Made by a program: the position numbers and the translations under genes | Shown: piece after piece, positions 1 to 64,000 of the stretch | How positions within the stretch are numbered: position 1 is the first letter of the stretch | Layout of the letters: each line of letters opens with the position of its first letter | Source of the DNA: a candidate division KSB1 bacterium | GTDB lineage: Bacteria; Zhuqueibacterota; Zhuqueibacteria; Residuimicrobiales; Krinioviventaceae | Length of the DNA stretch: 64,000 nt | Assembly (NCBI GenBank): GCA_034521575.1 | Contig: JAXHMJ010000003.1 | Location: 558,001-622,000, forward strand | Reading direction: 5' to 3' | Notes under the pieces: generated by a model | The model's input: the letters and a program-made list of their open reading frames with translations, nothing else | What the model was told of the DNA's origin: nothing | Databases searched by the model: none

Positions 1-564
1 AATTCACTGCAGTTCACCCGTAATGCCGATAAATTGATTGCCGCCGGTAATCAAAACAATCCTGACCCCGATCATGACTGGGACCGCCATGGATTTGTCA
101 AGGCCTGGGATGTCTCCAAAGACTGGGATGTGATTTTCGAGATTCGTGCTCAGGAAAAATCGTCCAAAAGTGTCAGATTCAGTCCGGATGAACAATCCTT
201 TGCTGTCGCCGGATTTGCCAATCAGATCAAGGTGTTTTCTTTTCCGGAAGCGAAAGAGCTGGCTGTGATTGATGTGCCTGAGAAATTAGAGGCGATCGCT
301 TTTCATCCCGAAGGTAATTTTATTTTTGCCGGCGGACATGGAGATGAGATGCGGGTTTACAAGGCGGGGTCTTACAAACAGGTCAGTACCTTTCCCTGTC
401 GACGGGTGGAATATATACATTTTTCTCAAGATGGAAGGCTGATGGTGACGGGACATGAAGACAGCGGATTGCTGATCCTGCATATGTTGATTTCCAACGT
501 GCAGAGCAGTGAGGATTATCACAAACTGTCGAATGAAATACTGCAAAATAAGGATTTAAAATAA
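1..564 (+). CDS. WD40-repeat protein, 5' truncated by window edge
   Basis: The reading frame is open from base 1, so the N-terminus lies outside the window. The visible 187 residues are WD40-type beta-propeller blades: repeated segments such as FSPDEQSFAVAGF, FHPEGNFIFAGGH and FSQDGRLMVTGHEDSG, each with the hydrophobic-strand plus GG/GH pattern. It resembles the complete WD40 protein at 1758-3383 and is probably a paralogue with the same role, which is unknown. It sits 17 bases before the CapA-like gene and likely shares its transcript. Such secreted propellers usually bind proteins; no enzymatic motif is seen. Confidence 0.8.
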   Translation, partial: NSLQFTRNADKLIAAGNQNNPDPDHDWDRHGFVKAWDVSKDWDVIFEIRAQEKSSKSVRFSPDEQSFAVAGFANQIKVFSFPEAKELAVIDVPEKLEAIAFHPEGNFIFAGGHGDEMRVYKAGSYKQVSTFPCRRVEYIHFSQDGRLMVTGHEDSGLLILHMLISNVQSSEDYHKLSNEILQNKDLK

Positions 565-581
565 CATCGAGGTGAAATGAT

Positions 582-1736
582 ATGAAAAAACCAATATCCA
601 ATATAAAATGTTTCACTGGCATTTGTATTATAATGCTGCTGATCTTGTCTCCGATTCTGTATGTCAAAGCCGTATCACAGACCATAGAGGACAAATCGAA
701 TCTTTCGATTCTGTTGTTCGGAGATACCAATATCCAAAACCGAAACAATCCGGTGGATGCCTTTCAGCATGTTTTACCCGTATTCCGCAAAGCAGATTTT
801 CGGCTGTGTAATCTGGAAGGACCTTTTGCCGGCACGTCCGATGATCCGCTGCTGCCGGATATTCCGCACAAACACAACTGGACGCATTCTGAACCGGATA
901 TGGTGCAGGGACTGGTCGATGCCGGCATCGATGCAGTGAGTGTGGCCAATAATGTCACCTATCCCTGGACAGCCCTGATGAAAAGCCTAAAGGTGTTGCA
1001 GGAGCACGGCATCCGCCACACCGGCGGAGGAGCGAACCTAAACGAGGCACACCGGCCCGTCATTCTGGAAAAACACGGGGTCAAGGTTGGTCTTCTGGCC
1101 TATGCCTGTACCGTTTTTCCCTTTCAGCACGCAGCCGATGAAACCACGCCGGGAATCGCTTCCATGCGTATCCATACCTATTATGAACCGCCGCATAAAT
1201 ATGATAAACCGGGCACACCACCGGTCGTCGTCACGGTTCCCTATGAGAATGAACTGCGGCGCATGAAACAGGATATCCGCGAGTTAAAAGCAGAAACAAA
1301 CATTGTCATTGTCTCCTATCACTGGGGGCGCTCGCATCATACCGAACTGATTGATTATCAGATCGAGGTCGCCTCTGCAGCCGTGGACGCCGGTGCCGAT
1401 GTCATTATGGGACACGGAAATCACGAGGTGGCTGCGGTTGAGGTATACAAAGACGCCAGCATTTTTTACGGATTGGGAAATTTTGTATTCGACTGGCCGC
1501 AAATTTCCGACCGGCCGTACGGTCTTTTGGCCAACATACATACGGCTGCAGGTCGGATAGACCGTGTGACTGTCCTGCCGGTAAAGCGGGATAATGATAA
1601 CAATCCTCGCATCCTTGATCCCGGTCATGGAGACGGCGCTGATCTGTACAGAGTCCTTAAAGAAAGAACCGCTGAACGCGCCTCGCTTCGTGTTGAAGAG
1701 AATGAAATTGTAATTCATCCTGCATCCGCTCAATAA
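582..1736 (+). CDS. CapA-family metallophosphatase-like protein
   Basis: The 384-residue product has one N-terminal hydrophobic segment (residues 11-30), a signal anchor or signal peptide, followed by a PGA_cap/CapA domain of the calcineurin-like metallophosphatase superfamily. Metal-site motifs are in the expected order: GDTN at 47-50, CNLEG at 76-80, VANN at 121-124, YHWG at 246-249, GHGNHE at 277-282 and GLGNFVFDW at 297-305. CapA proteins are linked to poly-gamma-glutamate or exopolysaccharide export, but many homologues have no assigned substrate and no capB/capC is nearby. The start has a GAGGTG ribosome-binding site. It lies between two WD40 genes and stops 21 bases before the next start. 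The family call is solid; the substrate is unknown. Confidence 0.85.
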   Translation: MKKPISNIKCFTGICIIMLLILSPILYVKAVSQTIEDKSNLSILLFGDTNIQNRNNPVDAFQHVLPVFRKADFRLCNLEGPFAGTSDDPLLPDIPHKHNWTHSEPDMVQGLVDAGIDAVSVANNVTYPWTALMKSLKVLQEHGIRHTGGGANLNEAHRPVILEKHGVKVGLLAYACTVFPFQHAADETTPGIASMRIHTYYEPPHKYDKPGTPPVVVTVPYENELRRMKQDIRELKAETNIVIVSYHWGRSHHTELIDYQIEVASAAVDAGADVIMGHGNHEVAAVEVYKDASIFYGLGNFVFDWPQISDRPYGLLANIHTAAGRIDRVTVLPVKRDNDNNPRILDPGHGDGADLYRVLKERTAERASLRVEENEIVIHPASAQ

Positions 1737-1757
1737 TTGAATATTGGGAGAGAGAAT

Positions 1758-3383
1758 ATGTTAAATTCCAAACATGTTAAAGTATGGTTTTTGATTTCCG
1801 GTTTCCTGGCCGCGGGTGTTCCGCTTTTTGCCCGGCAACCGGTTCCGGATTTTGAACCCGTTTGGATACGTGTCGGTGATTCATATGGTAAAGTTGATAA
1901 AGAAAGAAAGTCAGCTTCTGTTGAGGTCGCTGAATTCTCACCGGATCAGACGTTGATCGCGGCGGGCGCCAAACGCGGAGGAAATGTGACCTGCTGGACC
2001 ATCGACGGCAGAAAGTTATGGGACAAAAAGCACAAAGCGGATCCGGAACGCGAAGTGGAGGTGATTACCTGGACACGCGACAGCGAGTTTGTGCTGTCCG
2101 GCGGTGAAAATCATCGTGTCAATGTATGGTCAGCTGTAAAAGGGGTAAAAATCAAAACACTGATGCACCGGGCCAGTATTGACGGTATGCGCATGTCTTA
2201 TGACGGCAGCCTGCTGGCATGTGGAACCGAAGCAGGGGAAATTGTCATCTGGGATACATCACACCCGGATCCGAACAAATGGCCGGATGATCCCCTGGCT
2301 GTGCTGTACCAGGGCCCGGATAAAGATCGTCCCCACGGTGGACAGGAACATTCGGATGTCAACTCTATAGACTGGACAAAGGATGATCGTTTTCTGGTCA
2401 CAGCGGGACGAAATGCCGTTGTCAAACGCTGGGATGTCGGACGACTTTTAAAAGATGAACCGGCATTGGTACAATCCTATGAGGGATTTCAGAGTTCAAT
2501 TAAATCGGTGCGCATATCTCCGGATCAAAAATTTATCGCGGCCGGCGGACAAAACAGTCCGGACGCTGCGTTTTATGTCTGGGATTATGAATCCGGAAAC
2601 ATTCTCGCGCATATCAATGTACCGCATTTCAACAAGATTGAAGCTGTGGAATTTACTCCGGACGGCCGCTTTTTGATCACCGGAGGCAACGAGGGATCGG
2701 GGTACAACAGCCGCAAGGGCATTCCTGAATATCGGTATATGCAAGGATTCGGGGAAATCAGAGTGTACAGCACTGAGGATAACTTTGCTCTTGTTCACAG
2801 AGAACATGTATTTCGGCAAGAGTATTTTCAGTTCACCCAGGACGGCGCCCGACTCTTGTCGTCACACGAGGATGGTACTCTGCGTTTCTGGAGAGTTGAA
2901 TACACAAACAAACCGATCAATGTGTTTGCCAATATCAACATTGATTCAAAGCGATATTTTTATCCGTCAAAACAGTTCGTGCAGGGCGTGAAGCTTTATC
3001 GGGATTCAGAACGGGTGATCACTGAAATACCTGATTATCTGCAAAACCATTGGTTCATTCAGCCGGATCTCGCAGATCATGACGAAAAAGATCAAGATTT
3101 TTTAAGCTTTGACCTTCGCGTTCCGTCAACCTTATATGTCGCCTATGATCCGCGTGCTGAACGGCATCCCAACTGGCTCCTGGACTGGACTGCTATTCAT
3201 GAAGTGGTTGAAATAGATACATCGGATGGGCAAAATGATGTCGATCATTTGCGTTTATTTGCCAACTATTTTCCAGCAGGCCGTGTCGAATTGGGCGGCA
3301 ATCGAACACGTCCCGCCAGGGGAGCTGAATTGAATTATATCATTATCGGACGCAAAGGCCGGCATATTATTCGTTTTAAATAA
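1758..3383 (+). CDS. secreted WD40-repeat protein
   Basis: The start at 1758 is preferred over the in-frame TTG at 1737 because GGGAGAGAG precedes it and it opens a clear signal peptide ending near VPLFA. The 541-residue product carries at least six WD40-like blades between about residues 50 and 390 (FSPDQTLIAAGA, WTRDSEFVLSGGENH, MSYDGSLLACGTE, WTKDDRFLVTAGRN, ISPDQKFIAAGGQ, FTPDGRFLITGGN). A C-terminal 150-residue region without blades ends in GRHIIRFK. It probably forms an extracytoplasmic beta-propeller. It resembles the truncated protein at the left edge and sits directly before the GH51 gene, so it may assist polysaccharide handling, but this is inference. Confidence 0.82.
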   Translation: MLNSKHVKVWFLISGFLAAGVPLFARQPVPDFEPVWIRVGDSYGKVDKERKSASVEVAEFSPDQTLIAAGAKRGGNVTCWTIDGRKLWDKKHKADPEREVEVITWTRDSEFVLSGGENHRVNVWSAVKGVKIKTLMHRASIDGMRMSYDGSLLACGTEAGEIVIWDTSHPDPNKWPDDPLAVLYQGPDKDRPHGGQEHSDVNSIDWTKDDRFLVTAGRNAVVKRWDVGRLLKDEPALVQSYEGFQSSIKSVRISPDQKFIAAGGQNSPDAAFYVWDYESGNILAHINVPHFNKIEAVEFTPDGRFLITGGNEGSGYNSRKGIPEYRYMQGFGEIRVYSTEDNFALVHREHVFRQEYFQFTQDGARLLSSHEDGTLRFWRVEYTNKPINVFANINIDSKRYFYPSKQFVQGVKLYRDSERVITEIPDYLQNHWFIQPDLADHDEKDQDFLSFDLRVPSTLYVAYDPRAERHPNWLLDWTAIHEVVEIDTSDGQNDVDHLRLFANYFPAGRVELGGNRTRPARGAELNYIIIGRKGRHIIRFK

Positions 3384-3411
3384 ACTTTAACCTGTAAATG
3401 GAGGAATTGTA

Positions 3412-5070
3412 ATGCGAACTCTTGTTTTTTTACTTTTGACAACAGCAGTGGTTATCAGCGCAGATATCAATGTGACAGTCGAACCGCAGCAACTTGGCCG
3501 TATTGAACACAATATTTTCGGTCATTTTCTGGAGCGTCCGAGCTGGCAAACCGAGTTCGGTATTGAAGATGCGATCATTCCGGGCACTCATCGGGTCGAT
3601 CCCAGAGTGCTGGATAAACTAATGGGACTGGATATTCCGGTTCTGCGTTTTCCGGGCGGTACGGATGTGGATTATATGGACTGGACCGATATGATTGACC
3701 TGCCGCAGAGAGACGGGCGCCCTGTATCCATCGGCGTCGAGGGGGACACGGTGACCAATCGGTTTGGTTTTGATGAATTTTATGAACTGACTGAAACCCT
3801 CGATTGCGAGGCGATTATTCCCCTCAATTTTTTTGATGCTTTTTTAAAACGGGTACCGCTGCAGGAAGCGGCTTTGCATCAGGCGGGGTTGGCGGCTTAT
3901 TGCAATGCGCGCGTCGGGCAGGCGCTGCCGGACGGTATGAGAGACTGGCCAACTGTACGCGCCGCGAACGGCCATAAAGAACCGTTCCGGTTCAAATATT
4001 TTCAGATCGGCAATGAAACCTGGGCACTCTGGGAGTGGAAAAAACAGATGCTTGAACAAAAAAACTATGTGGATCCTTATGGGTGGTACATTGAATGTGC
4101 CCGGGAATACATAAAGTTGATCCATGAGGTGGATCCCGAGATCCGGATTATTGCTGATTTCGTCAATCCTGAATTGTTTAACCGCTTTCATAAAGAACTG
4201 GGCGATGAAATTGAATATTATGTTTATCATCACTACCTGCCATGGAAAATCAGAGCCGAAAAAATAAAGAAACATGATAAAGAGGTAGATTCGGAAACGC
4301 TCTCGGAAGAAGAGGTTTGGCGTGCGTTTGTGAGTACCCCGAACAGCTTTGACGAAAAGGGTATGAACGTGGCCAGGCATAAACTCATTGACCTGGCGCG
4401 TCAGAACGATGCAAAAGTAGCGGTCACCGAATGGAACTGGAACGGGTGGTGGGATATTGATCTCGATTACAAACCGTTGCAGTCTTTTTACGCCCATGCC
4501 GTCGGAGTGGCCGGATTTTTACACGGATTCATGCGTTCATCCGATGTCATTGATTTGGCCTGTCAGTCCATGCTCGTCGGCAGTGCCTGGGATATTACCG
4601 GTATCCGGGTTGATAAACAGGGAATGCAGGCGCCGTATTATTTTCCATCCGGACAGATGACCTCGTTTTATGCCGAACATCATGGCAAGTTTTTGCTGAA
4701 ATCTGACGTCAGCGGAGTGCCGGTGTTTCATCAGCCTTTGCAGTTGGGAGATATTCACCCTCAGGATAAAGTTGCGGCCGTCGATGTTCTCGCCACGGGT
4801 TCTAATGACCGGATTGCGGTTTTTCTGATTAATCGTGATTTTGATACAGCTCATCATCTGCATTTTGATTTAAAAAATCTGAATCCCGCCGAAAAAGGTG
4901 AGTATGTGATTTTGACCGGAACACTGCATAATTCACAGGTTAATCCGCCTGAAGAATCCTATCTAAAACGCTCGGTGCAGCCGGTGTCGGTATCCGGACA
5001 AACCTGTTCAGTCGAGGCGCCGCCGCGTTCGGTTTCCGTGTTTCAGATTGATTTGAATTCAAATCAATAG
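3412..5070 (+). CDS. GH51-like alpha-L-arabinofuranosidase
   Basis: The 552-residue protein begins with a short signal peptide (VFLLLTTAVVISA). A (beta/alpha)8 barrel of the GH51 type follows, with GHFLERP near 37 and LRFPGGTDVDYMDW near 78-91. The catalytic pair is visible: acid/base Glu202 in QIGNETW and nucleophile Glu340 in VTEWNWNGWW. The C-terminal 120 residues form the usual beta-sandwich. GH51 enzymes remove alpha-L-arabinofuranosyl groups from arabinan and arabinoxylan. GGAGG precedes the ATG. Neighbouring GH10, GH3 and sugar-acid transport genes fit plant-wall degradation. It could be a related clan-A family, but both catalytic motifs favour GH51. Confidence 0.85.
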   Translation: MRTLVFLLLTTAVVISADINVTVEPQQLGRIEHNIFGHFLERPSWQTEFGIEDAIIPGTHRVDPRVLDKLMGLDIPVLRFPGGTDVDYMDWTDMIDLPQRDGRPVSIGVEGDTVTNRFGFDEFYELTETLDCEAIIPLNFFDAFLKRVPLQEAALHQAGLAAYCNARVGQALPDGMRDWPTVRAANGHKEPFRFKYFQIGNETWALWEWKKQMLEQKNYVDPYGWYIECAREYIKLIHEVDPEIRIIADFVNPELFNRFHKELGDEIEYYVYHHYLPWKIRAEKIKKHDKEVDSETLSEEEVWRAFVSTPNSFDEKGMNVARHKLIDLARQNDAKVAVTEWNWNGWWDIDLDYKPLQSFYAHAVGVAGFLHGFMRSSDVIDLACQSMLVGSAWDITGIRVDKQGMQAPYYFPSGQMTSFYAEHHGKFLLKSDVSGVPVFHQPLQLGDIHPQDKVAAVDVLATGSNDRIAVFLINRDFDTAHHLHFDLKNLNPAEKGEYVILTGTLHNSQVNPPEESYLKRSVQPVSVSGQTCSVEAPPRSVSVFQIDLNSNQ

Positions 5071-5100
5071 AGCTCTGTTACATCAGGAGGGAAAGGATCA

Positions 5101-5127
5101 ATGCTTTACGGACAATCGGTAAATTAA
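5101..5127 (+). other. seven-codon mini-ORF behind a very strong ribosome-binding site
   Basis: ATG at 5101 follows AGGAGGGAAAGG (5086-5097) and is closed by TAA after only seven codons (MLYGQSV N). It sits in the 80-base gap between the arabinofuranosidase and the enolase-superfamily gene. It could be a leader, or the scar of a deleted gene like those seen at ilvB and the metallo-beta-lactamase. No homology can be judged from seven residues. Confidence 0.3.
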
Positions 5128-5150
5128 TAGTTGAAGAAAAGAGGAAAGCC

Positions 5151-6401
5151 ATGAACAGACGAACGTTTTTCAAAACATCAGCCGCAGCCGGAATGCTGGG
5201 TGCGGCTGCACGTCCGGCATTTGCGCAATCCGGTAAATCCGCCTTCATCATGGAGCTGGAAAGAGCTGCGGCTGAACCGGTCCTGAGAAGAGAATTGTTT
5301 CCGGATCCGGTGATCATCGAGTCTCTGGAACTGCTGAAAAACGGTGATTATTATTTTGTACGCATTCGCAGTAAAGACGGTGACGAAGGTGTGATTATGG
5401 CGCACAACAACCATATACGCTATTTGTACCCGGTACTGCTGCACCGGGTCTTTCCCTTTTTCATAGGCAAAGACGCTCGCGATCTGGACGCCCTGATCGA
5501 CGGTGTATACCGTTACCGCAGCAATTATAAATGGCAGGCTCTGCCGCTCTGGGTGTGCGTTGCTTCCACGGAATTTGCCATTCTGGAACTGCTGGGTCGC
5601 AGAATCGGAAAACCCGTTGGTCATTTGTTGGGTGATATTGTACGTCGGGAAATTGGTGTTTACCGCGCCAACAATTTCCGGGACAGGGATGCTGTGACCT
5701 CGGCAAAACTTATCAAACAGCGCGCCGATGCGGGACATTTCAAGGCGATCAAGTTTAAAGTCGGTGGCCGTATGAGCAATAACGCCGATTCCCTCCCGGG
5801 CCGCAGTAAACAGCTCATCCCGCTGATTCGGGAAACCCTTGGAGATGATATGGTGATTTATGCGGATTCCAACGGTTCTTACGATGCTGAAAAAGGCATA
5901 GAAATGGGAAAAATGATGCAGGATAATGATATTGCATTTTTTGAAGAGCCCTGTCCGTTCGATCATCTGGAGGAAACCAGAAAAGTGGCGGACGCGCTGG
6001 ATATACCGGTCGCAGGCGGTGAACAGGAAAGCAGTATGCGTAATTTCCGGTGGATGGTCGAAAACAACGCGGTTCAGGTGGTGCAGCCGGATTTGTTTTA
6101 TTTCGGCGGATTCGTGCGTTGTACCCGCGTGGCGCGTATGGCTCAGCTAACTGATATTCCCTGTATCCTGCATGTATCCGGATCAGGATACGGATATTTT
6201 TCCATGCTGCATTTCGCATCCTATATCCCCAATATGGGACCTTATCAGGAGTTCAAAGGTGTGGACCGCAACGTACCGTTTACCTGCCCCACATCGGATT
6301 TTGAGCTCAGAAACGGACTGGTGCGTATTCCTTCGGGGCCCGGCTGGGGCATTCATCTGGACCCTGACTTTATCAAACGTTCTGAAATTGTGAAAGGATA
6401 A
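5151..6401 (+). CDS. Tat-exported enolase-superfamily (mandelate racemase/muconate lactonizing) enzyme
   Basis: The N-terminus MNRRTFFKTSAAAG is a twin-arginine signal, cleaved near AFAQ (residue 26). The barrel keeps the superfamily residues: KFK at 201-203 (general base), metal ligands Asp239 (YADSNGSY), Glu265 (FFEEPCPF) and Glu291 (AGGEQES), and His341 (LHVSGSG). Members abstract the proton alpha to a carboxylate, as sugar-acid dehydratases, racemases or cycloisomerases; the substrate cannot be read from sequence. Four bases downstream begins the first of two DASS anion symporters, so a sugar acid or dicarboxylate is plausible. Export of this normally cytoplasmic fold is unusual, though Tat-tagged members are known from planctomycete-like and FCB genomes. 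Confidence 0.85.
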   Translation: MNRRTFFKTSAAAGMLGAAARPAFAQSGKSAFIMELERAAAEPVLRRELFPDPVIIESLELLKNGDYYFVRIRSKDGDEGVIMAHNNHIRYLYPVLLHRVFPFFIGKDARDLDALIDGVYRYRSNYKWQALPLWVCVASTEFAILELLGRRIGKPVGHLLGDIVRREIGVYRANNFRDRDAVTSAKLIKQRADAGHFKAIKFKVGGRMSNNADSLPGRSKQLIPLIRETLGDDMVIYADSNGSYDAEKGIEMGKMMQDNDIAFFEEPCPFDHLEETRKVADALDIPVAGGEQESSMRNFRWMVENNAVQVVQPDLFYFGGFVRCTRVARMAQLTDIPCILHVSGSGYGYFSMLHFASYIPNMGPYQEFKGVDRNVPFTCPTSDFELRNGLVRIPSGPGWGIHLDPDFIKRSEIVKG

Positions 6402-6404
6402 CTT

Positions 6405-7827
6405 TTGAAAACAGACGAAAAATCAAAAACCATGTGGTGGAGGTGGATTGTACCGCTGGGCGTCGGGTTGGTGATCTGGTTCATACCGCACCCTCAGGAG
6501 GTGGATACCGCAGCCTGGCATCTATTGGCGGTTTTTGTCGCCACCATCGCCGGAATTATGACCAAACCCCTGCCCATGGGCGCGATTGCCATCATCGGTA
6601 TCACAGCAACGGTACTGACCGGTACTCTGAGTATCAGTCAAAGTTTGTCGGGATTCAGCAATCGGGTTATCTGGCTGATCGTGATGGCTTTTTTTATTTC
6701 GCGCGGATTTATAAAAACCGGACTCGGACAACGAATCGCTTATGTGTTTATGAAATTGATGGGACGTAAAACCCTGGGGTTGGCTTACGGAATGGTGGCA
6801 ACTGATCTGGTATTAGCACCAGCCATACCCAGTATCACGGCACGCTCCGGCGAGAGTACTGTTCCCCATATTGCGGTCCATTGCTCATATTTACCAGAGT
6901 CATCCGGATGACGGCACTGAACGCCGGATCGGCGCGTATTTAATCAAAACATCATTCCAGGGAACCATGATCACCGGGGCCATGTTTTTAACTGGTATGG
7001 CGGCCAATCCGCTGGCGGTTAATCTGGCCGGTGATTTGGGTGTGGATATTTCATGGAGTCTATGGGCGCTTGCAGCCGTACTGCCCGGATTCCTGAGTCT
7101 GTTGTGTGTGCCCTGGATATTGTATAAACTTTATCCGCCGGAAATCAAGGAAACTCCCGAGGCCGCACAGCTCGCCGACAAGGAACTGAGCCGGATGGGG
7201 CCAATGTCGCGGCAGGAGTATGTGATGTTGTTTACGTTTCTCCTCTTGCTGTTTTTGTGGGTGTTTGGTCATGTGTTCAGTATGCACAGTGCCACCGCTG
7301 CCTTTGTCGGTCTGGTGATCCTGCTGGTCAGCGGCGTTCTGAGCTGGGATGATGTTTTGAATGAAAAAGGCGCCTGGAATACCCTTGTCTGGTTTTCAGC
7401 CCTGGTGATGATGGCCTCATTTCTGAATATTCTGGGGCTTATCCCCTGGTTCGGCGAGACAGTCGGTTTGCTGCTGACCGGTTTGCCCTGGATGACGGCG
7501 TTTCTGTTCCTGAGTCTGATTTATTTTTACAGTCACTATTTTTTTGCCAGTAGTACAGCGCATGTGAGTTCCATGTATCTGCCGTTCCTGACCGTAGCTC
7601 TGTCCGTCCAGACCCCGCCGATTGTGGCTGCGCTGGTTCTGGCTTTTTTTAGTAATTTGTATGGCAGTCTCACGCATTACAGTATGGGCCCGGCACCGGT
7701 GATGTTTGGCGCCGGATTTGTCAAAATGGGGGACTGGTGGAAAATAGGAGGGGCTTTAAGTCTGGTTAATATTCTCATCTGGCTGGTCGCGGGTGGGGTG
7801 TGGTGGAAGATCATAGGACTATGGTGA
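6405..7827 (+). CDS. DASS (SLC13/CitT-like) sodium:anion symporter, one frame change
   Basis: Two overlapping frames (6405-6911 and 6871-7827) make one 470-residue DASS permease. Removing one A at about 6853-6855 restores ARSGGVLFPILRSIAHIY, the family's conserved segment after PAIPSITARSG. About twelve hydrophobic segments are present, with the second signature near SSTAHVSS and NLYGSLTHYS. CitT/TtdT/YbhI-type members exchange di- and tricarboxylates such as citrate, tartrate or 2-oxoglutarate. The TTG start lies seven bases after AAAGGA and nearly abuts the enolase-superfamily gene, implying one operon. The frame change is probably a sequence error, since both halves are intact; a real pseudogene cannot be excluded. 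Confidence 0.8.
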
Positions 7828-7838
7828 AAAGAGGACAC

Positions 7839-9348
7839 ATGAAAACTGAACATCAGCATACGAATCCCGCGGAATCGCCGTCCGGAAATTCTTGTAAACC
7901 TCACAAACTCGCCGGTCTTTGGGCAGGTCTATTGTTTTTTATTCTGCTCTTTTTGCTGCCCGCCCCGGCACAAATGCCGTCCGAGGCCTGGCGCACCGCA
8001 GCGGTAGCCTGCCTGATGGCGGTGTTCTGGATCACTGAAGCGATACCGATCCCGGCAACAGCGCTGCTGCCGCTTGTATTGTTTCCGCTGCTCGGAATTA
8101 CGGATATTAACGAGGCGGCCCGGCCGTTTGCCAATCCGCTCATTTTTTTGTTCCTGGGAGGCTTTATGATCGCTCTGGGAATGCAGCACTGGAATCTGCA
8201 CCGCAGGCTGGCTCTGAATATCATCCGTTTTATGGGAATGCAACCCAGGTTTATTGTCGCCGGGTTTATGCTCGCCACCGCATTCCTCAGTATGTGGGTG
8301 AGCAACACGGCCACCACCATGATGATGATGCCTATCGGATTGTCTGTGATAGAGCTGTCGCGCGGGGATAATCACAAAAACGATATGCATCAGTTTTCTC
8401 TGTGCATGATGCTGGGTATCGCCTATGCGGCCAATATCGGCGGTATCGGTACCCTGATCGGCACACCGCCCAACGCGCTTCTAGCCGGATTCATGCAGGA
8501 GACCTATGGGTATCAAATTACCTTTAAAATGGATGGCGGTTGGCGGACCTCTGGTCATTATCGGCCTACCCGTCGGTTATCTGGTATTGACCCGCGTTGT
8601 TTTCCGTTTGAATATCAAAACCCTGGACGGCGGCATGCAGCTGCTGGATCAGGAATTACGCGATCTGGGGCCTGTTTCGCGGGCGGAAAAAAGTGTCGGA
8701 CTGGTTTTCTTTCTCGTGGCGGTTTTGTGGATTATCCGTCCTCAGATCAATACAGTGATTCCGAAACTCTCGGATGCAGGCATCGCCATGACCGGGGCAG
8801 TGATGTTGTTTATTATTCCCGCACGGCTCTCCCGGGGCGAGTTTGTTTTGAACTGGAAAACCGCGGAAAAAGCCCCCTGGGGTGTGCTGCTGCTGTTCGG
8901 CGGCGGACTGTCTCTTGCCAATGCCATTAATGCCAGCGGCCTGGCGTCCTGGATCGGAAACGCTCTCAACGGAATTCAGGCTCTGCCGATCGTGTTTGTG
9001 ATCTTGCTGGTGACACTGGTCATCAGTTGTCTCACCGAATTAACCAGCAATACCGCTACGGCCGCGACTTTTTTACCTGTGATGGCTTCTTTGGCGATTG
9101 GTATTGGTCAGAATCCCCTGTTGTTGGTCATTCCTACAGCAGTCGCTACCAGTTGCGCGTTTATGCTGCCCGTGGGCACTCCCCCGAACGCTATTGTCTA
9201 CGGCAGCGGACATATCAACATACCGGAAATGGCCAGAGCCGGTTTGCTGATCAAGGTTATGTTCATATTCCTGGCCGCATTGACCGCTTATTTTCTGGGC
9301 GGACTGGCATTCAGTATTACGCTGGGTGAAATTCCGGGTTGGATATAA
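7839..9348 (+). CDS. second DASS/SLC13 sodium:anion symporter, one frame change
   Basis: The product is about 503 residues, again read in two frames (to about 8526, then the frame of 8506-9348). Dropping one A from the A-run at 8526-8529 gives ITFKWMAVGGPLVIIG, the normal join after the first signature TLIGTPPNALLAGF. The paired SLC13 signatures are SNTATTMMMMPIG near residue 165 and ELTSNTATAATFLPVM near 400, with a second Na/substrate motif LPVGTPPNAIVYGSG near 450. These are typical of NaDC/INDY-like carriers of dicarboxylates. It is a different subfamily from the upstream permease. The start is chosen for the AGAGGA site 12 bases after the previous stop. Confidence 0.8.
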
Positions 9349-9349
9349 C

Positions 9350-9379
9350 AAAAGCGCCCTCAGGGAAAAGGGCGCTTTT
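9350..9379. terminator. bidirectional intrinsic terminator
   Basis: An 11-bp perfect stem (AAAAGCGCCCT at 9350-9360 with AGGGCGCTTTT at 9369-9379) and 8-base loop lies between the convergent DASS and GH3 genes. The A and T flanks allow it to work on both strands. Confidence 0.85.
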
Positions 9380-9453
9380 ATGCATATTATTACTGTCACT
9401 GATCCGGTTATTGACAGGACGCGTTTTTTGCAAATATTGGTTCTATTCGCGAG

Positions 9454-12138
9454 TTACCATCCCAGTTTATAGATATTTCCCTCAACCCGGAATGAATCCG
9501 AAATCACGTCGGTTGTACCCGCATCTGCATTGCCGCTGAATCCGGGCTGTTTGCCGCCGATTGACAGGCTGAATACTCCCGGCTCCACAATACGGTTGTT
9601 GTCACGATCGATCAATGGAATCTGACGAGGTTTCAGAATAAATGTGACAGATTTAGATTCTCCGGCTTTGAGAAAAATGCGTTGAAAGCCTTCAAGTGAG
9701 CGGATCGGAACCGGAACCGAAGCGTTAGCGTCGCTCAGGTAGAGTTGAACCACTTCTTCGCCATCTCGCATTCCGGTGTTTTTTACATCAACTGAAATGG
9801 TCACAGGTTCACCTGCTGTGAATTCATCCGGACAATTCAGATTGTCGTATTCAAAGCGGGTATAACTCAGACCGTGTCCGAACGGATAGATCGGGCTTCC
9901 CATAAAGTAACGATAGGTTCGGCCTGACATGGTGTAATTTTCAAACGGCGGCAGTTGGTCAGCTGATTCGTAAAACGTCAGAGGCAGACGTCCGGCAGGA
10001 TTGTAATCACCAAACAGCACATCAGCAATTGCCGTGCCGCTCGCTTCACCAGGGTACCAGGCTTCGAGAATAGCCGGTATATGTTTGTCCGCCCAGGGCA
10101 GAGCCAGGGGACTGCCGTTCATCAATACCAGAATGACCGGTTTGCCGAGTGCGTGTATATCTCGCAGCAGTTCGCGTTGAACACCGGGCAGAGTCAAGGT
10201 AACCCGGTCGCCGCCGTTAAATCCTTCCACAGACACGTCCATCTCCTCGCCTTCGAGGCGCGGAGACAGACCCATCAGCATGACGATGGCCTCGGCGGTG
10301 CGAGCTTTTTCAAGCGCCTCTGTGTGTAAATCTCGACTGAGATTATCCCAAACCAGACTGATTTTTGCGGTGTTGATTGTATCGTAAAACTCGAGTCGGA
10401 TTTTGTAGGCTTTGCCCTCTTTTAATTTAACCTTTTGCGACGTATAATGTGCCTGATGCAGTGTATAGAAATCTGCAACAAGTTCGTCATTCAGGTAGAG
10501 ACGATAACCGTTTTTGCCGTTGGCGCCTATATGATATTCACCGGACGTTTCCGGAACCAGCACACCGGTCCAGCGCACACTGAAATTGTCGTCCGGCAGA
10601 CGCTCATCCGGGGTATCGTTGAACCAGTTGAAATCGATAATCGAATCAATGCGGGTAAAAACAGGTTTGCCGCTCAGCTCGTTGTTATCAAAATATTCAC
10701 CGGTTAAGCCTTGTGTTCCTTTTTCCCGGGATGTGTACAACACAGAACCGGGGATCGTATCGAACAGGGGCATATTTTTCGCGTGTCTGCAGCCGGGTGC
10801 ATAGGCTATCCGGGTATGGGGGACTTTACGGCGGATGCCTTCAAGCGGAGTGATCGCATGCCGGGAAAATCCGTTGTAATTGCCGTACATCACCTCAATA
10901 TCCCGTGCATTCGGACCGATTACAGTTAGAGAACGCAGGTTTTTGCTTAGCGGCAGGGTTTGGTCGGCATTTTTCAACAGAACCATGCACTTTCGTGCTG
11001 CTTCTTCCGCTGTCTGCCTGTGTTTTTCAGAATTAACCACACTATAAGGAATTTGTGTATAAGGAACCTGCTCCGGGGGATCAAACATTCCCAGTTTAAA
11101 TCGAGCCGTGAACAGACGTCTGACTGCTGTATTGATCGGTGCCTCTGTAATCAGATTCTGGGTATACGCCGGCACCAGATTTTCATATTCGTTTAACCAT
11201 TCGTCCTTGTTTTCCCAGTTGCGTCCGCAGTTCAGATCAGTACCGCCTTTGACTGCCAGCGCTGACGCCTCGATAGAGTTTTTCGCGATATGATGGGTTT
11301 GATAGATGTTGTTAATGGCCCCGCAGTCAGATACCACATATCCCTCAAACCCCCATTTTTCGCGCAGTATATCCTGAAGCAGCGGATCGCTGCCGCAGCA
11401 GGAATAACCGTCAAAACGGTTGTAAGCGCACATCACGGACCATGCATTGCCTTTTATAATGCTTTTCCGGAAATGCGGCAGATAGGACTGCCGGAGATCG
11501 CGTTGATTTACAATGGTGTTCAGGCTGTGCCGGAGCGGTTCGGGGCCGCTGTGCACGGCAAAATGTTTGACGGTGGCCACGCTTTTCAGGTATTTGGGAT
11601 GATCACCCTGCAGACCTTTGACAAACTGTACCGCCATTTCTCCCATCAAATAAGGATCTTCACCGTAGGTTTCCATACCGCGTCCCCAGCGTGGATCCCG
11701 AAACAGATTAATGTTGGGCGACCAGAATGTCAGCCCCTGATAAATACCACGCTGTCCTTCTTTGACAAACGCATGATGTTTGGCCCGGCCTTCATCAGAA
11801 ATCGCGGTGGCCACGCGGTGCATCAGCATGCGGTCCCATGTTGCTCCCAATGCGATGGCTTGTGGAAATACAGTCGCATCACCGGCCCGGGCCACTCCGT
11901 GCAGACATTCATTCCACCACACATATTCCGGGATGTCCAGCCGCTTTATGGCCGGCGCATTGTACAGCATTTGTGAGACTTTTTCTTTTAGTGTCATGCG
12001 GGAGACCAGATCGTTGACACGTTGATCGATCGGCAGATCAGGATTCTTAAAAGCCGGTAGGTCCTGACAATAGGCAGGGGAATCCGACGGTATCAGGTAA
12101 ACAACACTGATCATAATCAATATCATAACACGTTTCAT
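9454..12138 (-). CDS. GH3 beta-glycosidase with inserted PA14 domain
   Basis: The start at 12138 is chosen because GGAGG precedes it by six bases; an in-frame start 42 bases upstream lacks a site. The 894-residue product has a signal peptide ending near SPAYCQ, a GH3 N-terminal barrel with KHFAVH near residue 190 and the nucleophile Asp271 in YVVSDCGA. A GH3 C-terminal domain follows, then a PA14 insertion (roughly 470-600; GEYFDN, GEYHIGANG, SLVW), then a fibronectin-III-like end (GEEVVQLYLSD). PA14-bearing GH3 enzymes are beta-glucosidases or beta-xylosidases active on plant oligosaccharides. With two xylanases nearby, beta-xylosidase is a reasonable guess, not a certainty. Confidence 0.92.
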   Translation of the reverse strand: MKRVMILIMISVVYLIPSDSPAYCQDLPAFKNPDLPIDQRVNDLVSRMTLKEKVSQMLYNAPAIKRLDIPEYVWWNECLHGVARAGDATVFPQAIALGATWDRMLMHRVATAISDEGRAKHHAFVKEGQRGIYQGLTFWSPNINLFRDPRWGRGMETYGEDPYLMGEMAVQFVKGLQGDHPKYLKSVATVKHFAVHSGPEPLRHSLNTIVNQRDLRQSYLPHFRKSIIKGNAWSVMCAYNRFDGYSCCGSDPLLQDILREKWGFEGYVVSDCGAINNIYQTHHIAKNSIEASALAVKGGTDLNCGRNWENKDEWLNEYENLVPAYTQNLITEAPINTAVRRLFTARFKLGMFDPPEQVPYTQIPYSVVNSEKHRQTAEEAARKCMVLLKNADQTLPLSKNLRSLTVIGPNARDIEVMYGNYNGFSRHAITPLEGIRRKVPHTRIAYAPGCRHAKNMPLFDTIPGSVLYTSREKGTQGLTGEYFDNNELSGKPVFTRIDSIIDFNWFNDTPDERLPDDNFSVRWTGVLVPETSGEYHIGANGKNGYRLYLNDELVADFYTLHQAHYTSQKVKLKEGKAYKIRLEFYDTINTAKISLVWDNLSRDLHTEALEKARTAEAIVMLMGLSPRLEGEEMDVSVEGFNGGDRVTLTLPGVQRELLRDIHALGKPVILVLMNGSPLALPWADKHIPAILEAWYPGEASGTAIADVLFGDYNPAGRLPLTFYESADQLPPFENYTMSGRTYRYFMGSPIYPFGHGLSYTRFEYDNLNCPDEFTAGEPVTISVDVKNTGMRDGEEVVQLYLSDANASVPVPIRSLEGFQRIFLKAGESKSVTFILKPRQIPLIDRDNNRIVEPGVFSLSIGGKQPGFSGNADAGTTDVISDSFRVEGNIYKLGW

Positions 12139-12238
12139 GAGAATCCTCCGGTTCATAGTCAAGTAAATAGTCTTTTCCAAAATTGGTCAACGTTGAACGG
12201 TATTACAACCGGCATACTCTCAACAAAACCAGACCCGT

Positions 12239-13594
12239 TTACAGAATAAAGCTCAGCATTAAAACCATAATAAATCCGGTGATCGAAATGATCGTTTCCA
12301 TGACCGTCCATGATTTTAAAGTTTGTTTTTCCGTTAAACCGAGGTATTTGCCGACCAGCCAGAATCCGCTGTCATTGACGTGTGAAAGAATAGTCGCTCC
12401 GGAGGCGATGGATAATACGATCAGGGCGGTCTGAATTTGTGTGAGCTCGAAAATCGGGAGAATGGGAGCCATAATACCCGCAGCGGTGATCATGGACACC
12501 GTGTTGGAACCCTGGGTGATTCGCACCACCACGGCCAGCAAATATGCCAAAACAATGGGGGGCAGACTGGAATTCACCATATTCTTCGCCAGCATTTCCC
12601 CGACTCCACTGTCAATTAAAATCTGTTTGAATACACCACCGGCGCCGGTTACCAGGATGATCAATCCGGCCGGTCCCAGAGCTTTGCCCGACAGTTCGGA
12701 TAATTTTTCTTTACTGAACCCCTTTTTAATACCCAAAACGTAGAGGGCCATGAGAGTGGCCAGGGTGAGGGCAAAGAACGGATGTCCGATCAGAGCAAAT
12801 ATTTTGTAAACCGGTTCGCTGATCAAGAATTGGTTTTGGTACAGAACCTCAGTTATCGAATGCAAAATAATCAGGAGCAGAGGCAGAGCGATAATGATGA
12901 TTACCGTCCTGAATGACGGATACACGTCCGGTTTTGGGGCATTCTGGTGGTCGGTGAAATAGTCCGGCGGACTGACCGTGATTCTTTTGCTGATGTATTT
13001 GCCGAATAACGGGCCTGCCACAATTGCTGTCGGGAAACCGACAATCACTCCCAGCAGGATGATCCAGCCCAGCTGGGCGTCTAAAATTTCTGCAACCGCA
13101 ACCGGTCCGGGCGTAGGGGGGATGAATGCGTGTGTGACCGCCATCCCGGCCAGCAGGGGGATAGCGTAGAACAAAAGCGAGCGTTTGGTTTCCCGCCCCA
13201 GGGCATAAATGATAGGCACGAGAATGACAAAGCCCACATCCAGAAATACGGGGATGGATAAAATAAATCCGGTGATTACCAGCGCCCAGGGTGCTTTTTC
13301 CTTTCCGAATTTATTCAGCATGGTATGTGCAATGGATTCCGCGCCGCCGGAGGCTTCCAGCAGCTGTCCGAGAATGGCGCCCAGTCCCACGACGGTGGCG
13401 ACAAAGCCCAACGTATTGCCCATACCGTCTTCGATGCTCTTGGCAATCGCGGTTAAATCCATTCCTGTGATCAACCCGACGAACATACTGGTGATGAGCA
13501 GTGAAAGAAAGGCGTGGATTTTCAGTTTGAGTACGAGAAGCAGCAGAATGAGAATACCCAGTGCCACACTGAATAACATATATGTTTCGCTCAT
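12239..13594 (-). CDS. GntP-family gluconate:proton symporter
   Basis: The start at 13594 is preferred for its CAGGAG site. The 451-residue membrane protein has about 12-14 hydrophobic segments and GntP landmarks: GFILSIPVFLDVGFVILVP near residue 110, AFIPPTPGPVA near 155, TGAGGVFKQILIDSG near 310 and SHVNDSGFWLVGKY near 410. GntP carriers import gluconate and related sugar acids with protons. It is transcribed in the same direction as the Gfo/Idh/MocA and MDR dehydrogenases upstream, suggesting an operon for uptake and oxidation of a sugar acid. Confidence 0.93.
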   Translation of the reverse strand: MSETYMLFSVALGILILLLLVLKLKIHAFLSLLITSMFVGLITGMDLTAIAKSIEDGMGNTLGFVATVVGLGAILGQLLEASGGAESIAHTMLNKFGKEKAPWALVITGFILSIPVFLDVGFVILVPIIYALGRETKRSLLFYAIPLLAGMAVTHAFIPPTPGPVAVAEILDAQLGWIILLGVIVGFPTAIVAGPLFGKYISKRITVSPPDYFTDHQNAPKPDVYPSFRTVIIIIALPLLLIILHSITEVLYQNQFLISEPVYKIFALIGHPFFALTLATLMALYVLGIKKGFSKEKLSELSGKALGPAGLIILVTGAGGVFKQILIDSGVGEMLAKNMVNSSLPPIVLAYLLAVVVRITQGSNTVSMITAAGIMAPILPIFELTQIQTALIVLSIASGATILSHVNDSGFWLVGKYLGLTEKQTLKSWTVMETIISITGFIMVLMLSFIL

Positions 13595-13676
13595 AACAGC
13601 TCCTGATCTTGATTGCAAGAGATCCACTGGTCAAGTACCGGGTCGGATCTTCCGGTAGAAACAATACAGATTCATA

Positions 13677-14763
13677 CTATTCCGGTTTTAATGGAAACGC
13701 GATCGGCTTGTTTTTTCGGGTTGACCGGTAAATGGCGGTGAACAATTCAACCGTAATTCGTCCTTCAGCGGCGGGCAGGATGGGCGCTTTATGGTTCAGC
13801 ACAGCCCGGCAAAAATCCTCATCCTGTTTCTGGATATAATACTCTGTGGCATTGATCGAGTTGAAAAACTCAGTATCCTGCTTCTGAAATATTTGTCAGT
13901 TGTTGTTCTTCGCCCGAAATCGTCCAGATATCATTTAAAGGCGGTTCCTGGATATCCGAGGTCCCGGCGATAAACATGGCGCCGCCTTCGGTTTGTGCAC
14001 CGATCATGGCGCCGTTGTTGCCGTTCACATGCACCTTGCCGTAAAGTCCCGGTTTTTGCGAATTGGTGACCACTATATTGCCGACAGCGTTATTTTTAAA
14101 GCTGACCACGGCGACCGCTGTATCTTCCACCTGGATGTAAGGATGATTCAAGTTTTTCCAAACACCGAATACCTGATCGATATCGCCCATGAACCATTGA
14201 AACAGATCCAGTTGATGCGGCGCCTGATTGACCAGCACGCCGCCGCCTTCAAGGTCCCAGGTGCCCCGCCAGGCGTCGCTGTCGTAATAATCGCGGTCGC
14301 GCCATCCATACATGATCACGTTGCCCAGAACCGGTATGCCGATCTTGCCCTTGTCAATGGCTTTGCGCATACGCTGTACAGGCTCATAGAACCGGCGCTG
14401 ACTGACCACGCCCAGCGTCACATTGTGTTTCTCGGCGCTTTCGAGCATGGCATCGCAGTCTTGAAGCGAGGCCGCCATGGGTTTTTCGATCAACGAGTGC
14501 ACACCGTGCTGTGCCGCGGTCAGTACCGGGTCCGCATGAAACGGGTGGGGCGTACAGATAACCAGAACCTGAATATCCGTTTCATGGATCATCTGTTCCA
14601 GATCATCATAGGGTTGAACACCATACTGCGCAGCGAATTCCTGCGCTTTGTTTATGCTCCGGCTGCATACGGCGGTGAATTCAGAGTGTTCGGCGTTTAC
14701 CAGGCCTTTGGCGTGCAGATGGGCGACTTTTCCCAGCCCCACAATTGCAGTTTTGACTTTCAT
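13677..14763 (-). CDS. Gfo/Idh/MocA-family NAD(P)-dependent oxidoreductase, one frame change
   Basis: The first 295 residues contain the Rossmann motif VGLGKVAHLHAKGL and the family catalytic motif EKPMAA near residue 92, with LVNQAPHQLDLFQW near 180. The frame then stops early at 13870. In the next frame the expected C-terminus continues without interruption (KQDTEFFNSIN, PAAEGRITVELF, KPIAFPLKPE) to a stop at 13677. One extra base in the AAA run near 13887 explains it, and the full length of about 361 residues is typical. Members oxidise or reduce sugars and inositols; the substrate is unknown. It lies between GntP and an MDR dehydrogenase on the same strand. Confidence 0.85.
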
Positions 14764-14776
14764 AATGTCCTTTGTT

Positions 14777-15808
14777 TTACGGCTCCAGAATGACTTTGAT
14801 CAGTCCCGCTTCCCGGTTATAAAGTCTGTGAAACCATTCTGCACCTTCTGACAGTGGTACTTTGACGCTGAGCAGGGGATTGACATCGATCTGTTTGCGT
14901 GCCAGCATATCCAGTACGGCCGGGTATTCTCCGCAAATGGCACAGCTTCCCTGCACCCGGATTTGCCGGGTGACCACGGACTGTAACGGGAATTCGGTTA
15001 CAGGTGTGACATTGCCAACCAGGGTGACCCGGCCGCCGCGTCTGACAACATCAATAGATTGCTTGACCGTTGTTGAAATACCCACGGCTTCAAAGGCGAT
15101 ATCCGCCCCGCGGTTACGAGTCCGGTCTTGAATAACCTGATGAATGTCCTGTTCTTCAGGCGTGAGGGTGTATGTGGCCCCGGCGCGTTTTGCAATATCG
15201 AGTTTATCCTGGGCAAGGTCAACCGCGATGATCTGTCCGGCGCCCCTGGTCTTGACAATTTGAATAATGCCCAGACCAATCATGCCGGCGCCGATCACCA
15301 CGACGGTGTCGTTCAGTTCAATTGGTGTCAATTCGACCGCGTGCGCTGCCACCGCCAGGGGTTCGACCATGGCGGCCTCCGGAAATGACACGCCATCCGG
15401 GATGCGGTGAAGGATATGAGCGGGTACCTTGACGTATTCCGCCAGGGCGCCGTCCAGTTTATAATCATCGCAGGATACACCGAGTACTTTGCGATTATCG
15501 CTCAGATTATAGTAGCCTTTGAGCGTGTACCAATCGTTCAGTTTGTAAATGGTCGAGTCAAACGTGACCTGATCTCCGGTATGCCATCCCTGTACCTCAG
15601 AGCCGGTTTCAGCTATGATGCCCGAGGCTTCGTGTCCCATGATCACCGGCGGCTGGCGCCTTCCGGAACTGCCGTCCATGCCGTGGACATCGCTGCCGCA
15701 AATTCCGACGGCTTTAACCTTGACCAGCACCTCGTCCGAATTGATTTTCGGGTCTGGAACCTCTTTGTATTCGAGTTTGTTAATGCCTGTGAGAACCAGT
15801 GCTTTCAT
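14777..15808 (-). CDS. medium-chain zinc-type dehydrogenase lacking structural-zinc cysteines
   Basis: The 343-residue protein is an MDR alcohol/polyol dehydrogenase: catalytic zinc ligands Cys37 (GICGSD), His59-Glu60 (MGHEASG) and Glu149 (VEPLAV), and the NAD-binding motif VIGAGMIGLG near 170. The structural-zinc lobe, normally CxxCxxCx7C, here has Lys89, Asp92, Thr95 and Ser103 in place of the four cysteines, while the flanks (STIY, NRKVLGVSCDDY) are retained. So the enzyme should bind only catalytic zinc. Relatives oxidise sorbitol, threonine or galactitol phosphate. It is 13 bases upstream of the Gfo/Idh/MocA gene in the same operon. Confidence 0.9.
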   Translation of the reverse strand: MKALVLTGINKLEYKEVPDPKINSDEVLVKVKAVGICGSDVHGMDGSSGRRQPPVIMGHEASGIIAETGSEVQGWHTGDQVTFDSTIYKLNDWYTLKGYYNLSDNRKVLGVSCDDYKLDGALAEYVKVPAHILHRIPDGVSFPEAAMVEPLAVAAHAVELTPIELNDTVVVIGAGMIGLGIIQIVKTRGAGQIIAVDLAQDKLDIAKRAGATYTLTPEEQDIHQVIQDRTRNRGADIAFEAVGISTTVKQSIDVVRRGGRVTLVGNVTPVTEFPLQSVVTRQIRVQGSCAICGEYPAVLDMLARKQIDVNPLLSVKVPLSEGAEWFHRLYNREAGLIKVILEP

Positions 15809-16478
15809 GATAATTGCTATAAAAATGTGAATTTACTGTTTGTTTATGATAAAAAAATTTAACCGGGATAACAATAGTTATTTCCGATACTGATAAAGAA
15901 TTTACATTTGTTTACAATGATTTGCCTTGATTTTTTCGGTTTAAATGCTTAGATAAAGAGACTCAAATATATTGCTGACTCTTTGTACAGATGGATATCA
16001 TATCTGTAAAATCTTTGACAAACTGGCTGATTTTTCGAATCATTACAAGCGCGTCAAATCCTGGTGTCACTTTCTGCCTCTGCTCTATAGACCGGAATTG
16101 TTTTTCACACTTTAATATTCGGGGAAGCATTCTGATCGAATGTATCCATAAACAGATTCCCTGGGAGTGTGTGTAAACGCTGCTCCGGTCTTTTTGTAAT
16201 CTCCAATGCCAGTGAGGGTTGCGGTAAAACCGCGCTACAATATGCGAGACGGCTTGTTGATGATCAAACTGGGTTTATCATCATTGAACGGATAAACCGT
16301 GGATTGAACGCTTTAACCGTCACCGGTACTGCTGCCGGTTTTTGATCTTGCTTTCGGAATTTGTAAGCTGCCGATGTTTTTGAGATATGAATTTCGAAAG
16401 GTATAAATTATTGGCAAAGAAGGATGAATCTTCATCTTGATCTGAACCTGTGACAAATGAAAAAAGGAGAAAATAGAG
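15809..16478. other. intergenic region, 670 bases
   Basis: AT-rich divergent spacer between the MDR dehydrogenase (-) and the PHP-like gene (+), so it should hold promoters for both. I see no convincing consensus promoter and no intact gene. A + frame at about 16200-16344 reads SNASEGCGKTALQY and onward to a stop, but has no start and no clear family. Confidence 0.5.
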
Positions 16479-18758
16479 ATGTATAAAAGCTTGAAACTAT
16501 TCATGAGAATGTTTGTTATAACTGCCTTTTTTATCGCAATGACAGCACAAGCGGACGCTTTGAATTGTGATATGACAGAATATAAATCCCAATCCGGACT
16601 CACTGCAAATGTTGCAGATGATATTTTGACTGTCACCTGGCAGGGAGACCCGGATAATACCGTGCGTATTCGTTTTTCTATTACCGACAAAACACCTATG
16701 ATTCATGAGCTGGCGATTCAAACGTCCAATGAACCCTGGCGCGTTCTTGCCAGGAACGTCTATCCTGAATTTCGTATTGTCTCAGGAGTTCGACGAGTCA
16801 CTCAGCAGCAAACCGAGCCTTTGAAAAAAATGGGTGTAGAGTTGACGCCGGAAAAATTAAACGAGATCAAATGGGACGCCTTCTGGGATGCTCCCCTTTA
16901 TATTCAGGACGAACCACCACGCTCCCACACAACATCTATTCCCGCTACGGAACCTTATGCCAATCACCCGGGTATGCCTCGTAAACCCGAGGAGATCACC
17001 CGGGCAACCGCGAATTATCAAGCAGCAGGCTGCACAGTGCGCACAAATGGCGCCCGTCTAAAAATAACCTTCCCCGGCGTCACAACGGGCATCTTTGCAG
17101 GATATTTGCAGTTTGACGTCTTTAAAGGTTCAAATCTGGTCCGACAGATGCTGGTTGCCAAAACAGACCATCCTTCTGCGGCGTTCAAATATGACGCCGG
17201 TCTCCGGGGATTGCCGGTTCACTCGTCTTCACGTCTGGTATGGCGGGATATTGCCAAAAACTGGCAAGATTATCTTCTTGGAGGTCCCGAGGATAAATTG
17301 CCCGCTATTGTTAAAAGCAGCAATCGTTTGATCTCTGCGGAATTGCAGAACGGTTCCATAGCCGCGTTCCCGCCGCCTCACAGATTTTACTGGGCCCGTG
17401 AATCAGAACAAAATCTCGGTTACAGCTGGTACCGCAAAGACAGCGATAAAACATTTTCTTTTGGTATGCGTCAGGCTGAACAGGAACAGGACCCTGAATA
17501 TTATCATAATTTTGCGCTTTACAGCGCGCGTCCCGGCACCTGGCAGCGTATGCCGCTGTTTTATTATATACATCCGGAATCCGGTGACCAGGCGGTCAAC
17601 GGGGCGCTCACGTTTACCCATCATGACAAGTTCAAACCGCTTCCGGGTTACAAGGTGATGGGACATCACTATCACGTCGGTCTGGTCAAGCGTCTCAAAG
17701 AACTGGGCGGATTTGATCGCCGGATTAATGATATCGCGACCATTAAATCAATCGGAATCGACATTTTCAGTATCATCGATGGTGCCCGCGGCCCCGGGCG
17801 ACATGACCGGGGTGAGTTGTTTTTAAAAGATCTAAAAGAATATTACGAGGCAGCCCGTCGGCAATCGGATAGAGACTTTCTGGTTATACCGAATGATGAA
17901 AACAGCACCGGCGGACGTCCGCCGTTTATGGGCGGACATTATGATATTCTTTTTCCAAAGCCCGTTTACTGGCGGCCCGAACGTGATCCCGGACAGCCTC
18001 TTGCATCACCGCACCCGGTATACGGCACGGTTTACAATTTAAAAACACCACAGGACATGATGGCTATGACGGAACGTGAAAATGCTCTCATCTCCATGCC
18101 GCATCCCAATACCAAACGTTCGACCGGGTATCCCGAAGCGATCAAGGATGAGCCGCAATTTCTGCACGAGAATTATTTCAGTCTTGGGTACCGCTGGGGA
18201 ATGGGTATTGATGCCTCCGAGCAGCGATTGGGAGAATACAGATTTCTCAACCTTTGGAATAAAACCAATAACTGGATGGCGAAAAAAGGTCTGTCACCCA
18301 AATTTGCACTGGCTATTTCGGAAGCCCGGTCCGATAAAGGAGATCGCGGCAAGCCTCCTTTTGATGATGCTTATGGGATGTCTCCGGTGAACTATATCAA
18401 ACTGGACAGTATTCCCACCCTTGATGACATGAGTTCTATTATCAACACGCTCAAGCAGGGCGATTATTTCGTAACATCCGGCGAGGTGCTTATCCCGTTT
18501 TATGAAATCCGGGGAACCGGAAACAAAAGAACCGTTATCGCCGATGTTGAATGGACGTTTCCACTCGACTTTGTCGAGATTGTGTGGGGTGACGGTGAAA
18601 AAACAAACCGGCGTGTCATCTCCGCGACCGATCTGCCGCCTTTTGGCAGCAAACGCTTTGAGATTCCATTCGAGACCAACGGTAAAAAATGGATCCGGTT
18701 TGCCGCCTGGGATGTGGCGACAAATGGAGCTCTGGTGCAGCCGGTTCGCTTGAGATAG
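16479..18758 (+). CDS. secreted PHP/CehA-like protein of unknown function
   Basis: The 759-residue product has a signal peptide ending near AQADA (residue 27). Its N-terminal half is beta-rich (ITFPGVTTGIFAGYLQF, FSFGMRQAEQEQDPEYYHNF). The C-terminal half has GHHYHVGLVKRL near 398, IGIDIFSIIDGA, ENALISMPHPN near 540 and LDSIPTLDDMSSIINTLKQGDYFVTSGE near 640. That order resembles CehA/McbA-like PHP metallo-hydrolase relatives of soil and planctomycete-type bacteria. Metal-binding His residues are plausible but unproven. GGAG lies just upstream of the ATG. It stands alone before an FG-GAP-like pseudogene; the substrate cannot be inferred. Confidence 0.7.
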   Translation: MYKSLKLFMRMFVITAFFIAMTAQADALNCDMTEYKSQSGLTANVADDILTVTWQGDPDNTVRIRFSITDKTPMIHELAIQTSNEPWRVLARNVYPEFRIVSGVRRVTQQQTEPLKKMGVELTPEKLNEIKWDAFWDAPLYIQDEPPRSHTTSIPATEPYANHPGMPRKPEEITRATANYQAAGCTVRTNGARLKITFPGVTTGIFAGYLQFDVFKGSNLVRQMLVAKTDHPSAAFKYDAGLRGLPVHSSSRLVWRDIAKNWQDYLLGGPEDKLPAIVKSSNRLISAELQNGSIAAFPPPHRFYWARESEQNLGYSWYRKDSDKTFSFGMRQAEQEQDPEYYHNFALYSARPGTWQRMPLFYYIHPESGDQAVNGALTFTHHDKFKPLPGYKVMGHHYHVGLVKRLKELGGFDRRINDIATIKSIGIDIFSIIDGARGPGRHDRGELFLKDLKEYYEAARRQSDRDFLVIPNDENSTGGRPPFMGGHYDILFPKPVYWRPERDPGQPLASPHPVYGTVYNLKTPQDMMAMTERENALISMPHPNTKRSTGYPEAIKDEPQFLHENYFSLGYRWGMGIDASEQRLGEYRFLNLWNKTNNWMAKKGLSPKFALAISEARSDKGDRGKPPFDDAYGMSPVNYIKLDSIPTLDDMSSIINTLKQGDYFVTSGEVLIPFYEIRGTGNKRTVIADVEWTFPLDFVEIVWGDGEKTNRRVISATDLPPFGSKRFEIPFETNGKKWIRFAAWDVATNGALVQPVRLR

Positions 18759-18765
18759 GTGATTT

Positions 18766-19254
18766 GAAAAAAATAAAGATAGCGGCAGCAGCGCCAACTG
18801 GGTGCACCAGCGGATTCTCATCGCTGTGTTGCTTGCGCCCGGATCGCCACGCGATTTTGTAATCAAACTCGCCACCCGTGTTCTGGCATTCAATGATCAG
18901 CTTAAAGTCATGTGAACCTACATGAATCCCTGGGATCAATATAGACAGTGTCCTGCTTATATTCCGTGTGTTGGCGATATCGATGGCGACGGTCTGGATG
19001 AAATCAACGGCGGAATGCTTTGGAACGATGACGGCAGACGCTTTAGAGAATTGCCCGGTCTGCTGCCGGAAAAAGGAGATAAACGCCAGGGATGGTATCA
19101 TTGTATACCTGTGGATTGTTTTAAAAGTCGGGGTGAGGAAATGCTGGTTTATAATCCCTGGGACCGCTATGTATTCCTCTACACTAAACCGGGGGAAACG
19201 GATTTAAATTCAAGGCATATCAGGCGGGCCCGAGACAATACAATGCCCGCCTGA
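18766..19254 (+). pseudogene. 5'-truncated FG-GAP/VCBS-like protein remnant with internal stop
   Basis: One frame reads NWVHQRILIA, PRDFVIKLATRVLAFN, then a TGA at 18913-18915, then TYMNPWDQYRQCPAYIP, VGDIDGDGLDEINGG and MLVYNPWDRYVFLY. The Ca-binding DxDGDGxDE loop identifies a VCBS/FG-GAP propeller blade as in family-11-type rhamnogalacturonan lyases. The TGA falls where Trp would fit (LKVMW-TYMNPW). There is no start codon or ribosome-binding site and only about 160 codons remain, so this looks like a decayed fragment. The segment from ATG 18922 alone could be called as a 110-residue ORF. Confidence 0.6.
19220..19254. terminator. hairpin, terminator-like
   Basis: A perfect 10-bp stem, TCAGGCGGGC (19220-19229) with GCCCGCCTGA (19245-19254), has a 15-base loop. 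A further CAGGCGGG lies at about 19274. It follows the stop of the GH10 gene on the - strand. No long U tract is present, so efficiency is uncertain. Confidence 0.5.
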
Positions 19255-19287
19255 TGGATTGATGTCCGATTTTCAGGCGGGAGATGC

Positions 19288-20634
19288 TTACGGAAATTCC
19301 ACCCGCACCCGGGCTCCATCATGCGAAAGTGATAAAGAGGTTGTTTGCATGTTGTTATTATAAACGACCATGATCTGATAATCACCGAGAAATCCGCGGG
19401 TACGGAATGTTCCGTTATCCTCATCGGTCTGGCCGGATACCTGCGTCCACCATTCATCAAAAATCAGGCGCTGCCATGTTTTGGCCGCCGGTTTTTCGCT
19501 CCAATCCTGGCGCCAGAACCCTGCTTTTTCATTTACACCGGCGAATGAAAATTGCGGCATATTGCGCCAGTGACGACCGTCCCAGAATCCCCAGATGGTA
19601 AATCCTTGTACAGCAGGGTGACTGAAAAACAGAGTAAGAGCATTTTTCAGCGCCTCTGCCTGAAGGTCCTCGCCTCTGAATCCTTCCACGTCGTATTCTG
19701 TGATCTTGATTGGCAGACCGAATTCGGCATATTCGTTAAGCTTTGACCAGACCGCGGCAAGTGTAGTGGAATCGGTGCACTGCTCCACTGTCATGTGTCC
19801 CTGAATGCCGATACCGTCCAGAGACGTCTCCGGGTGGGCCAGGAGATAGCGGATCCACTTTTTAAAGCCGTTATGATACACGTCGTTCAGCACGGCCCAT
19901 TGATTCACATACATGTTCGTCTTCGGATTTAGTTCATGGGCTCGTTTGTACCAGTCGATCATAATGTCACGTCCGAATATATTGATAAAATCCCGGTGAT
20001 GCACCGGTTCATTGACAAAATCCCAGTCTATCAAATGTCCCCGGTACATATTCAGTGCCTCATCCACGTGCCGGTCGATTTCCCGTTTCAATATTTCCGG
20101 CTGCAGCCGCAGGTCGTGCAGATATTTGGGAGACCATTGCCAGCTGGGCCATAACACATTGGTGCCTCGCAGAGGGATGTCGTTGCGCTCCAGCCACGAA
20201 ATACACTGCCAGGTTTTCATACGTGTGAGTGTATTCACCGAGCCGTCATGATTATTCATCCCGGTCCATTTCATGCCGTTTTCAATGATCGCTTCATTGA
20301 AATTTTCCTGAAATATTTCGAGATAAGTTTGCATGTCCGGATCGGGTCCCTCGGGAGTAAATGCATTTGTAGCGCTTATGGCGCAGCCAAACGGAAAGGC
20401 GTGCTTTTGCATGCTGACGGTCACGTTTGCATCCGGGAGAGGGTTGCCGTCAGCATCAAAGACCCTGACCCCCAGTTCGGCTTTACGGATTTTGTTGATT
20501 CTTTCACGCGCCTGTTCCAGACCGGTCCAGGGTTCGGCGGCAAATAAAGTGACAACAGGAAAAACAAACAGCACTAAAAGCATGCGGTGTTTTATCAGAA
20601 ACATGATCGGCCTCGCAGTCTGGAGTTTATTCAT
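19288..20634 (-). CDS. GH10 endo-1,4-beta-xylanase (downstream copy)
   Basis: The 448-residue protein has a signal peptide (LLVLFVFPVVTLFAA), an N-terminal beta-domain of about 60 residues (GVRVFDADGNPLPDANV) and a GH10 barrel. Acid/base Glu209 is in WDFVNEPVHH and nucleophile Glu313 in IKITEYDVEG; WGFWDGRHW near 365 is also typical. GH10 enzymes cut the xylan backbone. Its ATG overlaps the stop of the upstream paralogue (TAATG), indicating translational coupling; an alternative start at 20604 has an AGG site and would still leave a signal peptide. It is clearly paralogous to the next gene. Confidence 0.95.
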   Translation of the reverse strand: MNKLQTARPIMFLIKHRMLLVLFVFPVVTLFAAEPWTGLEQARERINKIRKAELGVRVFDADGNPLPDANVTVSMQKHAFPFGCAISATNAFTPEGPDPDMQTYLEIFQENFNEAIIENGMKWTGMNNHDGSVNTLTRMKTWQCISWLERNDIPLRGTNVLWPSWQWSPKYLHDLRLQPEILKREIDRHVDEALNMYRGHLIDWDFVNEPVHHRDFINIFGRDIMIDWYKRAHELNPKTNMYVNQWAVLNDVYHNGFKKWIRYLLAHPETSLDGIGIQGHMTVEQCTDSTTLAAVWSKLNEYAEFGLPIKITEYDVEGFRGEDLQAEALKNALTLFFSHPAVQGFTIWGFWDGRHWRNMPQFSFAGVNEKAGFWRQDWSEKPAAKTWQRLIFDEWWTQVSGQTDEDNGTFRTRGFLGDYQIMVVYNNNMQTTSLSLSHDGARVRVEFP

Positions 20635-21944
20635 TATTGCAGTGTTATCACCACTGTTTGACCCTCACGGGTCAATTTCGCGGTGACAGTTTGGGATTGC
20701 TGTTTGTGCGCTGCTGTTATTTCGTATGACCCTAAAAATCCGCGGGTTTGAAATTCAGCCTCTGCTCCGCTTGTTTTACCGGATTCACGGGTCCACCATT
20801 CGTCAAAGATCAGACGTCGCCAGACTTTGGCCGCCCGTTTTTCCGTCCAGTCCTCACGCCAGAATCCGGCCTGTTCGCTCTTCCCGGTAAAGGAATGTTG
20901 TGGCATATTGCGCCAGTGTTTGCCGTCCCAGAATCCCCACAGGGTAAATCCTTCAACAGCCGGATGGCTGAAAAACAGGATGAGAGCGTTCTCAAGTGCC
21001 TGTGCCTGCACATCTTCTCCCTTGTACCCTTCCAGATCAAACTCGGTGATCTTGATGGGTAGGCCGAATTCCGCATAGGTGTTGAGTTTCTGCCAGATAG
21101 AGTTCTGCATGCCGGGTTGCAGATAAAACTCGACTTTGGAATGTCCCTGAATCCCGATACCGTCCAGAGAAGCGCGTTCGCTGGATGCCAGCAGTTCAAC
21201 CCATTTTAAAAAGCTTTTATGATACACATCATTAAACACCGCCCATTGATTGACATACATCGGGGTTTCCGGATCGAGTTGGTGCGCGCGGGCGTACCAG
21301 TCAATGACCACATCTTCGCCGAAAATATTGATAATATCCCGATGATGCGCCGGTTCATTGATCAAATCCCAGTCGGTTAGCCGTCCCTTGAACATATTCA
21401 CGGTTTCGTCAATGCGTTTATTGACCTCGGCGCGCAAAGCTTCAGGTTGGAGGCGAAGGTCATGGATAAAATCCGGACTGAACCTCCAGCTCGGCCATAA
21501 TCCGTTATGACCGCGCAGTTCGATGCCGTTTTCTTCCAGCCAGTAAGCGCATTGCCACATTTTGGCCCGTGAGACGGTATCCGGAGATCCGTCATTATGG
21601 GTCATGCCGTACCATTTCATAGCATTTTCCATGACCGCGCTGTTAAAGTTTTGTTTAAATTTTTCAAGATAGGTCCACATCTCGGGATTCGGTCCGTCAG
21701 GGGTAAAAGCCATCGTCGCGGCAATCGCACTGCCAAAGGGAAACGCATGCTCCTGCATCGTTACGTTAACCTCGGCTCCTTTTACGGGATTCCCTTCGCG
21801 GTCGATAACCTGGACCGTAAGATCAGCTTTACGTATCGTTTCGATCTGCTTTTTGGCATGCTCCAGTCCCTGCCAAGGATCGGCATAAAGAGCGGTTATA
21901 ATAAACAGGATCAGGAAAATAGAAAACACTTTTAAATGATGCAT
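20634..21944 (-). CDS. GH10 endo-1,4-beta-xylanase (upstream copy)
   Basis: The 436-residue protein mirrors its downstream neighbour: signal peptide (VFSIFLILFIITALYA), beta-domain with VTVQ-like strands (LTVQVIDREGNPVKGAEV), acid/base Glu197 (DLINEPAHH) and nucleophile Glu301 (KITEFDLEG). AGAGG lies before the ATG. Shared motifs such as MYVNQWAV, SLDGIGIQGH and EFGLPIKIT show a tandem duplication with substantial divergence. Products should be secreted and act on xylan together with the GH3 and GH51 enzymes. No sorting tail is present on either copy. Confidence 0.95.
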   Translation of the reverse strand: MHHLKVFSIFLILFIITALYADPWQGLEHAKKQIETIRKADLTVQVIDREGNPVKGAEVNVTMQEHAFPFGSAIAATMAFTPDGPNPEMWTYLEKFKQNFNSAVMENAMKWYGMTHNDGSPDTVSRAKMWQCAYWLEENGIELRGHNGLWPSWRFSPDFIHDLRLQPEALRAEVNKRIDETVNMFKGRLTDWDLINEPAHHRDIINIFGEDVVIDWYARAHQLDPETPMYVNQWAVFNDVYHKSFLKWVELLASSERASLDGIGIQGHSKVEFYLQPGMQNSIWQKLNTYAEFGLPIKITEFDLEGYKGEDVQAQALENALILFFSHPAVEGFTLWGFWDGKHWRNMPQHSFTGKSEQAGFWREDWTEKRAAKVWRRLIFDEWWTRESGKTSGAEAEFQTRGFLGSYEITAAHKQQSQTVTAKLTREGQTVVITLQ

Positions 21945-22125
21945 AATAGAAACCTCTGATGATTAAATGCTTGTTCCAAGGATGGTGATTTGAGGTACTG
22001 CGTTTTTTGTATCGAATGATAATTGGGGGTTGCATATCAAGATACCAACAGTTGGTTGAACACAGGTTACCTTTATAATACCCGTGAATCCACTTTTACC
22101 CTGACAATGAATCGAGAGATGAGCT

Positions 22126-22385
22126 TTACACAGCAATTGTATAGTTTGTTAATTGCTCGCGATAGGATTCAAGTCCTGCCCATTTGGGTTTCTACGGTTT
22201 TGACGGAAATATCATGAATTGGTGATTTCATTATATGCTAAATGCTCATAGCGGTTCATATAGAATATGAGGTGATGGCGTTCGGGCAGGGATTCAAAGG
22301 CTTGGTCAAGTGTGTTAGAGAGTGCTTTTCCTTCAAATATTATATCCGGTGAATGCGCCGACAGTTGTGTGACCGGATTATAGTT
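22126..22385 (-). pseudogene. decayed ECF sigma-70 factor (region 4) remnant
   Basis: On the - strand the frame entered at 22385 reads NPVTQLSAHSPDIIFEGK, then ALSNTLDQAFESLPERHH, LIFYMNRYEHLAYNEI. After one frame slip it continues DISVKTVETQMGR and, after another, LESYREQLTNY to a stop at 22126-22128. This is the region-4 helix-turn-helix (LPER...F...R.EGL.Y.EIA...DISVKTVE.QMGRAL) of FecI-like ECF sigma factors common in Bacteroidota and relatives. Region 2 is missing and at least two frame breaks are present, so it is non-functional here. Confidence 0.75.
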
Positions 22386-22947
22386 TCAAGTCTTCTGTCT
22401 TTTGTCTGCACAGTACCTTAAGAGCCTTGGTTTGTAAAAGTATTTCTGGATATGCCGGACCTGTTGGGATTGTGGTCGCATTGTTAAAAAGGGCGGTCAA
22501 TAGACCGCGTTATTTTTCATGTGCTGATCGTATGGGCTATCGATCCCGGTCGGGAGCTGTTCGGAGACATCAGATTCCGAGACCTTGGTCACGCAGCCTG
22601 TCCTGAGATTTTCATTTTTTTAATTTCTGTCAATTTTTTTAATATTAGGTTATTAACCTGCCTTGACAGGGGCAGAGCCCCTGCATGATCCGTTCAACTG
22701 ATTTCCGTCATCCATCTCGTCCCTGGCCTCCGGCCGGGGACGTATGTGGTCCTTGCGCTTGGGGATTATTAATCCTGTGATCGGACATATCGATTCCGGT
22801 CGTGGGCTGTGTTGGGACATTGATATCCGGTGCGGAGGAGTATTGTTACCATCTGCTGGCGGTTTGAGGAGAAAAAACGGCTGTTTTACAATCTGAGTTC
22901 AATGTCCTTGTCCGTATTATTGAATTTCAGGACAGCCTGTTTGTTGA
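22386..22947. other. gene-free region with hairpins and a diverged direct repeat
   Basis: No supported ORF. It holds a terminator-like hairpin GCGGTC-AATA-GACCGC (22493-22508) before TTATTTTT, a CAGGGGC-AGA-GCCCCTG hairpin (22667-22683), a CCCTGGCC-TCC-GGCCGGGG hairpin (about 22721-22739), and two diverged copies of a roughly 45-base unit (22538-22582 and 22788-22835; shared core TATCGAT-CCGGTCG). This may be a decayed repeat element. Confidence 0.45.
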
Positions 22948-23214
22948 TCATTCCGTCTCTTGCGCAATGCGATTACATTCAATCTCATAGTCGGCGATAA
23001 GAGAGCTGATTTCATCATGGAAAGCATTTTGATGGGATAGAATTTTCTCCATTCTGCCCGCAAATTCTTTCTGGTCAAGTTTATCATCTAAAACAAGCCA
23101 GAATTCTGATAGCTTTTCTATGTTATTTGTGGAATAGTGTTCCATTTCTTTAAGCTGAGAAATTATATCTCTTGATTCTTCCAGTATACTTTTTTCTTTG
23201 GATGGGTCTGTCAT
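22948..23214 (-). CDS. small coiled-coil protein, function unknown
   Basis: The 88-residue acidic protein begins with an ATG eight bases after AGGAG, which supports translation. It is helical and charged throughout (EESRDIISQLKEMEHY, DDKLDQKEFAGRMEKILS), with no signal peptide or membrane segment. It stands alone between a repeat-rich spacer and a glycosidase gene. I do not recognise a family. Confidence 0.6.
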   Translation of the reverse strand: MTDPSKEKSILEESRDIISQLKEMEHYSTNNIEKLSEFWLVLDDKLDQKEFAGRMEKILSHQNAFHDEISSLIADYEIECNRIAQETE

Positions 23215-23334
23215 ATTGTTCTCCTGCTAATGGTGAGCAAGCAAATGCTGCATCTCATATGGATTCAAAAACCAGAGAGTATGCAGTTTATGACGAGTAT
23301 TTAAAAGAAGTTATTCAAAATTAATACGAATATC

Positions 23335-23466
23335 AATGAAAATATCATTTTTCTGTTGCGGCGGGATGTTTTTACCGGTTATGAGCGCAAAGACATCCGT
23401 GTCGATAGCCTGGCTCAGGCGCCTGTCCATGATTTTCTGCTTTTGAATGTCGATAAAATTTATTAC
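23335..23466 (+). pseudogene. possible 3' remnant of a secreted-protein gene
   Basis: A + frame without a start reads NENIIFLLRRDVFTGYERK, DIRVDSLAQAPVHDFLLLNVD and stops after KIYYY. The composition is protein-like, but no family can be named. It lies just before the glycosidase gene in an area with other gene remnants. Confidence 0.25.
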
Positions 23467-23548
23467 TATTAAAATCATCAACCCGCCTCACGCTGTATTC
23501 GGACACTATGAAACGCTGTTGCAAACACGAGGTCAAACCAGGAAAAAC

Positions 23549-24997
23549 ATGACATGTGTACTGGTTTTAGGATTGGCAGTTCTCAGACTCGCCGCCGCTC
23601 CGCTGGCCCTGCATCCCGAGAATCCGCATTATTTCATCTATAACGGTGAACCCACGGTGCTCATCACCTCGGCGGAACATTACGGCGCGGTATTGAATGC
23701 GGATTTTGACTATGATCTCTATCTGAACACGCTCCACAATGACGGCATGAATTATACGCGACTATTCACCGGCTCGTATGTGGAAATCCCGGGCAGTTTC
23801 GGCATCGGGAACAACACGCTGGCGCCGGACACGGGCCGGTTTCTGGCGCCCTGGAAGCGGGTGGCGGAACCCGGACTGTACGCCGGTGAAAAAAAGTTTG
23901 ATCTTTCGCAATGGAATCCGGATTATTTCCGGCGCTTGCGAGCGTTTGTGGCGCGTGCGCAGGAACTGGGGATATTGGTCGAAGTGACTCTGTTCTGTTC
24001 CACCTATCAGGACGCTTACTGGGAGCGCAATCCGTTCAATCCGGGCAACAATATTAATGATATTCCCCCGGATTTGCAGCGGAAAAAATCCAATACGCTA
24101 AAAAACGGCGCCCTGACCGGCTTTCAGAAACAACTGGTGCAAAAGATCGTCACGGAACTGAACGAATTCGACAATGTGTTTTACGAAATCCAGAACGAAC
24201 CGTGGGCGGATGATCCGGTCAGGGTGATGCGCACGCTGCGCTCACTCGATCCGCGGCCTGGAGAGGGCGACTGGTTCAAATGGGCGGAACGAGCTTCGGA
24301 TGCTATTCTTGAATGGCAGAACGTCATGGCGCGAACCATTGTAGAAACCGAAAAGTCCCTGCCCCAACAGCATCTGATTGCGCAAAACTATACCAATTTC
24401 AAACATTCCATTGCGCATGTGGATGAGCAGATTTCGATCATCAATTTCCATTATGCCTGGCCGCAGGCGGTGTGGATGAATATGGCCTGGGAGCGGCCGA
24501 TCGGATTTGACGAATCCGGATTTGCCGGCAGTTCGGACACCACCTATCTGCGTCAGGCCTGGCAGTTCATGTTGGCCGGCGGCGCGCTGTTTAACAATCT
24601 GGATTACTCGTTTTTTGTCGGCGCCGAGGCCGGCAGCGGCGACAACGATGCGCCCGGCGGCGGCAGTCCCCGGCTGCGCCGGCAGCTCGCTGTTCTGCGC
24701 AAGTTTATTCATTCATTCGATTTTATCCGGATGCAACCGGATCATGAGGCGGTGGTTCATGCGCCCGGTTTGCAGTGGCAGGGTATCTCGGAACCGGGAA
24801 AACAGTACGCTGTTATTTTCACCGGTGTGGGCAATGACTGGATCAAGCTGGATTTGTCCGAAGGGGAGTATCACTATGATTTTGTCTCCCCGTTCACCGG
24901 CAAAGTGCTGAAAAGCGGGATAGAGAAATTCGCATCCCGGACCAGGCTGATGCTGCCGGAATTTGCGCATATGGTTGCTTTACGGATAAAAAAATAG
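23549..24997 (+). CDS. clan GH-A (GH5/cellulase-like) secreted glycosidase
   Basis: The ATG at 23549 follows CAGGAAAA and opens a signal peptide (VLVLGLAVLRLAAA); the longer frame from 23447 has no site. The 482-residue protein is a (beta/alpha)8 barrel with acid/base Glu217 in FYEIQNEPWADD and candidate nucleophile Glu322 in GFDESGFAG. The C-terminal 100 residues form a small beta-domain (GKQYAVIFTGV, YHYDFVSPFTG). The motifs fit clan GH-A, near GH5 or unassigned cellulase-like families; the substrate is open. Codon use here is richer in GC than its surroundings. It is convergent with the FAD lipoprotein gene. Confidence 0.78.
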   Translation: MTCVLVLGLAVLRLAAAPLALHPENPHYFIYNGEPTVLITSAEHYGAVLNADFDYDLYLNTLHNDGMNYTRLFTGSYVEIPGSFGIGNNTLAPDTGRFLAPWKRVAEPGLYAGEKKFDLSQWNPDYFRRLRAFVARAQELGILVEVTLFCSTYQDAYWERNPFNPGNNINDIPPDLQRKKSNTLKNGALTGFQKQLVQKIVTELNEFDNVFYEIQNEPWADDPVRVMRTLRSLDPRPGEGDWFKWAERASDAILEWQNVMARTIVETEKSLPQQHLIAQNYTNFKHSIAHVDEQISIINFHYAWPQAVWMNMAWERPIGFDESGFAGSSDTTYLRQAWQFMLAGGALFNNLDYSFFVGAEAGSGDNDAPGGGSPRLRRQLAVLRKFIHSFDFIRMQPDHEAVVHAPGLQWQGISEPGKQYAVIFTGVGNDWIKLDLSEGEYHYDFVSPFTGKVLKSGIEKFASRTRLMLPEFAHMVALRIKK

Positions 24998-25042
24998 GGG
25001 GGGAGTGAATCGGAAAAGCCAAAATTATACCCTCAGCAAAAA

Positions 25043-25065
25043 CGGCCCGGATGTTCTCCGGGCCG
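25043..25065. terminator. hairpin between convergent genes
   Basis: CGGCCCGGA (25043-25051) pairs with TCCGGGCCG (25057-25065) around a 5-base loop, between the stops of the glycosidase (+) and the FAD protein (-). AAAA precedes it, giving a short U run for the - strand. Confidence 0.6.
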
Positions 25066-25109
25066 ATCAACTCTTTGTTTTGCCGTCGGATGGCCCTGAA
25101 TCATACATT

Positions 25110-26771
25110 CTATAGTCTCTGCTGCAGAATCTGACCGTATTCCAAAAGAACATTTTTGATCTCTGCATACAGCAGGTCATGAACAGGCATGTCTTTTTCA
25201 ACCGCCAGCGCTGCAACTGCGCCTGCGCTTTGCCCCAGAATCATAAACACGGGTTCCATACGGATGGAACCGAATGCGATGTGTGAACTGGATACCGCCA
25301 CCGGGACCAGCAGGTTGCTGCATTCCTGTTTTTTCGGTAAAATGGAGCCCAGGGCGATCTGATAGGGGGTTTTGGGATGTACACCGATATCGCCTTCGTT
25401 CTGCACATAGCCATCCCCGGTGATATAGCGCTGCACATTGTGCGAATCCATGGTATAAGAGCCCATACCGATGGATTCCTGCACCTGGCTTTTCCCGATG
25501 ATTTCGTGTTCGGTCATGACAAACCCGCCGATCATGCGCCGGGCTTCACGGATATACGACTGATGCGGCCAGTGGCCGTTGTCCTGAAACTCATCTTTGG
25601 CCAGTCCCCATTTCTGCATTTCCGTCCGGGTTTTCTCCGGTACGCGGGGATCGTTGGCAATGAAATACAGCAGTCCTTTTTGATAGGTCTCGTGTTCTTT
25701 GATGATCTCTCTGCGCCGTTCATACGAGGCTTCCGGATAGTCGTAATTCATACCGATATTGTCAAAACTGAACGGACCGTGGTTGTTGACATCTGTTTTC
25801 AGATTGGGGATGGGATCGAATTTATGAAATGTACTGCGCCAGCCGGCATCATAAATCCTCAGCAGCAGCTCGTATTGCGATGCATCATAACCTTTGGGCT
25901 TTTTGAACGGGACCCGGTTTTCTTCCACTTTTGTGAGGCAGGTTCTGAAGCAATAGGCCTGAACCCTGTCATCGCCCTCTCCGTTTTCTCCGGGATCCTC
26001 GGTTGATATCCGCGGCAGCATGCCGCTGTTCGGATCGCCGGGGTTGATATACGGACTGATGTTCATATTGCCGAAATTATGTCCATGATGAAAAACGCTT
26101 TTCTGTACGCCGTTCCATTTTTCATCATAGGTTGCATTGGATTCGCGCCCCACCGTATAGCTCACACCGGCGGCTGCCATCAGATCGCCTTCATAGGTGG
26201 CATCGATAAACAGCTTGCCTTTATAGATGTTGCCGCTGAGTGTGATGATGGAATCGATGCGTCCGTCTGTCATCCGGACGCCGGTTTCGCGGTCCAGCCA
26301 TTCATCACGAATAACGGTGATATCGTTTTCTCTGACAAAGTCCTCAAACACCGATTCAGCCGCATGCGGTTCAAATATCCACATGGTGCGCTGACTGCCG
26401 TCAATCGCGGGCGTACCCTGTCCCACATTGCCGTAATTCTCTTTATTCTGCCAGGTCCATGCATCCGGATTCTGATAATGATTGTAAATGCGCTGATAAA
26501 ATTCACGCGAAAGTCCCCCGATCACACTCTTGTCCCCGGTATCGGTAAATCCCAGTCCCGAAGACGACAAGCCGCCCAGATGCTTGTCCGGGGATACCAT
26601 GATCACCGATCGGCCCATTTGGGTGACCTGTACGGCTGTGGTCACGGCTCCGGATGTGCCGCCGTAAACAATGACATCAGCGCTCCTGGTTTCCGGCGTA
26701 TCTGTTTCCTGCTGACACATGACGAATAAACCGATGACCAACAGTATAACTGCAAGTGCTGTCCGCTTCAT
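25110..26771 (-). CDS. FAD-dependent oxidoreductase, probable lipoprotein
   Basis: The start at 26771 follows GGGAGCGAAG and leaves a lipoprotein-type signal (VIGLFVMCQQ). The 553-residue product belongs to the FAD_oxidored family: DVIVYGGTSGAVTTAVQ dinucleotide motif near residue 35, GGLSSSGLGFTDTG near 70, FIDATYEGDLMAAAG near 200, SYIREARRMIGG near 430 and a C-terminal IRMEPVFMILGQSAG. The family oxidises unknown, often sugar-related, substrates and is abundant in polysaccharide-degrading planctomycetes and FCB bacteria. A Tat-exported relative occurs at 50603-52063. It is divergent from the ThuA gene. Confidence 0.85.
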   Translation of the reverse strand: MKRTALAVILLVIGLFVMCQQETDTPETRSADVIVYGGTSGAVTTAVQVTQMGRSVIMVSPDKHLGGLSSSGLGFTDTGDKSVIGGLSREFYQRIYNHYQNPDAWTWQNKENYGNVGQGTPAIDGSQRTMWIFEPHAAESVFEDFVRENDITVIRDEWLDRETGVRMTDGRIDSIITLSGNIYKGKLFIDATYEGDLMAAAGVSYTVGRESNATYDEKWNGVQKSVFHHGHNFGNMNISPYINPGDPNSGMLPRISTEDPGENGEGDDRVQAYCFRTCLTKVEENRVPFKKPKGYDASQYELLLRIYDAGWRSTFHKFDPIPNLKTDVNNHGPFSFDNIGMNYDYPEASYERRREIIKEHETYQKGLLYFIANDPRVPEKTRTEMQKWGLAKDEFQDNGHWPHQSYIREARRMIGGFVMTEHEIIGKSQVQESIGMGSYTMDSHNVQRYITGDGYVQNEGDIGVHPKTPYQIALGSILPKKQECSNLLVPVAVSSSHIAFGSIRMEPVFMILGQSAGAVAALAVEKDMPVHDLLYAEIKNVLLEYGQILQQRL

Positions 26772-26950
26772 CTCTTCGCTCCCTGTTGATATTGTTTTAA
26801 ATTTTATGAACATAGCCATTTCAAACCCTGAATGCAAGAAATTTTAAACCCTATTATAAAAACCCACATTGTCTTTGTTCGTTTGTCTTTTTCTTCTTAC
26901 TACTTACTATGCTGAAATTTACTTGATAGACTTTTATTATATTTGATTTC

Positions 26951-26979
26951 TTGACAATCGCAAATTTATTTTGTATAAT
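26951..26979 (+). promoter_or_regulatory. consensus sigma-70 promoter for thuA-like gene
   Basis: TTGACA (26951-26956) and TATAAT (26974-26979) match both consensus hexamers exactly with an optimal 17-base spacer. Start of transcription would be near 26986, about 28 bases before the ATG at 27014. Confidence 0.8.
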
Positions 26980-27013
26980 TGTAAAAACATTTCATTTAAA
27001 CGTTTCAATTATT

Positions 27014-27523
27014 ATGATTCGAACAATAATTCTTGGCATGGCTTTATTATACTTTTGCCGTCCGCTTTTATCCGATTCATTAAGCGTGCTGCTGATAACC
27101 GGACGCAACAACCACGACTGGCAGTCGACAACACCGGTTCTTGAAAAACTCTACAACGACCATCCCCGATTCACAATCGACAAAACCCTGCGTTCTGATG
27201 ACCTGAATCACCGGCAATTGTCACAGTATCATGTTGTGCTAAGCACCTGGTCAGCCTGGCCGGATGTAAACGGACGGCAGTGGGGTCGTGAGGCGGAACA
27301 GGCGCTGCTTGATTTTGTGCGCCGTGGTAATGGTTTTGTGCTCTTTCATTCCGCCGGTGCTACATTTCATGACTGGCCGGAGTATCAGCAGCTAATCGGG
27401 GCCATCTGGGATAAAGGCAAAACCGGTCACGGCAAGCGCCACTGCTTCAAAGTCTGTATCAACCGGTCCGGCCATCCGGTGACTGCCGGTATGAGCGGTT
27501 TTTGGATTTATGATGCAAATTAG
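27014..27523 (+). CDS. ThuA-like protein, C-terminally truncated
   Basis: The 169-residue product has a signal peptide ([16 protein letters not shown]) and the glutamine-amidotransferase-like ThuA fold: [50 protein letters not shown] and [14 protein letters not shown]. ThuA proteins are linked to sugar utilisation. Full-length relatives continue about 80-100 residues beyond FWIYDE; here the frame stops directly after DAN, where homology to a Gfo/Idh/MocA enzyme begins. So the 3' end has been lost by deletion and the protein is probably not functional. Confidence 0.7.
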
Positions 27524-27532
27524 AATTGACGT

Positions 27533-27773
27533 TCGGATTATGCCGATTTCCGTGAACTCCTGGCGTCCGGATGTGCTGCATGCGGTGCATATTTCCACGC
27601 CGGATCACTGGCATGTGCCGATTTCTCTAACTGCGGCGCGCGCCTGCAAAGACATGTATATGGAAAACCCCCTGGGCATCAGTATTGAACAGTGTCTGGC
27701 GGCGCGCGAGATCTTGGAAAAGTATAAAATTGTGAACGTCCACATTTATTTTGCTTTTTATTTTTCAAATTAA
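27533..27773 (+). pseudogene. internal fragment of a Gfo/Idh/MocA oxidoreductase
   Basis: The DNA encodes [10 protein letters not shown], then after a frame slip [20 protein letters not shown] and [32 protein letters not shown]. This is the segment around the catalytic EKP motif, here ENP, of the oxidoreductase family. The Rossmann N-terminus and the whole C-terminal domain are missing. It abuts the truncated ThuA gene, so a deletion of the intervening DNA likely joined two neighbouring catabolic genes. Confidence 0.75.
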
Positions 27774-27878
27774 TATATATTTATTATATTGCTACCGAAT
27801 TATAAATATTGATATGCATCGTAAATAAAATCATTTCACGCTTTACAAACCATATGATTAAACGTGGAGGACTATTGA

Positions 27879-29508
27879 ATGGTTGAATTTGGAAGTCTTG
27901 ACTGGTTTGTATTGGGATTGTTTTTCTGGGTCTGTTCGGCATCATTTGGTGGGTGCTGCGGCAAAAGGATTCCAATACCGTAGATTACTTTCTGGCTGGA
28001 AAAAATGCCGGATGGATCGCCATCGGCGCTTCGATCTTTGCGTCGAATATCGGCTCTGAACATCTTGTGGGATTGGCCGGAGCCGGGTATGAGTCTGGTA
28101 TGGCCATGGCGCATTGGGAAATGCATGCCTGGATTATCCTGGTGCTTGGCTGGGTGTTTGTGCCGTTTTACGCGCACAGCAAGGTGTTTACCATGCCGGA
28201 ATTTCTGGAACGGCGTTACAATTCGCAATCGCGTTCTTTTTTATCCATTGTCTCTCTGGTCAGTTATGTGTTGACCAAAGTGTCCGTAACGGTGTACGCA
28301 GGCGGCGTTGTCTTTAAAACCGTGTTGGGTATCGAGTCTTTTATGGGCATCGACTTTTTCTGGATCGGCGCTTTATCTCTGGTTATTATTACCGGACTGT
28401 TTACCATTTTTGGCGGCATGAAAGCGGTCTTGTATACCTCTGTTTTGCAGGCGCCGGTGCTGGTCTTTGGCTCACTGGTGATACTCATTGTCGGTTTGGT
28501 TAAAATCGGCGGCTGGGGAGAAATGGCATCCGCGGTCGGTGATAATCTGGATCTGGTGCGTCCGGCTACCGATGAACAATTTCCCTGGACCGGTGTGCTG
28601 TTCGGTTCCGCGATTATCGGATTCTGGTACTGGTGTACGGACCAGTACATTGTACAAAGAACCTTGTCCGCTCAGAATATCAAGCAGGCGCGCCGCGGAA
28701 CCCTGTTTGCCGGTTATCTGAAACTCTTGCCGGTTTTCATTTTCCTGGTACCCGGTATGGTGGCCTTTGCCCTGAATCAAAGAGGGATCATCAATATTGA
28801 AAGCGCTGATCAGGCGTTTCCAACTCTGGTCTCAACATTGCTTCCGGCCGGAATCAAAGGAATTGTGGTCGGGGGACTGGTGGCCGCTCTCATGAGCTCA
28901 CTGGCATCGCTATTCAATTCATCAGCGACATTGTTCACCGTGGATTTTTATAAAAAATACAAACCCGAATCTACAGAAAAACATCTCGTGCGCGTGGGGC
29001 GTATTGCTACCGCTGTTGTTGTGGTCCTCGGTATTGTCTGGATTCCGGTGATGAAACTCATTGCCAATGTACTCTATGAATACCTGCAGGAAGTGCAATC
29101 GTTGATTGGACCGCCGATCGCCGCTGTTTTCTTTTTGGGTATCTTTTCCAAACGCGTGACACCCACCGGAGGTTATGTGGGAATGGTGTCCGGATTTGTT
29201 TTGGGTATGATCCGGCTTGTGGCGGTTATTTTCAGTGACATGTTCGCCCAGGGCAGTCTGCTTTACAAGTTTGTTGAAATTAACTGGCTGCATTATTCTG
29301 AATTTTTATTTGTCTTTTCGGTTGTGACGGTCTTGGTTGTCAGTTTGTTTACCAAAAAGCCGTCCAAAGAACAGCTGAGAGGAATGACCTTTTACTCGAT
29401 TACAGATGAACAAAAAGCAGAAACCCGCGCCAGTGGAACAAATGGGACGTTATCCATACCGTTATCATTCTCGGTGTGGTGGTTGCGTTTTACGTTATTT
29501 TCTGGTAA
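27879..29508 (+). CDS. SSF-family sodium:solute symporter, two frame changes
   Basis: GTGGAGG precedes the ATG at 27879. The first 15 residues (MVEFGSLDWFVLGLF) join the long frame after adding one T in the T-run near 27918-27922, giving GLFGIIWWVLRQKDSNTVDYFLAG. The core has the SSF signatures SIFASNIGSEHLVGLAG near 55 and GLVAALMSSLASLFNSSATLFT near 320. Near 29430 the frame slips again and the true C-terminus is WNKWDVIHTVIILGVVVAFYV and a stop at 29506-29508. About 542 residues and 14 segments are expected for this sugar-type (SGLT/VSGLT-like) branch. It likely imports a sugar released by the glycosidases. Confidence 0.82.
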
Positions 29509-29536
29509 ATCATTAAATCAATAATCAGACTCTAAT

Positions 29537-29571
29537 CAGCCGCTGTCCCGGTTTACGACAGCGGCTGTTTT
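29537..29571 (+). terminator. intrinsic terminator
   Basis: CAGCCGCTGTC (29537-29547) pairs perfectly with GACAGCGGCTG (29557-29567), followed by TTTTG. It ends the symporter transcript, so the isomerase gene needs its own promoter or read-through. Confidence 0.8.
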
Positions 29572-29587
29572 GTGAAAGGAGTGATCC

Positions 29588-31066
29588 ATGAAGAATATTC
29601 CAGAGGTGAAACTGGGCCTTGTGGCGGTCAGCCGGGATTGTTTCCCGATTGAACTGTCCCGGAAACGCCGAAAGGCTGTGCTCAAAGCCTGTGAAGATAA
29701 AATCGAGGTCACGGAAATTGAGACGATCATTGAAAGCGAAGCAGATGTACCTGCGGCGTTAAAGGAAATCAATGAAAAAAATGTGAACGCACTTGCTGTG
29801 TATCTCGGGAATTTTGGTCCTGAAGGACCGACGACCCTGCTGATACAAAAGTTTGATGGTCCCGCTATGCTGGCGGCGGCAGCCGAGGAATCGCAAAATG
29901 ACCTGATTCAGGGCCGCGGTGATGCCTATTGCGGCATGCTAAATGCATCCTACAGCACCGGTTTGCGCAGCCTGAATCCGTATATCCCGGAGTATCCGGT
30001 CGGCGACGCTCAGACGGTGGCCGATATGATGAATGATTTTCTCCCGGTTGCCCGTATCGTGCTCGGATTGGCAAAGTTGAAAGTGTTTTCATTCGGTCCG
30101 CGTCCCCAGGATTTTCTGGCCTGTAATGCGCCCATTAAACCGCTCTTTGATCTCGGTATCGAGATTATGGAAAACAGCGAGCTGGATCTGTACGATATTG
30201 TACAGGAAGCCAAAGGTGATTCACAAATCAAGGCTATTGCTTCTGATATGTCCAAAGAACTGGGCACCGGCAACAATTATCCGGACCTGATTGAAAAACT
30301 GGCCCAGTATGAGGTGGCGCTGCGTAAATTTATGCATGACAATCTGGGCGTTTCTTCGTATGCTGTTTTCGCCAACAAATGCTGGCCGGCGTTTGAAAAG
30401 TATTTCGGGCATGTTCCCTGTTTTATCAACGGACGTCTGGCCCGGGAAGGAATACCGGTGGCCTGTGAAGTGGATATCTATGGTGCACTGAGCGAATACA
30501 TGGTCATTTGTGCCACGCAAAATCCACCGGCCATCCTGGATATCAATAATTCAGTTCCTGCCGATATGTACGAGGCCAATCAAAAGGCAATGAAAGATTA
30601 TAAACTGTCGGATTTGTTTATGGGCTTTCACTGCGGCAATGCGTCTTCTTCCTGTATGAAAGATCCAGAGATGAAGTATCAATTGATTATGAACCGGCTC
30701 ATGGAAGACGGGTCTCAACCGGACATTACCCGCGGCACTCTGGAAGGACAGCTGCTGCCGGGAGACGCAACGATTTTCCGGCTACAGTCCACGGCCTCCA
30801 CGGCGTTGAAATCCTATGTGGCGCAGGGAGAGATTCTTGATATAGATCCCCAATCGTTCGGCAGTATCGGTGTGTTTGCTATCCCGGAAATGGGACGCTT
30901 TTATCGGCATGTATTGATCGAAAAACGCTTCCCGCATCATACAGCGGTTGCATTCGGTCATGCCGGACAAGCCCTGTTTGCCGCCGTCAAGATGATGGGC
31001 GTTCAGGATGTGTCTTTTAATCTCCCGGCCTCTGTATATTATCCCACTGAAAATCCGTTCGGATAA
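29588..31066 (+). CDS. L-fucose/L-arabinose isomerase-like protein
   Basis: The 492-residue cytoplasmic protein resembles the L-fucose isomerase C-terminal superfamily. Features include LAVYLGNFGPEGPTTLL near 75, FSFGPRPQDFLACNAPIKPL near 170, CWPAFEKYFGHVPC near 265, ACEVDIYGALSEYM near 295 with candidate metal ligands Glu and Asp, FMGFHCGNASSSCM near 345 and HHTAVAFGHAG near 455. Such enzymes interconvert aldoses and ketoses or act on sulfo- or deoxy-sugars; the exact substrate is unclear. AAAGGAG precedes the ATG. Its position after an SSF sugar symporter supports monosaccharide catabolism. Confidence 0.82.
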   Translation: MKNIPEVKLGLVAVSRDCFPIELSRKRRKAVLKACEDKIEVTEIETIIESEADVPAALKEINEKNVNALAVYLGNFGPEGPTTLLIQKFDGPAMLAAAAEESQNDLIQGRGDAYCGMLNASYSTGLRSLNPYIPEYPVGDAQTVADMMNDFLPVARIVLGLAKLKVFSFGPRPQDFLACNAPIKPLFDLGIEIMENSELDLYDIVQEAKGDSQIKAIASDMSKELGTGNNYPDLIEKLAQYEVALRKFMHDNLGVSSYAVFANKCWPAFEKYFGHVPCFINGRLAREGIPVACEVDIYGALSEYMVICATQNPPAILDINNSVPADMYEANQKAMKDYKLSDLFMGFHCGNASSSCMKDPEMKYQLIMNRLMEDGSQPDITRGTLEGQLLPGDATIFRLQSTASTALKSYVAQGEILDIDPQSFGSIGVFAIPEMGRFYRHVLIEKRFPHHTAVAFGHAGQALFAAVKMMGVQDVSFNLPASVYYPTENPFG

Positions 31067-31200
31067 ACCATTGCACCGGGATCTTTGTGTCCCGGTATTC
31101 GAGTATGTTTCCAATCCGGATGAACTGTTCCACTAAACTGCTGCCATACAAGCGGGATTCGGTGATTTGAACGATAGTGTTGAAAGCGTCGGTAACGAGT

Positions 31201-31386
31201 GGGGTAAAGACTGAGGTTTATTTCATCGAACCGTCGGCTCATTTTTAAGTCAATGTGTTTAAATGGATGCGGGCTGACCTGGGCGCCGGTTATCGCTATG
31301 TGACCGGAGTCGGATTCAAGGGATTGAATCGTGGTGATGTCAGCGGCGTGAGTGCAGTGCTGACCTTCAAGTTTGGTTCTTTCTAA
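31201..31386 (+). pseudogene. 3' remnant of an outer-membrane beta-barrel protein
   Basis: One frame reads GVKTEVYFIEPSAHF, a TAA, then VNVFKWMRADLGAGYRYVTG, LNRGDVSGVSAVLTFKFGSF and stop. Alternating hydrophobic residues and the terminal aromatic residue (FKFGSF) are the C-terminal strand signature of outer-membrane barrels. The preceding sequence lacks a start. It is a decayed gene end. Confidence 0.6.
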
Positions 31387-31533
31387 ACCTGACACGAATC
31401 TGTCAAATGGCTTAAAGAAATGTCATAATGACATATAAAGAATTAAATGTGGCAGATTTTTGAGTTAAAGCTGTATTTTGATAGTTTGTTTTAAATACAT
31501 TAAAAACAAAGTTATAAGAAGATTTGAAAGATT

Positions 31534-31549
31534 TGGCATGCGATTTGTA
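31534..31549 (+). promoter_or_regulatory. sigma-54-like promoter before hsp20
   Basis: TGGCATG-CGAT-TTGTA matches the -24/-12 pattern TGGCAYR-N4-TTGCW except T for the C of the -12 GC. It lies 56 bases before the Hsp20 ATG. The mismatch is at an important base, so this is tentative. Confidence 0.3.
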
Positions 31550-31604
31550 TTTTAACAGGGTGAAATGAGGTAAATGAGGTAAAAAACAAGATGGAGGTGA
31601 TCTT

Positions 31605-32024
31605 ATGAACCTGACAAAATATAATCGCAATTGGCCCAGTTACCCGAGACTGTTTGATCGTTTTTTTGATGATTTCCTGAGAGAAACCGAGGATTCCATG
31701 GTATGGACGCCAAGGATGGACGTCAAAGAAAATAAAAACAGTTACACGGTAATGACGGATTTGCCCGGACTGGAGAAAAAGGACATTGATGTCTCCATTC
31801 AGGATAATGTTCTGACTGTGAAAGGCGAGAGACGACAAGTGGAAACGAATAAAGATGAAAACTCTCACTTTGAAGAACGCTACTATGGTACATTTCAGCG
31901 GTCTGTAACCTTGCCGGGCAAAGTTGACGACAAAAAAGTCAAGGCTGAATACACAGAAGGCGTCTTAAAGCTGACCTTACCCAAAGCTGAGGAAGCCAAG
32001 AGCAAGCAGATTGAAATTCAGTAA
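31605..32024 (+). CDS. Hsp20/alpha-crystallin small heat-shock protein
   Basis: The 139-residue protein has an N-terminal amphipathic region (YPRLFDRFFDDFLRE) and an alpha-crystallin domain at about 38-135. Landmarks are PRMDVKENKNSYTV, LPGLEKKDIDVSIQDNVLTV, the ERYYGTFQRSVTLPG strand and the A.Y.(E)GVLKLTLPK motif. A C-terminal KQIEIQ tail carries the IxI anchor. It prevents aggregation of unfolding proteins as an ATP-independent cytoplasmic oligomer. GGAGG precedes the ATG and a strong terminator follows, so the gene is monocistronic. Confidence 0.95.
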   Translation: MNLTKYNRNWPSYPRLFDRFFDDFLRETEDSMVWTPRMDVKENKNSYTVMTDLPGLEKKDIDVSIQDNVLTVKGERRQVETNKDENSHFEERYYGTFQRSVTLPGKVDDKKVKAEYTEGVLKLTLPKAEEAKSKQIEIQ

Positions 32025-32038
32025 TTTTGATCGCAGCA

Positions 32039-32066
32039 ATCCCTCCTGCATGCAGGAGGGATTTTT
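32039..32066 (+). terminator. intrinsic terminator after hsp20
   Basis: A 24-base perfect palindrome, ATCCCTCCTGCA with TGCAGGAGGGAT (32039-32062), is followed by TTTT. Confidence 0.9.
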
Positions 32067-32158
32067 ATTATTATATTGTATTAATGCAACAGGGGTTGTA
32101 TATTGTTTTAAAATATGTTTTAATTGAATATGTTTGGTGTTTCGGTTGAGGATTTGGA

Positions 32159-32475
32159 ATGATTTACGGGTTGATGATTGCTTTTTGGGGAGCTTTGATA
32201 GAGATGTTTGCCGCTCAGCCTGCAGATCACAGGCCGAAACCGTTTTTCGTCAATCCTGACATCCAGCTTGTTCAGCTAACAGATTCGGTTTATGTTCATG
32301 AAACCTGGCATCATCTGGTTGAATTCGCACGCTTTGCTTCTCATGGAATGCCTATCCTGATGAGCATATTGTGGTCCCGGGGCATGGTGCATTGGGGAAT
32401 TCTGATTTTCTGCACTATACTATCGGTTTGCCAGGGGTGTATCAAGAGCATGAGTTGAAATCAAAGAATGAATAA
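32159..32475 (+). pseudogene. subclass-B1-like metallo-beta-lactamase with large internal deletion
   Basis: The start has GAGG seven bases upstream. The first part reads a signal-like segment then VNPDIQLVQLTDSVYVHETW and HHLVEFARFASHGM, the usual N-terminus of B1-type MBL proteins. It then passes, in another frame, into AYPDEHIVVPGHGALGN and SDFLHYTIGLPG with a stop at 32473-32475, the usual C-terminus (VVPGHG metal loop). The central region with the HxHxD metal site, around 140 codons, is absent. The join lies near 32338-32350 and is out of frame. The annotated frame alone ends at 32458. Confidence 0.75.
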
Positions 32476-32549
32476 TAAAACACCGGCATTTATCAGCACG
32501 AGTGCCAGGTGAAAATTGTTGGTTAAAAACAATAGGTGTGGAGGAAGGT

Positions 32550-32987
32550 ATGAAAAAACATTTTATGTTGATTGCAGCTGTTTTCGTTATGTTTATAGCT
32601 TGCGGCGATGGTGAGTCCGATGCTCAGAAAAGCACCGGCCTGAGTGATGTGAAAGAAAAGGGCAGCGAATTTTTGCAGGCCACCCAGGATTATACGGTGG
32701 AGCAGCGCGAGGAATATGAAAAAGCCCTGAACGAAAAGATCGAGTCCATGAATGCAGGGATTGATAGTCTCAAACAGCAGCTTGACGCGGCCAATGAAAA
32801 GCGCCGTCAGGAACTGGAGAAACAGATCACGAAACTGGAAAAGCAGGTTTATGATTTGAAACAAAGTTTGGAACAGTTAAAACAGGCCGGTGACGGCGCC
32901 TGGCAGGGAATAAAATCAGGGATTGATCAAACCGTCAAGAGCATTGAAAACGCAGCGAAAAAGCTGCAGACCAGTGATGTAAAATGA
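32550..32987 (+). CDS. small coiled-coil lipoprotein
   Basis: GGAGGAAGG lies directly upstream of the ATG at 32550. The 145-residue product has a lipoprotein signal with lipobox MFIAC at about residue 17, an acidic linker (GDGESDAQKS), then a long coiled coil (EEYEKALNEKIESMNAGID, KRRQELEKQITKLEKQVYD). A short amphipathic end contains GIKSGIDQTVKSIENAAKKL. It probably sits on a membrane as a stress- or envelope-associated protein, but no specific function is recognised. A terminator follows. Confidence 0.75.
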   Translation: MKKHFMLIAAVFVMFIACGDGESDAQKSTGLSDVKEKGSEFLQATQDYTVEQREEYEKALNEKIESMNAGIDSLKQQLDAANEKRRQELEKQITKLEKQVYDLKQSLEQLKQAGDGAWQGIKSGIDQTVKSIENAAKKLQTSDVK

Positions 32988-32999
32988 CAGCATTTTATT

Positions 33000-33037
33000 T
33001 TCCGTGTCCGGATATTGCAGACCGGACACGGAAGCTT
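33000..33037 (+). terminator. intrinsic terminator
   Basis: TTCCGTGTCCGG (33000-33011) pairs perfectly with CCGGACACGGAA (33022-33033) around a 10-base loop; a short T run follows after GC. Confidence 0.75.
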
Positions 33038-33088
33038 TTCTGTGCCGCGGGCGCGTGCATTCTGGTGATGTTCCGCAGCATCTATTCG

Positions 33089-33660
33089 TTAAAAATTATT
33101 GCCGTGTTTTAAATTCAAACTGTATACATATTCTCCTGTCTGCAGTTCACCGTCCATAAAATATACAGGATATGTGGTCTGTGCCAGTGTATCCTTTAAC
33201 CAGAAATAATCTGATCCTGCCAGTACAAGGCCCGTCTCTTTGATATCTGCGAGCGGGGGATCAAACGGCCATTGAATGGCGTGATTTCGGTTGTGAACAG
33301 AGAGATAAAATGTATCCAGTTCCGAATATTCCAGAGCATATCCGCCGCTGGTGTGCATGTCATAAATCCATTCGTTTTTATAATAAGCAACATTTTTATT
33401 TTGCTGGTGGCGCTGTTTAAAATGATTAAAAATGTCTTTATCTGCCGCTACGTTCTGATGCAAGTGCTCTGCTAAATCGATTTTTTCGGAGAACGGCCAT
33501 TCTTCGAGTTCTGATCTTGAGCGGATTTCGGCTTTGCCGGTATTGATGTTTTGTGTCAGATCTGCAATCAGCTCGTCGAGATAGCTGATGATGCTTTTGC
33601 GATTCGCAAGATCGATAAAAGTATAAAGGGGACAAGAGTCAGGCTGTAAATTTTTTTCAT
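33089..33660 (-). CDS. hypothetical secreted protein, frameshifted near its N-terminus
   Basis: An ATG at 33660 with AGGAG upstream encodes MKKIYSLTLVPFILL, a signal-like start, but that frame stops at once. A second frame is open from near there to 33089: SCPLYTFIDLANRKSII, SYLDELIADLTQNINTG, then EWIYDMHTSGGYALEYS, FWLKDTLAQTTYPVYFMDGE and LKHGNNF. A frame change or small deletion near 33625-33650 would join them into a protein of about 185 residues. The frame has coding character but no family I recognise. The stretch from the TTG at 33463 alone would be 124 residues. Confidence 0.5.
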
Positions 33661-34014
33661 GTCATTCATCTCCTGAATGATTAATGACTTTTCAAAAAAA
33701 CAATTTCAGGCCGTCTCCCAACAATTCATACAATTATCATGCCATGGCAGTATATTCTGATGTACAAGAATGCCTGCTTGTTCTCAGTAAGGGAATAGAC
33801 TGTTTATAAACAACTTGTAGGAATTTAGACAGGCTACTATGCTTTTTAAATTCTTATGGTTGGTGAACAGTGCGAATATTTTTCACCCCTGATGTTTTAT
33901 TTTCGTACCCGTTGATTTTATGTGATGCGAACTTTTTACTCATTTTTCACCTTTTTATTGGAATTTTTTACCGGGTTTCGTAAGTTATATTGATTTTACG
34001 AATGAGGTTCAGTC
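33661..34014. other. intergenic region upstream of the ilv-leu leader
   Basis: AT-rich 354-base divergent spacer, presumably holding promoters for the ilv-leu operon (+) and the hypothetical gene (-). I see no clean sigma-70 pair and no ORF. Confidence 0.5.
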
Positions 34015-34140
34015 ATGTCCTGTTATGATAAACGACATATCATGATGATTCACGGGGAGTTTGTGAATTCCTCTAACAGGATTGTTGTGTCTCTACTGCT
34101 ATCCCTGCTATCCATCCTAGGTATTATCACTGTACGATAA
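34015..34140 (+). CDS. putative branched-chain leader peptide of the ilv-leu operon
   Basis: This 41-codon ORF has a good ribosome-binding site (GAGG, seven bases before the ATG) and ends 65 bases before ilvD. Residues 23-40 (IVVSLLLSLLSILGIITV) include 13 Ile, Val or Leu out of 18, exactly the end-products of the operon behind it. That is the hallmark of amino-acid attenuation leaders such as ilvL. The last codons overlap a small hairpin, ATTATC with GATAAT (about 34122-34141). I could not find a classical GC-rich terminator before ilvD, so the mechanism is open. The alternative is a one-helix membrane microprotein. Confidence 0.55.
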   Translation: MSCYDKRHIMMIHGEFVNSSNRIVVSLLLSLLSILGIITVR

Positions 34141-34205
34141 TTTCCCTGATTTGATAAATTTCTGTTGTTCAGATTGGGTCTTTGAATAAAACAAAAGAGG
34201 ATCTC

Positions 34206-35886
34206 ATGAGGTCAGATACAGTTAAAAAAGGAATTGAAAGAGCGCCGCACCGCAGTTTGCTGCGGGCTACAGGGTTAAAGGATGAAGACTTTGAAAAGCC
34301 GTTTATCGGCGTGCTGCAATTCCTATATTGACATTATTCCGGGTCATGTGCATTTACAGGAATTCGGTCGCAAGGTTAAAAAATCGGTGCGTGCCGCCGG
34401 AGGTGTGCCGTTTGAGTTCAACACGATCGGCGTTGATGACGGGATAGCTATGGGCAATTTCGGAATGCGTTACAGTCTGCCGTCGCGCGAACTGATTGCT
34501 GATTCGGTGGAAACCGTGGTCAATGCCCATCAGCTGGATGCGCTGGTCTGCATCCCCAACTGTGACAAGATTGTGCCCGGCATGCTGATGGCAGCCGCTC
34601 GTTTGAATGTACCGACGATCTTTATCTCCGGCGGTCCCATGGCAGCGGGAAAACTGCCGGACGGCAGCAAAGCGGATCTGATCAGTGTGTTTGAGGGGGT
34701 CGGTGAACTCAAGGCAGGGAATCTTTCCGAAGAAAAACTGATCGAGCTTGAAAAAGCGGGATGTCCGGGATGCGGCAGCTGTTCCGGTATGTTTACAGCC
34801 AACAGCATGAACTGTCTCTGCGAGGCGCTGGGTATCGCACTGCCCGGCAACGGCACGATACTGGCCATTGATCCGGCCCGCGATCAACTGATCGAGCAGG
34901 TGGGCGGCCGCATTATGGAACTGGTGGAACGCGACATCAAGCCGCGTGATATTATGACCCGGGACGCGTTTCATAACGCGTTTTGCCTGGATCTGGCCAT
35001 GGGCGGTTCGACCAACACGGTTCTGCATACCTTTGCCATCGCACGGGAAGCCGGCATAGAACTTGATCTGCGCGAACTGAACAAACTGGCCAAACAGGTG
35101 CCGTATATCTGCAAAGTGTCTCCCGCCACAAAAACGGTTCACATTCAGGATGTGGACCGGGCCGGCGGTATTTCCGCGATTTTGCATGAATTGTCGCAAA
35201 AGCAGCTGCTTTTAAAGACTGACTGTATGACGGTTACGGGACAGACATTAGGAAACAATATCAAAGACGGTAACGTCCTGGACCGTGAGGTTATCCGTTC
35301 CCTGGATGACCCCTATGCGCCCACCGGCGGTCTGGCTATTCTCTACGGCAATCTCGCGCCGGAAGGCAGCGTCATTAAAACCGGCGCTGTGCATCCGGAC
35401 ATGTGGGAATTTTCCGGTCCTGCAAGAATCTATAACTGCGAAGATGACGCCATTCAGGCGATCTATGACGGCGATGTGGTGGCCGGCGATGTGGTGGTCA
35501 TTCGTTATGAAGGCCCGAAAGGCGGTCCGGGCATGCCGGAAATGCTGTCACCGACTTCTGCGGTTATGGGGCGGGGACTGGGGAAACAGGTGGCGCTGAT
35601 CACAGACGGACGTTTTTCCGGCGGCACCCGCGGCGCCTGCATCGGGCATGTGAGTCCCGAGGCCGCGCAACGCGGACCCATTGCCGCACTGCAGGAAGGT
35701 GATACGATCCATATTGATCTGAACCGCCAGCGTCTGCAGGTGGACCTGTCCGATGCTGAAATTGAAAAACGGCTCAAAGCTTTGCCGCCGTTTAAAGCCA
35801 AAGTCAAAACCGGCTGGCTGTCGCGTTATGTGCAGCATGTTACATCCGCGCACACCGGGGCGGTTCTGGAAACCCATGTAACCTGA
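34206..35886 (+). CDS. ilvD: dihydroxy-acid dehydratase, one frame change
   Basis: The true start is ATG 34206 after [26 protein letters not shown], then FEKPFIGV. One extra C at about 34314 breaks the frame; without it the sequence runs [13 protein letters not shown], the family motif with the first cluster cysteine. The rest (from 34282) is intact: [11 protein letters not shown] with the second cysteine, [19 protein letters not shown] with the third, and [22 protein letters not shown] near the end. The restored length of about 559 residues is normal. IlvD dehydrates dihydroxy-isovalerate and -methylvalerate in valine, leucine and isoleucine synthesis using an Fe-S cluster. It leads an operon with leuC and leuD. 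Confidence 0.93.
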
Positions 35887-35897
35887 CGGAAACGGAT

Positions 35898-36038
35898 ATG
35901 ACACAGAAAAAATACACCGGTTCTCAACTGTTTTTCAAGACTCTGCAGGAAGAAATGGTGTTTCCGATGGTGCCGAGCGGCGCTGCGGTGCGCGATATGC
36001 TGCTGCACCGGCTGGATCCTAATGAATTTGATGTCTAA
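35898..36038 (+). pseudogene. ilvB: acetolactate synthase large subunit, in-frame internal deletion remnant
   Basis: A 46-codon ORF joins the two ends of IlvB. Residues 1-19 (TGSQLFFKTLQEE) match the usual N-terminus (TGAQ..V..L.EEGV) and the remainder (VFPMVPSGAAVRDML) matches the conserved C-terminus (E.VYPMVPPGAA..EM). About 500 central codons, including the whole ThDP-binding core, are gone, yet the frame is kept. The join is near 35950-35958 at GAAGAAATG. Its place between ilvD and leuC is where ilvB is commonly found. It cannot encode an active enzyme. Confidence 0.75.
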
Positions 36039-36074
36039 GCGATGATAAATGTTCAATAGTTAAAGAGGCCGATT

Positions 36075-37482
36075 ATGTCCAAACCAAAAACAATGTACGA
36101 AAAAATATGGGATGAGCACTGTGTGGTGCAGGAACTCAATTATCCCGGAGTTCTGTATATCGATATGCATCTTATTCATGAAGTCACGTCGCCCCAGGCG
36201 TTCCAGGGCCTGCGCGATAAAGGCAATAAAGTACGCAAACCTTCACAAACCATGGGGACCATGGATCATTCAATCCCGACAACAGACCCGAATATCCCGA
36301 TTCAGGATAAACTGGCTGCGGCGCAGATTAATAAAATGCAGGAAAACTGCGGCGAGTTCGGTATCCCCTTACAAAGTATGGCCAGTGAGAACCGCGGGTT
36401 GTGCATGTACCATCGGCCCGGAACTGGGTCTGACCCAGCCGGGCATGACGATTGTCTGCGGTGACAGCCATACCGCCACGCACGGGGCTTTCGGCGCCCT
36501 GGCCTTTGGTATCGGCACCAGTGAGGTGGAACATGTGCTTGCTACCCAGACGCTGCTGCAAAGTAAATCCAAAACCATGAAAATCAATATTGATGGGTCT
36601 CTAACTGACGGCGTGCTGGCCAAAGATATTATTCTGGCATTGATTGCCAAAATCGGCACGGCAGGCGGCACCGGTCATGTGTTTGAATACACCGGCTCTG
36701 CCATCCGTGCGCTGGACATGGAAGGACGTATGACGGTTTGTAATATGACCATTGAAGCCGGCGCCCGCGCCGGAATGATCGCTCCGGATGACACAACTTT
36801 TGAATACTTGAAAGGCCGGAAACACGCGCCACAAGGCAAAGACTGGGATAAAGCCGTGGCGCAGTGGAAACAATTGCCCTCAGATCCCGGCGCTGAATAT
36901 GATGCGCAAATCGCATTGAATACCGATGAACTTGTACCCATGATTACGTTCGGCACCACCCCGGATATGGCTGTGCCTGTGGACGCCCAGGTCCCCGATC
37001 CGGCAGCGGCACAGGATAGCAACAAGCGTAACACGCTGGAAAAAGCGTTGCGTTATATGGGGCTGACACCGGGACAAGCGATGCTCGGACAAAAAATCGA
37101 TGTTGTGTTTATCGGTTCCTGTACCAACGGCCGTATAACCGATCTGCGTCAGGCCGCATCGATCTTGAAAGGACGCAAGGTCTCCGATCAGGTGCGCGTG
37201 CTGGTGGTGCCCGGGTCACAGCAGGTCAAACAGCAGGCGGAATCCGAAGGTCTGGATCAGATTTTCAAGCAAGCCGGCGCTGAATGGCGGGAAAGCGGCT
37301 GCAGCATGTGTATTGCCATGAATGGTGATGAGATTGCAGCTGGTGAATACGCTGTATCCACCAGCAATCGCAATTACGAAGGACGCCAGGGCAAAGGCGG
37401 CCGCACCTTTCTGGCCAGCCCCCTGACCGCTGCAGCTTGTGCGGTAAACGGTGCGGTATCTGATGTGCGTACGTTTTTATAA
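36075..37482 (+). CDS. leuC: 3-isopropylmalate dehydratase large subunit, frame change
   Basis: Two frames (36075-36464 and the latter part of 36112-37482) together give a 469-residue LeuC, the normal length. The N-terminal part has [14 protein letters not shown] and MDHSIPTTD. The second resumes with [21 protein letters not shown], then [16 protein letters not shown], and the cluster-binding cysteines in [15 protein letters not shown] and [11 protein letters not shown]. The frame changes by one base net within 36396-36412, inside the conserved GIVHVIGPE segment. With LeuD it isomerises 2- to 3-isopropylmalate in leucine synthesis. It begins 36 bases after the ilvB remnant and is followed by leuD. 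Confidence 0.93.
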
Positions 37483-37508
37483 ATAATTAATGAAATGATG
37501 AGGTGATT

Positions 37509-38117
37509 ATGCAACCCTTTAAAGAATTGAAAAGCAAATATGTGGTTATTCCCTCCAATGATATCGATACGGATCAGATTATGCCGGCGCGTTTCCTCAA
37601 AGTCACGGATAAAAACGGATTGGGAGATAATGTGTTTTACGATTGGCGGTACGAAAACGATGGTACGCCCAAATCTGATTTTATTCTGAATCAACCGCAA
37701 GCCAAACAAACCGGGATTCTGGTGGCCGGAGACAATTTCGGCTGCGGCTCCAGCCGTGAGCATGCGCCCTGGGGATTGGTCGGCTATGGATTCCGGGCGG
37801 TCATCAGCACCAGTTTTGCAGATATTTTCAAAAACAATGCGTTGAAAAACGGTCTGCTTCCGGTAGAAGTGGATGCGGTGACTTTGAAGAAACTGTTTGA
37901 ATCCGCTGAAAACGGCATTGGTCCGGAGTTAAAGATTGATCTCAAAGAACAGACCGTGGTTTGTCCGGACGGCACATCACAGCAATTCCCCATCGATACT
38001 TTTTCCAAAAATTGTATGCTGGAGGGTATTGATCAACTCGGATATTTGATGCAACAGATGCCGGCCACTGAGAAATATGAGCAACTGCATGAACAGCGTG
38101 TGAACACGCTGGCCTAG
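37509..38117 (+). CDS. leuD: 3-isopropylmalate dehydratase small subunit
   Basis: The ATG at 37509 sits after GAGGTG; a GTG six bases earlier is possible. The 202-residue protein has the LeuD swivelling domain: IPSNDIDTDQIMPARFLK, the substrate loop DNFGCGSSREHAPW near 80-95, and the ISTSFADIFKNNALKNGLLP motif. It partners LeuC encoded immediately upstream. A terminator closes the operon. leuA, leuB, ilvC and ilvN are not in the window. Confidence 0.96.
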   Translation: MQPFKELKSKYVVIPSNDIDTDQIMPARFLKVTDKNGLGDNVFYDWRYENDGTPKSDFILNQPQAKQTGILVAGDNFGCGSSREHAPWGLVGYGFRAVISTSFADIFKNNALKNGLLPVEVDAVTLKKLFESAENGIGPELKIDLKEQTVVCPDGTSQQFPIDTFSKNCMLEGIDQLGYLMQQMPATEKYEQLHEQRVNTLA

Positions 38118-38130
38118 TCTATACCAATCG

Positions 38131-38170
38131 GCTCCCGTTTCGGTCCGGAGGGCGGAACGGGAGCAATTTT
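38131..38170 (+). terminator. intrinsic terminator of the ilv-leu operon
   Basis: GCTCCCGTT (38131-38139) pairs with AACGGGAGC (38156-38164), followed by AATTTT. The 16-base loop contains further partial pairing. Confidence 0.75.
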
Positions 38171-38256
38171 AGAGATTCAGAGATATCCTTCTGATGCTTG
38201 GTCCAGTTTTGTGAATGTGTAAGGAAAAAATTTGTACTATGGGAAAAGGATGTTTT

Positions 38257-39301
38257 ATGACTCGAACCACATTATTGTTGTTTCTTGTGATGACCGCAGT
38301 CTTGCTTTCAGTTCAGTGTGATACCGGCTCTACCGGACCATCCAAAGAAAGTACAAGGGTCTATGTCACTCCCACCGGACACATTGAAGGTGGCTTGTAT
38401 TATGCACAATGTGACAATTATTTAGAATACCGCGATAAACTCCTGGTATTTGCACGGCTTTTACATCAATACGGGGTACCGTTTAACCTGCAAATCGATT
38501 ACCAGTTTTTAAAAGGCGCGCTGAATTGTGAAACCCCGGAGATGCAGGCGGAAACCGGTGGTACCAACGTCATTGATTATATTGCTTCTGAATATAACAT
38601 CCGCATTGATGCCCATCAAAGCGGAGGATATGAAGAAGGTCCGGAAAATTACGCGGATGTCCGCTTTCTTGCAGGGCAAGTGACCTCGCATGTCACGGAA
38701 AATGTTGGGGGTGTCATATGGAATCAGCCGGAGCAGTTTATCCGCCTGAATAGGAGAAACAGGCTGGTTGCATAAGGAGTTTGTCTGGAGCCCCGATATT
38801 TTAACCATGGGGGTTCATTTTAATCATCATCTCGGTGATTTTTCAGAGGATGACATGACCTCCGGCGTATGGCGTCCCAAAGGGTTTGGCAAAGATTTTT
38901 ATAATCATGATGCTGAAAAGCGTATGATCTATATTGCACCCGGCGGACATCACACGGACTGGTCGGAAAGCGGTGATTTTCCGTTTGCGTCAGTGGCGGA
39001 TTATGTAGAGGTGCTGGTGGATTATATTGATCGCGGGAAAATTCCGGCCGGACAGCTGTACACGGCGACCCTGGCGGTGCCGCAGTCTGTTATTTTTGAT
39101 CAATCCAAACATGAAAAATTAGCGGATCAATTCAAACAGCTTGCCGCTTTGGTGGGTCAGAGACGGGTGGTCTATGCTCATTTTCAGGAGATTGCTGATA
39201 TCTGGCAGGAAACCTATGATGGAGACCCCACGATGCTTTCGTTTGATGCCATTAATGAACAGGACTATACCCGGGTTGATCCGGATACCAAACAAAAATA
39301 A
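38257..39301 (+). CDS. lipoprotein with deacetylase-like fold features, one frame change
   Basis: The ATG at 38257 has AAGGA upstream and a lipoprotein signal with lipobox LLSVQC. Two frames (to about 38752, then 38768-39301) join when one A is dropped near 38752: RLNGETGWLHKEFVWSPD. The 347-residue product has a disulfide-prone, His/Asp-rich mature part (TPTGHIEGGLYYAQCDNY, RIDAHQSGGYEEG, MGVHFNHHLGDF, APGGHHTDWS). The pattern is reminiscent of the deacetylase/GH57-like seven-stranded barrel, but I do not recognise a defined family. It is convergent with the TauE-like gene. Confidence 0.65.
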
Positions 39302-39325
39302 TCAGTCTTGTCCGGTTACGCGGCG

Positions 39326-40069
39326 CTAAAATATATTGAGCAGTTTCAAGGCCATAATACAGGCTGCAACCAGCAAAACAATGCGGATGAGCCGGTCGCC
39401 TTTTTTGATGGAGAGCTTGGCTGACCACCAGGCGCCCGTCATTGTTCCTGCTGCCAGCGATAGAGCGTACAGGATGTGGACGTGACCGGATACAATGAAT
39501 ACGATTAACGCCGGCAGGGTATAGATCAGGATGATAAAGATTTTATTCATATTGACCTGAATTAGGTCCATTTTCAGAATGCTGCGGTAGGCTGCCATGA
39601 ATAAAAATCCCACACCGGCCTGGAGAAACCCCCCGTAAAAACCAATACCCAGGAGTGCGGGAATCATTAGCCACTCATAGTGTCGGTTTTTGCGAGTTGC
39701 ATTGTGATCGACCCGAATGAACAGGCTGGCGATGACAAGAATAATGACGCCGGCCAATATCGTCTTGAACACGTTTTCGTCAATATGGACAGCGATAATC
39801 GCTCCGGCGATCGCGCCGGGCAGGGTCCAAAGCGACCAGATAAAGCCCTGGCGGAAATCATAGTCTTTTTCATTGACAAAAGACCGGATTGCGGATGCGT
39901 TCTGCAGAAAAATAGCCACCCGGTTGGTGCCGTTCGCAGTGATCGGGTCCAGACCGGCGAAAATCAGGATCGGCATTGTAAACGCAGAACCGCCGCCGGC
40001 CATCACATTGATAAATCCGGCGAGTATACCGGCTCCGGCCAGCGCCAGGCATTTGTACAGTTCGGTCAT
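39326..40069 (-). CDS. TauE/SafE-family anion permease
   Basis: The 247-residue membrane protein has eight hydrophobic segments in two halves, each opening with the family glycine-rich motif: GFINVMAGGGSAFTMPIL near 18 and GFYGGFLQAGVGFLFMA near 143. NGTNRVAIFLQN near 45 is also typical. Family members export or import sulfite, sulfoacetate and organosulfur anions; many are uncharacterised. It lies just downstream of the selenocysteine tRNA on the same strand (24 bases), so the two might be co-transcribed. Confidence 0.9.
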   Translation of the reverse strand: MTELYKCLALAGAGILAGFINVMAGGGSAFTMPILIFAGLDPITANGTNRVAIFLQNASAIRSFVNEKDYDFRQGFIWSLWTLPGAIAGAIIAVHIDENVFKTILAGVIILVIASLFIRVDHNATRKNRHYEWLMIPALLGIGFYGGFLQAGVGFLFMAAYRSILKMDLIQVNMNKIFIILIYTLPALIVFIVSGHVHILYALSLAAGTMTGAWWSAKLSIKKGDRLIRIVLLVAACIMALKLLNIF

Positions 40070-40092
40070 TTGAATCCTGGGGTTAAAGATAG

Positions 40093-40187
40093 CGGGAACG
40101 TGTGGGAATCGAACCCACCCGAGACTGATTTACAGCCTCACAACGGTTTTGAAGACCGCGGGCGCCACCAGGCCGCCATCCATTCCC
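40093..40187 (-). tRNA. selC: selenocysteine tRNA (anticodon TCA)
   Basis: On the - strand a 95-nt RNA folds as tRNA-Sec. The 5' end GGGAATGG pairs with ACGTTCCC at the 3' end (seven pairs, one G-T, last position mismatched). A D arm GGCG/CGCC follows, then an anticodon arm GCGGT-CTTCAAA-ACCGT with anticodon TCA. The long variable arm has a 7-bp stem GAGGCTG/CAGTCTC, and the T arm is GTGGG-TTCGATT-CCCAC. The discriminator is G and the encoded end is CTA, so CCA must be added. The extended acceptor arm, long variable arm and 95-nt length are diagnostic. No selA, selB or selD gene is in the window. Confidence 0.93.
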
Positions 40188-40242
40188 GAAACCTTAAAAT
40201 AAACATTTTTTTACGCATAAAAAATATATTTTTTTGAGAGTT

Positions 40243-40270
40243 TTGACAGCCTGAATGGTACTATTAAAAT
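40243..40270 (+). promoter_or_regulatory. sigma-70 promoter of a candidate small RNA
   Basis: TTGACA (40243-40248) and TAAAAT (40265-40270) are separated by 16 bases. It reads away from the divergent tRNA-Sec gene into a gene-free stretch closed by a terminator at 40376-40403. Confidence 0.55.
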
Positions 40271-40276
40271 GAAAAC

Positions 40277-40403
40277 CGGATGGGGGTAAGGTTTAGGGGG
40301 GTAAGCTAGAAAGACTCTGGCATTTTTTTGAGAAATGCAGCTAAATTTACGGGGAGATCGGTGAAACGGGGGTTTGGAGAGGCGGTGGGCCTCTCCTTTT
40401 TTT
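40277..40403 (+). ncRNA. candidate small RNA, about 127 nt
   Basis: The interval has its own promoter and ends in an intrinsic terminator, but contains no ORF with a start and ribosome-binding site. It is G-rich near the 5' end (GGATGGGGG, TTAGGGGGG) and contains a second hairpin, GCATTT with AAATGC at about 40320-40338. It does not match the core motifs of SRP RNA, tmRNA or RNase P that I can recognise. It could instead be an attenuated leader of the phosphofructokinase gene at 40638. Confidence 0.4.
40376..40403 (+). terminator. intrinsic terminator of the candidate small RNA
   Basis: GGAGAGGC (40376-40383) pairs perfectly with GCCTCTCC (40389-40396) around GGTGG, followed by seven T. Confidence 0.85.
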
Positions 40404-40457
40404 GGAAAATGCGCATACCTCAAGGTTGAAATCTTCTTGTGGGAGATTTTACGTTGA

Positions 40458-40487
40458 CGGGACTGTTGAGCAACAGTCCCGTTTTTT
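40458..40487 (+). terminator. second intrinsic terminator upstream of pfk
   Basis: CGGGACTGTTG (40458-40468) pairs with CAACAGTCCCG (40471-40481), followed by six T. No gene lies between it and the previous terminator, so it may stop read-through or mark a second short transcript (about 40404-40487). Confidence 0.85.
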
Positions 40488-40637
40488 ATTCCATCAAATT
40501 GAAAAAAATAGTTTTCAATTTTCATTGTTATTATTATATTTATGGAAATCTTTCAATGGATGTTTCGAAATATACATTTAACGCCTGTTGTTTTTTAGCA
40601 AGTTAATCAACTGACAACAATCGGACAGGAGGAGTCA

Positions 40638-41750
40638 ATGAAAATAGCATTTGTGACCGGCGGCGGTGATTGTGCCGGAATCAATTCCGCTTTGGCGCGT
40701 GCCGTTTTGCATGGAGCCGGTCAATATGGTGATACGTTTGTAGGCATACAAAAGGCATTCGAAGGACTGGCTGCAGATGATATCAGCGCTTATGCCGTGG
40801 ATTTAACACCGCAAAAAGCGCTGGAATTTTTTGATGCTCCCAGCACCATCCTGGGGTCGTCGAGATTCGCCCCGTATAATAACGCCAGCAGTGGCGCGGC
40901 AGCGGATAAAATCAAGGAGAATCTGAAAAAGATCGGTGTGGATGCGATTATGGCAACCGGCGGCAATGATACGGTACTCTCGGCTTTGGGAGCGCATGAA
41001 TCCGGTGTTCAGGTGATTGCCGTCCCCAAGAGTATTGATAATGATATCAGCGGCACCGACTGGATGCTGGGTGCTCATACGGCCATTGATGCAGCAGCAC
41101 GCGCGTTTAAGAGCGCGTCTGTGTCCGCCAAAACCCATTCGCGTATCTCGATCAATGAAGTGATGGGGCGCAAGGCCGGATGGCTGGCTTTTTTTTCCGG
41201 TACCGCAAGCGGCGCTGATTTTATCCTGGTGCCGGAAAAGACATTTCAGCTGCAGTCATTGATTCAGGATGTAAAACAACGATTTGACCAACAGGGCTAT
41301 GTCAATATTGTTGCCTCTGAAGGCATGAATATCAATCCGAATGATCCGGTGTATAAACAAGCCGTATCCGACAATGCAGATGACCTGGTGTTGAAAGCCA
41401 TGCTGACCGAAAAACCGGAAACCGATCCGCACGGCAATATAAAACTGGGCGGTATTGGAATGATTCTGCAGCGCATCCTGGTTGGGGGTATGAATGTCAA
41501 GATGAGTCTGGTTCGCCAGTCTAATGTCGGTTTTACGCTGCGCGGACTGCATCCCAATGCTTACGATGTCAATCTGGGTCAACGCTTCGGACGCAAGGCT
41601 GTTGAACTGCTGCATGCCGGAGAATCCGGGTATATGGTTGGAGTGCACGGAATGAACATCCGCACGGTTCCGATGAAAGAGGCATTGCCCCAGTTTACAC
41701 TAAATGCGATGGATGAGGATGAACTCGTATCTTTGGGTGTGTATTTTTAA
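40638..41750 (+). CDS. 6-phosphofructokinase, pyrophosphate-type signature
   Basis: The 370-residue protein is a PfkA-family kinase: GGGDCAGINSALA at the N-terminus, MATGGNDTVLSA at 105-116, VPKSIDNDISGTDW at 129-142 with catalytic Asp134, INEVMGRKAGWLA near 173 and a C-terminal RQSNVGFTLRGLHP. In ATP enzymes the phosphoryl-donor site has Gly at two positions; here they are Asp111 (GGNDT) and Lys131 (PKSIDND), the combination of PPi-dependent enzymes. So it probably makes fructose 1,6-bisphosphate reversibly with pyrophosphate. GGAGGAG precedes the ATG. The gene follows two terminators and starts a + strand run. Confidence 0.9.
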   Translation: MKIAFVTGGGDCAGINSALARAVLHGAGQYGDTFVGIQKAFEGLAADDISAYAVDLTPQKALEFFDAPSTILGSSRFAPYNNASSGAAADKIKENLKKIGVDAIMATGGNDTVLSALGAHESGVQVIAVPKSIDNDISGTDWMLGAHTAIDAAARAFKSASVSAKTHSRISINEVMGRKAGWLAFFSGTASGADFILVPEKTFQLQSLIQDVKQRFDQQGYVNIVASEGMNINPNDPVYKQAVSDNADDLVLKAMLTEKPETDPHGNIKLGGIGMILQRILVGGMNVKMSLVRQSNVGFTLRGLHPNAYDVNLGQRFGRKAVELLHAGESGYMVGVHGMNIRTVPMKEALPQFTLNAMDEDELVSLGVYF

Positions 41751-41764
41751 GCAAAAGGTGTATC

Positions 41765-42292
41765 ATGCAAAGTAACAATGACAAGCTTTTACCTGCAGTT
41801 TGGGGCGGAGTCACAATCGGGATTCTCAGCGGAGTCCCGGTGTTGAATTTTATCAACTGCGCCTGCTGCAGTGGTATTCTTATCGGTGGCGCCCTGTCGG
41901 TGTATTTGTATCGCAGGCAGGTGGGTCCCGAATGTCCGTCTGAAGATGGGGAAGGCGCTTCGCTGGGACTGCTGGCCGGTTTGTTCGGCGCTGTCCTGGC
42001 CACGTTGCTCTCACTTGTGATTCAGCCCTTTTCCCAGGATATTATTTATCAGATCCAGAATTACACGAATGATCCGGATATTGAAAATATGCTGAATCAT
42101 ATCAATCCGGAAATGCTGGCCAAAAGTTTTACACTGATTGCATTTATCAGTTCTCTGGTCATCAACTCATTATTCGGGTTGCTCGGCGGGGTGATCGGCA
42201 TCGGTATCTGGGGAAAACCCAAATCCGGTCAGCCGGTTCCCAAAAAGCAATCTGACAAGGCAGTGGTGTGGAGCGATCCCTCAAGATCATGA
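41765..42292 (+). CDS. integral membrane protein, four predicted segments
   Basis: The 175-residue protein starts 14 bases after pfk. Hydrophobic segments lie at about residues 10-28, 35-50, 66-88 and 120-150, with a CACCSG cysteine cluster between the first two (FINCACCSGILIGG) and glycine-rich ends (LFGLLGGVIGIGIWG). I know no function; similar DUF-type proteins occur in FCB genomes. In another frame the DNA past the last helix encodes DHENQDHIDSDDDTDTDKE and a stop at about 42343, so a frame change near 42270 may hide an acidic tail. Confidence 0.7.
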   Translation: MQSNNDKLLPAVWGGVTIGILSGVPVLNFINCACCSGILIGGALSVYLYRRQVGPECPSEDGEGASLGLLAGLFGAVLATLLSLVIQPFSQDIIYQIQNYTNDPDIENMLNHINPEMLAKSFTLIAFISSLVINSLFGLLGGVIGIGIWGKPKSGQPVPKKQSDKAVVWSDPSRS

Positions 42293-42357
42293 AAATCAGG
42301 ATCATATTGATTCTGATGATGACACGGATACGGATAAAGAATAATTCGGACCAAATT

Positions 42358-43680
42358 ATGAGCGATTCGCTTGTCATATATGTCAGAGACAGCCGGCAGC
42401 CGGTCTCGTCACTGGAACTGGCGAAAAATGTGCTAAGACTGGAACTCGAGGATCAAGCAGTCGCTGACCGCCTTGTCGCGCCGGTTCTGTCCAAAGCGGA
42501 CGGATTCGGCGGACAAAGGATGGATGCTGGGTTTCGGAGATACAAGCTGAATCTGAAACCGGAACCGGATATACGCTCTGCATGCTTTTTCCCAATCAAG
42601 TTGAACATTGGGGAAAAGTGCGGGAAATACGCTGCGCCGGTCTGGATTCTCAGCCTGAGCTCTATAAGATTGATTCGGATACTGTATCGCATCAACTAAA
42701 ACGTGTGTTCAAACGGATCAGCGGCGTACTGGTAATGGACGGTGTTGGAAATCAGCTCTCTATGTTGCGACAGCTGCTCTATCACATCGGTGTACCTTTG
42801 CAGCAGCCTGTTGTGAGTTTGCGGAAAATTGTCAACTTTCTTTATCCGCATCAAACGGTGACGACATTCTCTGATTTGGCCCGAATTTTGAGGGTTTCGG
42901 TGCTGGAACAGGCCCTTCCGGACGTCCGATTCCGTCTGTTTCAGGAAATGACGCAAAATTGCTGGCACCTCTTACACAGCCGGGATATACGGCCGGAGGA
43001 GACGCCGGTTTTGCAGTGCAAAGCCGATTTTACGAATTATAATTTCGATGCCGCTTTTATTCAGAATCTTTCAGTCCGCCCCGGCGTTTATATAATGCGG
43101 GATCGCAGCGGCAATGTGATTTATGTGGGAAAGTCGAAATGTCTGCGGCAAAGAGTTTGTTCTTATTTTGCGGATGCCCGTATACTTGATGAAAAACAAC
43201 AACGCATTCGTGATTTGGTTTTTGATATTGAAATTCGGGAAACCGGCAATGAACTGTCGGCGCTTTTACTGGAACAGCAAATTGATCGAGTTCTATCATC
43301 CGCTGATCAATCAGCAGATGAGGCTGAATACGCGACCTCAACGGTCCCGGGAACGCTATCCGCGGTTTATCCTGCTCCCGTCAACAAAAAACCGGGTGCA
43401 GATTTTCGCTGTAAATCCGGGTCATCAGGTCATTGAATTTTGCGGTGAACCCGAAGAAAAACAGTTTGATCATAAACTTGCTGCATTTTTTCGGCAGGCT
43501 GCTGAACCGGAACGCCGGGAAGATAAACGGGAAGAATTGATCTATTCCTGGCTGACACAGAACAGGGACCAGGCGCATTCAATTGATATGCGCCAGATTG
43601 CGTCGGTGGAACTGGGCGTTCGTCTTTTGCATCGGCATGCGAAAAGCGTGCTGCAGGGTGAACAGGTTGTGCATGTATAA
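42358..43680 (+). CDS. winged-helix/degenerate DnaQ/GIY-YIG nuclease-like protein, two frame changes
   Basis: Three frames combine into about 440 residues. The N-terminus (PVSSLELAKNVLRLE, VADRLVAPVLSK) resembles the small helical domain before DnaQ-type exonucleases. The next 200 residues follow the exonuclease order (VLVMDGVGNQLSMLRQLL, TFSDLARILRV, ALPDVRFRLFQEM) but lack the acidic catalytic residues. A UvrC-type GIY-YIG domain follows: PGVYIMRDRSGNVIYVGKS, LRQRVCSYF, and NELSALLLEQQLIEFYHP once one A is dropped at 43279-43281. Its Tyr, Arg and Glu positions are kept. The other frame change is near 42510-42525. DnaQ/GIY-YIG fusions are linked to DNA repair; here only the GIY-YIG part looks active. 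Confidence 0.75.
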
Positions 43681-43694
43681 ACCATGGAAGAATT

Positions 43695-44417
43695 ATGAAA
43701 AAAGAGACCAGCCCCTATGTAGAGAGAAACCGTTCGTGGATTATCAAGAATGTGTTGTCTGCTTATCTTCGCGCTGCAAATCTTTTTGAGGAAATCTATC
43801 AGTCTTTTGAGGGTTCCGACTATCAGAATATAACCTTTGATCATCTCAAGCAGTTGAGCGACATTTTATTTGACGCCAAGGAACAACTGCGTCTTATTTA
43901 CAAACGGTCTTCATTTATGAAAGGTAAACCCCGACAGTTCGGCCGTTATAATCCCGATTCCGTGGAATTTAAAGTGATTAACAACATCGGTGTTCTTTTT
44001 CACAAAGCCACCATTGCCCGGGAGTTAAAGTATATGGTGGAGTTTTATCAAACAGATTCCGAGGATTATCACCAGATCAAAACATCGCTTGCCGATTATA
44101 TTGAAAAAATACATTTTTTCTTTAATGCCGGCAAAGAGGCCATGCTGCCTTTTTTGAAAAAATTTAAAGATGACGTGATTGTCTTGTCCTATCTGCTTGA
44201 AAATGAGCATTATGTAAAAGCCACATTGGAGATAGATATTGAACAGTTGCTAAAATTTTTCGGTTCAAAGCAGGGTGTTGAAAATTATTATCTTAAAGTG
44301 ATTGATTTTTTTCTCGAAAGCGGCTGGATGCCCCGAGCCAAAAAGATGATAAAAGCAGCATACGATCTTAATCCCGAAAGTGAAAAAACCGGACAGTTGT
44401 TTAATCAGTATATGTAG
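43695..44417 (+). CDS. helical protein of unknown function
   Basis: The 240-residue protein lies 14 bases after the GIY-YIG gene and is probably co-transcribed. It is all-helical and lysine/glutamate-rich, with SPYVERNRSWIIKN at the start and SGWMPRAKKMIKAAYDLNPESE near the end, a TPR-like closing segment. There is no signal peptide or membrane helix. I do not recognise a family. Confidence 0.7.
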   Translation: MKKETSPYVERNRSWIIKNVLSAYLRAANLFEEIYQSFEGSDYQNITFDHLKQLSDILFDAKEQLRLIYKRSSFMKGKPRQFGRYNPDSVEFKVINNIGVLFHKATIARELKYMVEFYQTDSEDYHQIKTSLADYIEKIHFFFNAGKEAMLPFLKKFKDDVIVLSYLLENEHYVKATLEIDIEQLLKFFGSKQGVENYYLKVIDFFLESGWMPRAKKMIKAAYDLNPESEKTGQLFNQYM

Positions 44418-44489
44418 TAATTAATGCTTGCATCCGAGTTAAAAATAGTGTAATTTTTCTGTAATATAAAACAACAAAAGGAGTGCAGA

Positions 44490-44831
44490 ATGGCGATTAA
44501 AGAAAGCATGAAGGGAGGCGTTTCCGTCCTTGAATTGAAAGGAAAGATGATGGGAGGTCCGGAAACAGCCGAAGTTCACAAGCGCGTTAAAGATTTGGCC
44601 ACAAATGGCGTTAAAAAAGTTGTCATCGACCTGGGCGGTGTGTCCTGGATGAACAGTACAGGCCTGGGTGCCTTGATGAGCTCGCTGACAACCATGCGCA
44701 ATGCCGGTGGCGACGCAAAAATCGCTCGTGCAACTGAAAAAGTAAAAAGTCTGTTTATTGTAACCAAGCTTATCACCATATTTGAAGCGTTTGACAGCGT
44801 AGAAGAAGCGATCGACGCGTACAAGGAATAA
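44490..44831 (+). CDS. STAS-domain anti-sigma-factor antagonist
   Basis: The 113-residue protein is a single SpoIIAA/RsbV-like STAS domain: VSVLELKGKMMGG at the start, KKVVIDLGGVSWMNSTGLGAL with the phosphorylatable Ser56, then AKIARATEKVKSLF and IFEAFDSVEEAID. In partner-switching, the unphosphorylated form binds an anti-sigma kinase and frees its target. No kinase is adjacent, so the partner is unknown. AAAGGAG precedes the ATG and a terminator follows. Confidence 0.93.
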   Translation: MAIKESMKGGVSVLELKGKMMGGPETAEVHKRVKDLATNGVKKVVIDLGGVSWMNSTGLGALMSSLTTMRNAGGDAKIARATEKVKSLFIVTKLITIFEAFDSVEEAIDAYKE

Positions 44832-44843
44832 TGAATCGGTTTC

Positions 44844-44871
44844 AGGGATCAGCATATTGTCTGATCCCTTT
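44844..44871 (+). terminator. terminator-like hairpin after STAS gene
   Basis: AGGGATCAG (44844-44852) pairs with CTGATCCCT (44861-44869) around an 8-base loop; TTTG follows. Confidence 0.6.
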
Positions 44872-44901
44872 GCATTCCGGGGTAATCATGAGGTTTTTGC
44901 G

Positions 44902-47271
44902 ATGAAAGTAAAATGGCTTTTTTTATGCCTGGGTATCTTGTGGCTGCCCGGTATGGCATCTGCGGATTTTCCGCGCATGTACGATGTGATTATGCTGACG
45001 GGCGATGATTTTCCCCGGTTTTTACAACAACCATTGGAGGAGATCAAAGCTTGGTCCTATTCATCAGCTACAGACACCTGGTCCGCAGCGACTTTGCAAA
45101 TTGATCAACTTGACGACGGTACGTCCTATTTCAGCAGCAAAAACGGCTTGCTGGATCCTGCGGATGAGGTGCTGATCGCTGCTCAGGAACTGGGGGACCA
45201 GGCCGACATAACAGGCTGGCCGCAAGCCGGTGTAACTCAGCGCCATGAACTGGCGGTGACGGATCCGCATTCCGGTTCTGTCGGGTATCTTTACTTTTTT
45301 CAAACTTTGGATCTCGCGGCGAGTGAAGAACAATGGGTTTCAGTCCGCAATGATACCGTGTATGGCAGAACCTATACGATGGCGCATGACAGTCTGCTCG
45401 CAAGCGGACTGCCCGCGATGCTGAAAATCGGCGAGTCCAATGTGGACTTTATGGATAAATGGCGGTTTCAGCTTAAAATCACCAAAATTGAAGCGACATT
45501 TGAGGGTATACCGATTAATTTGAGCCAGGATTTTTATGTCACCGAGTCCATTGACAAGTCTTACACGATCAAACAAAGCGGCATCACCATCGGTTCGATT
45601 CACATCAAAGCCTTCCAGGACGGTTCTCCTCAGCTGATCAGCGGCCCCTTGCGGGTGACTCGTAAAATACGCATCACCGTTGAATTCAGCGGCCTGATGG
45701 AGAGTGAAGCGCAATTGCCGTTGACTATACAATATTATCCCTATAATACTGAATTTGCGCCGGATTTCAGTCTGGAATTTCCTGATATTGACAAGCTGAA
45801 AGGTCCGTACCTGGAATTTTCCAAAGCATTCAACGACGCAGCCCTGCAGATGCGGTTCCACGGATACCATTATGATTTAAAATTTACGGATGAAACCGAC
45901 GATCATATTATCAATGACAATAATCTGGATATCTTTGATCACGAGATAAATGAAGCCGAGTGGGATAATCCGGATTCGCTCTGGTACGGATTCAGCGGTC
46001 ATAGTTCCAGCCTGGTTGATCAGGTATCGTCTCTGCATATGTTCTTTCCCGCTAAAGAGTATTTGAAATACGATGACGGACGTTCGCCGGTTCTGTTTTA
46101 TTTCGATAAAAAGGTGAACGGCGATTATGGCTATGAAGACTATCAGGTGTTTGGCGTCAACGGTCTGCGCATTCAGGACTGGGAAGTGGAAAAAAATGAC
46201 TCTTTGAATTTAGGCGGTCGTTTTCTCGATTATTATTTTCCCGAAAACAAAACAACCGGCGAATTAGAGTCGCTTTACGAACAACAGAGGCTGGCTTTAC
46301 AATCGGTTGTCACTTTTCAGGAATATGACAGGATTCCGCCTGCTTTTGTGCAGGATCTAAACGTTAACTCGGTAACAGATACGTCTGCCGTTCTGGAATG
46401 GACTGCTCCGGGTGATGACGGCCAGAGCGGCGGACCCGTGAGCCGTTATGAGATCTGTGTCAATGATCAGGCCCCGACAGCGAGCCAAATGGGGCCGAAT
46501 GAGATGGACTATTATTGGTACACCCTGGCTGACAAGCTGTCCTATACCGGAAGCGCCGGCGCCGGTGAAACCGAACTGTTTGAGGCGCCCGGACTGCAGT
46601 CCGGCGTGACTTTTTACTTTCGGATCCGAGCCGTTGATGATGATAATAATTGGTCGGGAATCTCCAATACAGCCTGGCAGGCAACCACTCCCGTCGAACT
46701 TGCCGCATTGTCCGCTCGTGTCACGGATGCCCGGGTTGTACTGAGCTGGTCCACGCAATCGGAGACCAATAATCTCGGATTTGCTGTTCAGAGACGCAAA
46801 TTCGGTCAGACTGACTCTGACTGGCAGACGCTGCGGTTCGTCAATGGCCGGGGCACCACCAGCAAAACAGTTCACTATGAATTTATCGATAAAGTGACAA
46901 CCGGACACTATGAGTACCGTCTCAAGCAAACCGATACGGATGGAGCGTTTTCCTATAGTTCAATCCTGCGTGTTGAGGTCTCTGCTCCCAAAGCATTCGC
47001 ATTGCAACAAAATTATCCGAATCCGTTTAATCCCGAAACGGTTATCCGTTACGAACTGCCGGCTCGGGTAACGGGACCGGTAACCCTGGTGATTCATGAT
47101 ATGCTGGGACGTATGATCAAAGTGGTGCGTGAACCCGCACAGGCGGGTTATCACAGGTTTGTGTGGGACGGAACCGATGCATCCGGTACCCAGGTGAGCT
47201 CCGGTGTTTATTTGTATACGTTAAAAGCCGGGTCTTTTGTAAAAACCTGTAAAATGGTTAAATTACAGTAA
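44902..47271 (+). CDS. large secreted protein with fibronectin-III and C-terminal sorting domain
   Basis: The start at 44902 (GAGG upstream) is preferred over 44857 because it opens the signal peptide VKWLFLCLGILWLPGMASA. The 789-residue protein has a unique beta-rich N-terminal part of about 470 residues. A fibronectin-III domain follows at roughly 475-600 (PPAFVQDLNVNSVTDTSAVLEW, ending YFRIRAVDDD), then a second sandwich (ALSARVTDARVVLSWSTQSE). The FlgD-like type-A sorting tail has NYPNPFNPETVIRYEL and SSGVYLYTLKAG and ends KMVKLQ. Such tails mark cargo for surface delivery or anchoring in FCB bacteria. Function of the N-terminal part is unknown. Confidence 0.85.
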   Translation: MKVKWLFLCLGILWLPGMASADFPRMYDVIMLTGDDFPRFLQQPLEEIKAWSYSSATDTWSAATLQIDQLDDGTSYFSSKNGLLDPADEVLIAAQELGDQADITGWPQAGVTQRHELAVTDPHSGSVGYLYFFQTLDLAASEEQWVSVRNDTVYGRTYTMAHDSLLASGLPAMLKIGESNVDFMDKWRFQLKITKIEATFEGIPINLSQDFYVTESIDKSYTIKQSGITIGSIHIKAFQDGSPQLISGPLRVTRKIRITVEFSGLMESEAQLPLTIQYYPYNTEFAPDFSLEFPDIDKLKGPYLEFSKAFNDAALQMRFHGYHYDLKFTDETDDHIINDNNLDIFDHEINEAEWDNPDSLWYGFSGHSSSLVDQVSSLHMFFPAKEYLKYDDGRSPVLFYFDKKVNGDYGYEDYQVFGVNGLRIQDWEVEKNDSLNLGGRFLDYYFPENKTTGELESLYEQQRLALQSVVTFQEYDRIPPAFVQDLNVNSVTDTSAVLEWTAPGDDGQSGGPVSRYEICVNDQAPTASQMGPNEMDYYWYTLADKLSYTGSAGAGETELFEAPGLQSGVTFYFRIRAVDDDNNWSGISNTAWQATTPVELAALSARVTDARVVLSWSTQSETNNLGFAVQRRKFGQTDSDWQTLRFVNGRGTTSKTVHYEFIDKVTTGHYEYRLKQTDTDGAFSYSSILRVEVSAPKAFALQQNYPNPFNPETVIRYELPARVTGPVTLVIHDMLGRMIKVVREPAQAGYHRFVWDGTDASGTQVSSGVYLYTLKAGSFVKTCKMVKLQ

Positions 47272-47294
47272 TCTATTGCAGCTGATTAAACTAT

Positions 47295-48077
47295 ATGGAT
47301 TTCAATATGCCAATGAAAAATATCGTTATACTTTTCTGTTGTCTGTGTGTGCTGCCGGTATTTGCCCAGGATTTCCCCGATCATACCGGCAATGCCGTGA
47401 ATGATTTTGCCAATGTTATACCGAGCCGGTATCAGGAGCAGATGGAATCAATTTGCCGTGAAGTTTATCAAAAAGCGGGTGTGGCAATTGTTGTCGTCAC
47501 CATGGAATCCATCGGCATGAACGAGTATACTGATTATGCCGCTCGTCTTTACGAGCATTGGGGAATCGGCAGTTCTGATACAAATGAAGGGGCGCTTATT
47601 TTCAATGTGACAGATGTACGCAAAGTCCGGATTGAAGTCGGCTATGGCATGGAAGGTTATTTGAATGATGCGCGGGCCGGAGATATCTATCGGGAGATTA
47701 TTCGTCCCCGCTTGGCAGAGGGACAGTATGGCCCTGGTTTTCTGGCGGGGGTTCAGACTATTGCCGCGCTTGTTGCCCAGGAACATAATATCACGGTAAC
47801 GGGTGCGCAGAACGTCCAGCAAACAACATCCCGGTCAACCGGCCGCAAAGGAAGCCCGATCTGCTTTCTGATCGGATTGTTTGTTCTGTTTTCCATCTTT
47901 CGGCGCGGCGGCGGCGGTGGACTGCTGCCGCTGCTGCTGTTAGGCGGAATGATGGGACGCGGTACCGGTGGATTTGGCGGCGGCTTTGGCGGCGGTGGTG
48001 GTGGCAGTTTTGGCGGCGGCTTTGGCGGCTTTGGCGGTGGTATGAGCGGCGGCGGCGGCGCCGGCGGCGGATATTAA
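47295..48077 (+). CDS. TPM-domain protein with glycine-rich tail
   Basis: The 260-residue protein has a signal peptide (VILFCCLCVLPVFAQ) and an extracytoplasmic TPM domain of about 140 residues: VNDFANVIPSRYQEQM, AIVVVTMESIG, GALIFNVTDVRKVRIEVGYGMEG and YREIIRPRLAEGQYG. One membrane helix (PICFLIGLFVLFSIF) follows, then a Gly/Phe-rich tail of GGGFGGG repeats. TPM (YgcG/TLP18.3-like) proteins are often found next to LemA, as here two genes downstream. Their role is in envelope or membrane-protein maintenance, with phosphatase activity claimed for plant relatives. ATGs at 47307 and 47313 are possible starts. Confidence 0.88.
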   Translation: MDFNMPMKNIVILFCCLCVLPVFAQDFPDHTGNAVNDFANVIPSRYQEQMESICREVYQKAGVAIVVVTMESIGMNEYTDYAARLYEHWGIGSSDTNEGALIFNVTDVRKVRIEVGYGMEGYLNDARAGDIYREIIRPRLAEGQYGPGFLAGVQTIAALVAQEHNITVTGAQNVQQTTSRSTGRKGSPICFLIGLFVLFSIFRRGGGGGLLPLLLLGGMMGRGTGGFGGGFGGGGGGSFGGGFGGFGGGMSGGGGAGGGY

Positions 48078-48102
48078 AATTAAAATTTACGGAGGATCAG
48101 TT

Positions 48103-48822
48103 ATGGCGAAAAAACCCAAATCGCCAAAAGACATATTTGCGGAATTTACTGATGATATCAAACAGGCGTTTCCTGAACAGGTTGTCGCTATTCATTTGTA
48201 CGGTAGCGGCGCCAAAGGTGAATATGATCCGAAACACTCGGATATCAATTTTCTGGTGGTGTTGACCGATGCCGGTATTCAGAATATTGATCAGTATATG
48301 CCGTTAATGAAAAAATGGGACAAACGGGGCGTTGCGGCGCCTTTGTTTTTAACCCGGAACTATATCGAATCTTCTCTGGATGCATTTCCGATCGAGTTCT
48401 TAAATATGCAGAGATACAATCATCTGGTCTATGGTGAAAATGTTCTTGAACCTTTGGAAATTGATCCCAAAGACCTGCGTTTAAAATGCGAAGAACAGAT
48501 CAAGGGCAAGTTGCTGCATCTGCGGGAAGAATTTTTGCGCACCGGCGGCAGAAAACGTCTGCTCAAGCAGCTGTTGGATGCCACTGTCCCTGCCTTTTCT
48601 TCAATTTTCACGGGGTTGCTGCATCTAAAAGATGTAACGCCTCCTGCCCGCAAGAAAGATACCTTGTTGAAATCGGCTCAGGAGTTTGGCCTGGACGAAT
48701 CTGTGTTCAATAAAGTGATTCAGGTCAATGCCCTGAATCCCGGCAAAGATGAACTTTATCAACTCTGCAAACATTATATCGAAGAGATTAGAAAACTGGC
48801 AAAAATCGTGGACAAATGGTAG
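48103..48822 (+). CDS. nucleotidyltransferase-fold protein
   Basis: The 239-residue protein has an N-terminal polymerase-beta-type nucleotidyltransferase motif: HLYGSGAKGEYDPKHSDINFLVVL, with Gly34-Ser35 and Asp47, but the second metal ligand is Asn49 rather than Asp. The C-terminal half is helical (KLLHLREEFLRTGG, LYQLCKHYIEEIRKLAKIVD), resembling HEPN-like four-helix bundles. So catalysis may be weakened or altered. It sits between TPM and LemA genes with GGAGG upstream, in one operon. Role unknown. Confidence 0.75.
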   Translation: MAKKPKSPKDIFAEFTDDIKQAFPEQVVAIHLYGSGAKGEYDPKHSDINFLVVLTDAGIQNIDQYMPLMKKWDKRGVAAPLFLTRNYIESSLDAFPIEFLNMQRYNHLVYGENVLEPLEIDPKDLRLKCEEQIKGKLLHLREEFLRTGGRKRLLKQLLDATVPAFSSIFTGLLHLKDVTPPARKKDTLLKSAQEFGLDESVFNKVIQVNALNPGKDELYQLCKHYIEEIRKLAKIVDKW

Positions 48823-48833
48823 AGGGAGACACA

Positions 48834-49436
48834 ATGTCGAGAAGAATATTTATTATCGTACTGGTCGTGATCCTTGGTATCGTGCTGCTTTCATCGTTCT
48901 CATCCTATAATCGTTTCGTCGCATTGGATGAACAGGTGAACAGTTCATGGGCCCAGGTTGAAAATGTGTTACAACGTCGTATGGATTTGATTCCGAACCT
49001 GGTTCAAACGGTTAAAGGGTATGCCAACTTTGAACAGGAAACACTGACCCAGGTGATCCAGGCGCGCGCTCAGGCCACTCAGACCAAGGTGGATGCAGGA
49101 CAAATGACAGATAATCCGCAGCAAATGCAAAAGTATCTGAACGCTCAAAATTCATTGTCCTCCTCACTGGGACGCCTGATGGTCGTGGTGGAGCGCTATC
49201 CGGAGCTCAAGGCCAACCAGAATTTCCTGCGTCTGCAGGATGAACTCGCCGGGACGGAAAACCGCATCGCAGTGGAACGCCGGCGCTACAATGAAGCGGT
49301 GCGGGCTTTTAATCAAAAAATCCGCACATTCCCGTCCAATATCTTTGCAGGGCTGTTCGGCTTTGAACAGCGTCCGTATTTCGAAGCGCCTGAAGAAGCG
49401 CAGACGGTCCCACAAGTTGATTTTGGAACGGACTGA
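48834..49436 (+). CDS. lemA: LemA family protein
   Basis: The start at 48834 follows AGAGGGAG. The 200-residue protein has an N-terminal membrane anchor (IFIIVLVVILGIVLLSSF) and the LemA helical domain: FVALDEQVNSSWAQVENVLQRRMDLIPNLV spread over 30-58, then QARAQAT, LGRLMVVVERYPELKANQNF and the signature NRIAVERRRYNEAVRAFN with FPSNIFAGLFGF. LemA proteins face the outside and usually pair with TPM proteins, as here. The cellular role is not settled. A strong terminator follows. Confidence 0.95.
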   Translation: MSRRIFIIVLVVILGIVLLSSFSSYNRFVALDEQVNSSWAQVENVLQRRMDLIPNLVQTVKGYANFEQETLTQVIQARAQATQTKVDAGQMTDNPQQMQKYLNAQNSLSSSLGRLMVVVERYPELKANQNFLRLQDELAGTENRIAVERRRYNEAVRAFNQKIRTFPSNIFAGLFGFEQRPYFEAPEEAQTVPQVDFGTD

Positions 49437-49446
49437 GTGATTTTGA

Positions 49447-49478
49447 TTCAAGGGCGGGGATCCCCGCCCTTGAATTTA
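49447..49478 (+). terminator. intrinsic terminator after lemA
   Basis: A 28-base perfect palindrome (TTCAAGGGCGGGGA with TCCCCGCCCTTGAA, 49447-49474) is followed by TTTA. Confidence 0.85.
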
Positions 49479-49679
49479 TCTTCCAAGATGACCTTTTCAA
49501 ACATATCGTTTGATCCGACAATCGTCTATTCTGATCACTTTGCATTGATAAAAATCAAAGATGCAAGACCGGGAGGCAGGGCATTGGGTGTATTGTCTTT
49601 TGCTATGTCAAACAACGGATAAAATTTGTAAATTTTTTAGGCTTTACAGTGTCGGTTATCCGATTCCTGTGGAGAAAAA

Positions 49680-50561
49680 ATGATGGTCAAGACTCTGTTG
49701 AGAAAATCTGTAAAATTGACGCTGCTTGAAGCCAGAATCGCGATTGTCGCCAATATCCTGTTGTTCGGCTTGAAATTATGGGCGGGTACGGTTGTGGGCT
49801 CTATTGCCCTGATCGCTGACGCATGGCATACTCTCTCCGATTCAGTGTCTTCTATCGTCGTATTGTTTGGCGTCAAGGTTGCGCAGAAACCGGCGGATCA
49901 CGAACATCCCTACGGGCATGGCCGGGCTGAACTCATTGCCACTCTGGCTATCGGTGTGATGCTTGTAGTGGTCGCCTGGTCTTTCCTGCGGGAATCCTGG
50001 CTGCGTCTGCAGGGCGGCGAAAGTGTGGTTTTTGGCGCACTTGCTATTACTGTAACCGCGATTTCTGTGGTCGTGAAAGAAGGTCTGGCGCAGTTTGCAT
50101 TCCGGGCCAATAAAAAAGTGACATCCAATATTCTCCGGGCGGATGCCTGGCATCACCGCTCCGATGCCATCAGTTCCGCGGCATTGCTGGTGGGGATGTT
50201 TCTCAGTTTCTGTTTTTGGTGGATGGACGGTGTCCTCGGTTTTTTGGTGGCCTTGATGATCGGTTATGCCGCCTTTGAGATTATTCGTGATTCCATTCAT
50301 CAGTTTCTTGGCCGCGCCGTCAATCCGGCTACTCGGGAAAAAATCCGTGATATTTGTAAAGAATACGGCGTCAAATCCGAATCTATTCATCATTTTCACA
50401 AACACGAATACGGCGATCACATGGAACTTACATTTCACCTGCGTTTGCCCAATAATATGACCGTTGAGACAGCCCATGAAATCGTCAAGGATATTGAGCA
50501 ACGAATCCGTGATGAGTTGGATATGGAAACCACGGTGCATGTTGAGCCTTTGGTCAGATAA
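49680..50561 (+). CDS. cation diffusion facilitator (CDF) metal efflux transporter
   Basis: The 293-residue protein has six hydrophobic segments and the two CDF metal-site motifs HxxxD: DAWHTLSD (His50, Asp54) in helix 2 and DAWHHRSD (His158, Asp162) in helix 5. The cytoplasmic C-terminal domain (about 210-290) has HHFHKHEYGDHMELTFHL and ends METTVHVEP. HxxxD pairs suggest zinc specificity, although DxxxD is more usual in FieF; cobalt or iron is possible. It exchanges metal for protons at the inner membrane. It stands alone. Confidence 0.93.
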   Translation: MMVKTLLRKSVKLTLLEARIAIVANILLFGLKLWAGTVVGSIALIADAWHTLSDSVSSIVVLFGVKVAQKPADHEHPYGHGRAELIATLAIGVMLVVVAWSFLRESWLRLQGGESVVFGALAITVTAISVVVKEGLAQFAFRANKKVTSNILRADAWHHRSDAISSAALLVGMFLSFCFWWMDGVLGFLVALMIGYAAFEIIRDSIHQFLGRAVNPATREKIRDICKEYGVKSESIHHFHKHEYGDHMELTFHLRLPNNMTVETAHEIVKDIEQRIRDELDMETTVHVEPLVR

Positions 50562-50602
50562 AAAGGGCTCGAGCGACGAACCTGAAACAAAGGAGATTAG
50601 CT

Positions 50603-52063
50603 ATGAATCGGCGTAATTTTTCCAAACACATGGTGACTCTGGGTGTCGGAGCTTCGGCTTTGGGTTATGCTGCAAGATCAGGAGCACAGGAACCCTCGGG
50701 CGAAACCTATACCGAACCCGCTAAAAAGCTGCCGGTGCGGCATTTTGATGTGGTGGTAGCCGGCGGCGGCACAGCCGGACTGTTTGCGGCCCTGGCAGCG
50801 GCGCGTCAGGGCGCCAAAACCATGCTGATCGAGTCCAAGGGATATGTGGGCGGTATCGCTGTGGAAGGCGGAACGGCCATTCACAGTTTTTACAACCTGT
50901 ATACCGCGTTTGAGAACTGTGAACGGCGCAAAGTCGTGCAGGGCATTCCCGGCGAATTTATGGACGAACTCACCGCCCTGGGCGGCGCCACCGGATATCC
51001 GGAAATGGAGACCGGTCGCGGCTATGACTCGGTGTGTACGGCCGTCGATGTGGAAAAGTATAAAATTCTGGCGTTCCGAAAATTGGAAAAAGCGGGCGTG
51101 TTTGTCGCGGTCAATACGCTGCTGGTGGACGCGATTATGGACGGCGACCGCATCAAAGGCGTAATCACAGAAAGCCGTTCCGGACGCGAGGCGGTCATGG
51201 CCAGGAGCTTTATCGATTCCACCGGATATGCTGATCTGAGCGCCTATGCCGGAGCGGAATTTACCGTTCCCAATGACTATGCCAGTTGCAACAGTTTTGG
51301 ATTTGCGAATGCGTCTATTGACGATTATCACAAGTTTCTGGAATCGCACGATGCGGTGGGACAGATGTGCCGCGGACCGCGCAGCGGTGAGGACGGCAAA
51401 TTTGTACGCATGGGCGCGGAACGTCTGGATATTCCCGGTTTTGTCGATAAAGCACGGAAAATCGGCATGTCCATGGTGACCACCACCACACATGACAATT
51501 ACCTGATGTACATCAAGTGCAATTACAAAATCCCCGGCAGTGTGATCAATCGCGATGATGTGGCCAAAGCCGAGATCGAGATCCGCAAGCGCATGGAAAA
51601 AGCTGAGGCGCTGTACCGGGAATTTGTGCCTGGATTTGAAAAAGCATTTATTGCGCGCACCAGTCCGTCGCTGGTTATCCGCCGCGGACGCCAGGTGACC
51701 TGCGATTACGATCTGTCGCATGAAGATGTGATCAACGCCCGGCATTTTGATGATGATACGTTTGTATACGGATTCCACGATTCCGCCCCCCGTTACCAGA
51801 TCAAGGACGGCGGCACCTATGGAATTCCGTACCGCGCTCTGTGCGTCAGGGGTATTGATAATCTGTATGCCGTGGGCATGATGATCACCTCGGATCACCG
51901 CGCGCACATGTCCACGCGCAACACTGTCAGCTGTATGGGGCAGGGTCAGGCTGCGGGTACGGCGGCCGCTTTGTGCGCAGAAAAGAATATCGGTTCCCGA
52001 GATCTGAAATACCCGAAACTGCATAAAGCTCTGGAAAAAGGCGGTGTGTATTTTGAAGCCTAA
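50603..52063 (+). CDS. Tat-exported FAD-dependent oxidoreductase
   Basis: The 486-residue protein starts with a twin-arginine signal (MNRRNFSKHMVTLG, cleavage near SGAQ). An FAD_oxidored domain follows: FDVVVAGGGTAGLFAALAAAR, YVGGIAVEGGTAIHSFYN, FIDSTGYADLSAYAG and a C-terminal GIDNLYAVGMMI with TVSCMGQGQAAGTAAAL. It is related to the lipoprotein enzyme at 25110-26771 but is exported folded, presumably with bound FAD. Substrate unknown; in similar genomes the family accompanies sugar-processing genes. AAAGGAG precedes the ATG. Confidence 0.9.
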   Translation: MNRRNFSKHMVTLGVGASALGYAARSGAQEPSGETYTEPAKKLPVRHFDVVVAGGGTAGLFAALAAARQGAKTMLIESKGYVGGIAVEGGTAIHSFYNLYTAFENCERRKVVQGIPGEFMDELTALGGATGYPEMETGRGYDSVCTAVDVEKYKILAFRKLEKAGVFVAVNTLLVDAIMDGDRIKGVITESRSGREAVMARSFIDSTGYADLSAYAGAEFTVPNDYASCNSFGFANASIDDYHKFLESHDAVGQMCRGPRSGEDGKFVRMGAERLDIPGFVDKARKIGMSMVTTTTHDNYLMYIKCNYKIPGSVINRDDVAKAEIEIRKRMEKAEALYREFVPGFEKAFIARTSPSLVIRRGRQVTCDYDLSHEDVINARHFDDDTFVYGFHDSAPRYQIKDGGTYGIPYRALCVRGIDNLYAVGMMITSDHRAHMSTRNTVSCMGQGQAAGTAAALCAEKNIGSRDLKYPKLHKALEKGGVYFEA

Positions 52064-52170
52064 ACAGTGGATGATGTTTCTGTTCATATGTATTTTTCAG
52101 TCCGGTCCGGGCCGTACATTTTATATTTTTCTGCCTGTGAAAAGCTTTGCTGAATAAAGCGAAGAAACAG

Positions 52171-52197
52171 CAGCGGGCAGATCAGGTGCCCGCTGCC
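52171..52197 (-). terminator. intrinsic terminator of the ECF sigma operon
   Basis: GCAGCGGGCA (52171-52180) pairs perfectly with TGCCCGCTGC (52188-52197). On the - strand it follows the last gene of the operon and is trailed by TGTTTCTT. Confidence 0.75.
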
Positions 52198-52203
52198 TCG
52201 AGT

Positions 52204-53027
52204 TTATTTTAAAAGCAGCATTTGTTTGCTTGAAACCTTATCCCCAGCCTGAATTTGATACAAATAGGTTCCGGATGGCACCTGTTCACCTGTCTCATTT
52301 ACGCCATTCCACAGAATACGATGAGAACCTGTATTCTGCATACCCTGATCAAAACTTTGTATCAGCTGACCCTTGATGTTGAATATTTTTATGCGCACTT
52401 CGGAAGGTTCATCAAGTGAAAAAGTGATCGTGGTGCTCGGATTGAACGGATTCGGCGCGTTAAACGTCTCAAAATTGTCGTCATTCATCTCTGTAGCTTT
52501 GTTCAATCCCTGAAGCCATTCGCGCACTGCGGCTCTGATCTCCTGTCTGGACAAGCCTTGCTTTCGCAGAGACCGGATGTATTGCCGCAATTGTTTTTTC
52601 TCAATTCGGGACAAATCCTTTAATCTTTTCGGTCGTTCCAGTCCCCAGGACTCGAACAGTTCCGCAACCGCCTTGTGAATCTCTTCGCGTGAAGCGCCCT
52701 GTTCGCGCAGGTCCTGTATCGTGGATTTGAGCGTTTCCCGCTGTTGCTCGGTCAACTGATGAAATTGCGGACCGTGACCTCGTCCGGGCCGTTCCGGCAG
52801 TTTTAGTCCCCAGGATTCGAACAGTTCGGCCACCGCCGCGTGAATGTCTTCGCGCGAGGCGCCCTGATCACGCAGGTTCTGTACGGTCTCCCGAATCATC
52901 TGTTGCTGTTCTTCCGTCAGATTTTCATTCAGAAAATGTCGTCCTTGATGCGGTTGTGCCATGGTCAATGCCGCAGTCAGTAAAATCAGGGGAAAAGCGC
53001 TGTGAAAAATATATGATATCGTTTCAT
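52204..53027 (-). CDS. secreted triple-repeat protein with sorting tail, one frame change
   Basis: The real start is ATG 53027 after AAGGAG: MKRYHIFFTALF, which joins the main frame as PLILLTAALTMAQP if one G is added to the GGGG run at 52989-52992. The 274-residue product has three repeats of about 45-60 residues: a helix LTEEQ..(M/L)....Q.LR.QGASRE(D/E)IH.AV.ELFESWGL in two clean copies and RSLRKQGLSRQEIRAAVREWL in a third. A type-A sorting tail follows (APNPFNPSTTITFSL; ending KQMLLLK). It is the last gene of the ECF sigma operon. The LTEEQ repeats recall Spy/CpxP LTXXQ motifs, hinting at envelope stress. Confidence 0.8.
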
Positions 53028-53103
53028 GATCCTGCTCCTTGGTTAAAATAAGAAAAGAACGCGTTCCTGATGAATTCACCGGTTTGACAAAGCTGGTTCA
53101 GTT

Positions 53104-53562
53104 TTATTCCAAAAAAAGTTTATTCGGGGGGCTCGGTTTATCCCGGTCCTTGTCTTTATAAAATCCACTATCCGGTTCCGGCCGCGGTTTTCTGTTATGA
53201 AAATGCGGTCGTTTGTCCCGGTGACGGCGTTCTTTCAATCGTTTGATCTGTTCTTCGGTCAGGAGAGGCCTCATTTCCTTGAACATCGAGTCCAGAATGG
53301 TTTTGGTCTCTTTTAAAACCTGTTTATGATTGCTTTCAAGCTGTTCACGGTACTTTTGCCAGATGACTCGCAGCGTATCAGCCTGTTCCGGGGTGGGCTG
53401 AACCACCCGCGCGAACAGCTTTTCGAACATGAGATCGGCACGATGGTCTTTAAATTCCCGGATACGCTGCAGCATATAGACCCGGTATCCCAAAACCCCA
53501 ATAGCCATGCCGATTAATAAAGTGACAATCAAAATTAATGTGCTTTTTGATTGTTTTTTCAT
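53104..53562 (-). CDS. membrane-anchored LTXXQ-like (Spy/CpxP/ZraP-related) protein
   Basis: The 152-residue protein has an N-terminal anchor (LILIVTLLIGMAIGVLGY), a helical hairpin with PTPEQADTLRVIWQKYREQL and MRPLLTEEQIKRLKERR, and a basic, Pro/His-rich tail (KRPHFHNRKPRPEPD). The paired PEQ and LTEEQ turns are the mark of Spy/CpxP/ZraP-type periplasmic chaperones or metal sensors. Its start overlaps the stop of the anti-sigma-like gene, so the two are translationally coupled. His-rich stretches could bind metal; that is inference. Confidence 0.75.
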   Translation of the reverse strand: MKKQSKSTLILIVTLLIGMAIGVLGYRVYMLQRIREFKDHRADLMFEKLFARVVQPTPEQADTLRVIWQKYREQLESNHKQVLKETKTILDSMFKEMRPLLTEEQIKRLKERRHRDKRPHFHNRKPRPEPDSGFYKDKDRDKPSPPNKLFLE

Positions 53563-53984
53563 AGCAAATCCTCCAGAGATTCGGCAAGATTCGGCGTAAA
53601 TGTTTCTTCCACCGTCATATTTGAGATCAAATAATTATAGATCACCGGGTACGAGTGGTTCTGCATGATATTGATGGATATCAGCAAGGCAATGATCAAC
53701 GAAGCCGCGATGGCCAGCCGCTTGAATTTGCTGTAAATCAGTACAAACAGGTCGGGCGGGTCCTGAACCGCCTTGTAAATCCGCTGGGTTACCCGTTGCG
53801 CAAAAAACGGCTGGAATGAGAACTCGGGCGCTTTATCAAACCATTGCTGGGTTTGTTCCAGCATAGCCCGATCCGCTTTGAGCTGCGGATGGTTTTCCAA
53901 AGCGGCATCTAACCGGCGCTGCTTTCTGTCGGAAAGTGTGCCTTCAAGAGACCGCAATAACAATCTACGCCATTTATATCGCAT
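53559..53984 (-). CDS. anti-sigma-factor-like membrane protein
   Basis: The start at 53984 (GGGTGAA upstream) overlaps the end of the sigma gene. The 141-residue product has a cytoplasmic N-terminal helical region (LLRSLEGTLSDRKQRRLDAALENHP), a segment QQWFDKAPEFSFQPFFAQRVTQRIY typical of RsiW-like anti-sigma domains without the zinc-binding HxxxCxxC, and one membrane helix (LAIAASLIIALLISINIM). A short outer part ends the protein. By position and architecture it should hold the adjacent ECF sigma factor. Confidence 0.78.
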   Translation of the reverse strand: MRYKWRRLLLRSLEGTLSDRKQRRLDAALENHPQLKADRAMLEQTQQWFDKAPEFSFQPFFAQRVTQRIYKAVQDPPDLFVLIYSKFKRLAIAASLIIALLISINIMQNHSYPVIYNYLISNMTVEETFTPNLAESLEDLL

Positions 53985-54531
53985 TATATTCACCCATGTA
54001 TGGTTCCAATACTTTTTTGAGTTTTTCCTGTGCGCGCGCCAGTCGTGAGAGCACCGTACCCTGGGGAATGTCCAAAATTTCCGCGGTTTGCCAGGTGCTG
54101 TATCCTTTTAAATAACGCAGCACCACCACAGCGCGGTGTTTGGCATCCAGAGCCTGAAGCGCCCGGTGTACTTGCTGTTTGCGCTCTTTTGCATCATAAT
54201 CGGGCGGATCACCGGTCTGGTTGTGCGCCTGTTCCAGAGGCAGATGCACTTTTTCCATGCGTTGTCTGCGCTTTATCGCGTTCAGGGATAAATTGATCGC
54301 GATACGGGTCAGATAGGTCGACAATGCAGAGTCGCCGCGGAAATTCGACATGCTGTTATAAAACCGGATAAACGCTTCCTGACCGACATCGTCCGCTTCC
54401 GAACCGGGGCCCAGCATTCCGATGACAGTAGCGGCGATCTGCGATTCATAGCGTTCGACCAAAAGTCGAAACGCTGAACTGTCTCCGTTGATGGATGCCT
54501 GAACAAGTTCCTGGTCCGATGGCGCTGACAT
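53974..54531 (-). CDS. ECF RNA polymerase sigma factor (RpoE-like)
   Basis: The 185-residue protein has region 2 (AFRLLVERYESQI, EADDVGQEAFIRFYNSMSNFRG, STYLTRIAINLSLNAIKRR) and region 4 (LQALDAKHRAVVVLRYLKGYS, TAEILDIPQGTVLSRLARAQEKLKK). It heads an operon with an anti-sigma-like protein, an LTXXQ-like protein and a repeat/sorting-tail protein, which suggests an envelope-stress regulon with autoregulation. A perfect dyad at 54580-54594 lies about 50 bases upstream of the start. Confidence 0.94.
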   Translation of the reverse strand: MSAPSDQELVQASINGDSSAFRLLVERYESQIAATVIGMLGPGSEADDVGQEAFIRFYNSMSNFRGDSALSTYLTRIAINLSLNAIKRRQRMEKVHLPLEQAHNQTGDPPDYDAKERKQQVHRALQALDAKHRAVVVLRYLKGYSTWQTAEILDIPQGTVLSRLARAQEKLKKVLEPYMGEYNAI

Positions 54532-54579
54532 TCTACCTCATGGTTTTATTGATTAGACAATAAAGTATAAGAATTATTC

Positions 54580-54594
54580 CCTGGTATTACCAGG
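54580..54594. promoter_or_regulatory. perfect dyad upstream of the ECF sigma operon
   Basis: CCTGGTA-T-TACCAGG is a 15-base perfect inverted repeat located 49 bases upstream of the sigma-factor ATG, followed on the + strand by TTTTT. It could be an operator, or a small terminator for + strand transcripts. Confidence 0.4.
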
Positions 54595-54733
54595 TTTTTG
54601 TGTGTGAGTACAGCCGGTTTGCTGATGAATGTTTGCTTGTTTTTCCGGATATTTTTGTTAATTTACGAGTATACGACCGTAAACACCAAACGAGCAGGAC
54701 CATGCCCGCACAATCAACCAAAAGGAGATTTTT

Positions 54734-55439
54734 GTGACCGCACTGGTAACCGGCGCTGCCCAACGCATCGGCCGCGCCATCGCACTGCATCTGGCATCCC
54801 GGGGCTGTCAGATTGCCCTGCATTACAACCATTCCGCGGATGCTGCCCGCGAGACACAGGCGGAGATAGAACGCGCCGGTGTAAGCTGCCGACTTTATCA
54901 GGCGGATCTCTGCGATATGCAGCAGACCTTGAATCTGATACCCGGGGCGCTTGCTGATTTTCCGGATCTGGGTCTGCTTGTCAACAGCGCCTCGACCTTT
55001 GCAAAAGGACGAATAGTAGAGACTGACCCGGATTATTTTGATAAACATTTCAGCATTAATTTCAAAGCGCCCGTATTTCCTGTTGCGCGAGTTTGCACGA
55101 CGTGTGGGGAAAGGTCATGTGATTAACATGCTGGATACGGAAATTGACAACAATCTCTCAGAGTACAATGTATATCTTTTGGCAAAAAAATCAATGGCTG
55201 AGCTTACCCGCATGGCTGCCCTGGAACTGGCGCCGGATATCCGGGTGAACGGTATTGCCCCCGGACATGTCTTGTCCCCGTCCAACCGCGATGATACCTT
55301 TGAACAGCGTGTACGCGACAAGACACCGCTGCGGCATCTCGGCAGTCCCGATACCATTACCCGTACTCTGGATTTTTTACTGGACACTGAATTTGTGACC
55401 GGCGAAATTGTAGTGGTGGACGGCGGGTACCGGTTGTGA
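54734..55439 (+). CDS. short-chain dehydrogenase, pteridine reductase/FolM-like, one frame change
   Basis: The GTG start at 54734 follows AAGGAG. Dropping one C at 55079-55080 joins the two frames: FKAPVFLLREFARRVGKGHVIN. The 234-residue product has the SDR cofactor motif VTGAAQRIGRAIA, NSASTF near 95, MLDTEIDNNLSEYNVYLLAKKS with the Tyr and Lys of the active site, and RVNGIAPGHVL. TGxxRRIG-like glycine motif, Ser-Ala-Ser-Thr-Phe and the ML(D)T segment fit the FolM/PTR1 branch, which reduces dihydro-pterins or -folate with NADPH. Other SDR substrates are possible. Confidence 0.8.
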
Positions 55440-55571
55440 GACTGAAAAAGTGCTCAACAGATTCCTTGAATCGGTGCAGGCAGAAATGTCTCAAAATTTG
55501 ATTTTCCCCGAGCTTTAAGGTGTAAGAATTTTATGCTGATCGAATTTATATCCGTCATTAGGAGTGTTAGT

Positions 55572-56768
55572 ATGCAATGTTTTAAAAGTGTATTGTTTTT
55601 TCTTTTTATGATTATTGTCCTGAACCCTGCTCAAGCGGAATTCAAAGAGTCTTTTCAAAATACATCCTTGAATGGCTGGAGCTGGTTCACCGGAGACGGG
55701 GCCGTAACTATGGATTTTGTCCGGAAAGACGGGTATGCGCGTATCAAAGTAGACGCCACACAGGATCGGCACAACGTGTGGTGGGCGATCATAAAGCGCA
55801 ATGTCGCTGATGATGTGGATATGAAATCATTGCAAAAGCCTGGATATGAACTGCGCGTAGAGGCCAAAGTGCGTTTGAGTTGTGCCCCGCGGCGGATCAA
55901 TTTTATGGTGAACACTCAGAGAACCACCAATTTTCACAAACAGTTGCGGGAGTACGATATTGCTGATACCACAGACTGGCATGTCATCAGCATGACCACG
56001 CAGGATTTTGATGCCGTGCCCGGGGATTCCGTGTTTGTGCAGCTGGGTGTAACGGATTGGGGTGTCGGCCGTTATCATGTGGATCTGGATTATTATCGCG
56101 CCCGGGTGTTGAATGTGAATCAAGCTGAGCCAGACGCAGGAGAACCCCTGGTATATCACCCACCCATTCCTGAGACGAGTGCGTTTTCCAAACATTTATC
56201 TGTGGCACAGGATGCGGTCATTCATTCCGAATTCCCGGATGTCAATTTTAATGACTGGCATGTGGGTGGACAGGATAGCGCGCGCGTATTAACTGTGGAC
56301 GCCGATCACTGGGTGTTGTTGCGCTGGGATTTTTGTTCTTGTGCCGGAAAGAGAGCGGAAAACGCCGGTTTGCTGGAACTCACAACCTATTCTGTGCTCA
56401 GGGGCGGTGATTACATTGCACCTTATGGATGGGATTTAGGCATGGAATTTGATAAAGTCCGGGTGATCGAGATTCCGGGTGGTGATCCAAACTGGCAGCA
56501 GCAGAATGTGACCTATAACGATTTTATCAATGGGCAAGACTTGTCACAGGTTTTCAACGGCCAGATGATATATGATTTTGAACCGCAGGAAACCAGGGAC
56601 AGTCGAAATTTCATTACCATTTCGCGGCCCGTGATGCAGCGTCTTCTGGACGGCACAACCAAAGGATTGCTCCTGCGTCCGTTGGGTGCTATCCATGCTT
56701 CATTTTATGATTCTCAGAATAAATCGGCTGCGGGTCCGAAACTGCATTTTAACGTGATACAGCGCTGA
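55572..56768 (+). CDS. secreted beta-sandwich protein, possible carbohydrate-binding
   Basis: The ATG at 55572 (TTAGGAG upstream) opens a signal peptide (VLFFLFMIIVLNPAQA). The 398-residue protein begins with a jelly-roll-like domain of about 160 residues (FQNTSLNGWSWFTGDGAV, GYELRVEAKVRLSCAPRRINF, FVQLGVTDWGVGRYHVDLDY) typical of galactose-binding-like CBM folds. The second domain (LLRWDFCSCAGKRAENAGLLELTTY, MIYDFEPQETRD, TKGLLLRPLGAIHASFYD) resembles disaggregatase/DNRLRE-type lectin modules. No catalytic motif is seen. It is probably an accessory polysaccharide-binding protein. Confidence 0.7.
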   Translation: MQCFKSVLFFLFMIIVLNPAQAEFKESFQNTSLNGWSWFTGDGAVTMDFVRKDGYARIKVDATQDRHNVWWAIIKRNVADDVDMKSLQKPGYELRVEAKVRLSCAPRRINFMVNTQRTTNFHKQLREYDIADTTDWHVISMTTQDFDAVPGDSVFVQLGVTDWGVGRYHVDLDYYRARVLNVNQAEPDAGEPLVYHPPIPETSAFSKHLSVAQDAVIHSEFPDVNFNDWHVGGQDSARVLTVDADHWVLLRWDFCSCAGKRAENAGLLELTTYSVLRGGDYIAPYGWDLGMEFDKVRVIEIPGGDPNWQQQNVTYNDFINGQDLSQVFNGQMIYDFEPQETRDSRNFITISRPVMQRLLDGTTKGLLLRPLGAIHASFYDSQNKSAAGPKLHFNVIQR

Positions 56769-57042
56769 GCCGTAATGATCTCATGATGTATTGACGTCTG
56801 TATCCCGATCGCCAGGACATTTACCGGAATAATCTGCACATTAACGCCGGACTGTCGATCCGATGCGTGCGGGATTGAAACGCAATCAACAGCTTTTAAA
56901 TAATTTCAACGGCAAACGATTAACTGCGCTTTATTGTTTGTTGGTTTTTTAAAGCATGATCGTCTAGCGGTTCATGCGTCTGGTTTAACGTGCTTTTTTG
57001 CTTGAATTACGATATGAAAAAAATTCTATTTGAAAAACGGAT

Positions 57043-57282
57043 ATGATTATGGACGAACAGATTAAAAAATGGGTGAAAACCTGGAACGCAGCCGAATCTG
57101 CTATGCAGAATATCAGGAAAAAAGAGATCAGCGCTCCGGATTATTATATCAAAAACCGCGATATTTTAAATGATATGCTGTGGTACGCATGTGAGCACGC
57201 CACTGTCCGTAAAACAACCGGTCTTGTCGAACAGCAATATTTCTTCAAATTGATTCATGAAAAGCAGAACGATCCGATATGA
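57043..57282 (+). CDS. small protein of a two-gene nucleotidyltransferase module
   Basis: The 79-residue protein is helical and charged (IKKWVKTWNAAESAMQNI, ILNDMLWYACEHATVRKTTGL) without signal or membrane segments. Its stop overlaps the start of the nucleotidyltransferase gene by four bases (ATGA), so the two are translationally coupled. The pairing of a small helical protein with a nucleotidyltransferase is typical of toxin-antitoxin-like or accessory modules; which one is the antidote is not clear. Confidence 0.7.
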   Translation: MIMDEQIKKWVKTWNAAESAMQNIRKKEISAPDYYIKNRDILNDMLWYACEHATVRKTTGLVEQQYFFKLIHEKQNDPI

Positions 57283-57857
57283 ATAATCAATCTCTATCCG
57301 TTAATCCATTATTCAAGGCTGCTTTGGAATTACAGTACTTTTTTCAACTGAAGAACTGGAATTACTGCTTTATTGGCGGATTGGCTGTCATTCGATGGGG
57401 AGAAATGCGCATGACGCAGGATATCGATATTTGTCTGATGTGTGGATTTGGCGCTGAAGAGGTCTATGTACGGGCACTATTACGCGAATTTCGCTCGCGT
57501 CTCACAAATGCCCATCAATTTGCAGTTCAAAACCGGGTTCTTTTATTGTATGCTTCAAATGGCGTTTCAATCGACATCTCTTTATCAGGCTTGCCATTTG
57601 AAGAAAATATGATTGAAAGAGCGAGTTATTTTGAATTTCTTCCAGAATATTCATTACTTACCTGTTCTGCAGAGGATTTGATTGTCTTAAAAGCCTTTGC
57701 TGACCGGGATAAAGACTGGGTAGATATTGAGGGAATTATATCTCGTAATAAAACCGACATTAATTACCACTATATAATTGAACAATTAACTCCTCTATGT
57801 CAAGCCAAAGAGGCACCGGCTATTCTTGAAAGATTGAATAGATTATTTGGGGAGTAA
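57279..57857 (+). CDS. nucleotidyltransferase (AbiEii/MNT-like)
   Basis: The 192-residue protein carries a minimal nucleotidyltransferase fold: WNYCFIGGLAVIRWGEMRMTQDIDICL with the GG...(T)xDIDI metal site near 50-58, SIDISLSGLPFEE with a third acidic residue near 105, and the CSAEDLIVLKAFADRDKDWVDIEGI segment shared with AbiEii-type and related DUF nucleotidyltransferases. The acid residues look intact, so it may transfer nucleotides to RNA or protein. With the overlapping upstream gene it forms a mobile-looking pair. Confidence 0.8.
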   Translation: MNNQSLSVNPLFKAALELQYFFQLKNWNYCFIGGLAVIRWGEMRMTQDIDICLMCGFGAEEVYVRALLREFRSRLTNAHQFAVQNRVLLLYASNGVSIDISLSGLPFEENMIERASYFEFLPEYSLLTCSAEDLIVLKAFADRDKDWVDIEGIISRNKTDINYHYIIEQLTPLCQAKEAPAILERLNRLFGE

Positions 57858-57873
57858 TGATAATATTAAATCT

Positions 57874-58279
57874 ATGAAATTAATTCGTTTTCTCAAAAAA
57901 AAGGGAGGCTACCAGGCAATCGATTTTAACCAGCAGTTCCATGACACTTGCCTGTATTTTCACCATTCTTTCACTCGTGCTGTGTGTCCTGCAGATCATT
58001 TTACGCAAAAAAGTCAATCTGATCACCCTGTGCCGGGTATCTGTATTTCTGCCGCTACTCGCGGTTTTGATCAAAGCAGCGGCGGATTGGGGTAAAGCCT
58101 GTGCGGCGATGTCAGCCGCTCATGGTCTTCCCGAGGGAGCTATGACATCCAGACACGCAGCCATGCTGAATATGTTGTCCGTCGGATTTCTCTTTACGCT
58201 GGGACTATTGATTGTCTATGCAGTGACAAAAGTAGTTTTTGATAATACGAAACCCAAATCCAGTCAAATACAGAGTTGA
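57874..58279 (+). CDS. small membrane protein, frame change near the N-terminus
   Basis: An ATG at 57874 starts MKLIRFLKKKGGYQAI. Near 57920-57925 the frame shifts and the sequence continues ILTSSSMTLACIFTILSLVLCVLQIIL to the stop at 58279, three or four hydrophobic segments in all (SVFLPLLAVLIKAAADW, MLNMLSVGFLFTLGLLIVYAV). The shape and ALIKAAADWGKA motif recall MotA/TolQ/ExbB-type channel proteins, but the match is weak. From ATG 57941 alone it is 112 residues. Confidence 0.5.
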
Positions 58280-58285
58280 AATTTA

Positions 58286-58354
58286 TACGTATAAATAAAT
58301 CAAATGATTACGTATAGCCAATCATTACGTAATGAGATGATAGTTGATTACGTA
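58286..58354. repeat. four TACGTA palindromes with regular spacing
   Basis: TACGTA occurs at 58286, 58309, 58326 and 58349, i.e. at intervals of 23, 17 and 23 bases, three of them inside a longer ATTACGTA. This symmetrical set lies in the gap between the small membrane protein and a small ORF and may bind a regulator. Confidence 0.45.
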
Positions 58355-58473
58355 CATGTCTTTCAGACAGGTGAACGAAATCTCGGGTCATATGAATGGA
58401 TTCAGTCTGGAATAATTCTCCGATTGCGGTGTATCATTGTAAACAGTGCAATATACAATCAAGGAGAATTGCC

Positions 58474-58707
58474 ATGCCGGCGACCAAAACATCACCCCGC
58501 TTTCCTGATTCTGTTCTTTATAGAGTATACATAATCCTGTGGATTCTATGTGCTCTTTTGGCGCTGAACGTGCATGATATCATGATGGAATATGCTCCCG
58601 GAAAACTAAAAACTCCCCACGACCCAATAGACGCATTAATAATAAAAAACCCGGAGCCGCCTGGCTCCGGGTTTTTGCTGAATCTTACAGCGTCGTCTTC
58701 AGACTGA
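58474..58707 (+). CDS. small single-helix membrane protein
   Basis: AAGGAGAA precedes the ATG. The frame encodes RVYIILWILCALLALNVHD, one membrane helix, and is open to 58707 (77 residues). The last 20 codons run through a strong terminator hairpin (58648-58676), which is odd for a real C-terminus, so the true end may lie earlier (a stop in another frame is at about 58630). Function unknown. Confidence 0.4.
   Translation: MPATKTSPRFPDSVLYRVYIILWILCALLALNVHDIMMEYAPGKLKTPHDPIDALIIKNPEPPGSGFLLNLTASSSD
58648..58676. terminator. bidirectional intrinsic terminator
   Basis: AACCCGGAGCC (58648-58658) pairs perfectly with GGCTCCGGGTT (58663-58673), flanked by A5 and T5. It ends the TonB receptor transcript (-) and probably transcription from the left. 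Confidence 0.9.
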
Positions 58708-61083
58708 CAAACACATTCCTCAGAGCTGCCGGAATATAATATCCGCTGCCGCCCCAGGCGTAGCCGCTGACCTCGTATTTCTCGTTCAGCACATTGTTTA
58801 CATGCACGGACAGCAGCAGATTCACGCCGCTGAATTCCGGCAGCTGCAGTCGGGCAGTGGCATTGACCACGTTGTATGGAGTGATCGACAATTGTTCTGT
58901 TTCTGAATTGTCCAGATAAATGCGTCCGATGTGCTGGCCGTGCACGGACAGATACAGGGGGCCGAATGTACGACTGGCGCTCAGGTTGACCATAGTTTCC
59001 GGAAAACCGGAAATGGTGTTGCCGTCACGACTGTACGCATCATAACCGGTATAATCGTCGTTCCACAAGTATTCCGTATAATCGATAAATGTATTGTCGC
59101 TCCAGGTGAAATTACCTGCCAGTGTCACATCGCCGGAAATGTAAGCTCGGGCATCGAACTCGATACCGCGGTGCCGTGATCGGTCGGCGTTGCCGTAGAT
59201 GGGATAGCCGTCGTCTGTGATGCCGCCCGTGGGCACGATTTCGTTGTCAAAATCCATCCAGAATGCGTTGAATTTCATGCGCAGACGAGTGGTCTGATAG
59301 CCCCAGCCCAGTTCATAATCGCGCAGGGTCTCGGCCTCAATGTAGGGGTCTTTGTAAACGCCTTTTTCCAGGTTCATGGTGCGGAACAGGGGAGCGGCAT
59401 CCGGATCGTTGGCATCGTAAATATCCGAGTCCTTGGGCTCGCGATTGGCCATGGAAGCATTGACAAACACGTTCAGAGCTTGATTGATATTGTAATTCAC
59501 TCCGAGGCGTGGTGTCAGAAAATCATAGGTCAAATCATATTCGTGTCCCGGGAACGCCCCCATTTTTTTTTGATCAAAATCTGTATACAGGTGCTTGTAC
59601 TGCAGATCGAATTTCAGGAACAGAGAGGGAGTGATGCTGTACAGGTCATTGAAGAACAGGGCAAACGATTGTTTCGCGCCGTTGTGTCGATAGTAAACAT
59701 GATTGGGCGGTACATCAGACGGCAGGCGATTTCCCCATTTGACCTCGCCCCAGTGTTTTGATGTAAACGTGCTGAATTCGCCGCCGATTGTGAGGTCATG
59801 CTCGCGCCAGTTGGTGTGCACCTGGGGAATCCAGCCGAACTGCTGCTTGTCCACCCATTTTTGTTCTACCAGATCTGTTTCTGTCACCGTTTCACCGTCG
59901 ATTTCGGCGCTGTGCATGTTGTAATCGGTCAACGACTTGCCGGTTTTGTACTGCTCATAGTAGCCGTCGCCTTTGATGAAAAACAACGTCGATTCGATGG
60001 CGAGATTGTCCAAAGGCGTCCATTCATTGATCAACTGATAATGCGGTTGATGGAACGAATCCTTGGCGTCCTCATATTGGTACGAATTGTAGGTGCGGTC
60101 GGTTTTAAGACGTTCACGCGTAATACCGTTCCAGGCAAAATGCGCTTGCATGGGGCCGCCGAACAGGTTGATGGTGGTTTTCACGTTTTCATCATAGCGG
60201 CTGGCGCTGAAAAAGTACGACCAGGCGTCTACCCAGGACTTGTCGCGGTAGCCGTCTGTGCTGATTTTTGAAAAACGCCCGTGAAACGTATATGTATTAT
60301 TCACCAGACCAGAGTTCAGTGACACGGTATGCTTGCGGGTGTTATAACTGCCGAATCCCGCCGTGTACTGAATTTTGCGTTCATCCGCAGCCGTGCTGGT
60401 TTTCAAATTGACCGTTCCGGCAAATGCCGCAGTGCCGTACAATGAATTGGCCACACCCCGTTGCACCTGAATATCCTCCAGATTGGCGCTGATGTCCGGT
60501 AGATCGTAAAAATAAGTAATGTGATCTTGCGGATCATTCAGCGGCACGCCGTTGATGGTGACGCCCACCCGTGTGGCGTCAAACCCGCGGATCTTGATCT
60601 CGGAATAGCCGATCGGGCCGCCGGTATTCGAATACGAGTATACACCGGGGACCTTGTCCAGCAGCAGCGGCACTTCCTGGCTGAAATACTCGCGTTCGAT
60701 CTCTTGAGCTGAAATATCCGTAAAGGCCACCGGTGATTTGCGTTCCACGGCACGATTGGATACCACCTGGATCTGCTGACCTTTGAGGACCTGCGGCTGC
60801 ATGTCTATAGACAACTGCAGATTTTCGTCAACTGTGATCTGTTGTTTGTACACCCGGTAACTGATATGTGATACGGCCAGGGTATAGGTGCCAGTCGGCA
60901 CATTGTTCAGGTGAAAACGGCCCTGTTCCGAGGTCGCGGCGCCCTGTTTACTGTCCAGTAAGGTGACATTGGCGCCCGCCACCGGAGCGCCGTCTTTTTG
61001 GTCCGTGACCGTACCGGTGATGGTATACGAATACAATGGAATTGTTAAAAATACGAGTGTAATAAAAGTGAGACTGCTCTCAT
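58685..61083 (-). CDS. TonB-dependent receptor, probable thiamin transporter, one frame change
   Basis: The true start is ATG 61083 behind AAAGGAG. Adding one T (A-run at 61064-61067) gives the signal peptide MRAVSLLFITLVFLTIPLYS, which continues into the main frame. The roughly 800-residue protein has a carboxypeptidase-like N-terminal domain (GTVTDQKDGAPVAGANVTL, GTYTLAVSHISYR), a plug with VNLKTS and GVTINGVPLNDPQDH, and a 22-strand barrel ending VFVSLKTTL. It takes up a substrate across the outer membrane using TonB energy. The upstream TPP riboswitch points to thiamin or a precursor; such receptors are known from Bacteroidota. Confidence 0.9.
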
Positions 61084-61154
61084 AGCGAACTCCTTTCTAC
61101 GAGCCTCGCCAGAGCAGGGAAGGCTTACAGCGGCTATGAAATACTGCGCTTGCT

Positions 61155-61233
61155 GCCGTTTCCCTACGCTAGCATTACCTAGTTCAGGTTTCAGGGTATG
61201 ATCTCAGGTCGAATGACCACCCCTAACGGGTTA
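61155..61233 (-). promoter_or_regulatory. TPP riboswitch (THI element)
   Basis: On the - strand the conserved aptamer parts appear in order: GGGGTGG, CTGAGATCATACCC, GAAACCTGAACTAGG, TAATGCTAGCGTAGGGAA. The 3' part (TAGG-TAATG-CTAGCG-TAGGGA) is the pyrophosphate-binding half and CTGAGA the pyrimidine-binding half. It ends about 72 bases before the receptor ATG. The spacer has an AGCCT/AGGCT pairing next to AAAGGAG, so control of translation is likely. Confidence 0.92.
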
Positions 61234-61244
61234 TAGATTATTTT

Positions 61245-61273
61245 AATATACTAAATGCTTTGCTTATTTGCAA
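61245..61273 (-). promoter_or_regulatory. sigma-70 promoter of the TPP-controlled receptor
   Basis: TTGCAA (61273-61268) and TATATT (61250-61245) are separated by 17 bases; transcription would start near 61238, just before the riboswitch. Confidence 0.7.
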
Positions 61274-61414
61274 GAAGGAACAGCATCCCGTTTTTGATTA
61301 TTCCGAATATCTCCAGAAATACATTGCGTTTTTTTTTCTATTTTGATACATTGTATAACTGGATTGATATAACAATTAATTGTTCAGTCTGGGATTAAAC
61401 AGAGAGGAACACTA

Positions 61415-62050
61415 TTGAATTCATTAAAAGAAATACTGGCTCCATTTGAAGGGGAACGGTTGCTTGAATGGTTCACGGATCTCATAGAGTTATGGCACGA
61501 TACCGCCCCTTTGAAACCCAATGATACCCAGTCTCCCAAAGGAATGACTCAGTGGGTGTTATACAAGAATTTTCTGGTCTGGCATTTGGAAGAAATGATA
61601 CGAGACAAGAATGTAAGCGCAGAAAAGATTCCCCAAATTGAACGTGCGATCGATAAAAATACGCATATTCGCATGGATGTGCTGGAACAAATTGATATCT
61701 GGATCGATAATGTGCTCACCACGGCGGGTGTCCAAGTAGATGAAAATGCACCTGTGCACTCTGAAACACCGGCCAATATTATCAACCGATTATCTGTGCT
61801 TTGTCTCAAAATTTACCATTTGAATGAACGTTTAAGAACCGAATCAAGGGATCATGATACCAACACAATGCGCATCCGTCTCAATATCCTTGAGGAACAG
61901 CGCCGGGACGTGGCACATGCGTTGGATGAATTGGTCAAAGAGCTGCGTTTGGGGCAAAAGAAGCACAAAGTATACCGTCAATTTAAAATCTATAATGATC
62001 CGAGTTTTCATCCGGAATTATTTGAGGATAAAAATAATAAAGGGGAATGA
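61415..62050 (+). CDS. DUF4254-like protein
   Basis: A TTG start follows GAGAGGAAC. The 211-residue soluble helical protein has LWHDTAPLKP near 27, VLYKNFLVWHLEEMIRD near 49, HIRMDVLEQIDIW near 83, NIINRLSVLCLKIYHLNERL near 119 and ILEEQRRDVAHALDEL near 153, the order of the DUF4254 family of Bacteroidota, whose function is unknown. It is followed by a LarA-like gene and probably co-transcribed. Confidence 0.8.
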   Translation: MNSLKEILAPFEGERLLEWFTDLIELWHDTAPLKPNDTQSPKGMTQWVLYKNFLVWHLEEMIRDKNVSAEKIPQIERAIDKNTHIRMDVLEQIDIWIDNVLTTAGVQVDENAPVHSETPANIINRLSVLCLKIYHLNERLRTESRDHDTNTMRIRLNILEEQRRDVAHALDELVKELRLGQKKHKVYRQFKIYNDPSFHPELFEDKNNKGE

Positions 62051-62126
62051 TATTGCCCTTTCATGTTGTATTAAAAGGGAATGCCTTGCTGAATGATTGG
62101 CGTACAATGGGACAGAGACATTAACT

Positions 62127-63218
62127 ATGAATGTCGAATTTAAATATCTGAGCAAACCGCAGACAATTTCTCTGCCTGACAACACACGTATTCTGAATAC
62201 AGAGAACTTTGAACTCGTACAGGATACTTATATTGCTATTATCAAATCCCTGCTGCAGCCGCTTGGATATGAGCGATCACTGTTTGATATGGCAAAATCT
62301 GTTGATACCGCGTGTGTGACGATCGATGCAATGATTCCGAACCCCATTCTTGATATGGTGCTGCGGCCCGTGCTTAAAACGCTGCACGCTGCCGGATTGG
62401 CCTATACCGATATCTGTATTCTTTTTGCAGCAGAATATCCGCTTGAAGTTAAAAAGTCAATGGTTCGTAAAAAGGTCAGCAAAGATATTCGTGATTCGTA
62501 TCATATCGAATTTCATGATAATTTTACACTCACCAACCATCAGCTCGCCGGAGACACGTCGCGTCAGACTCCGGTTTATATGGACCGCCGATTTCTGCGC
62601 ACCCAGATGAAAATTGCCATAGGACGCGTTATACCACATTTTGCAGTGGGCTTGTTTGATTCTATCAGCGTTGTGGGACTCGGATTGACGAGTCCGGATA
62701 CCCTGAAAGCTCTGTACGCTCTGGCGCGACAGGATATTCATGAGAACGGCACCTTTGATACTGTGATGCACCGGGATATTGTTGAAATATGTGATTTGGC
62801 ACAGGTCGATTTTATTGTCAATATACTCATGAGCGCTCAGGAACGCGTCATGAATATTTTTTCCGGCAAGATAAAAGATACGTATCAAAAGACCGAGTCT
62901 GTTTTGCAGTCCCAATATACCGCAAATCTGAAAGAACCGGCAGACGCCGCCGTGGTAACCAGCGGACTGACCGGCGTGGAAAAATGGTATTTGCTTATCG
63001 AAACTGTGTGCAATGCTGCGCCGAGTGTCAGGGAGCACGGGAGTATTGTTTTGCTGTCCGATCTCCTGTATCAGATGGATAACGCCAAAATCCGCGCATG
63101 TACGTCTTTGGAAGATTTTTTATCTATTTTTCTGGAACAGAAACGCTGGATGGGTATTTTTGAAATTCTTGAAGAAAAGTTAAAAAATAGAACCGTATAT
63201 TTTCCTATTGGTGTTTAG
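62127..63218 (+). CDS. LarA-like (DUF2088) protein, degenerate
   Basis: The ATG at 62127 is used because the protein-like sequence starts there (NVEFKYLSKPQTISLP). The 363-residue product follows the nickel-dependent lactate racemase N-domain: ACVTIDAMIPNPILDMVLRP, LAYTDICILFAAEYPL, YHIEFHDNFTLTNH, RQTPVYMDRRFL and IGRVIPHFAVGLFDSISVVG. The catalytic and Ni-pincer parts (THP/IATGTH-type histidines, GFSGGxK) are replaced, so racemase activity is doubtful. The role is unknown; it follows the DUF4254 gene. Confidence 0.65.
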   Translation: MNVEFKYLSKPQTISLPDNTRILNTENFELVQDTYIAIIKSLLQPLGYERSLFDMAKSVDTACVTIDAMIPNPILDMVLRPVLKTLHAAGLAYTDICILFAAEYPLEVKKSMVRKKVSKDIRDSYHIEFHDNFTLTNHQLAGDTSRQTPVYMDRRFLRTQMKIAIGRVIPHFAVGLFDSISVVGLGLTSPDTLKALYALARQDIHENGTFDTVMHRDIVEICDLAQVDFIVNILMSAQERVMNIFSGKIKDTYQKTESVLQSQYTANLKEPADAAVVTSGLTGVEKWYLLIETVCNAAPSVREHGSIVLLSDLLYQMDNAKIRACTSLEDFLSIFLEQKRWMGIFEILEEKLKNRTVYFPIGV

Positions 63219-63489
63219 AAAACCATCCAAAGCGACTCTGAAACCGGTCCTGTACTGTGCTTTACCTCTTCAATTCGTTCGGCATTGAGCCGGATAGAAA
63301 AACAATACGGAACGGATTACCGTTGTCTGGCTCTGCCTGAGGGGTTGTCTACCTTTATTTTTGCTGCTTAGGAACTTGTTCCATCCAATTTCGTTTAATT
63401 TTTTGTGGATAATGATCCCGATTTTGGAATGTATTCGTTTGCTTTTACGTTAATATTACTAAATATAGTCCGTTTTTATGGAGGTATAT

Positions 63490-63972
63490 ATGCACAGGAT
63501 TTATGCCATAGAACCCCTGGAAGCTCTCAAAATGTCTATACAGTCTGAAAAAGAGATGACAGAGTTTTATAAAAAAGCACAATCATTGTTTTATAACGAT
63601 GAAGCCGAATCCACCCTGAAACAGATGCTGAATGCGTGCCTGCAAAACCGACAAAAAAGTATCAGCCAATACAGCCAGGTAAGCGGAAAACGGATATTGT
63701 ATTTGAATTTGGACCGAAAACACCGGCTTAATTCTCTCATGCACTGTGGCAAAGACAGCCGGGAATCCATTAATACGGCAAAACGCAATGAAAAAGAGCT
63801 GGTGGATTTTTATATGACTCTGTCCCGACGGTTTCTGGATGCTGATTTGCGAGCTTTTTTCCGGAGTTTGGGTGACGAACATCAGGATCATCTGCACAAA
63901 CTCGAAAAACGATTCGAGAACCCGGAATTGTTTGATGAATCGGCAGAAAAACAGAATGCCGAAGCTGCCTGA
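63490..63972 (+). CDS. ferritin-like/rubrerythrin-related protein
   Basis: GGAGG precedes the ATG at 63490. The 160-residue helical protein has two half-motifs of the ferritin-like fold: ALKMSIQSEKEMTEFYKKA near 14-32 and AKRNEKELVDFYMTLSRRF with SLGDEHQDHLHKLEKRF near 98-140. The ExxE/ExxH iron ligands seem only partly present, so iron binding is uncertain. It may have a stress or oxygen-protection role; it is the last gene visible. Confidence 0.6.
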   Translation: MHRIYAIEPLEALKMSIQSEKEMTEFYKKAQSLFYNDEAESTLKQMLNACLQNRQKSISQYSQVSGKRILYLNLDRKHRLNSLMHCGKDSRESINTAKRNEKELVDFYMTLSRRFLDADLRAFFRSLGDEHQDHLHKLEKRFENPELFDESAEKQNAEAA

Positions 63973-64000
63973 CGCCTGATCAAAATTTGATCTTTTGGGC

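Follow-up and report, generated by a model that had tools for sequence, protein, structure and literature searches.

A candidate branched-chain leader peptide upstream of ilvD in a KSB1 bacterium and a terminator-less leader arrangement in its phylum

The short ORF upstream of ilvD in the window (the whole 64,000-nucleotide stretch of DNA analyzed here) probably acts as the leader-peptide sensor of the ilvD-(ilvB remnant)-leuC-leuD operon, a reading to which we assign a probability of roughly 0.85. Its assignment to the leader system is based on its peptide, its rare codons, its position and its relatives. More tentatively, with confidence somewhat short of even, we propose that this FCB-group phylum may control its ilvD and ilvB operons by ribosome stalling at a terminator-less, three-segment switch that gates Rho, and its trp and his operons by attenuators with intrinsic terminators.

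Results

Leader ORF and operon

The sequence-only reading had described a 41-codon ORF with a ribosome-binding site, ending 65 bases 5' of ilvD, in which 13 of the 18 residues from 23 to 40 are Ile, Val or Leu (ILV). The coordinates were confirmed (34140 is the last base of the leader stop, and the ATG of ilvD lies at 34206), a GAGG motif is present upstream, and a recount of the residues agreed (Table 1). When the 400 nt upstream of ilvD were dinucleotide-shuffled, an equally ILV-rich ATG ORF arose in about 1% of cases. Besides ILV density, codon choice gives a second, independent sign of a leader: CTA, the rarest Leu codon in the window's genes (2.8% of 471 Leu codons), makes up 4 of the 6 Leu codons of the leader ORF (binomial p=8.3e-6). 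Rare CUA codons for Leu are a feature of the leuL leader. A permissive Rfam search (up to E=1) of the window stretch and 12 relatives returned no match to a T-box, riboswitch or other leader family.

Table 1. Features of the putative leader region and the operon behind it (window coordinates)
Feature	Position	Strand	Remarks
GAGG, Shine-Dalgarno-like, of leader ORF	34004..34007	+	7 nt 5' of ATG; from sequence
Leader ORF	34015..34140	+	41 codons plus stop; C-terminal half ILV-rich; product MSCYDKRHIMMIHGEFVNSSNRIVVSLLLSLLSILGIITVR
Candidate regulatory codon run, residues 23-40, IVVSLLLSLLSILGIITV	34081..34134	+	includes 4 rare CTA codons
5' arm CCTGATTTGA of weak post-stop hairpin	34145..34154	+	possible counterpart of region 2 in relatives; not significant alone
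3' arm TCAGATTGGG of weak post-stop hairpin	34169..34178	+	possible counterpart of region 3
AGAGG, Shine-Dalgarno of ilvD	34196..34200	+	from sequence; preceding UCUUU can pair with AAAGA (weak, fold)
ilvD (dihydroxy-acid dehydratase)	34206..35886	+	one-base frameshift near 34310-34316; ORFs 34182-34331 and 34282-35886
ilvB remnant, 46 codons	35898..36038	+	N-terminal residues joined in one frame to C-terminal VFPMVPSGAAVRDML
leuC	36075..37482	+	split by frameshift near 36464; ORFs 36075-36464 and 36112-37482; synteny
leuD	37503..38117	+	ORF list; synteny

Gene order behind the leader varies among relatives: two (G002 and G004) have ilvD-ilvB-leuC-leuD with a full ilvB, and a third (G001) has ilvD-leuC, with ilvB lost completely. 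In the window an ilvB remnant lies between ilvD and leuC, and the same genome carries a split ilvB on contig C4. The sequence-only reading was silent on the ilvD frameshift, as it was on the weak post-stop hairpin. Pseudogenization of the operon, which the frameshifts in ilvD and leuC might indicate, was rejected as the first explanation because the ilvB on contig C4 and unrelated genes in the window are split too. Assembly indels are therefore the simplest cause, and this pattern suggests that the ilvD and leuC frameshifts are errors of that kind. The gene at 38215-39301 is also split by a frameshift, at about 38770.

Conservation and position in the phylum

Across 82 genomes of the window's phylum, an ILV-rich ORF was found 5' of ilvD at all 20 loci in other orders and at 8 of the 13 loci in the window's own order, where the other 5 were without a leader; this amounts to 28 of 33 ilvD loci over all orders. 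Where ilvB heads its own operon, as it does in the window's order, 12 of 14 loci have an ILV-rich leader, and where ilvB is located behind ilvD in one operon, none of 14 does. Such ORFs were present at 1 of 30 leuA loci in the phylum and at none of the 30 trpE or 30 hisG loci. The ORF is thus present in relatives and associated with the leading gene of branched-chain operons, which contradicts both of the findings that the sequence-only reading had named as fatal to its model, namely absence from relatives and conservation away from ilv/leu genes.

ILV-richness, combined over 36 loci, departed strongly from shuffles (Fisher p=1e-32), and CTA accounted for 90 of the 499 Leu codons in the phylum's leaders, with 17.9 expected (z=17.6). 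Leader sequence and length differ widely among relatives, in which up to 252 nt separate the leader stop from the gene start; the ILV bias, the CTA bias and the position are kept. Taken with the position specificity, this conservation and the CTA bias support the original interpretation of the ORF as a branched-chain leader peptide. The window's ilvD has its closest named relatives in Calditrichia, Caldithrix and Neomarinimicrobiota MAGs, which fits an FCB-group origin. Elsewhere, ILV-rich leaders with classical terminators lie 5' of ilvD in Anaerolineae, Gemmatimonadota, Desulfatitalea and others (L039, L049, L072, L092, L108).

RNA pairings

In most relatives, a segment that starts directly 3' of the leader stop (region 2) pairs over 10-20 bases with a segment 30-50 bases downstream (region 3). 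With 16 loci in a common register, the 2:3 helix has two-sided changes in 10 of its 15 pairs; paired cells make up 86.7%, compared with at most 44% when the partner was slid by 1-3 bases; since the loop was swapped for a short linker in this alignment, the covariation counts cover the helix only. The last leader codons (region 1) also pair with region 2. Against a null of shuffled codon order, the mean z for 1:2 pairing was -1.75 over 32 ilvD leaders (Fisher 3e-16), the strongest being L002, L111, L016, L015, L121, L125, L122, L024 and L017 (z -3 to -6.5), and -1.94 over 14 ilvB leaders (Fisher 1.6e-8). In its topology, the predicted 1:2 / 2:3 arrangement in relatives matches a classical attenuator.

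Region 1 of the ilvB leaders in the window's order is CCTCTTGC (codons such as AAC CTC TTG CTC). Region 3 has the same sequence, and the post-stop segment GCAAGAGG is complementary to both; an exact-pattern search for this switch matched 4 of 22 genomes, the pattern being too strict. The 2:3 loop in relatives contains 6% G and 27% C, with 19% G in the leaders on one flank and 23% G after region 3 on the other. Depending on the locus, region 3 lies about 5 to 232 nt from the gene. Region 3 pairs weakly with the ilvD or ilvB Shine-Dalgarno sequence (mean z -0.85, Fisher p 1e-4), and the signal for 3:4 pairing is also weak (p 9e-4). At L008 and L012, the 2:3 hairpin is separated from ilvD by long inserts (148-173 nt) that contain inverted repeats. 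The window's genome holds a second branched-chain leader, 5' of its ilvB operon (G000:C4:75002-76718; L192, L193): its peptide tail reads ...NIIVLPLVIINLLLLK, the ilvB region 1 sequence given above lies within the leader, and the loop of its 2:3 hairpin is 47 nt long without any G.

At the window's own ilvD leader, 1:2 pairing was not detected (z=+1.1), and the post-stop hairpin, long-range pairing and the whole fold were no better than shuffles. A G-poor, C-rich stretch is not distinct within the 65-nt spacer. The pairings were likewise not detected in most other ilvD leaders of this order.

Intrinsic terminators

Terminators were scored as a single hairpin of -12 kcal/mol or lower followed by a T-rich tail. 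A scan of the window's leader for intrinsic terminators found none, and of 46 branched-chain leaders from the phylum and its near relatives, 3 passed (L009, L012, L020). In contrast, the test was passed by all 20 Trp-run or His-run leaders 5' of trpE and hisG in the same phylum, the window's genome included, and by 5 of 5 ilvD leaders of other phyla (Anaerolineae, Gemmatimonadota, Desulfatitalea and others). Since terminators do occur in the phylum's trp and his leaders, the lack of them is specific to the branched-chain operons and not to the lineage. The suspicion that the window's leader lacks a GC-rich terminator and may use some other mechanism also extends to the phylum as a whole, with the trp and his leaders as an internal control.

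Discussion

Ribosomes translating the leader ORF probably sense charged tRNAs for Leu (mainly the CUA-reading one), Ile and Val, such that a shortage would stall the ribosome in the ILV codons and raise expression of the operon; we infer both this starvation response and its direction. In most of the phylum, region 1 would pair with region 2 unless a stalled ribosome covered region 1. Judging from the geometry and from established attenuation, a stall on region 1 would free region 2, and the 2:3 helix could then form across a G-poor, C- and A-rich loop of 30-50 nt. The 1:2 state would leave the G-poor stretch open to Rho, and the 2:3 state would close it. The window's short ilvD leader may work by the same switch, although 1:2 pairing is undetectable there.

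Rho-dependent termination appears to be the likeliest readout of such a switch, followed by occlusion of the Shine-Dalgarno sequence, though we hold the role of Rho as effector only tentatively, at a little under even odds. Rho is favored on three grounds: the switch would expose or close a stretch that contains C and is poor in G, region 3 lies at widely differing distances from the gene, and Rho is encoded in the window's genome (main copy at C5:1214068). We know of no consensus for rut sites. A second, weaker Rho homologue (414 bits, under the family cut-off) is encoded at G000:C5:2188875-2189993.

Alternatively, control could be exerted on translation: the transcript would always be full length, and free region 3 (UGACCUC- or CCUC-like) would cover the ilvD or ilvB Shine-Dalgarno sequence until stalling shifted region 3 into the 2:3 helix. 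The lack of intrinsic terminators would suit this mechanism, region 3 pairs with the Shine-Dalgarno sequence slightly above shuffles and strongly at L045, L013, L004, L005, L154 and L121, and in the window the UCUUU beside the hairpin can mask some of the Shine-Dalgarno sequence. However, most loci are without this pairing, a spacing as variable as that between region 3 and the gene is hard to reconcile with a direct sequestering stem, and the G-poor loop would be left unexplained, so that we regard translational control as unlikely, if still the main competitor. Ordinary transcription attenuation through weak, unconventional intrinsic terminators, with a short 3:4 hairpin and a distant U tract, seems less plausible again. 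Several loci allow a short 3:4 hairpin, slightly above shuffles, and three leaders pass the terminator test, but at -12 kcal/mol that is 3 of 46 branched-chain leaders versus every trp, his and outgroup ilvD leader tested, and the window's leader yielded no terminator on scanning.

It is very improbable that the ORF instead aids ilvD translation by re-initiation or encodes a small membrane protein. The peptide is hydrophobic, and re-initiation between leader and gene has been proposed earlier (PMC4833913), but re-initiation peaks at about 10-14 nt from stop to start (PMC4833913), far below the 65-nt gap in the window or the gaps of up to 252 nt in relatives; moreover, sequence and length vary while the ILV and CTA biases and the position persist. 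That a hydrophobic ORF arose by chance in AT-rich leader DNA is the least credible reading, since the roughly 1% of shuffled upstream regions that reach the same ILV density must be set against conservation, position specificity and CTA bias.

Most established cases of leader-peptide control over branched-chain synthesis come from Gammaproteobacteria and Actinobacteria; leader control of ilvD looks widespread beyond these two phyla usually named. The arrangement described here resembles the gammaproteobacterial ilvL/leuL/trpL-type attenuators in having a short leader ORF with cognate codons 5' of the operon's first gene and, in relatives, 1:2 and 2:3 pairings that exclude each other and are placed around the leader stop. 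It differs from them in lacking a 3:4 intrinsic terminator with its U tract, in the length (30-50 nt) and G-poverty of the 2:3 loop and, at the window locus, in the undetectable 1:2 pairing. A leader peptide without an intrinsic terminator is also found in E. coli tnaC, for which Rho-dependent termination is established; tnaC responds to free Trp by way of its nascent peptide, unlike the codon starvation proposed here. The mycobacterial cys-operon leaders likewise have no terminator, and Rho-dependent termination has been proposed for them, but no conserved hairpins or alternating pairings were found there (PMC1262725), whereas alternating pairings are present in the relatives studied here.

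Actinobacteria have uORFs rich in branched-chain amino acid (BCAA) codons 5' of ilv operons, for which ribosome-mediated attenuation has been proposed, and candidate terminator hairpins with poly-U runs have been described in their ilvB leaders (PMC1262725, PMC10272879, PMC11857589). These leaders and the Corynebacterium ilvB-II motif share the BCAA-rich uORF with the present system but differ in their terminators, gene order, structure and phylum, and the present leaders have no Rfam match. Actinobacterial leuA carries the LEU element, a pseudoknot in which Leu codons base-pair with the gene's Shine-Dalgarno sequence (PMC1262725); like it, the present system has a run of Leu codons in the leader, alternative pairings and no terminator, but here the leader codons pair with a segment after the stop and not with the Shine-Dalgarno sequence. 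The ilvD motif of Veillonella and the ilvB motif of Leptospira are candidate cis-regulatory RNAs from one genus each (PMC8632094, PMC10272879). Both lie 5' of ilvD or ilvB, and the Leptospira motif has a BCAA-rich uORF, but their structures are different, they are restricted to their genera, and little covariation has been reported for them. In the parts of the open-access literature accessible to us, we found no paper joining leader peptide, attenuation, ilvD and Bacteroidetes, though the comparative attenuator survey of Lopatovskaya et al. 2010 (cited in PMC4833913) may contain an earlier prediction for some FCB species.

Branched-chain leader control would be recurrent in an FCB-group phylum, alongside Trp and His leaders, and the terminator-less switch offers a directly testable model. 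With trp and his leaders that carry terminators and ilv leaders that do not, a single genome provides a natural experiment in reading out a stalled ribosome without an intrinsic terminator. The trpE of the window's genome (G000:C5:589236, L203) lies behind a Trp-run leader, NNANFWWWWTFITRCATGK, that carries two strong hairpin-poly-U terminators, and most trpE loci of the phylum have Trp-run leaders with terminators like it. About 6.7 kb past the end of the window, hisG (G000:C3:628678, L248) lies behind a His-run leader, MYCHHHSHHHHSKILSGGG, whose terminator is of the textbook kind.

Follow-up and report, generated by a model that had tools for sequence, protein, structure and literature searches.

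It is established practice to predict small RNAs (sRNAs) from an orphan promoter together with a Rho-independent terminator, as in sRNAscanner and sRNAPredict, and sRNAscanner was designed to detect sRNAs without the need for sequence conservation (PMC2916834). Like the orphan intergenic sRNAs treated there, the unit reported here lies between genes, has a promoter and a terminator of its own and encodes no known protein; it differs from them in being a candidate defined from sequence only, with no homologue found, and in its host, which belongs to the KSB1/Calditrichota lineage.

Results

Promoter and terminators between tRNA-Sec and pfk

The window is the whole stretch of 64,000 nucleotides that was analysed (contig C3:558001-622000), taken from a candidate division KSB1 genome of 5.26 Mb in 5 contigs. 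Within it, a gap of 450 bp separates the divergent tRNA-Sec gene (40092-40187, minus strand; RF01852, 72.2 bits), behind which sits a TauE/SafE gene (PF01925), from the downstream phosphofructokinase gene pfk (40638-41750, plus strand; PF00365, 1.4e-63), whose closest named relatives come from MAGs labelled Calditrichota or candidate division KSB1 (69%, 67% and 64% identity); by this one gene, the host falls in that lineage. The gap holds one promoter and two terminators, all on the plus strand. Between the second terminator and pfk, an AT-rich inverted repeat (TTGAAAA...TTTTCAA, 40500-40520) can also be read from the sequence, possibly an operator or a piece of the pfk promoter region. Elsewhere in the window, Rfam places a TPP riboswitch on the minus strand (61144-61234, 63.9 bits).

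The promoter has TTGACA at 40243-40248, a 16-nt spacer and TAAAAT ending at 40270, as an earlier note on this DNA had read it; it is of the sigma-70 type and matches the consensus at 11 of 12 positions. It is one of three sites in the window with at least 11 matches and, as judged by consensus, provides the promoter of its own in intergenic DNA that is looked for in a free-standing sRNA gene. Consensus promoters of this type number 363 in the noncoding DNA against 241 in the reversed contig at 9/12, and nine against three at 11/12. The sole 12/12 promoter of the window (TTGACA-17-TATAAT, 26951-26979) lies just 5' of a plus-strand ORF, and its perfect fit is a hint that the genome uses the standard consensus.

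Judging from the distance to the -10 box, the predicted RNA would start near 40277 and run for about 127 nt on the plus strand to the end of terminator 1 (40277-40403). This terminator (40376-40403), proposed in the earlier note as an 8-bp GC stem followed by T7, is borne out by sequence and folding: its arms (40376-40383 and 40389-40396) form 8 pairs, 6 of them G-C, around the loop GGTGG, with T7 at 40397-40403, so that an intrinsic terminator with a U tail closes the unit, as is looked for in a free-standing sRNA gene. Terminator 2 (40457-40487, plus strand), also found by sequence and folding, has a perfect 11-bp stem (40457-40467 with 40472-40482; 12 pairs counting one extra at the base), the loop GAGC and a T run, and a bulged hairpin seen in folding (40421-40456, plus strand) lies immediately 5' of it. 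The T6 that the earlier note gives for terminator 2 is present, but its first T pairs within the stem; the stem lies 53 bases past T7.

The RNA body (40277-40375) contains 37% G and 10% C. G runs are found in the predicted RNA at 40282, 40296, 40351 and 40368, and three runs of at least five G within 130 nt occur once in the window, here. The whole 127-nt RNA folds no better than its shuffles (z = -1.27), the 3' terminator hairpin being its only robust structure; a G-quadruplex was not picked by the folding program (gain 0).

The unit had been described as having no ORF, which holds for known proteins (no Pfam match), but small frames do exist. One of 104 aa on the opposite strand (40211-40525) overlaps the unit; it gave no Pfam match and shows no obvious ribosome site by eye. 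Another, of 22 aa, starts with GTG (40361-40429), has a Shine-Dalgarno-like GGGGAG 5' of this codon and crosses terminator 1, and a 9-aa ATG frame begins three bases past the predicted RNA start; either of these two could be translated.

Rarity of the unit

We have compared the gap with 3000 dinucleotide-preserving shuffles of its 450 bp. A promoter with at least 11 of 12 matches, on either strand, appeared in 37 of the 3000 and a comparable terminator in 3; neither two terminators nor a promoter and terminator in this order appeared in any (0/3000 each).

The whole contig (786,763 bp) was scanned likewise, with 619 ORFs of at least 120 aa masked as coding and the reversed contig as control. 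The unit is the sole noncoding promoter-terminator unit on the contig whether the promoter cut-off is set at 11, 10 or 9 of 12, the two units listed in the scan being one promoter paired with two terminators, and the reversed contig has none. The ORF cut-off had been raised to 120 aa, since at 100 aa the 104-aa antisense ORF covers the gap and the scan gives 0 units.

Strong noncoding terminators number 41 on the contig, against 5 on its reverse. As many as 34 of the 41 follow a co-directional ORF, at a median distance of 34.5 nt, and only 7 have no co-directional gene before them, so a strong terminator without a preceding gene is uncommon on this contig. Two of the 7 are terminators 1 and 2, and another closes the rRNA operon; since the latter sits 11 nt past the 5S rRNA, at least one other orphan terminator marks RNA genes. 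The four further sites are at 45620, 253286, 316606 and 782061 of contig C3. Strong terminators in tandem occur in three cases on the contig, one of them inside a duplicated tRNA region.

Known RNA families

No Rfam family matches the unit at threshold, and only sub-threshold matches appear at E values up to 10. The best of these on the plus strand is the Clostridiales-2 RNA (RF02937), with which a G-rich stem-loop aligns; its 23.5 bits (gathering score 58.6) were taken as chance. The 6S RNA (RF00013), which had been suggested as a possible identity and which resembles the unit in being a small noncoding RNA gene, is ruled out at this locus, where the Rfam search does not list it even at E ≤ 10, and since the genome's 6S RNA lies elsewhere (C3:453122-453293, 56 bits, cut-off 46.4).

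Search for relatives

In a BLAST search of 248 bases against 60 genomes, among them 9 further members of the family and 12 of the order, only the locus itself, its own palindrome and chance-level matches were recovered. We have also built a covariance model of the RNA with the terminator as its only structure (R2) and another of the second part (R3), and searched 81 genomes with each. R2 scores 177.6 bits on itself and at best 22.8 bits in another genome; its next-best match in the same genome reaches 26.2 bits and covers the junction between two successive protein frames, so that for this model E values near 3e-4 count as noise. R3 scores 113.5 bits on itself and 37.1 bits in genome G077, at a terminator that shares the stem letters and lies about 30 bp 5' of another gene. 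This match is taken as chance, because the stem pattern of terminator 2 occurs in 3 of 119 genomes (host included) and its reversed pattern in 1 of 119; the stem as a lineage-wide repeat was rejected on the same counts.

Comparison of gene order gave no relative either. Upstream of tRNA-Sec no such unit was seen by eye in G001 (where the region ends at the contig end), G006, G009, G011, G012, G014 and G015, and five further tRNA-Sec stretches were covered by Rfam and the models only. The regions upstream of pfk in G001, G002, G008, G012 and the Spirochaetes-labelled L109 give local alignments no better than shuffles. A phage origin (a 20-base exact pattern, 0 matches in viral contigs) and a plasmid origin (no plasmid match) were both rejected. 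Conservation in relatives, which the earlier note had set as a test in advance, was thus not found for the promoter or the hairpins in up to 81 genomes, the closest of them at family level. Since this distance is far for an sRNA, the absence is weak evidence, which lowers confidence in the candidate without refuting it.

G-rich elements in other genomes

A search of 22 genomes for three G runs of at least five has led to a G-rich intergenic element of 86 nt in G001 and G006, two genomes of one genus (L114:915-1000, minus strand, and L113:1482-1567, plus strand), whose comparison shows 86% identity over 85 bases. Its terminator is kept in both, with GGGGG in the loop, as is an upstream GGCA-N-TTGCT, which resembles a sigma-54 promoter. 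A model of this element (R1) matches neither the window nor G000, and has no clear member among the other 38 genomes (best 27.1 bits). A motif drawn up with both elements in view matches them, the window and just one distant genome among 194, a circular result because the motif was designed from its own members. The element is best regarded as a putative RNA separate from the window unit, and a common family of the two is rejected for now, R1 missing the window.

In G008, the gap upstream of pfk is also divergent and contains, about 600 bp from the gene, an orphan 11-bp terminator (L107:1267-1292) preceded by G-run-rich DNA. When the G008 DNA upstream of pfk is aligned with the unit of the window, 98 of 200 shuffles do as well, and when the G008 unit is compared alone, 249 of 500 do; it is a parallel in position without sequence similarity. 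That the window, the G001/G006 element and G008 represent fast-evolving, G-rich sRNAs of the KSB1 lineage, closed by intrinsic terminators, too diverged to align and working by the pairing of their G runs with C-rich messages, seems to us highly improbable.

Discussion

The unit is probably a free-standing gene for a G-rich noncoding RNA of about 127 nt (40277-40403), with terminator 2 as a back-up that would end a longer form of about 210 nt. Its position on the pfk strand and its two terminators in series would also suit an attenuated pfk leader, in which the 40243 promoter drives pfk and the terminators are opened by a ligand, by a protein or by translation of the 22-aa frame, whose GTG start, with GGGGAG upstream, leads across terminator 1; the best possible competitor for such a switch is a 9-nt stretch (40363-40371) complementary to the 3' arm of terminator 2. 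In the predicted transcript 40277-40490, however, the mean pair probability is 0.999 for terminator 1 and 0.951 for terminator 2 (lowest pair 0.73), and in the short form that of terminator 1 is 0.998, so that no strong antiterminator, and with it no alternative fold of the kind required, was found. Moreover, 150 bp separate terminator 2 from the pfk start, no riboswitch or known aptamer class was matched in Rfam, and of four close pfk orthologues one (G008) has a strong upstream terminator, which is not alignable with the unit; upstream of pfk in G001, G002 and G012 (the last partly N) no terminator-like site of at least 8 pairs was detected on the pfk strand. Because the terminators are nearly unopposed, the gap to pfk is 150 bp and the orthologues compare in this way, we consider the free-standing RNA much more likely than the attenuator, itself unlikely. 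The earlier note had left the choice between short RNAs and an attenuated pfk leader; the candidate small RNA gains from the rarity of the unit, and the leader loses for want of a competing fold and from the 150-bp gap.

It is also conceivable that two RNAs are made, the 127-nt RNA and a well-folded one of about 80 nt (40404-40487) arising by processing or from an unseen promoter. The segment 40410-40490 is indeed far more stable than expected (z = -4.79, with 0 of 200 shuffles equally stable), but the terminator itself supplies part of this score, no promoter of at least 9/12 lies between the terminators, and the one notable match to the second-part model among the 81 genomes, that in G077, is a terminator between two other genes; we regard a second RNA as quite unlikely. 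A body without conservation or structure would be natural if the promoter and terminators were left over from a decayed gene, or served to insulate the divergent tRNA-Sec and pfk promoters, any transcript being meaningless. All three signals are nevertheless intact and in order, the antisense frame holds no protein remnant by Pfam and the contig is otherwise without similar sequence, which makes a leftover improbable.

If the unit is a free-standing sRNA gene, transcription by RNA polymerase carrying the housekeeping sigma factor would start near 40277 and stop mostly at terminator 1, giving a product of about 127 nt whose G-rich body (about 98 nt) is weakly structured and whose 3' end is the terminator hairpin followed by a U tail, the exact ends following from the presumed start and stop. 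Terminator 2 would catch the read-through (about 210 nt) and so shield pfk from this transcription, and pfk would have its own promoter, presumably within the AT-rich 150 bp ahead of its start. Such a layout is like that of a trans-acting base-pairing RNA, a mode of action that we infer from the layout. A target search over 619 translation starts gave no duplex above shuffled controls: the best duplex has -57.5 kcal/mol, 3 of 10 block-shuffled RNAs reach lower minima, and the pfk start ranks 540th.

Taken together, the locus appears to be a well-marked candidate for an orphan intergenic sRNA gene, a putative member of an established broad kind, and the unit alone settles no open question. In the literature library searched in full text, no sRNA study on the KSB1/Calditrichota lineage was listed. 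If expressed, the unit would give this lineage a defined small RNA gene, and it suggests that a promoter with an orphan terminator may be enough to recognise RNA genes in genomes of this sort when conservation is lacking.
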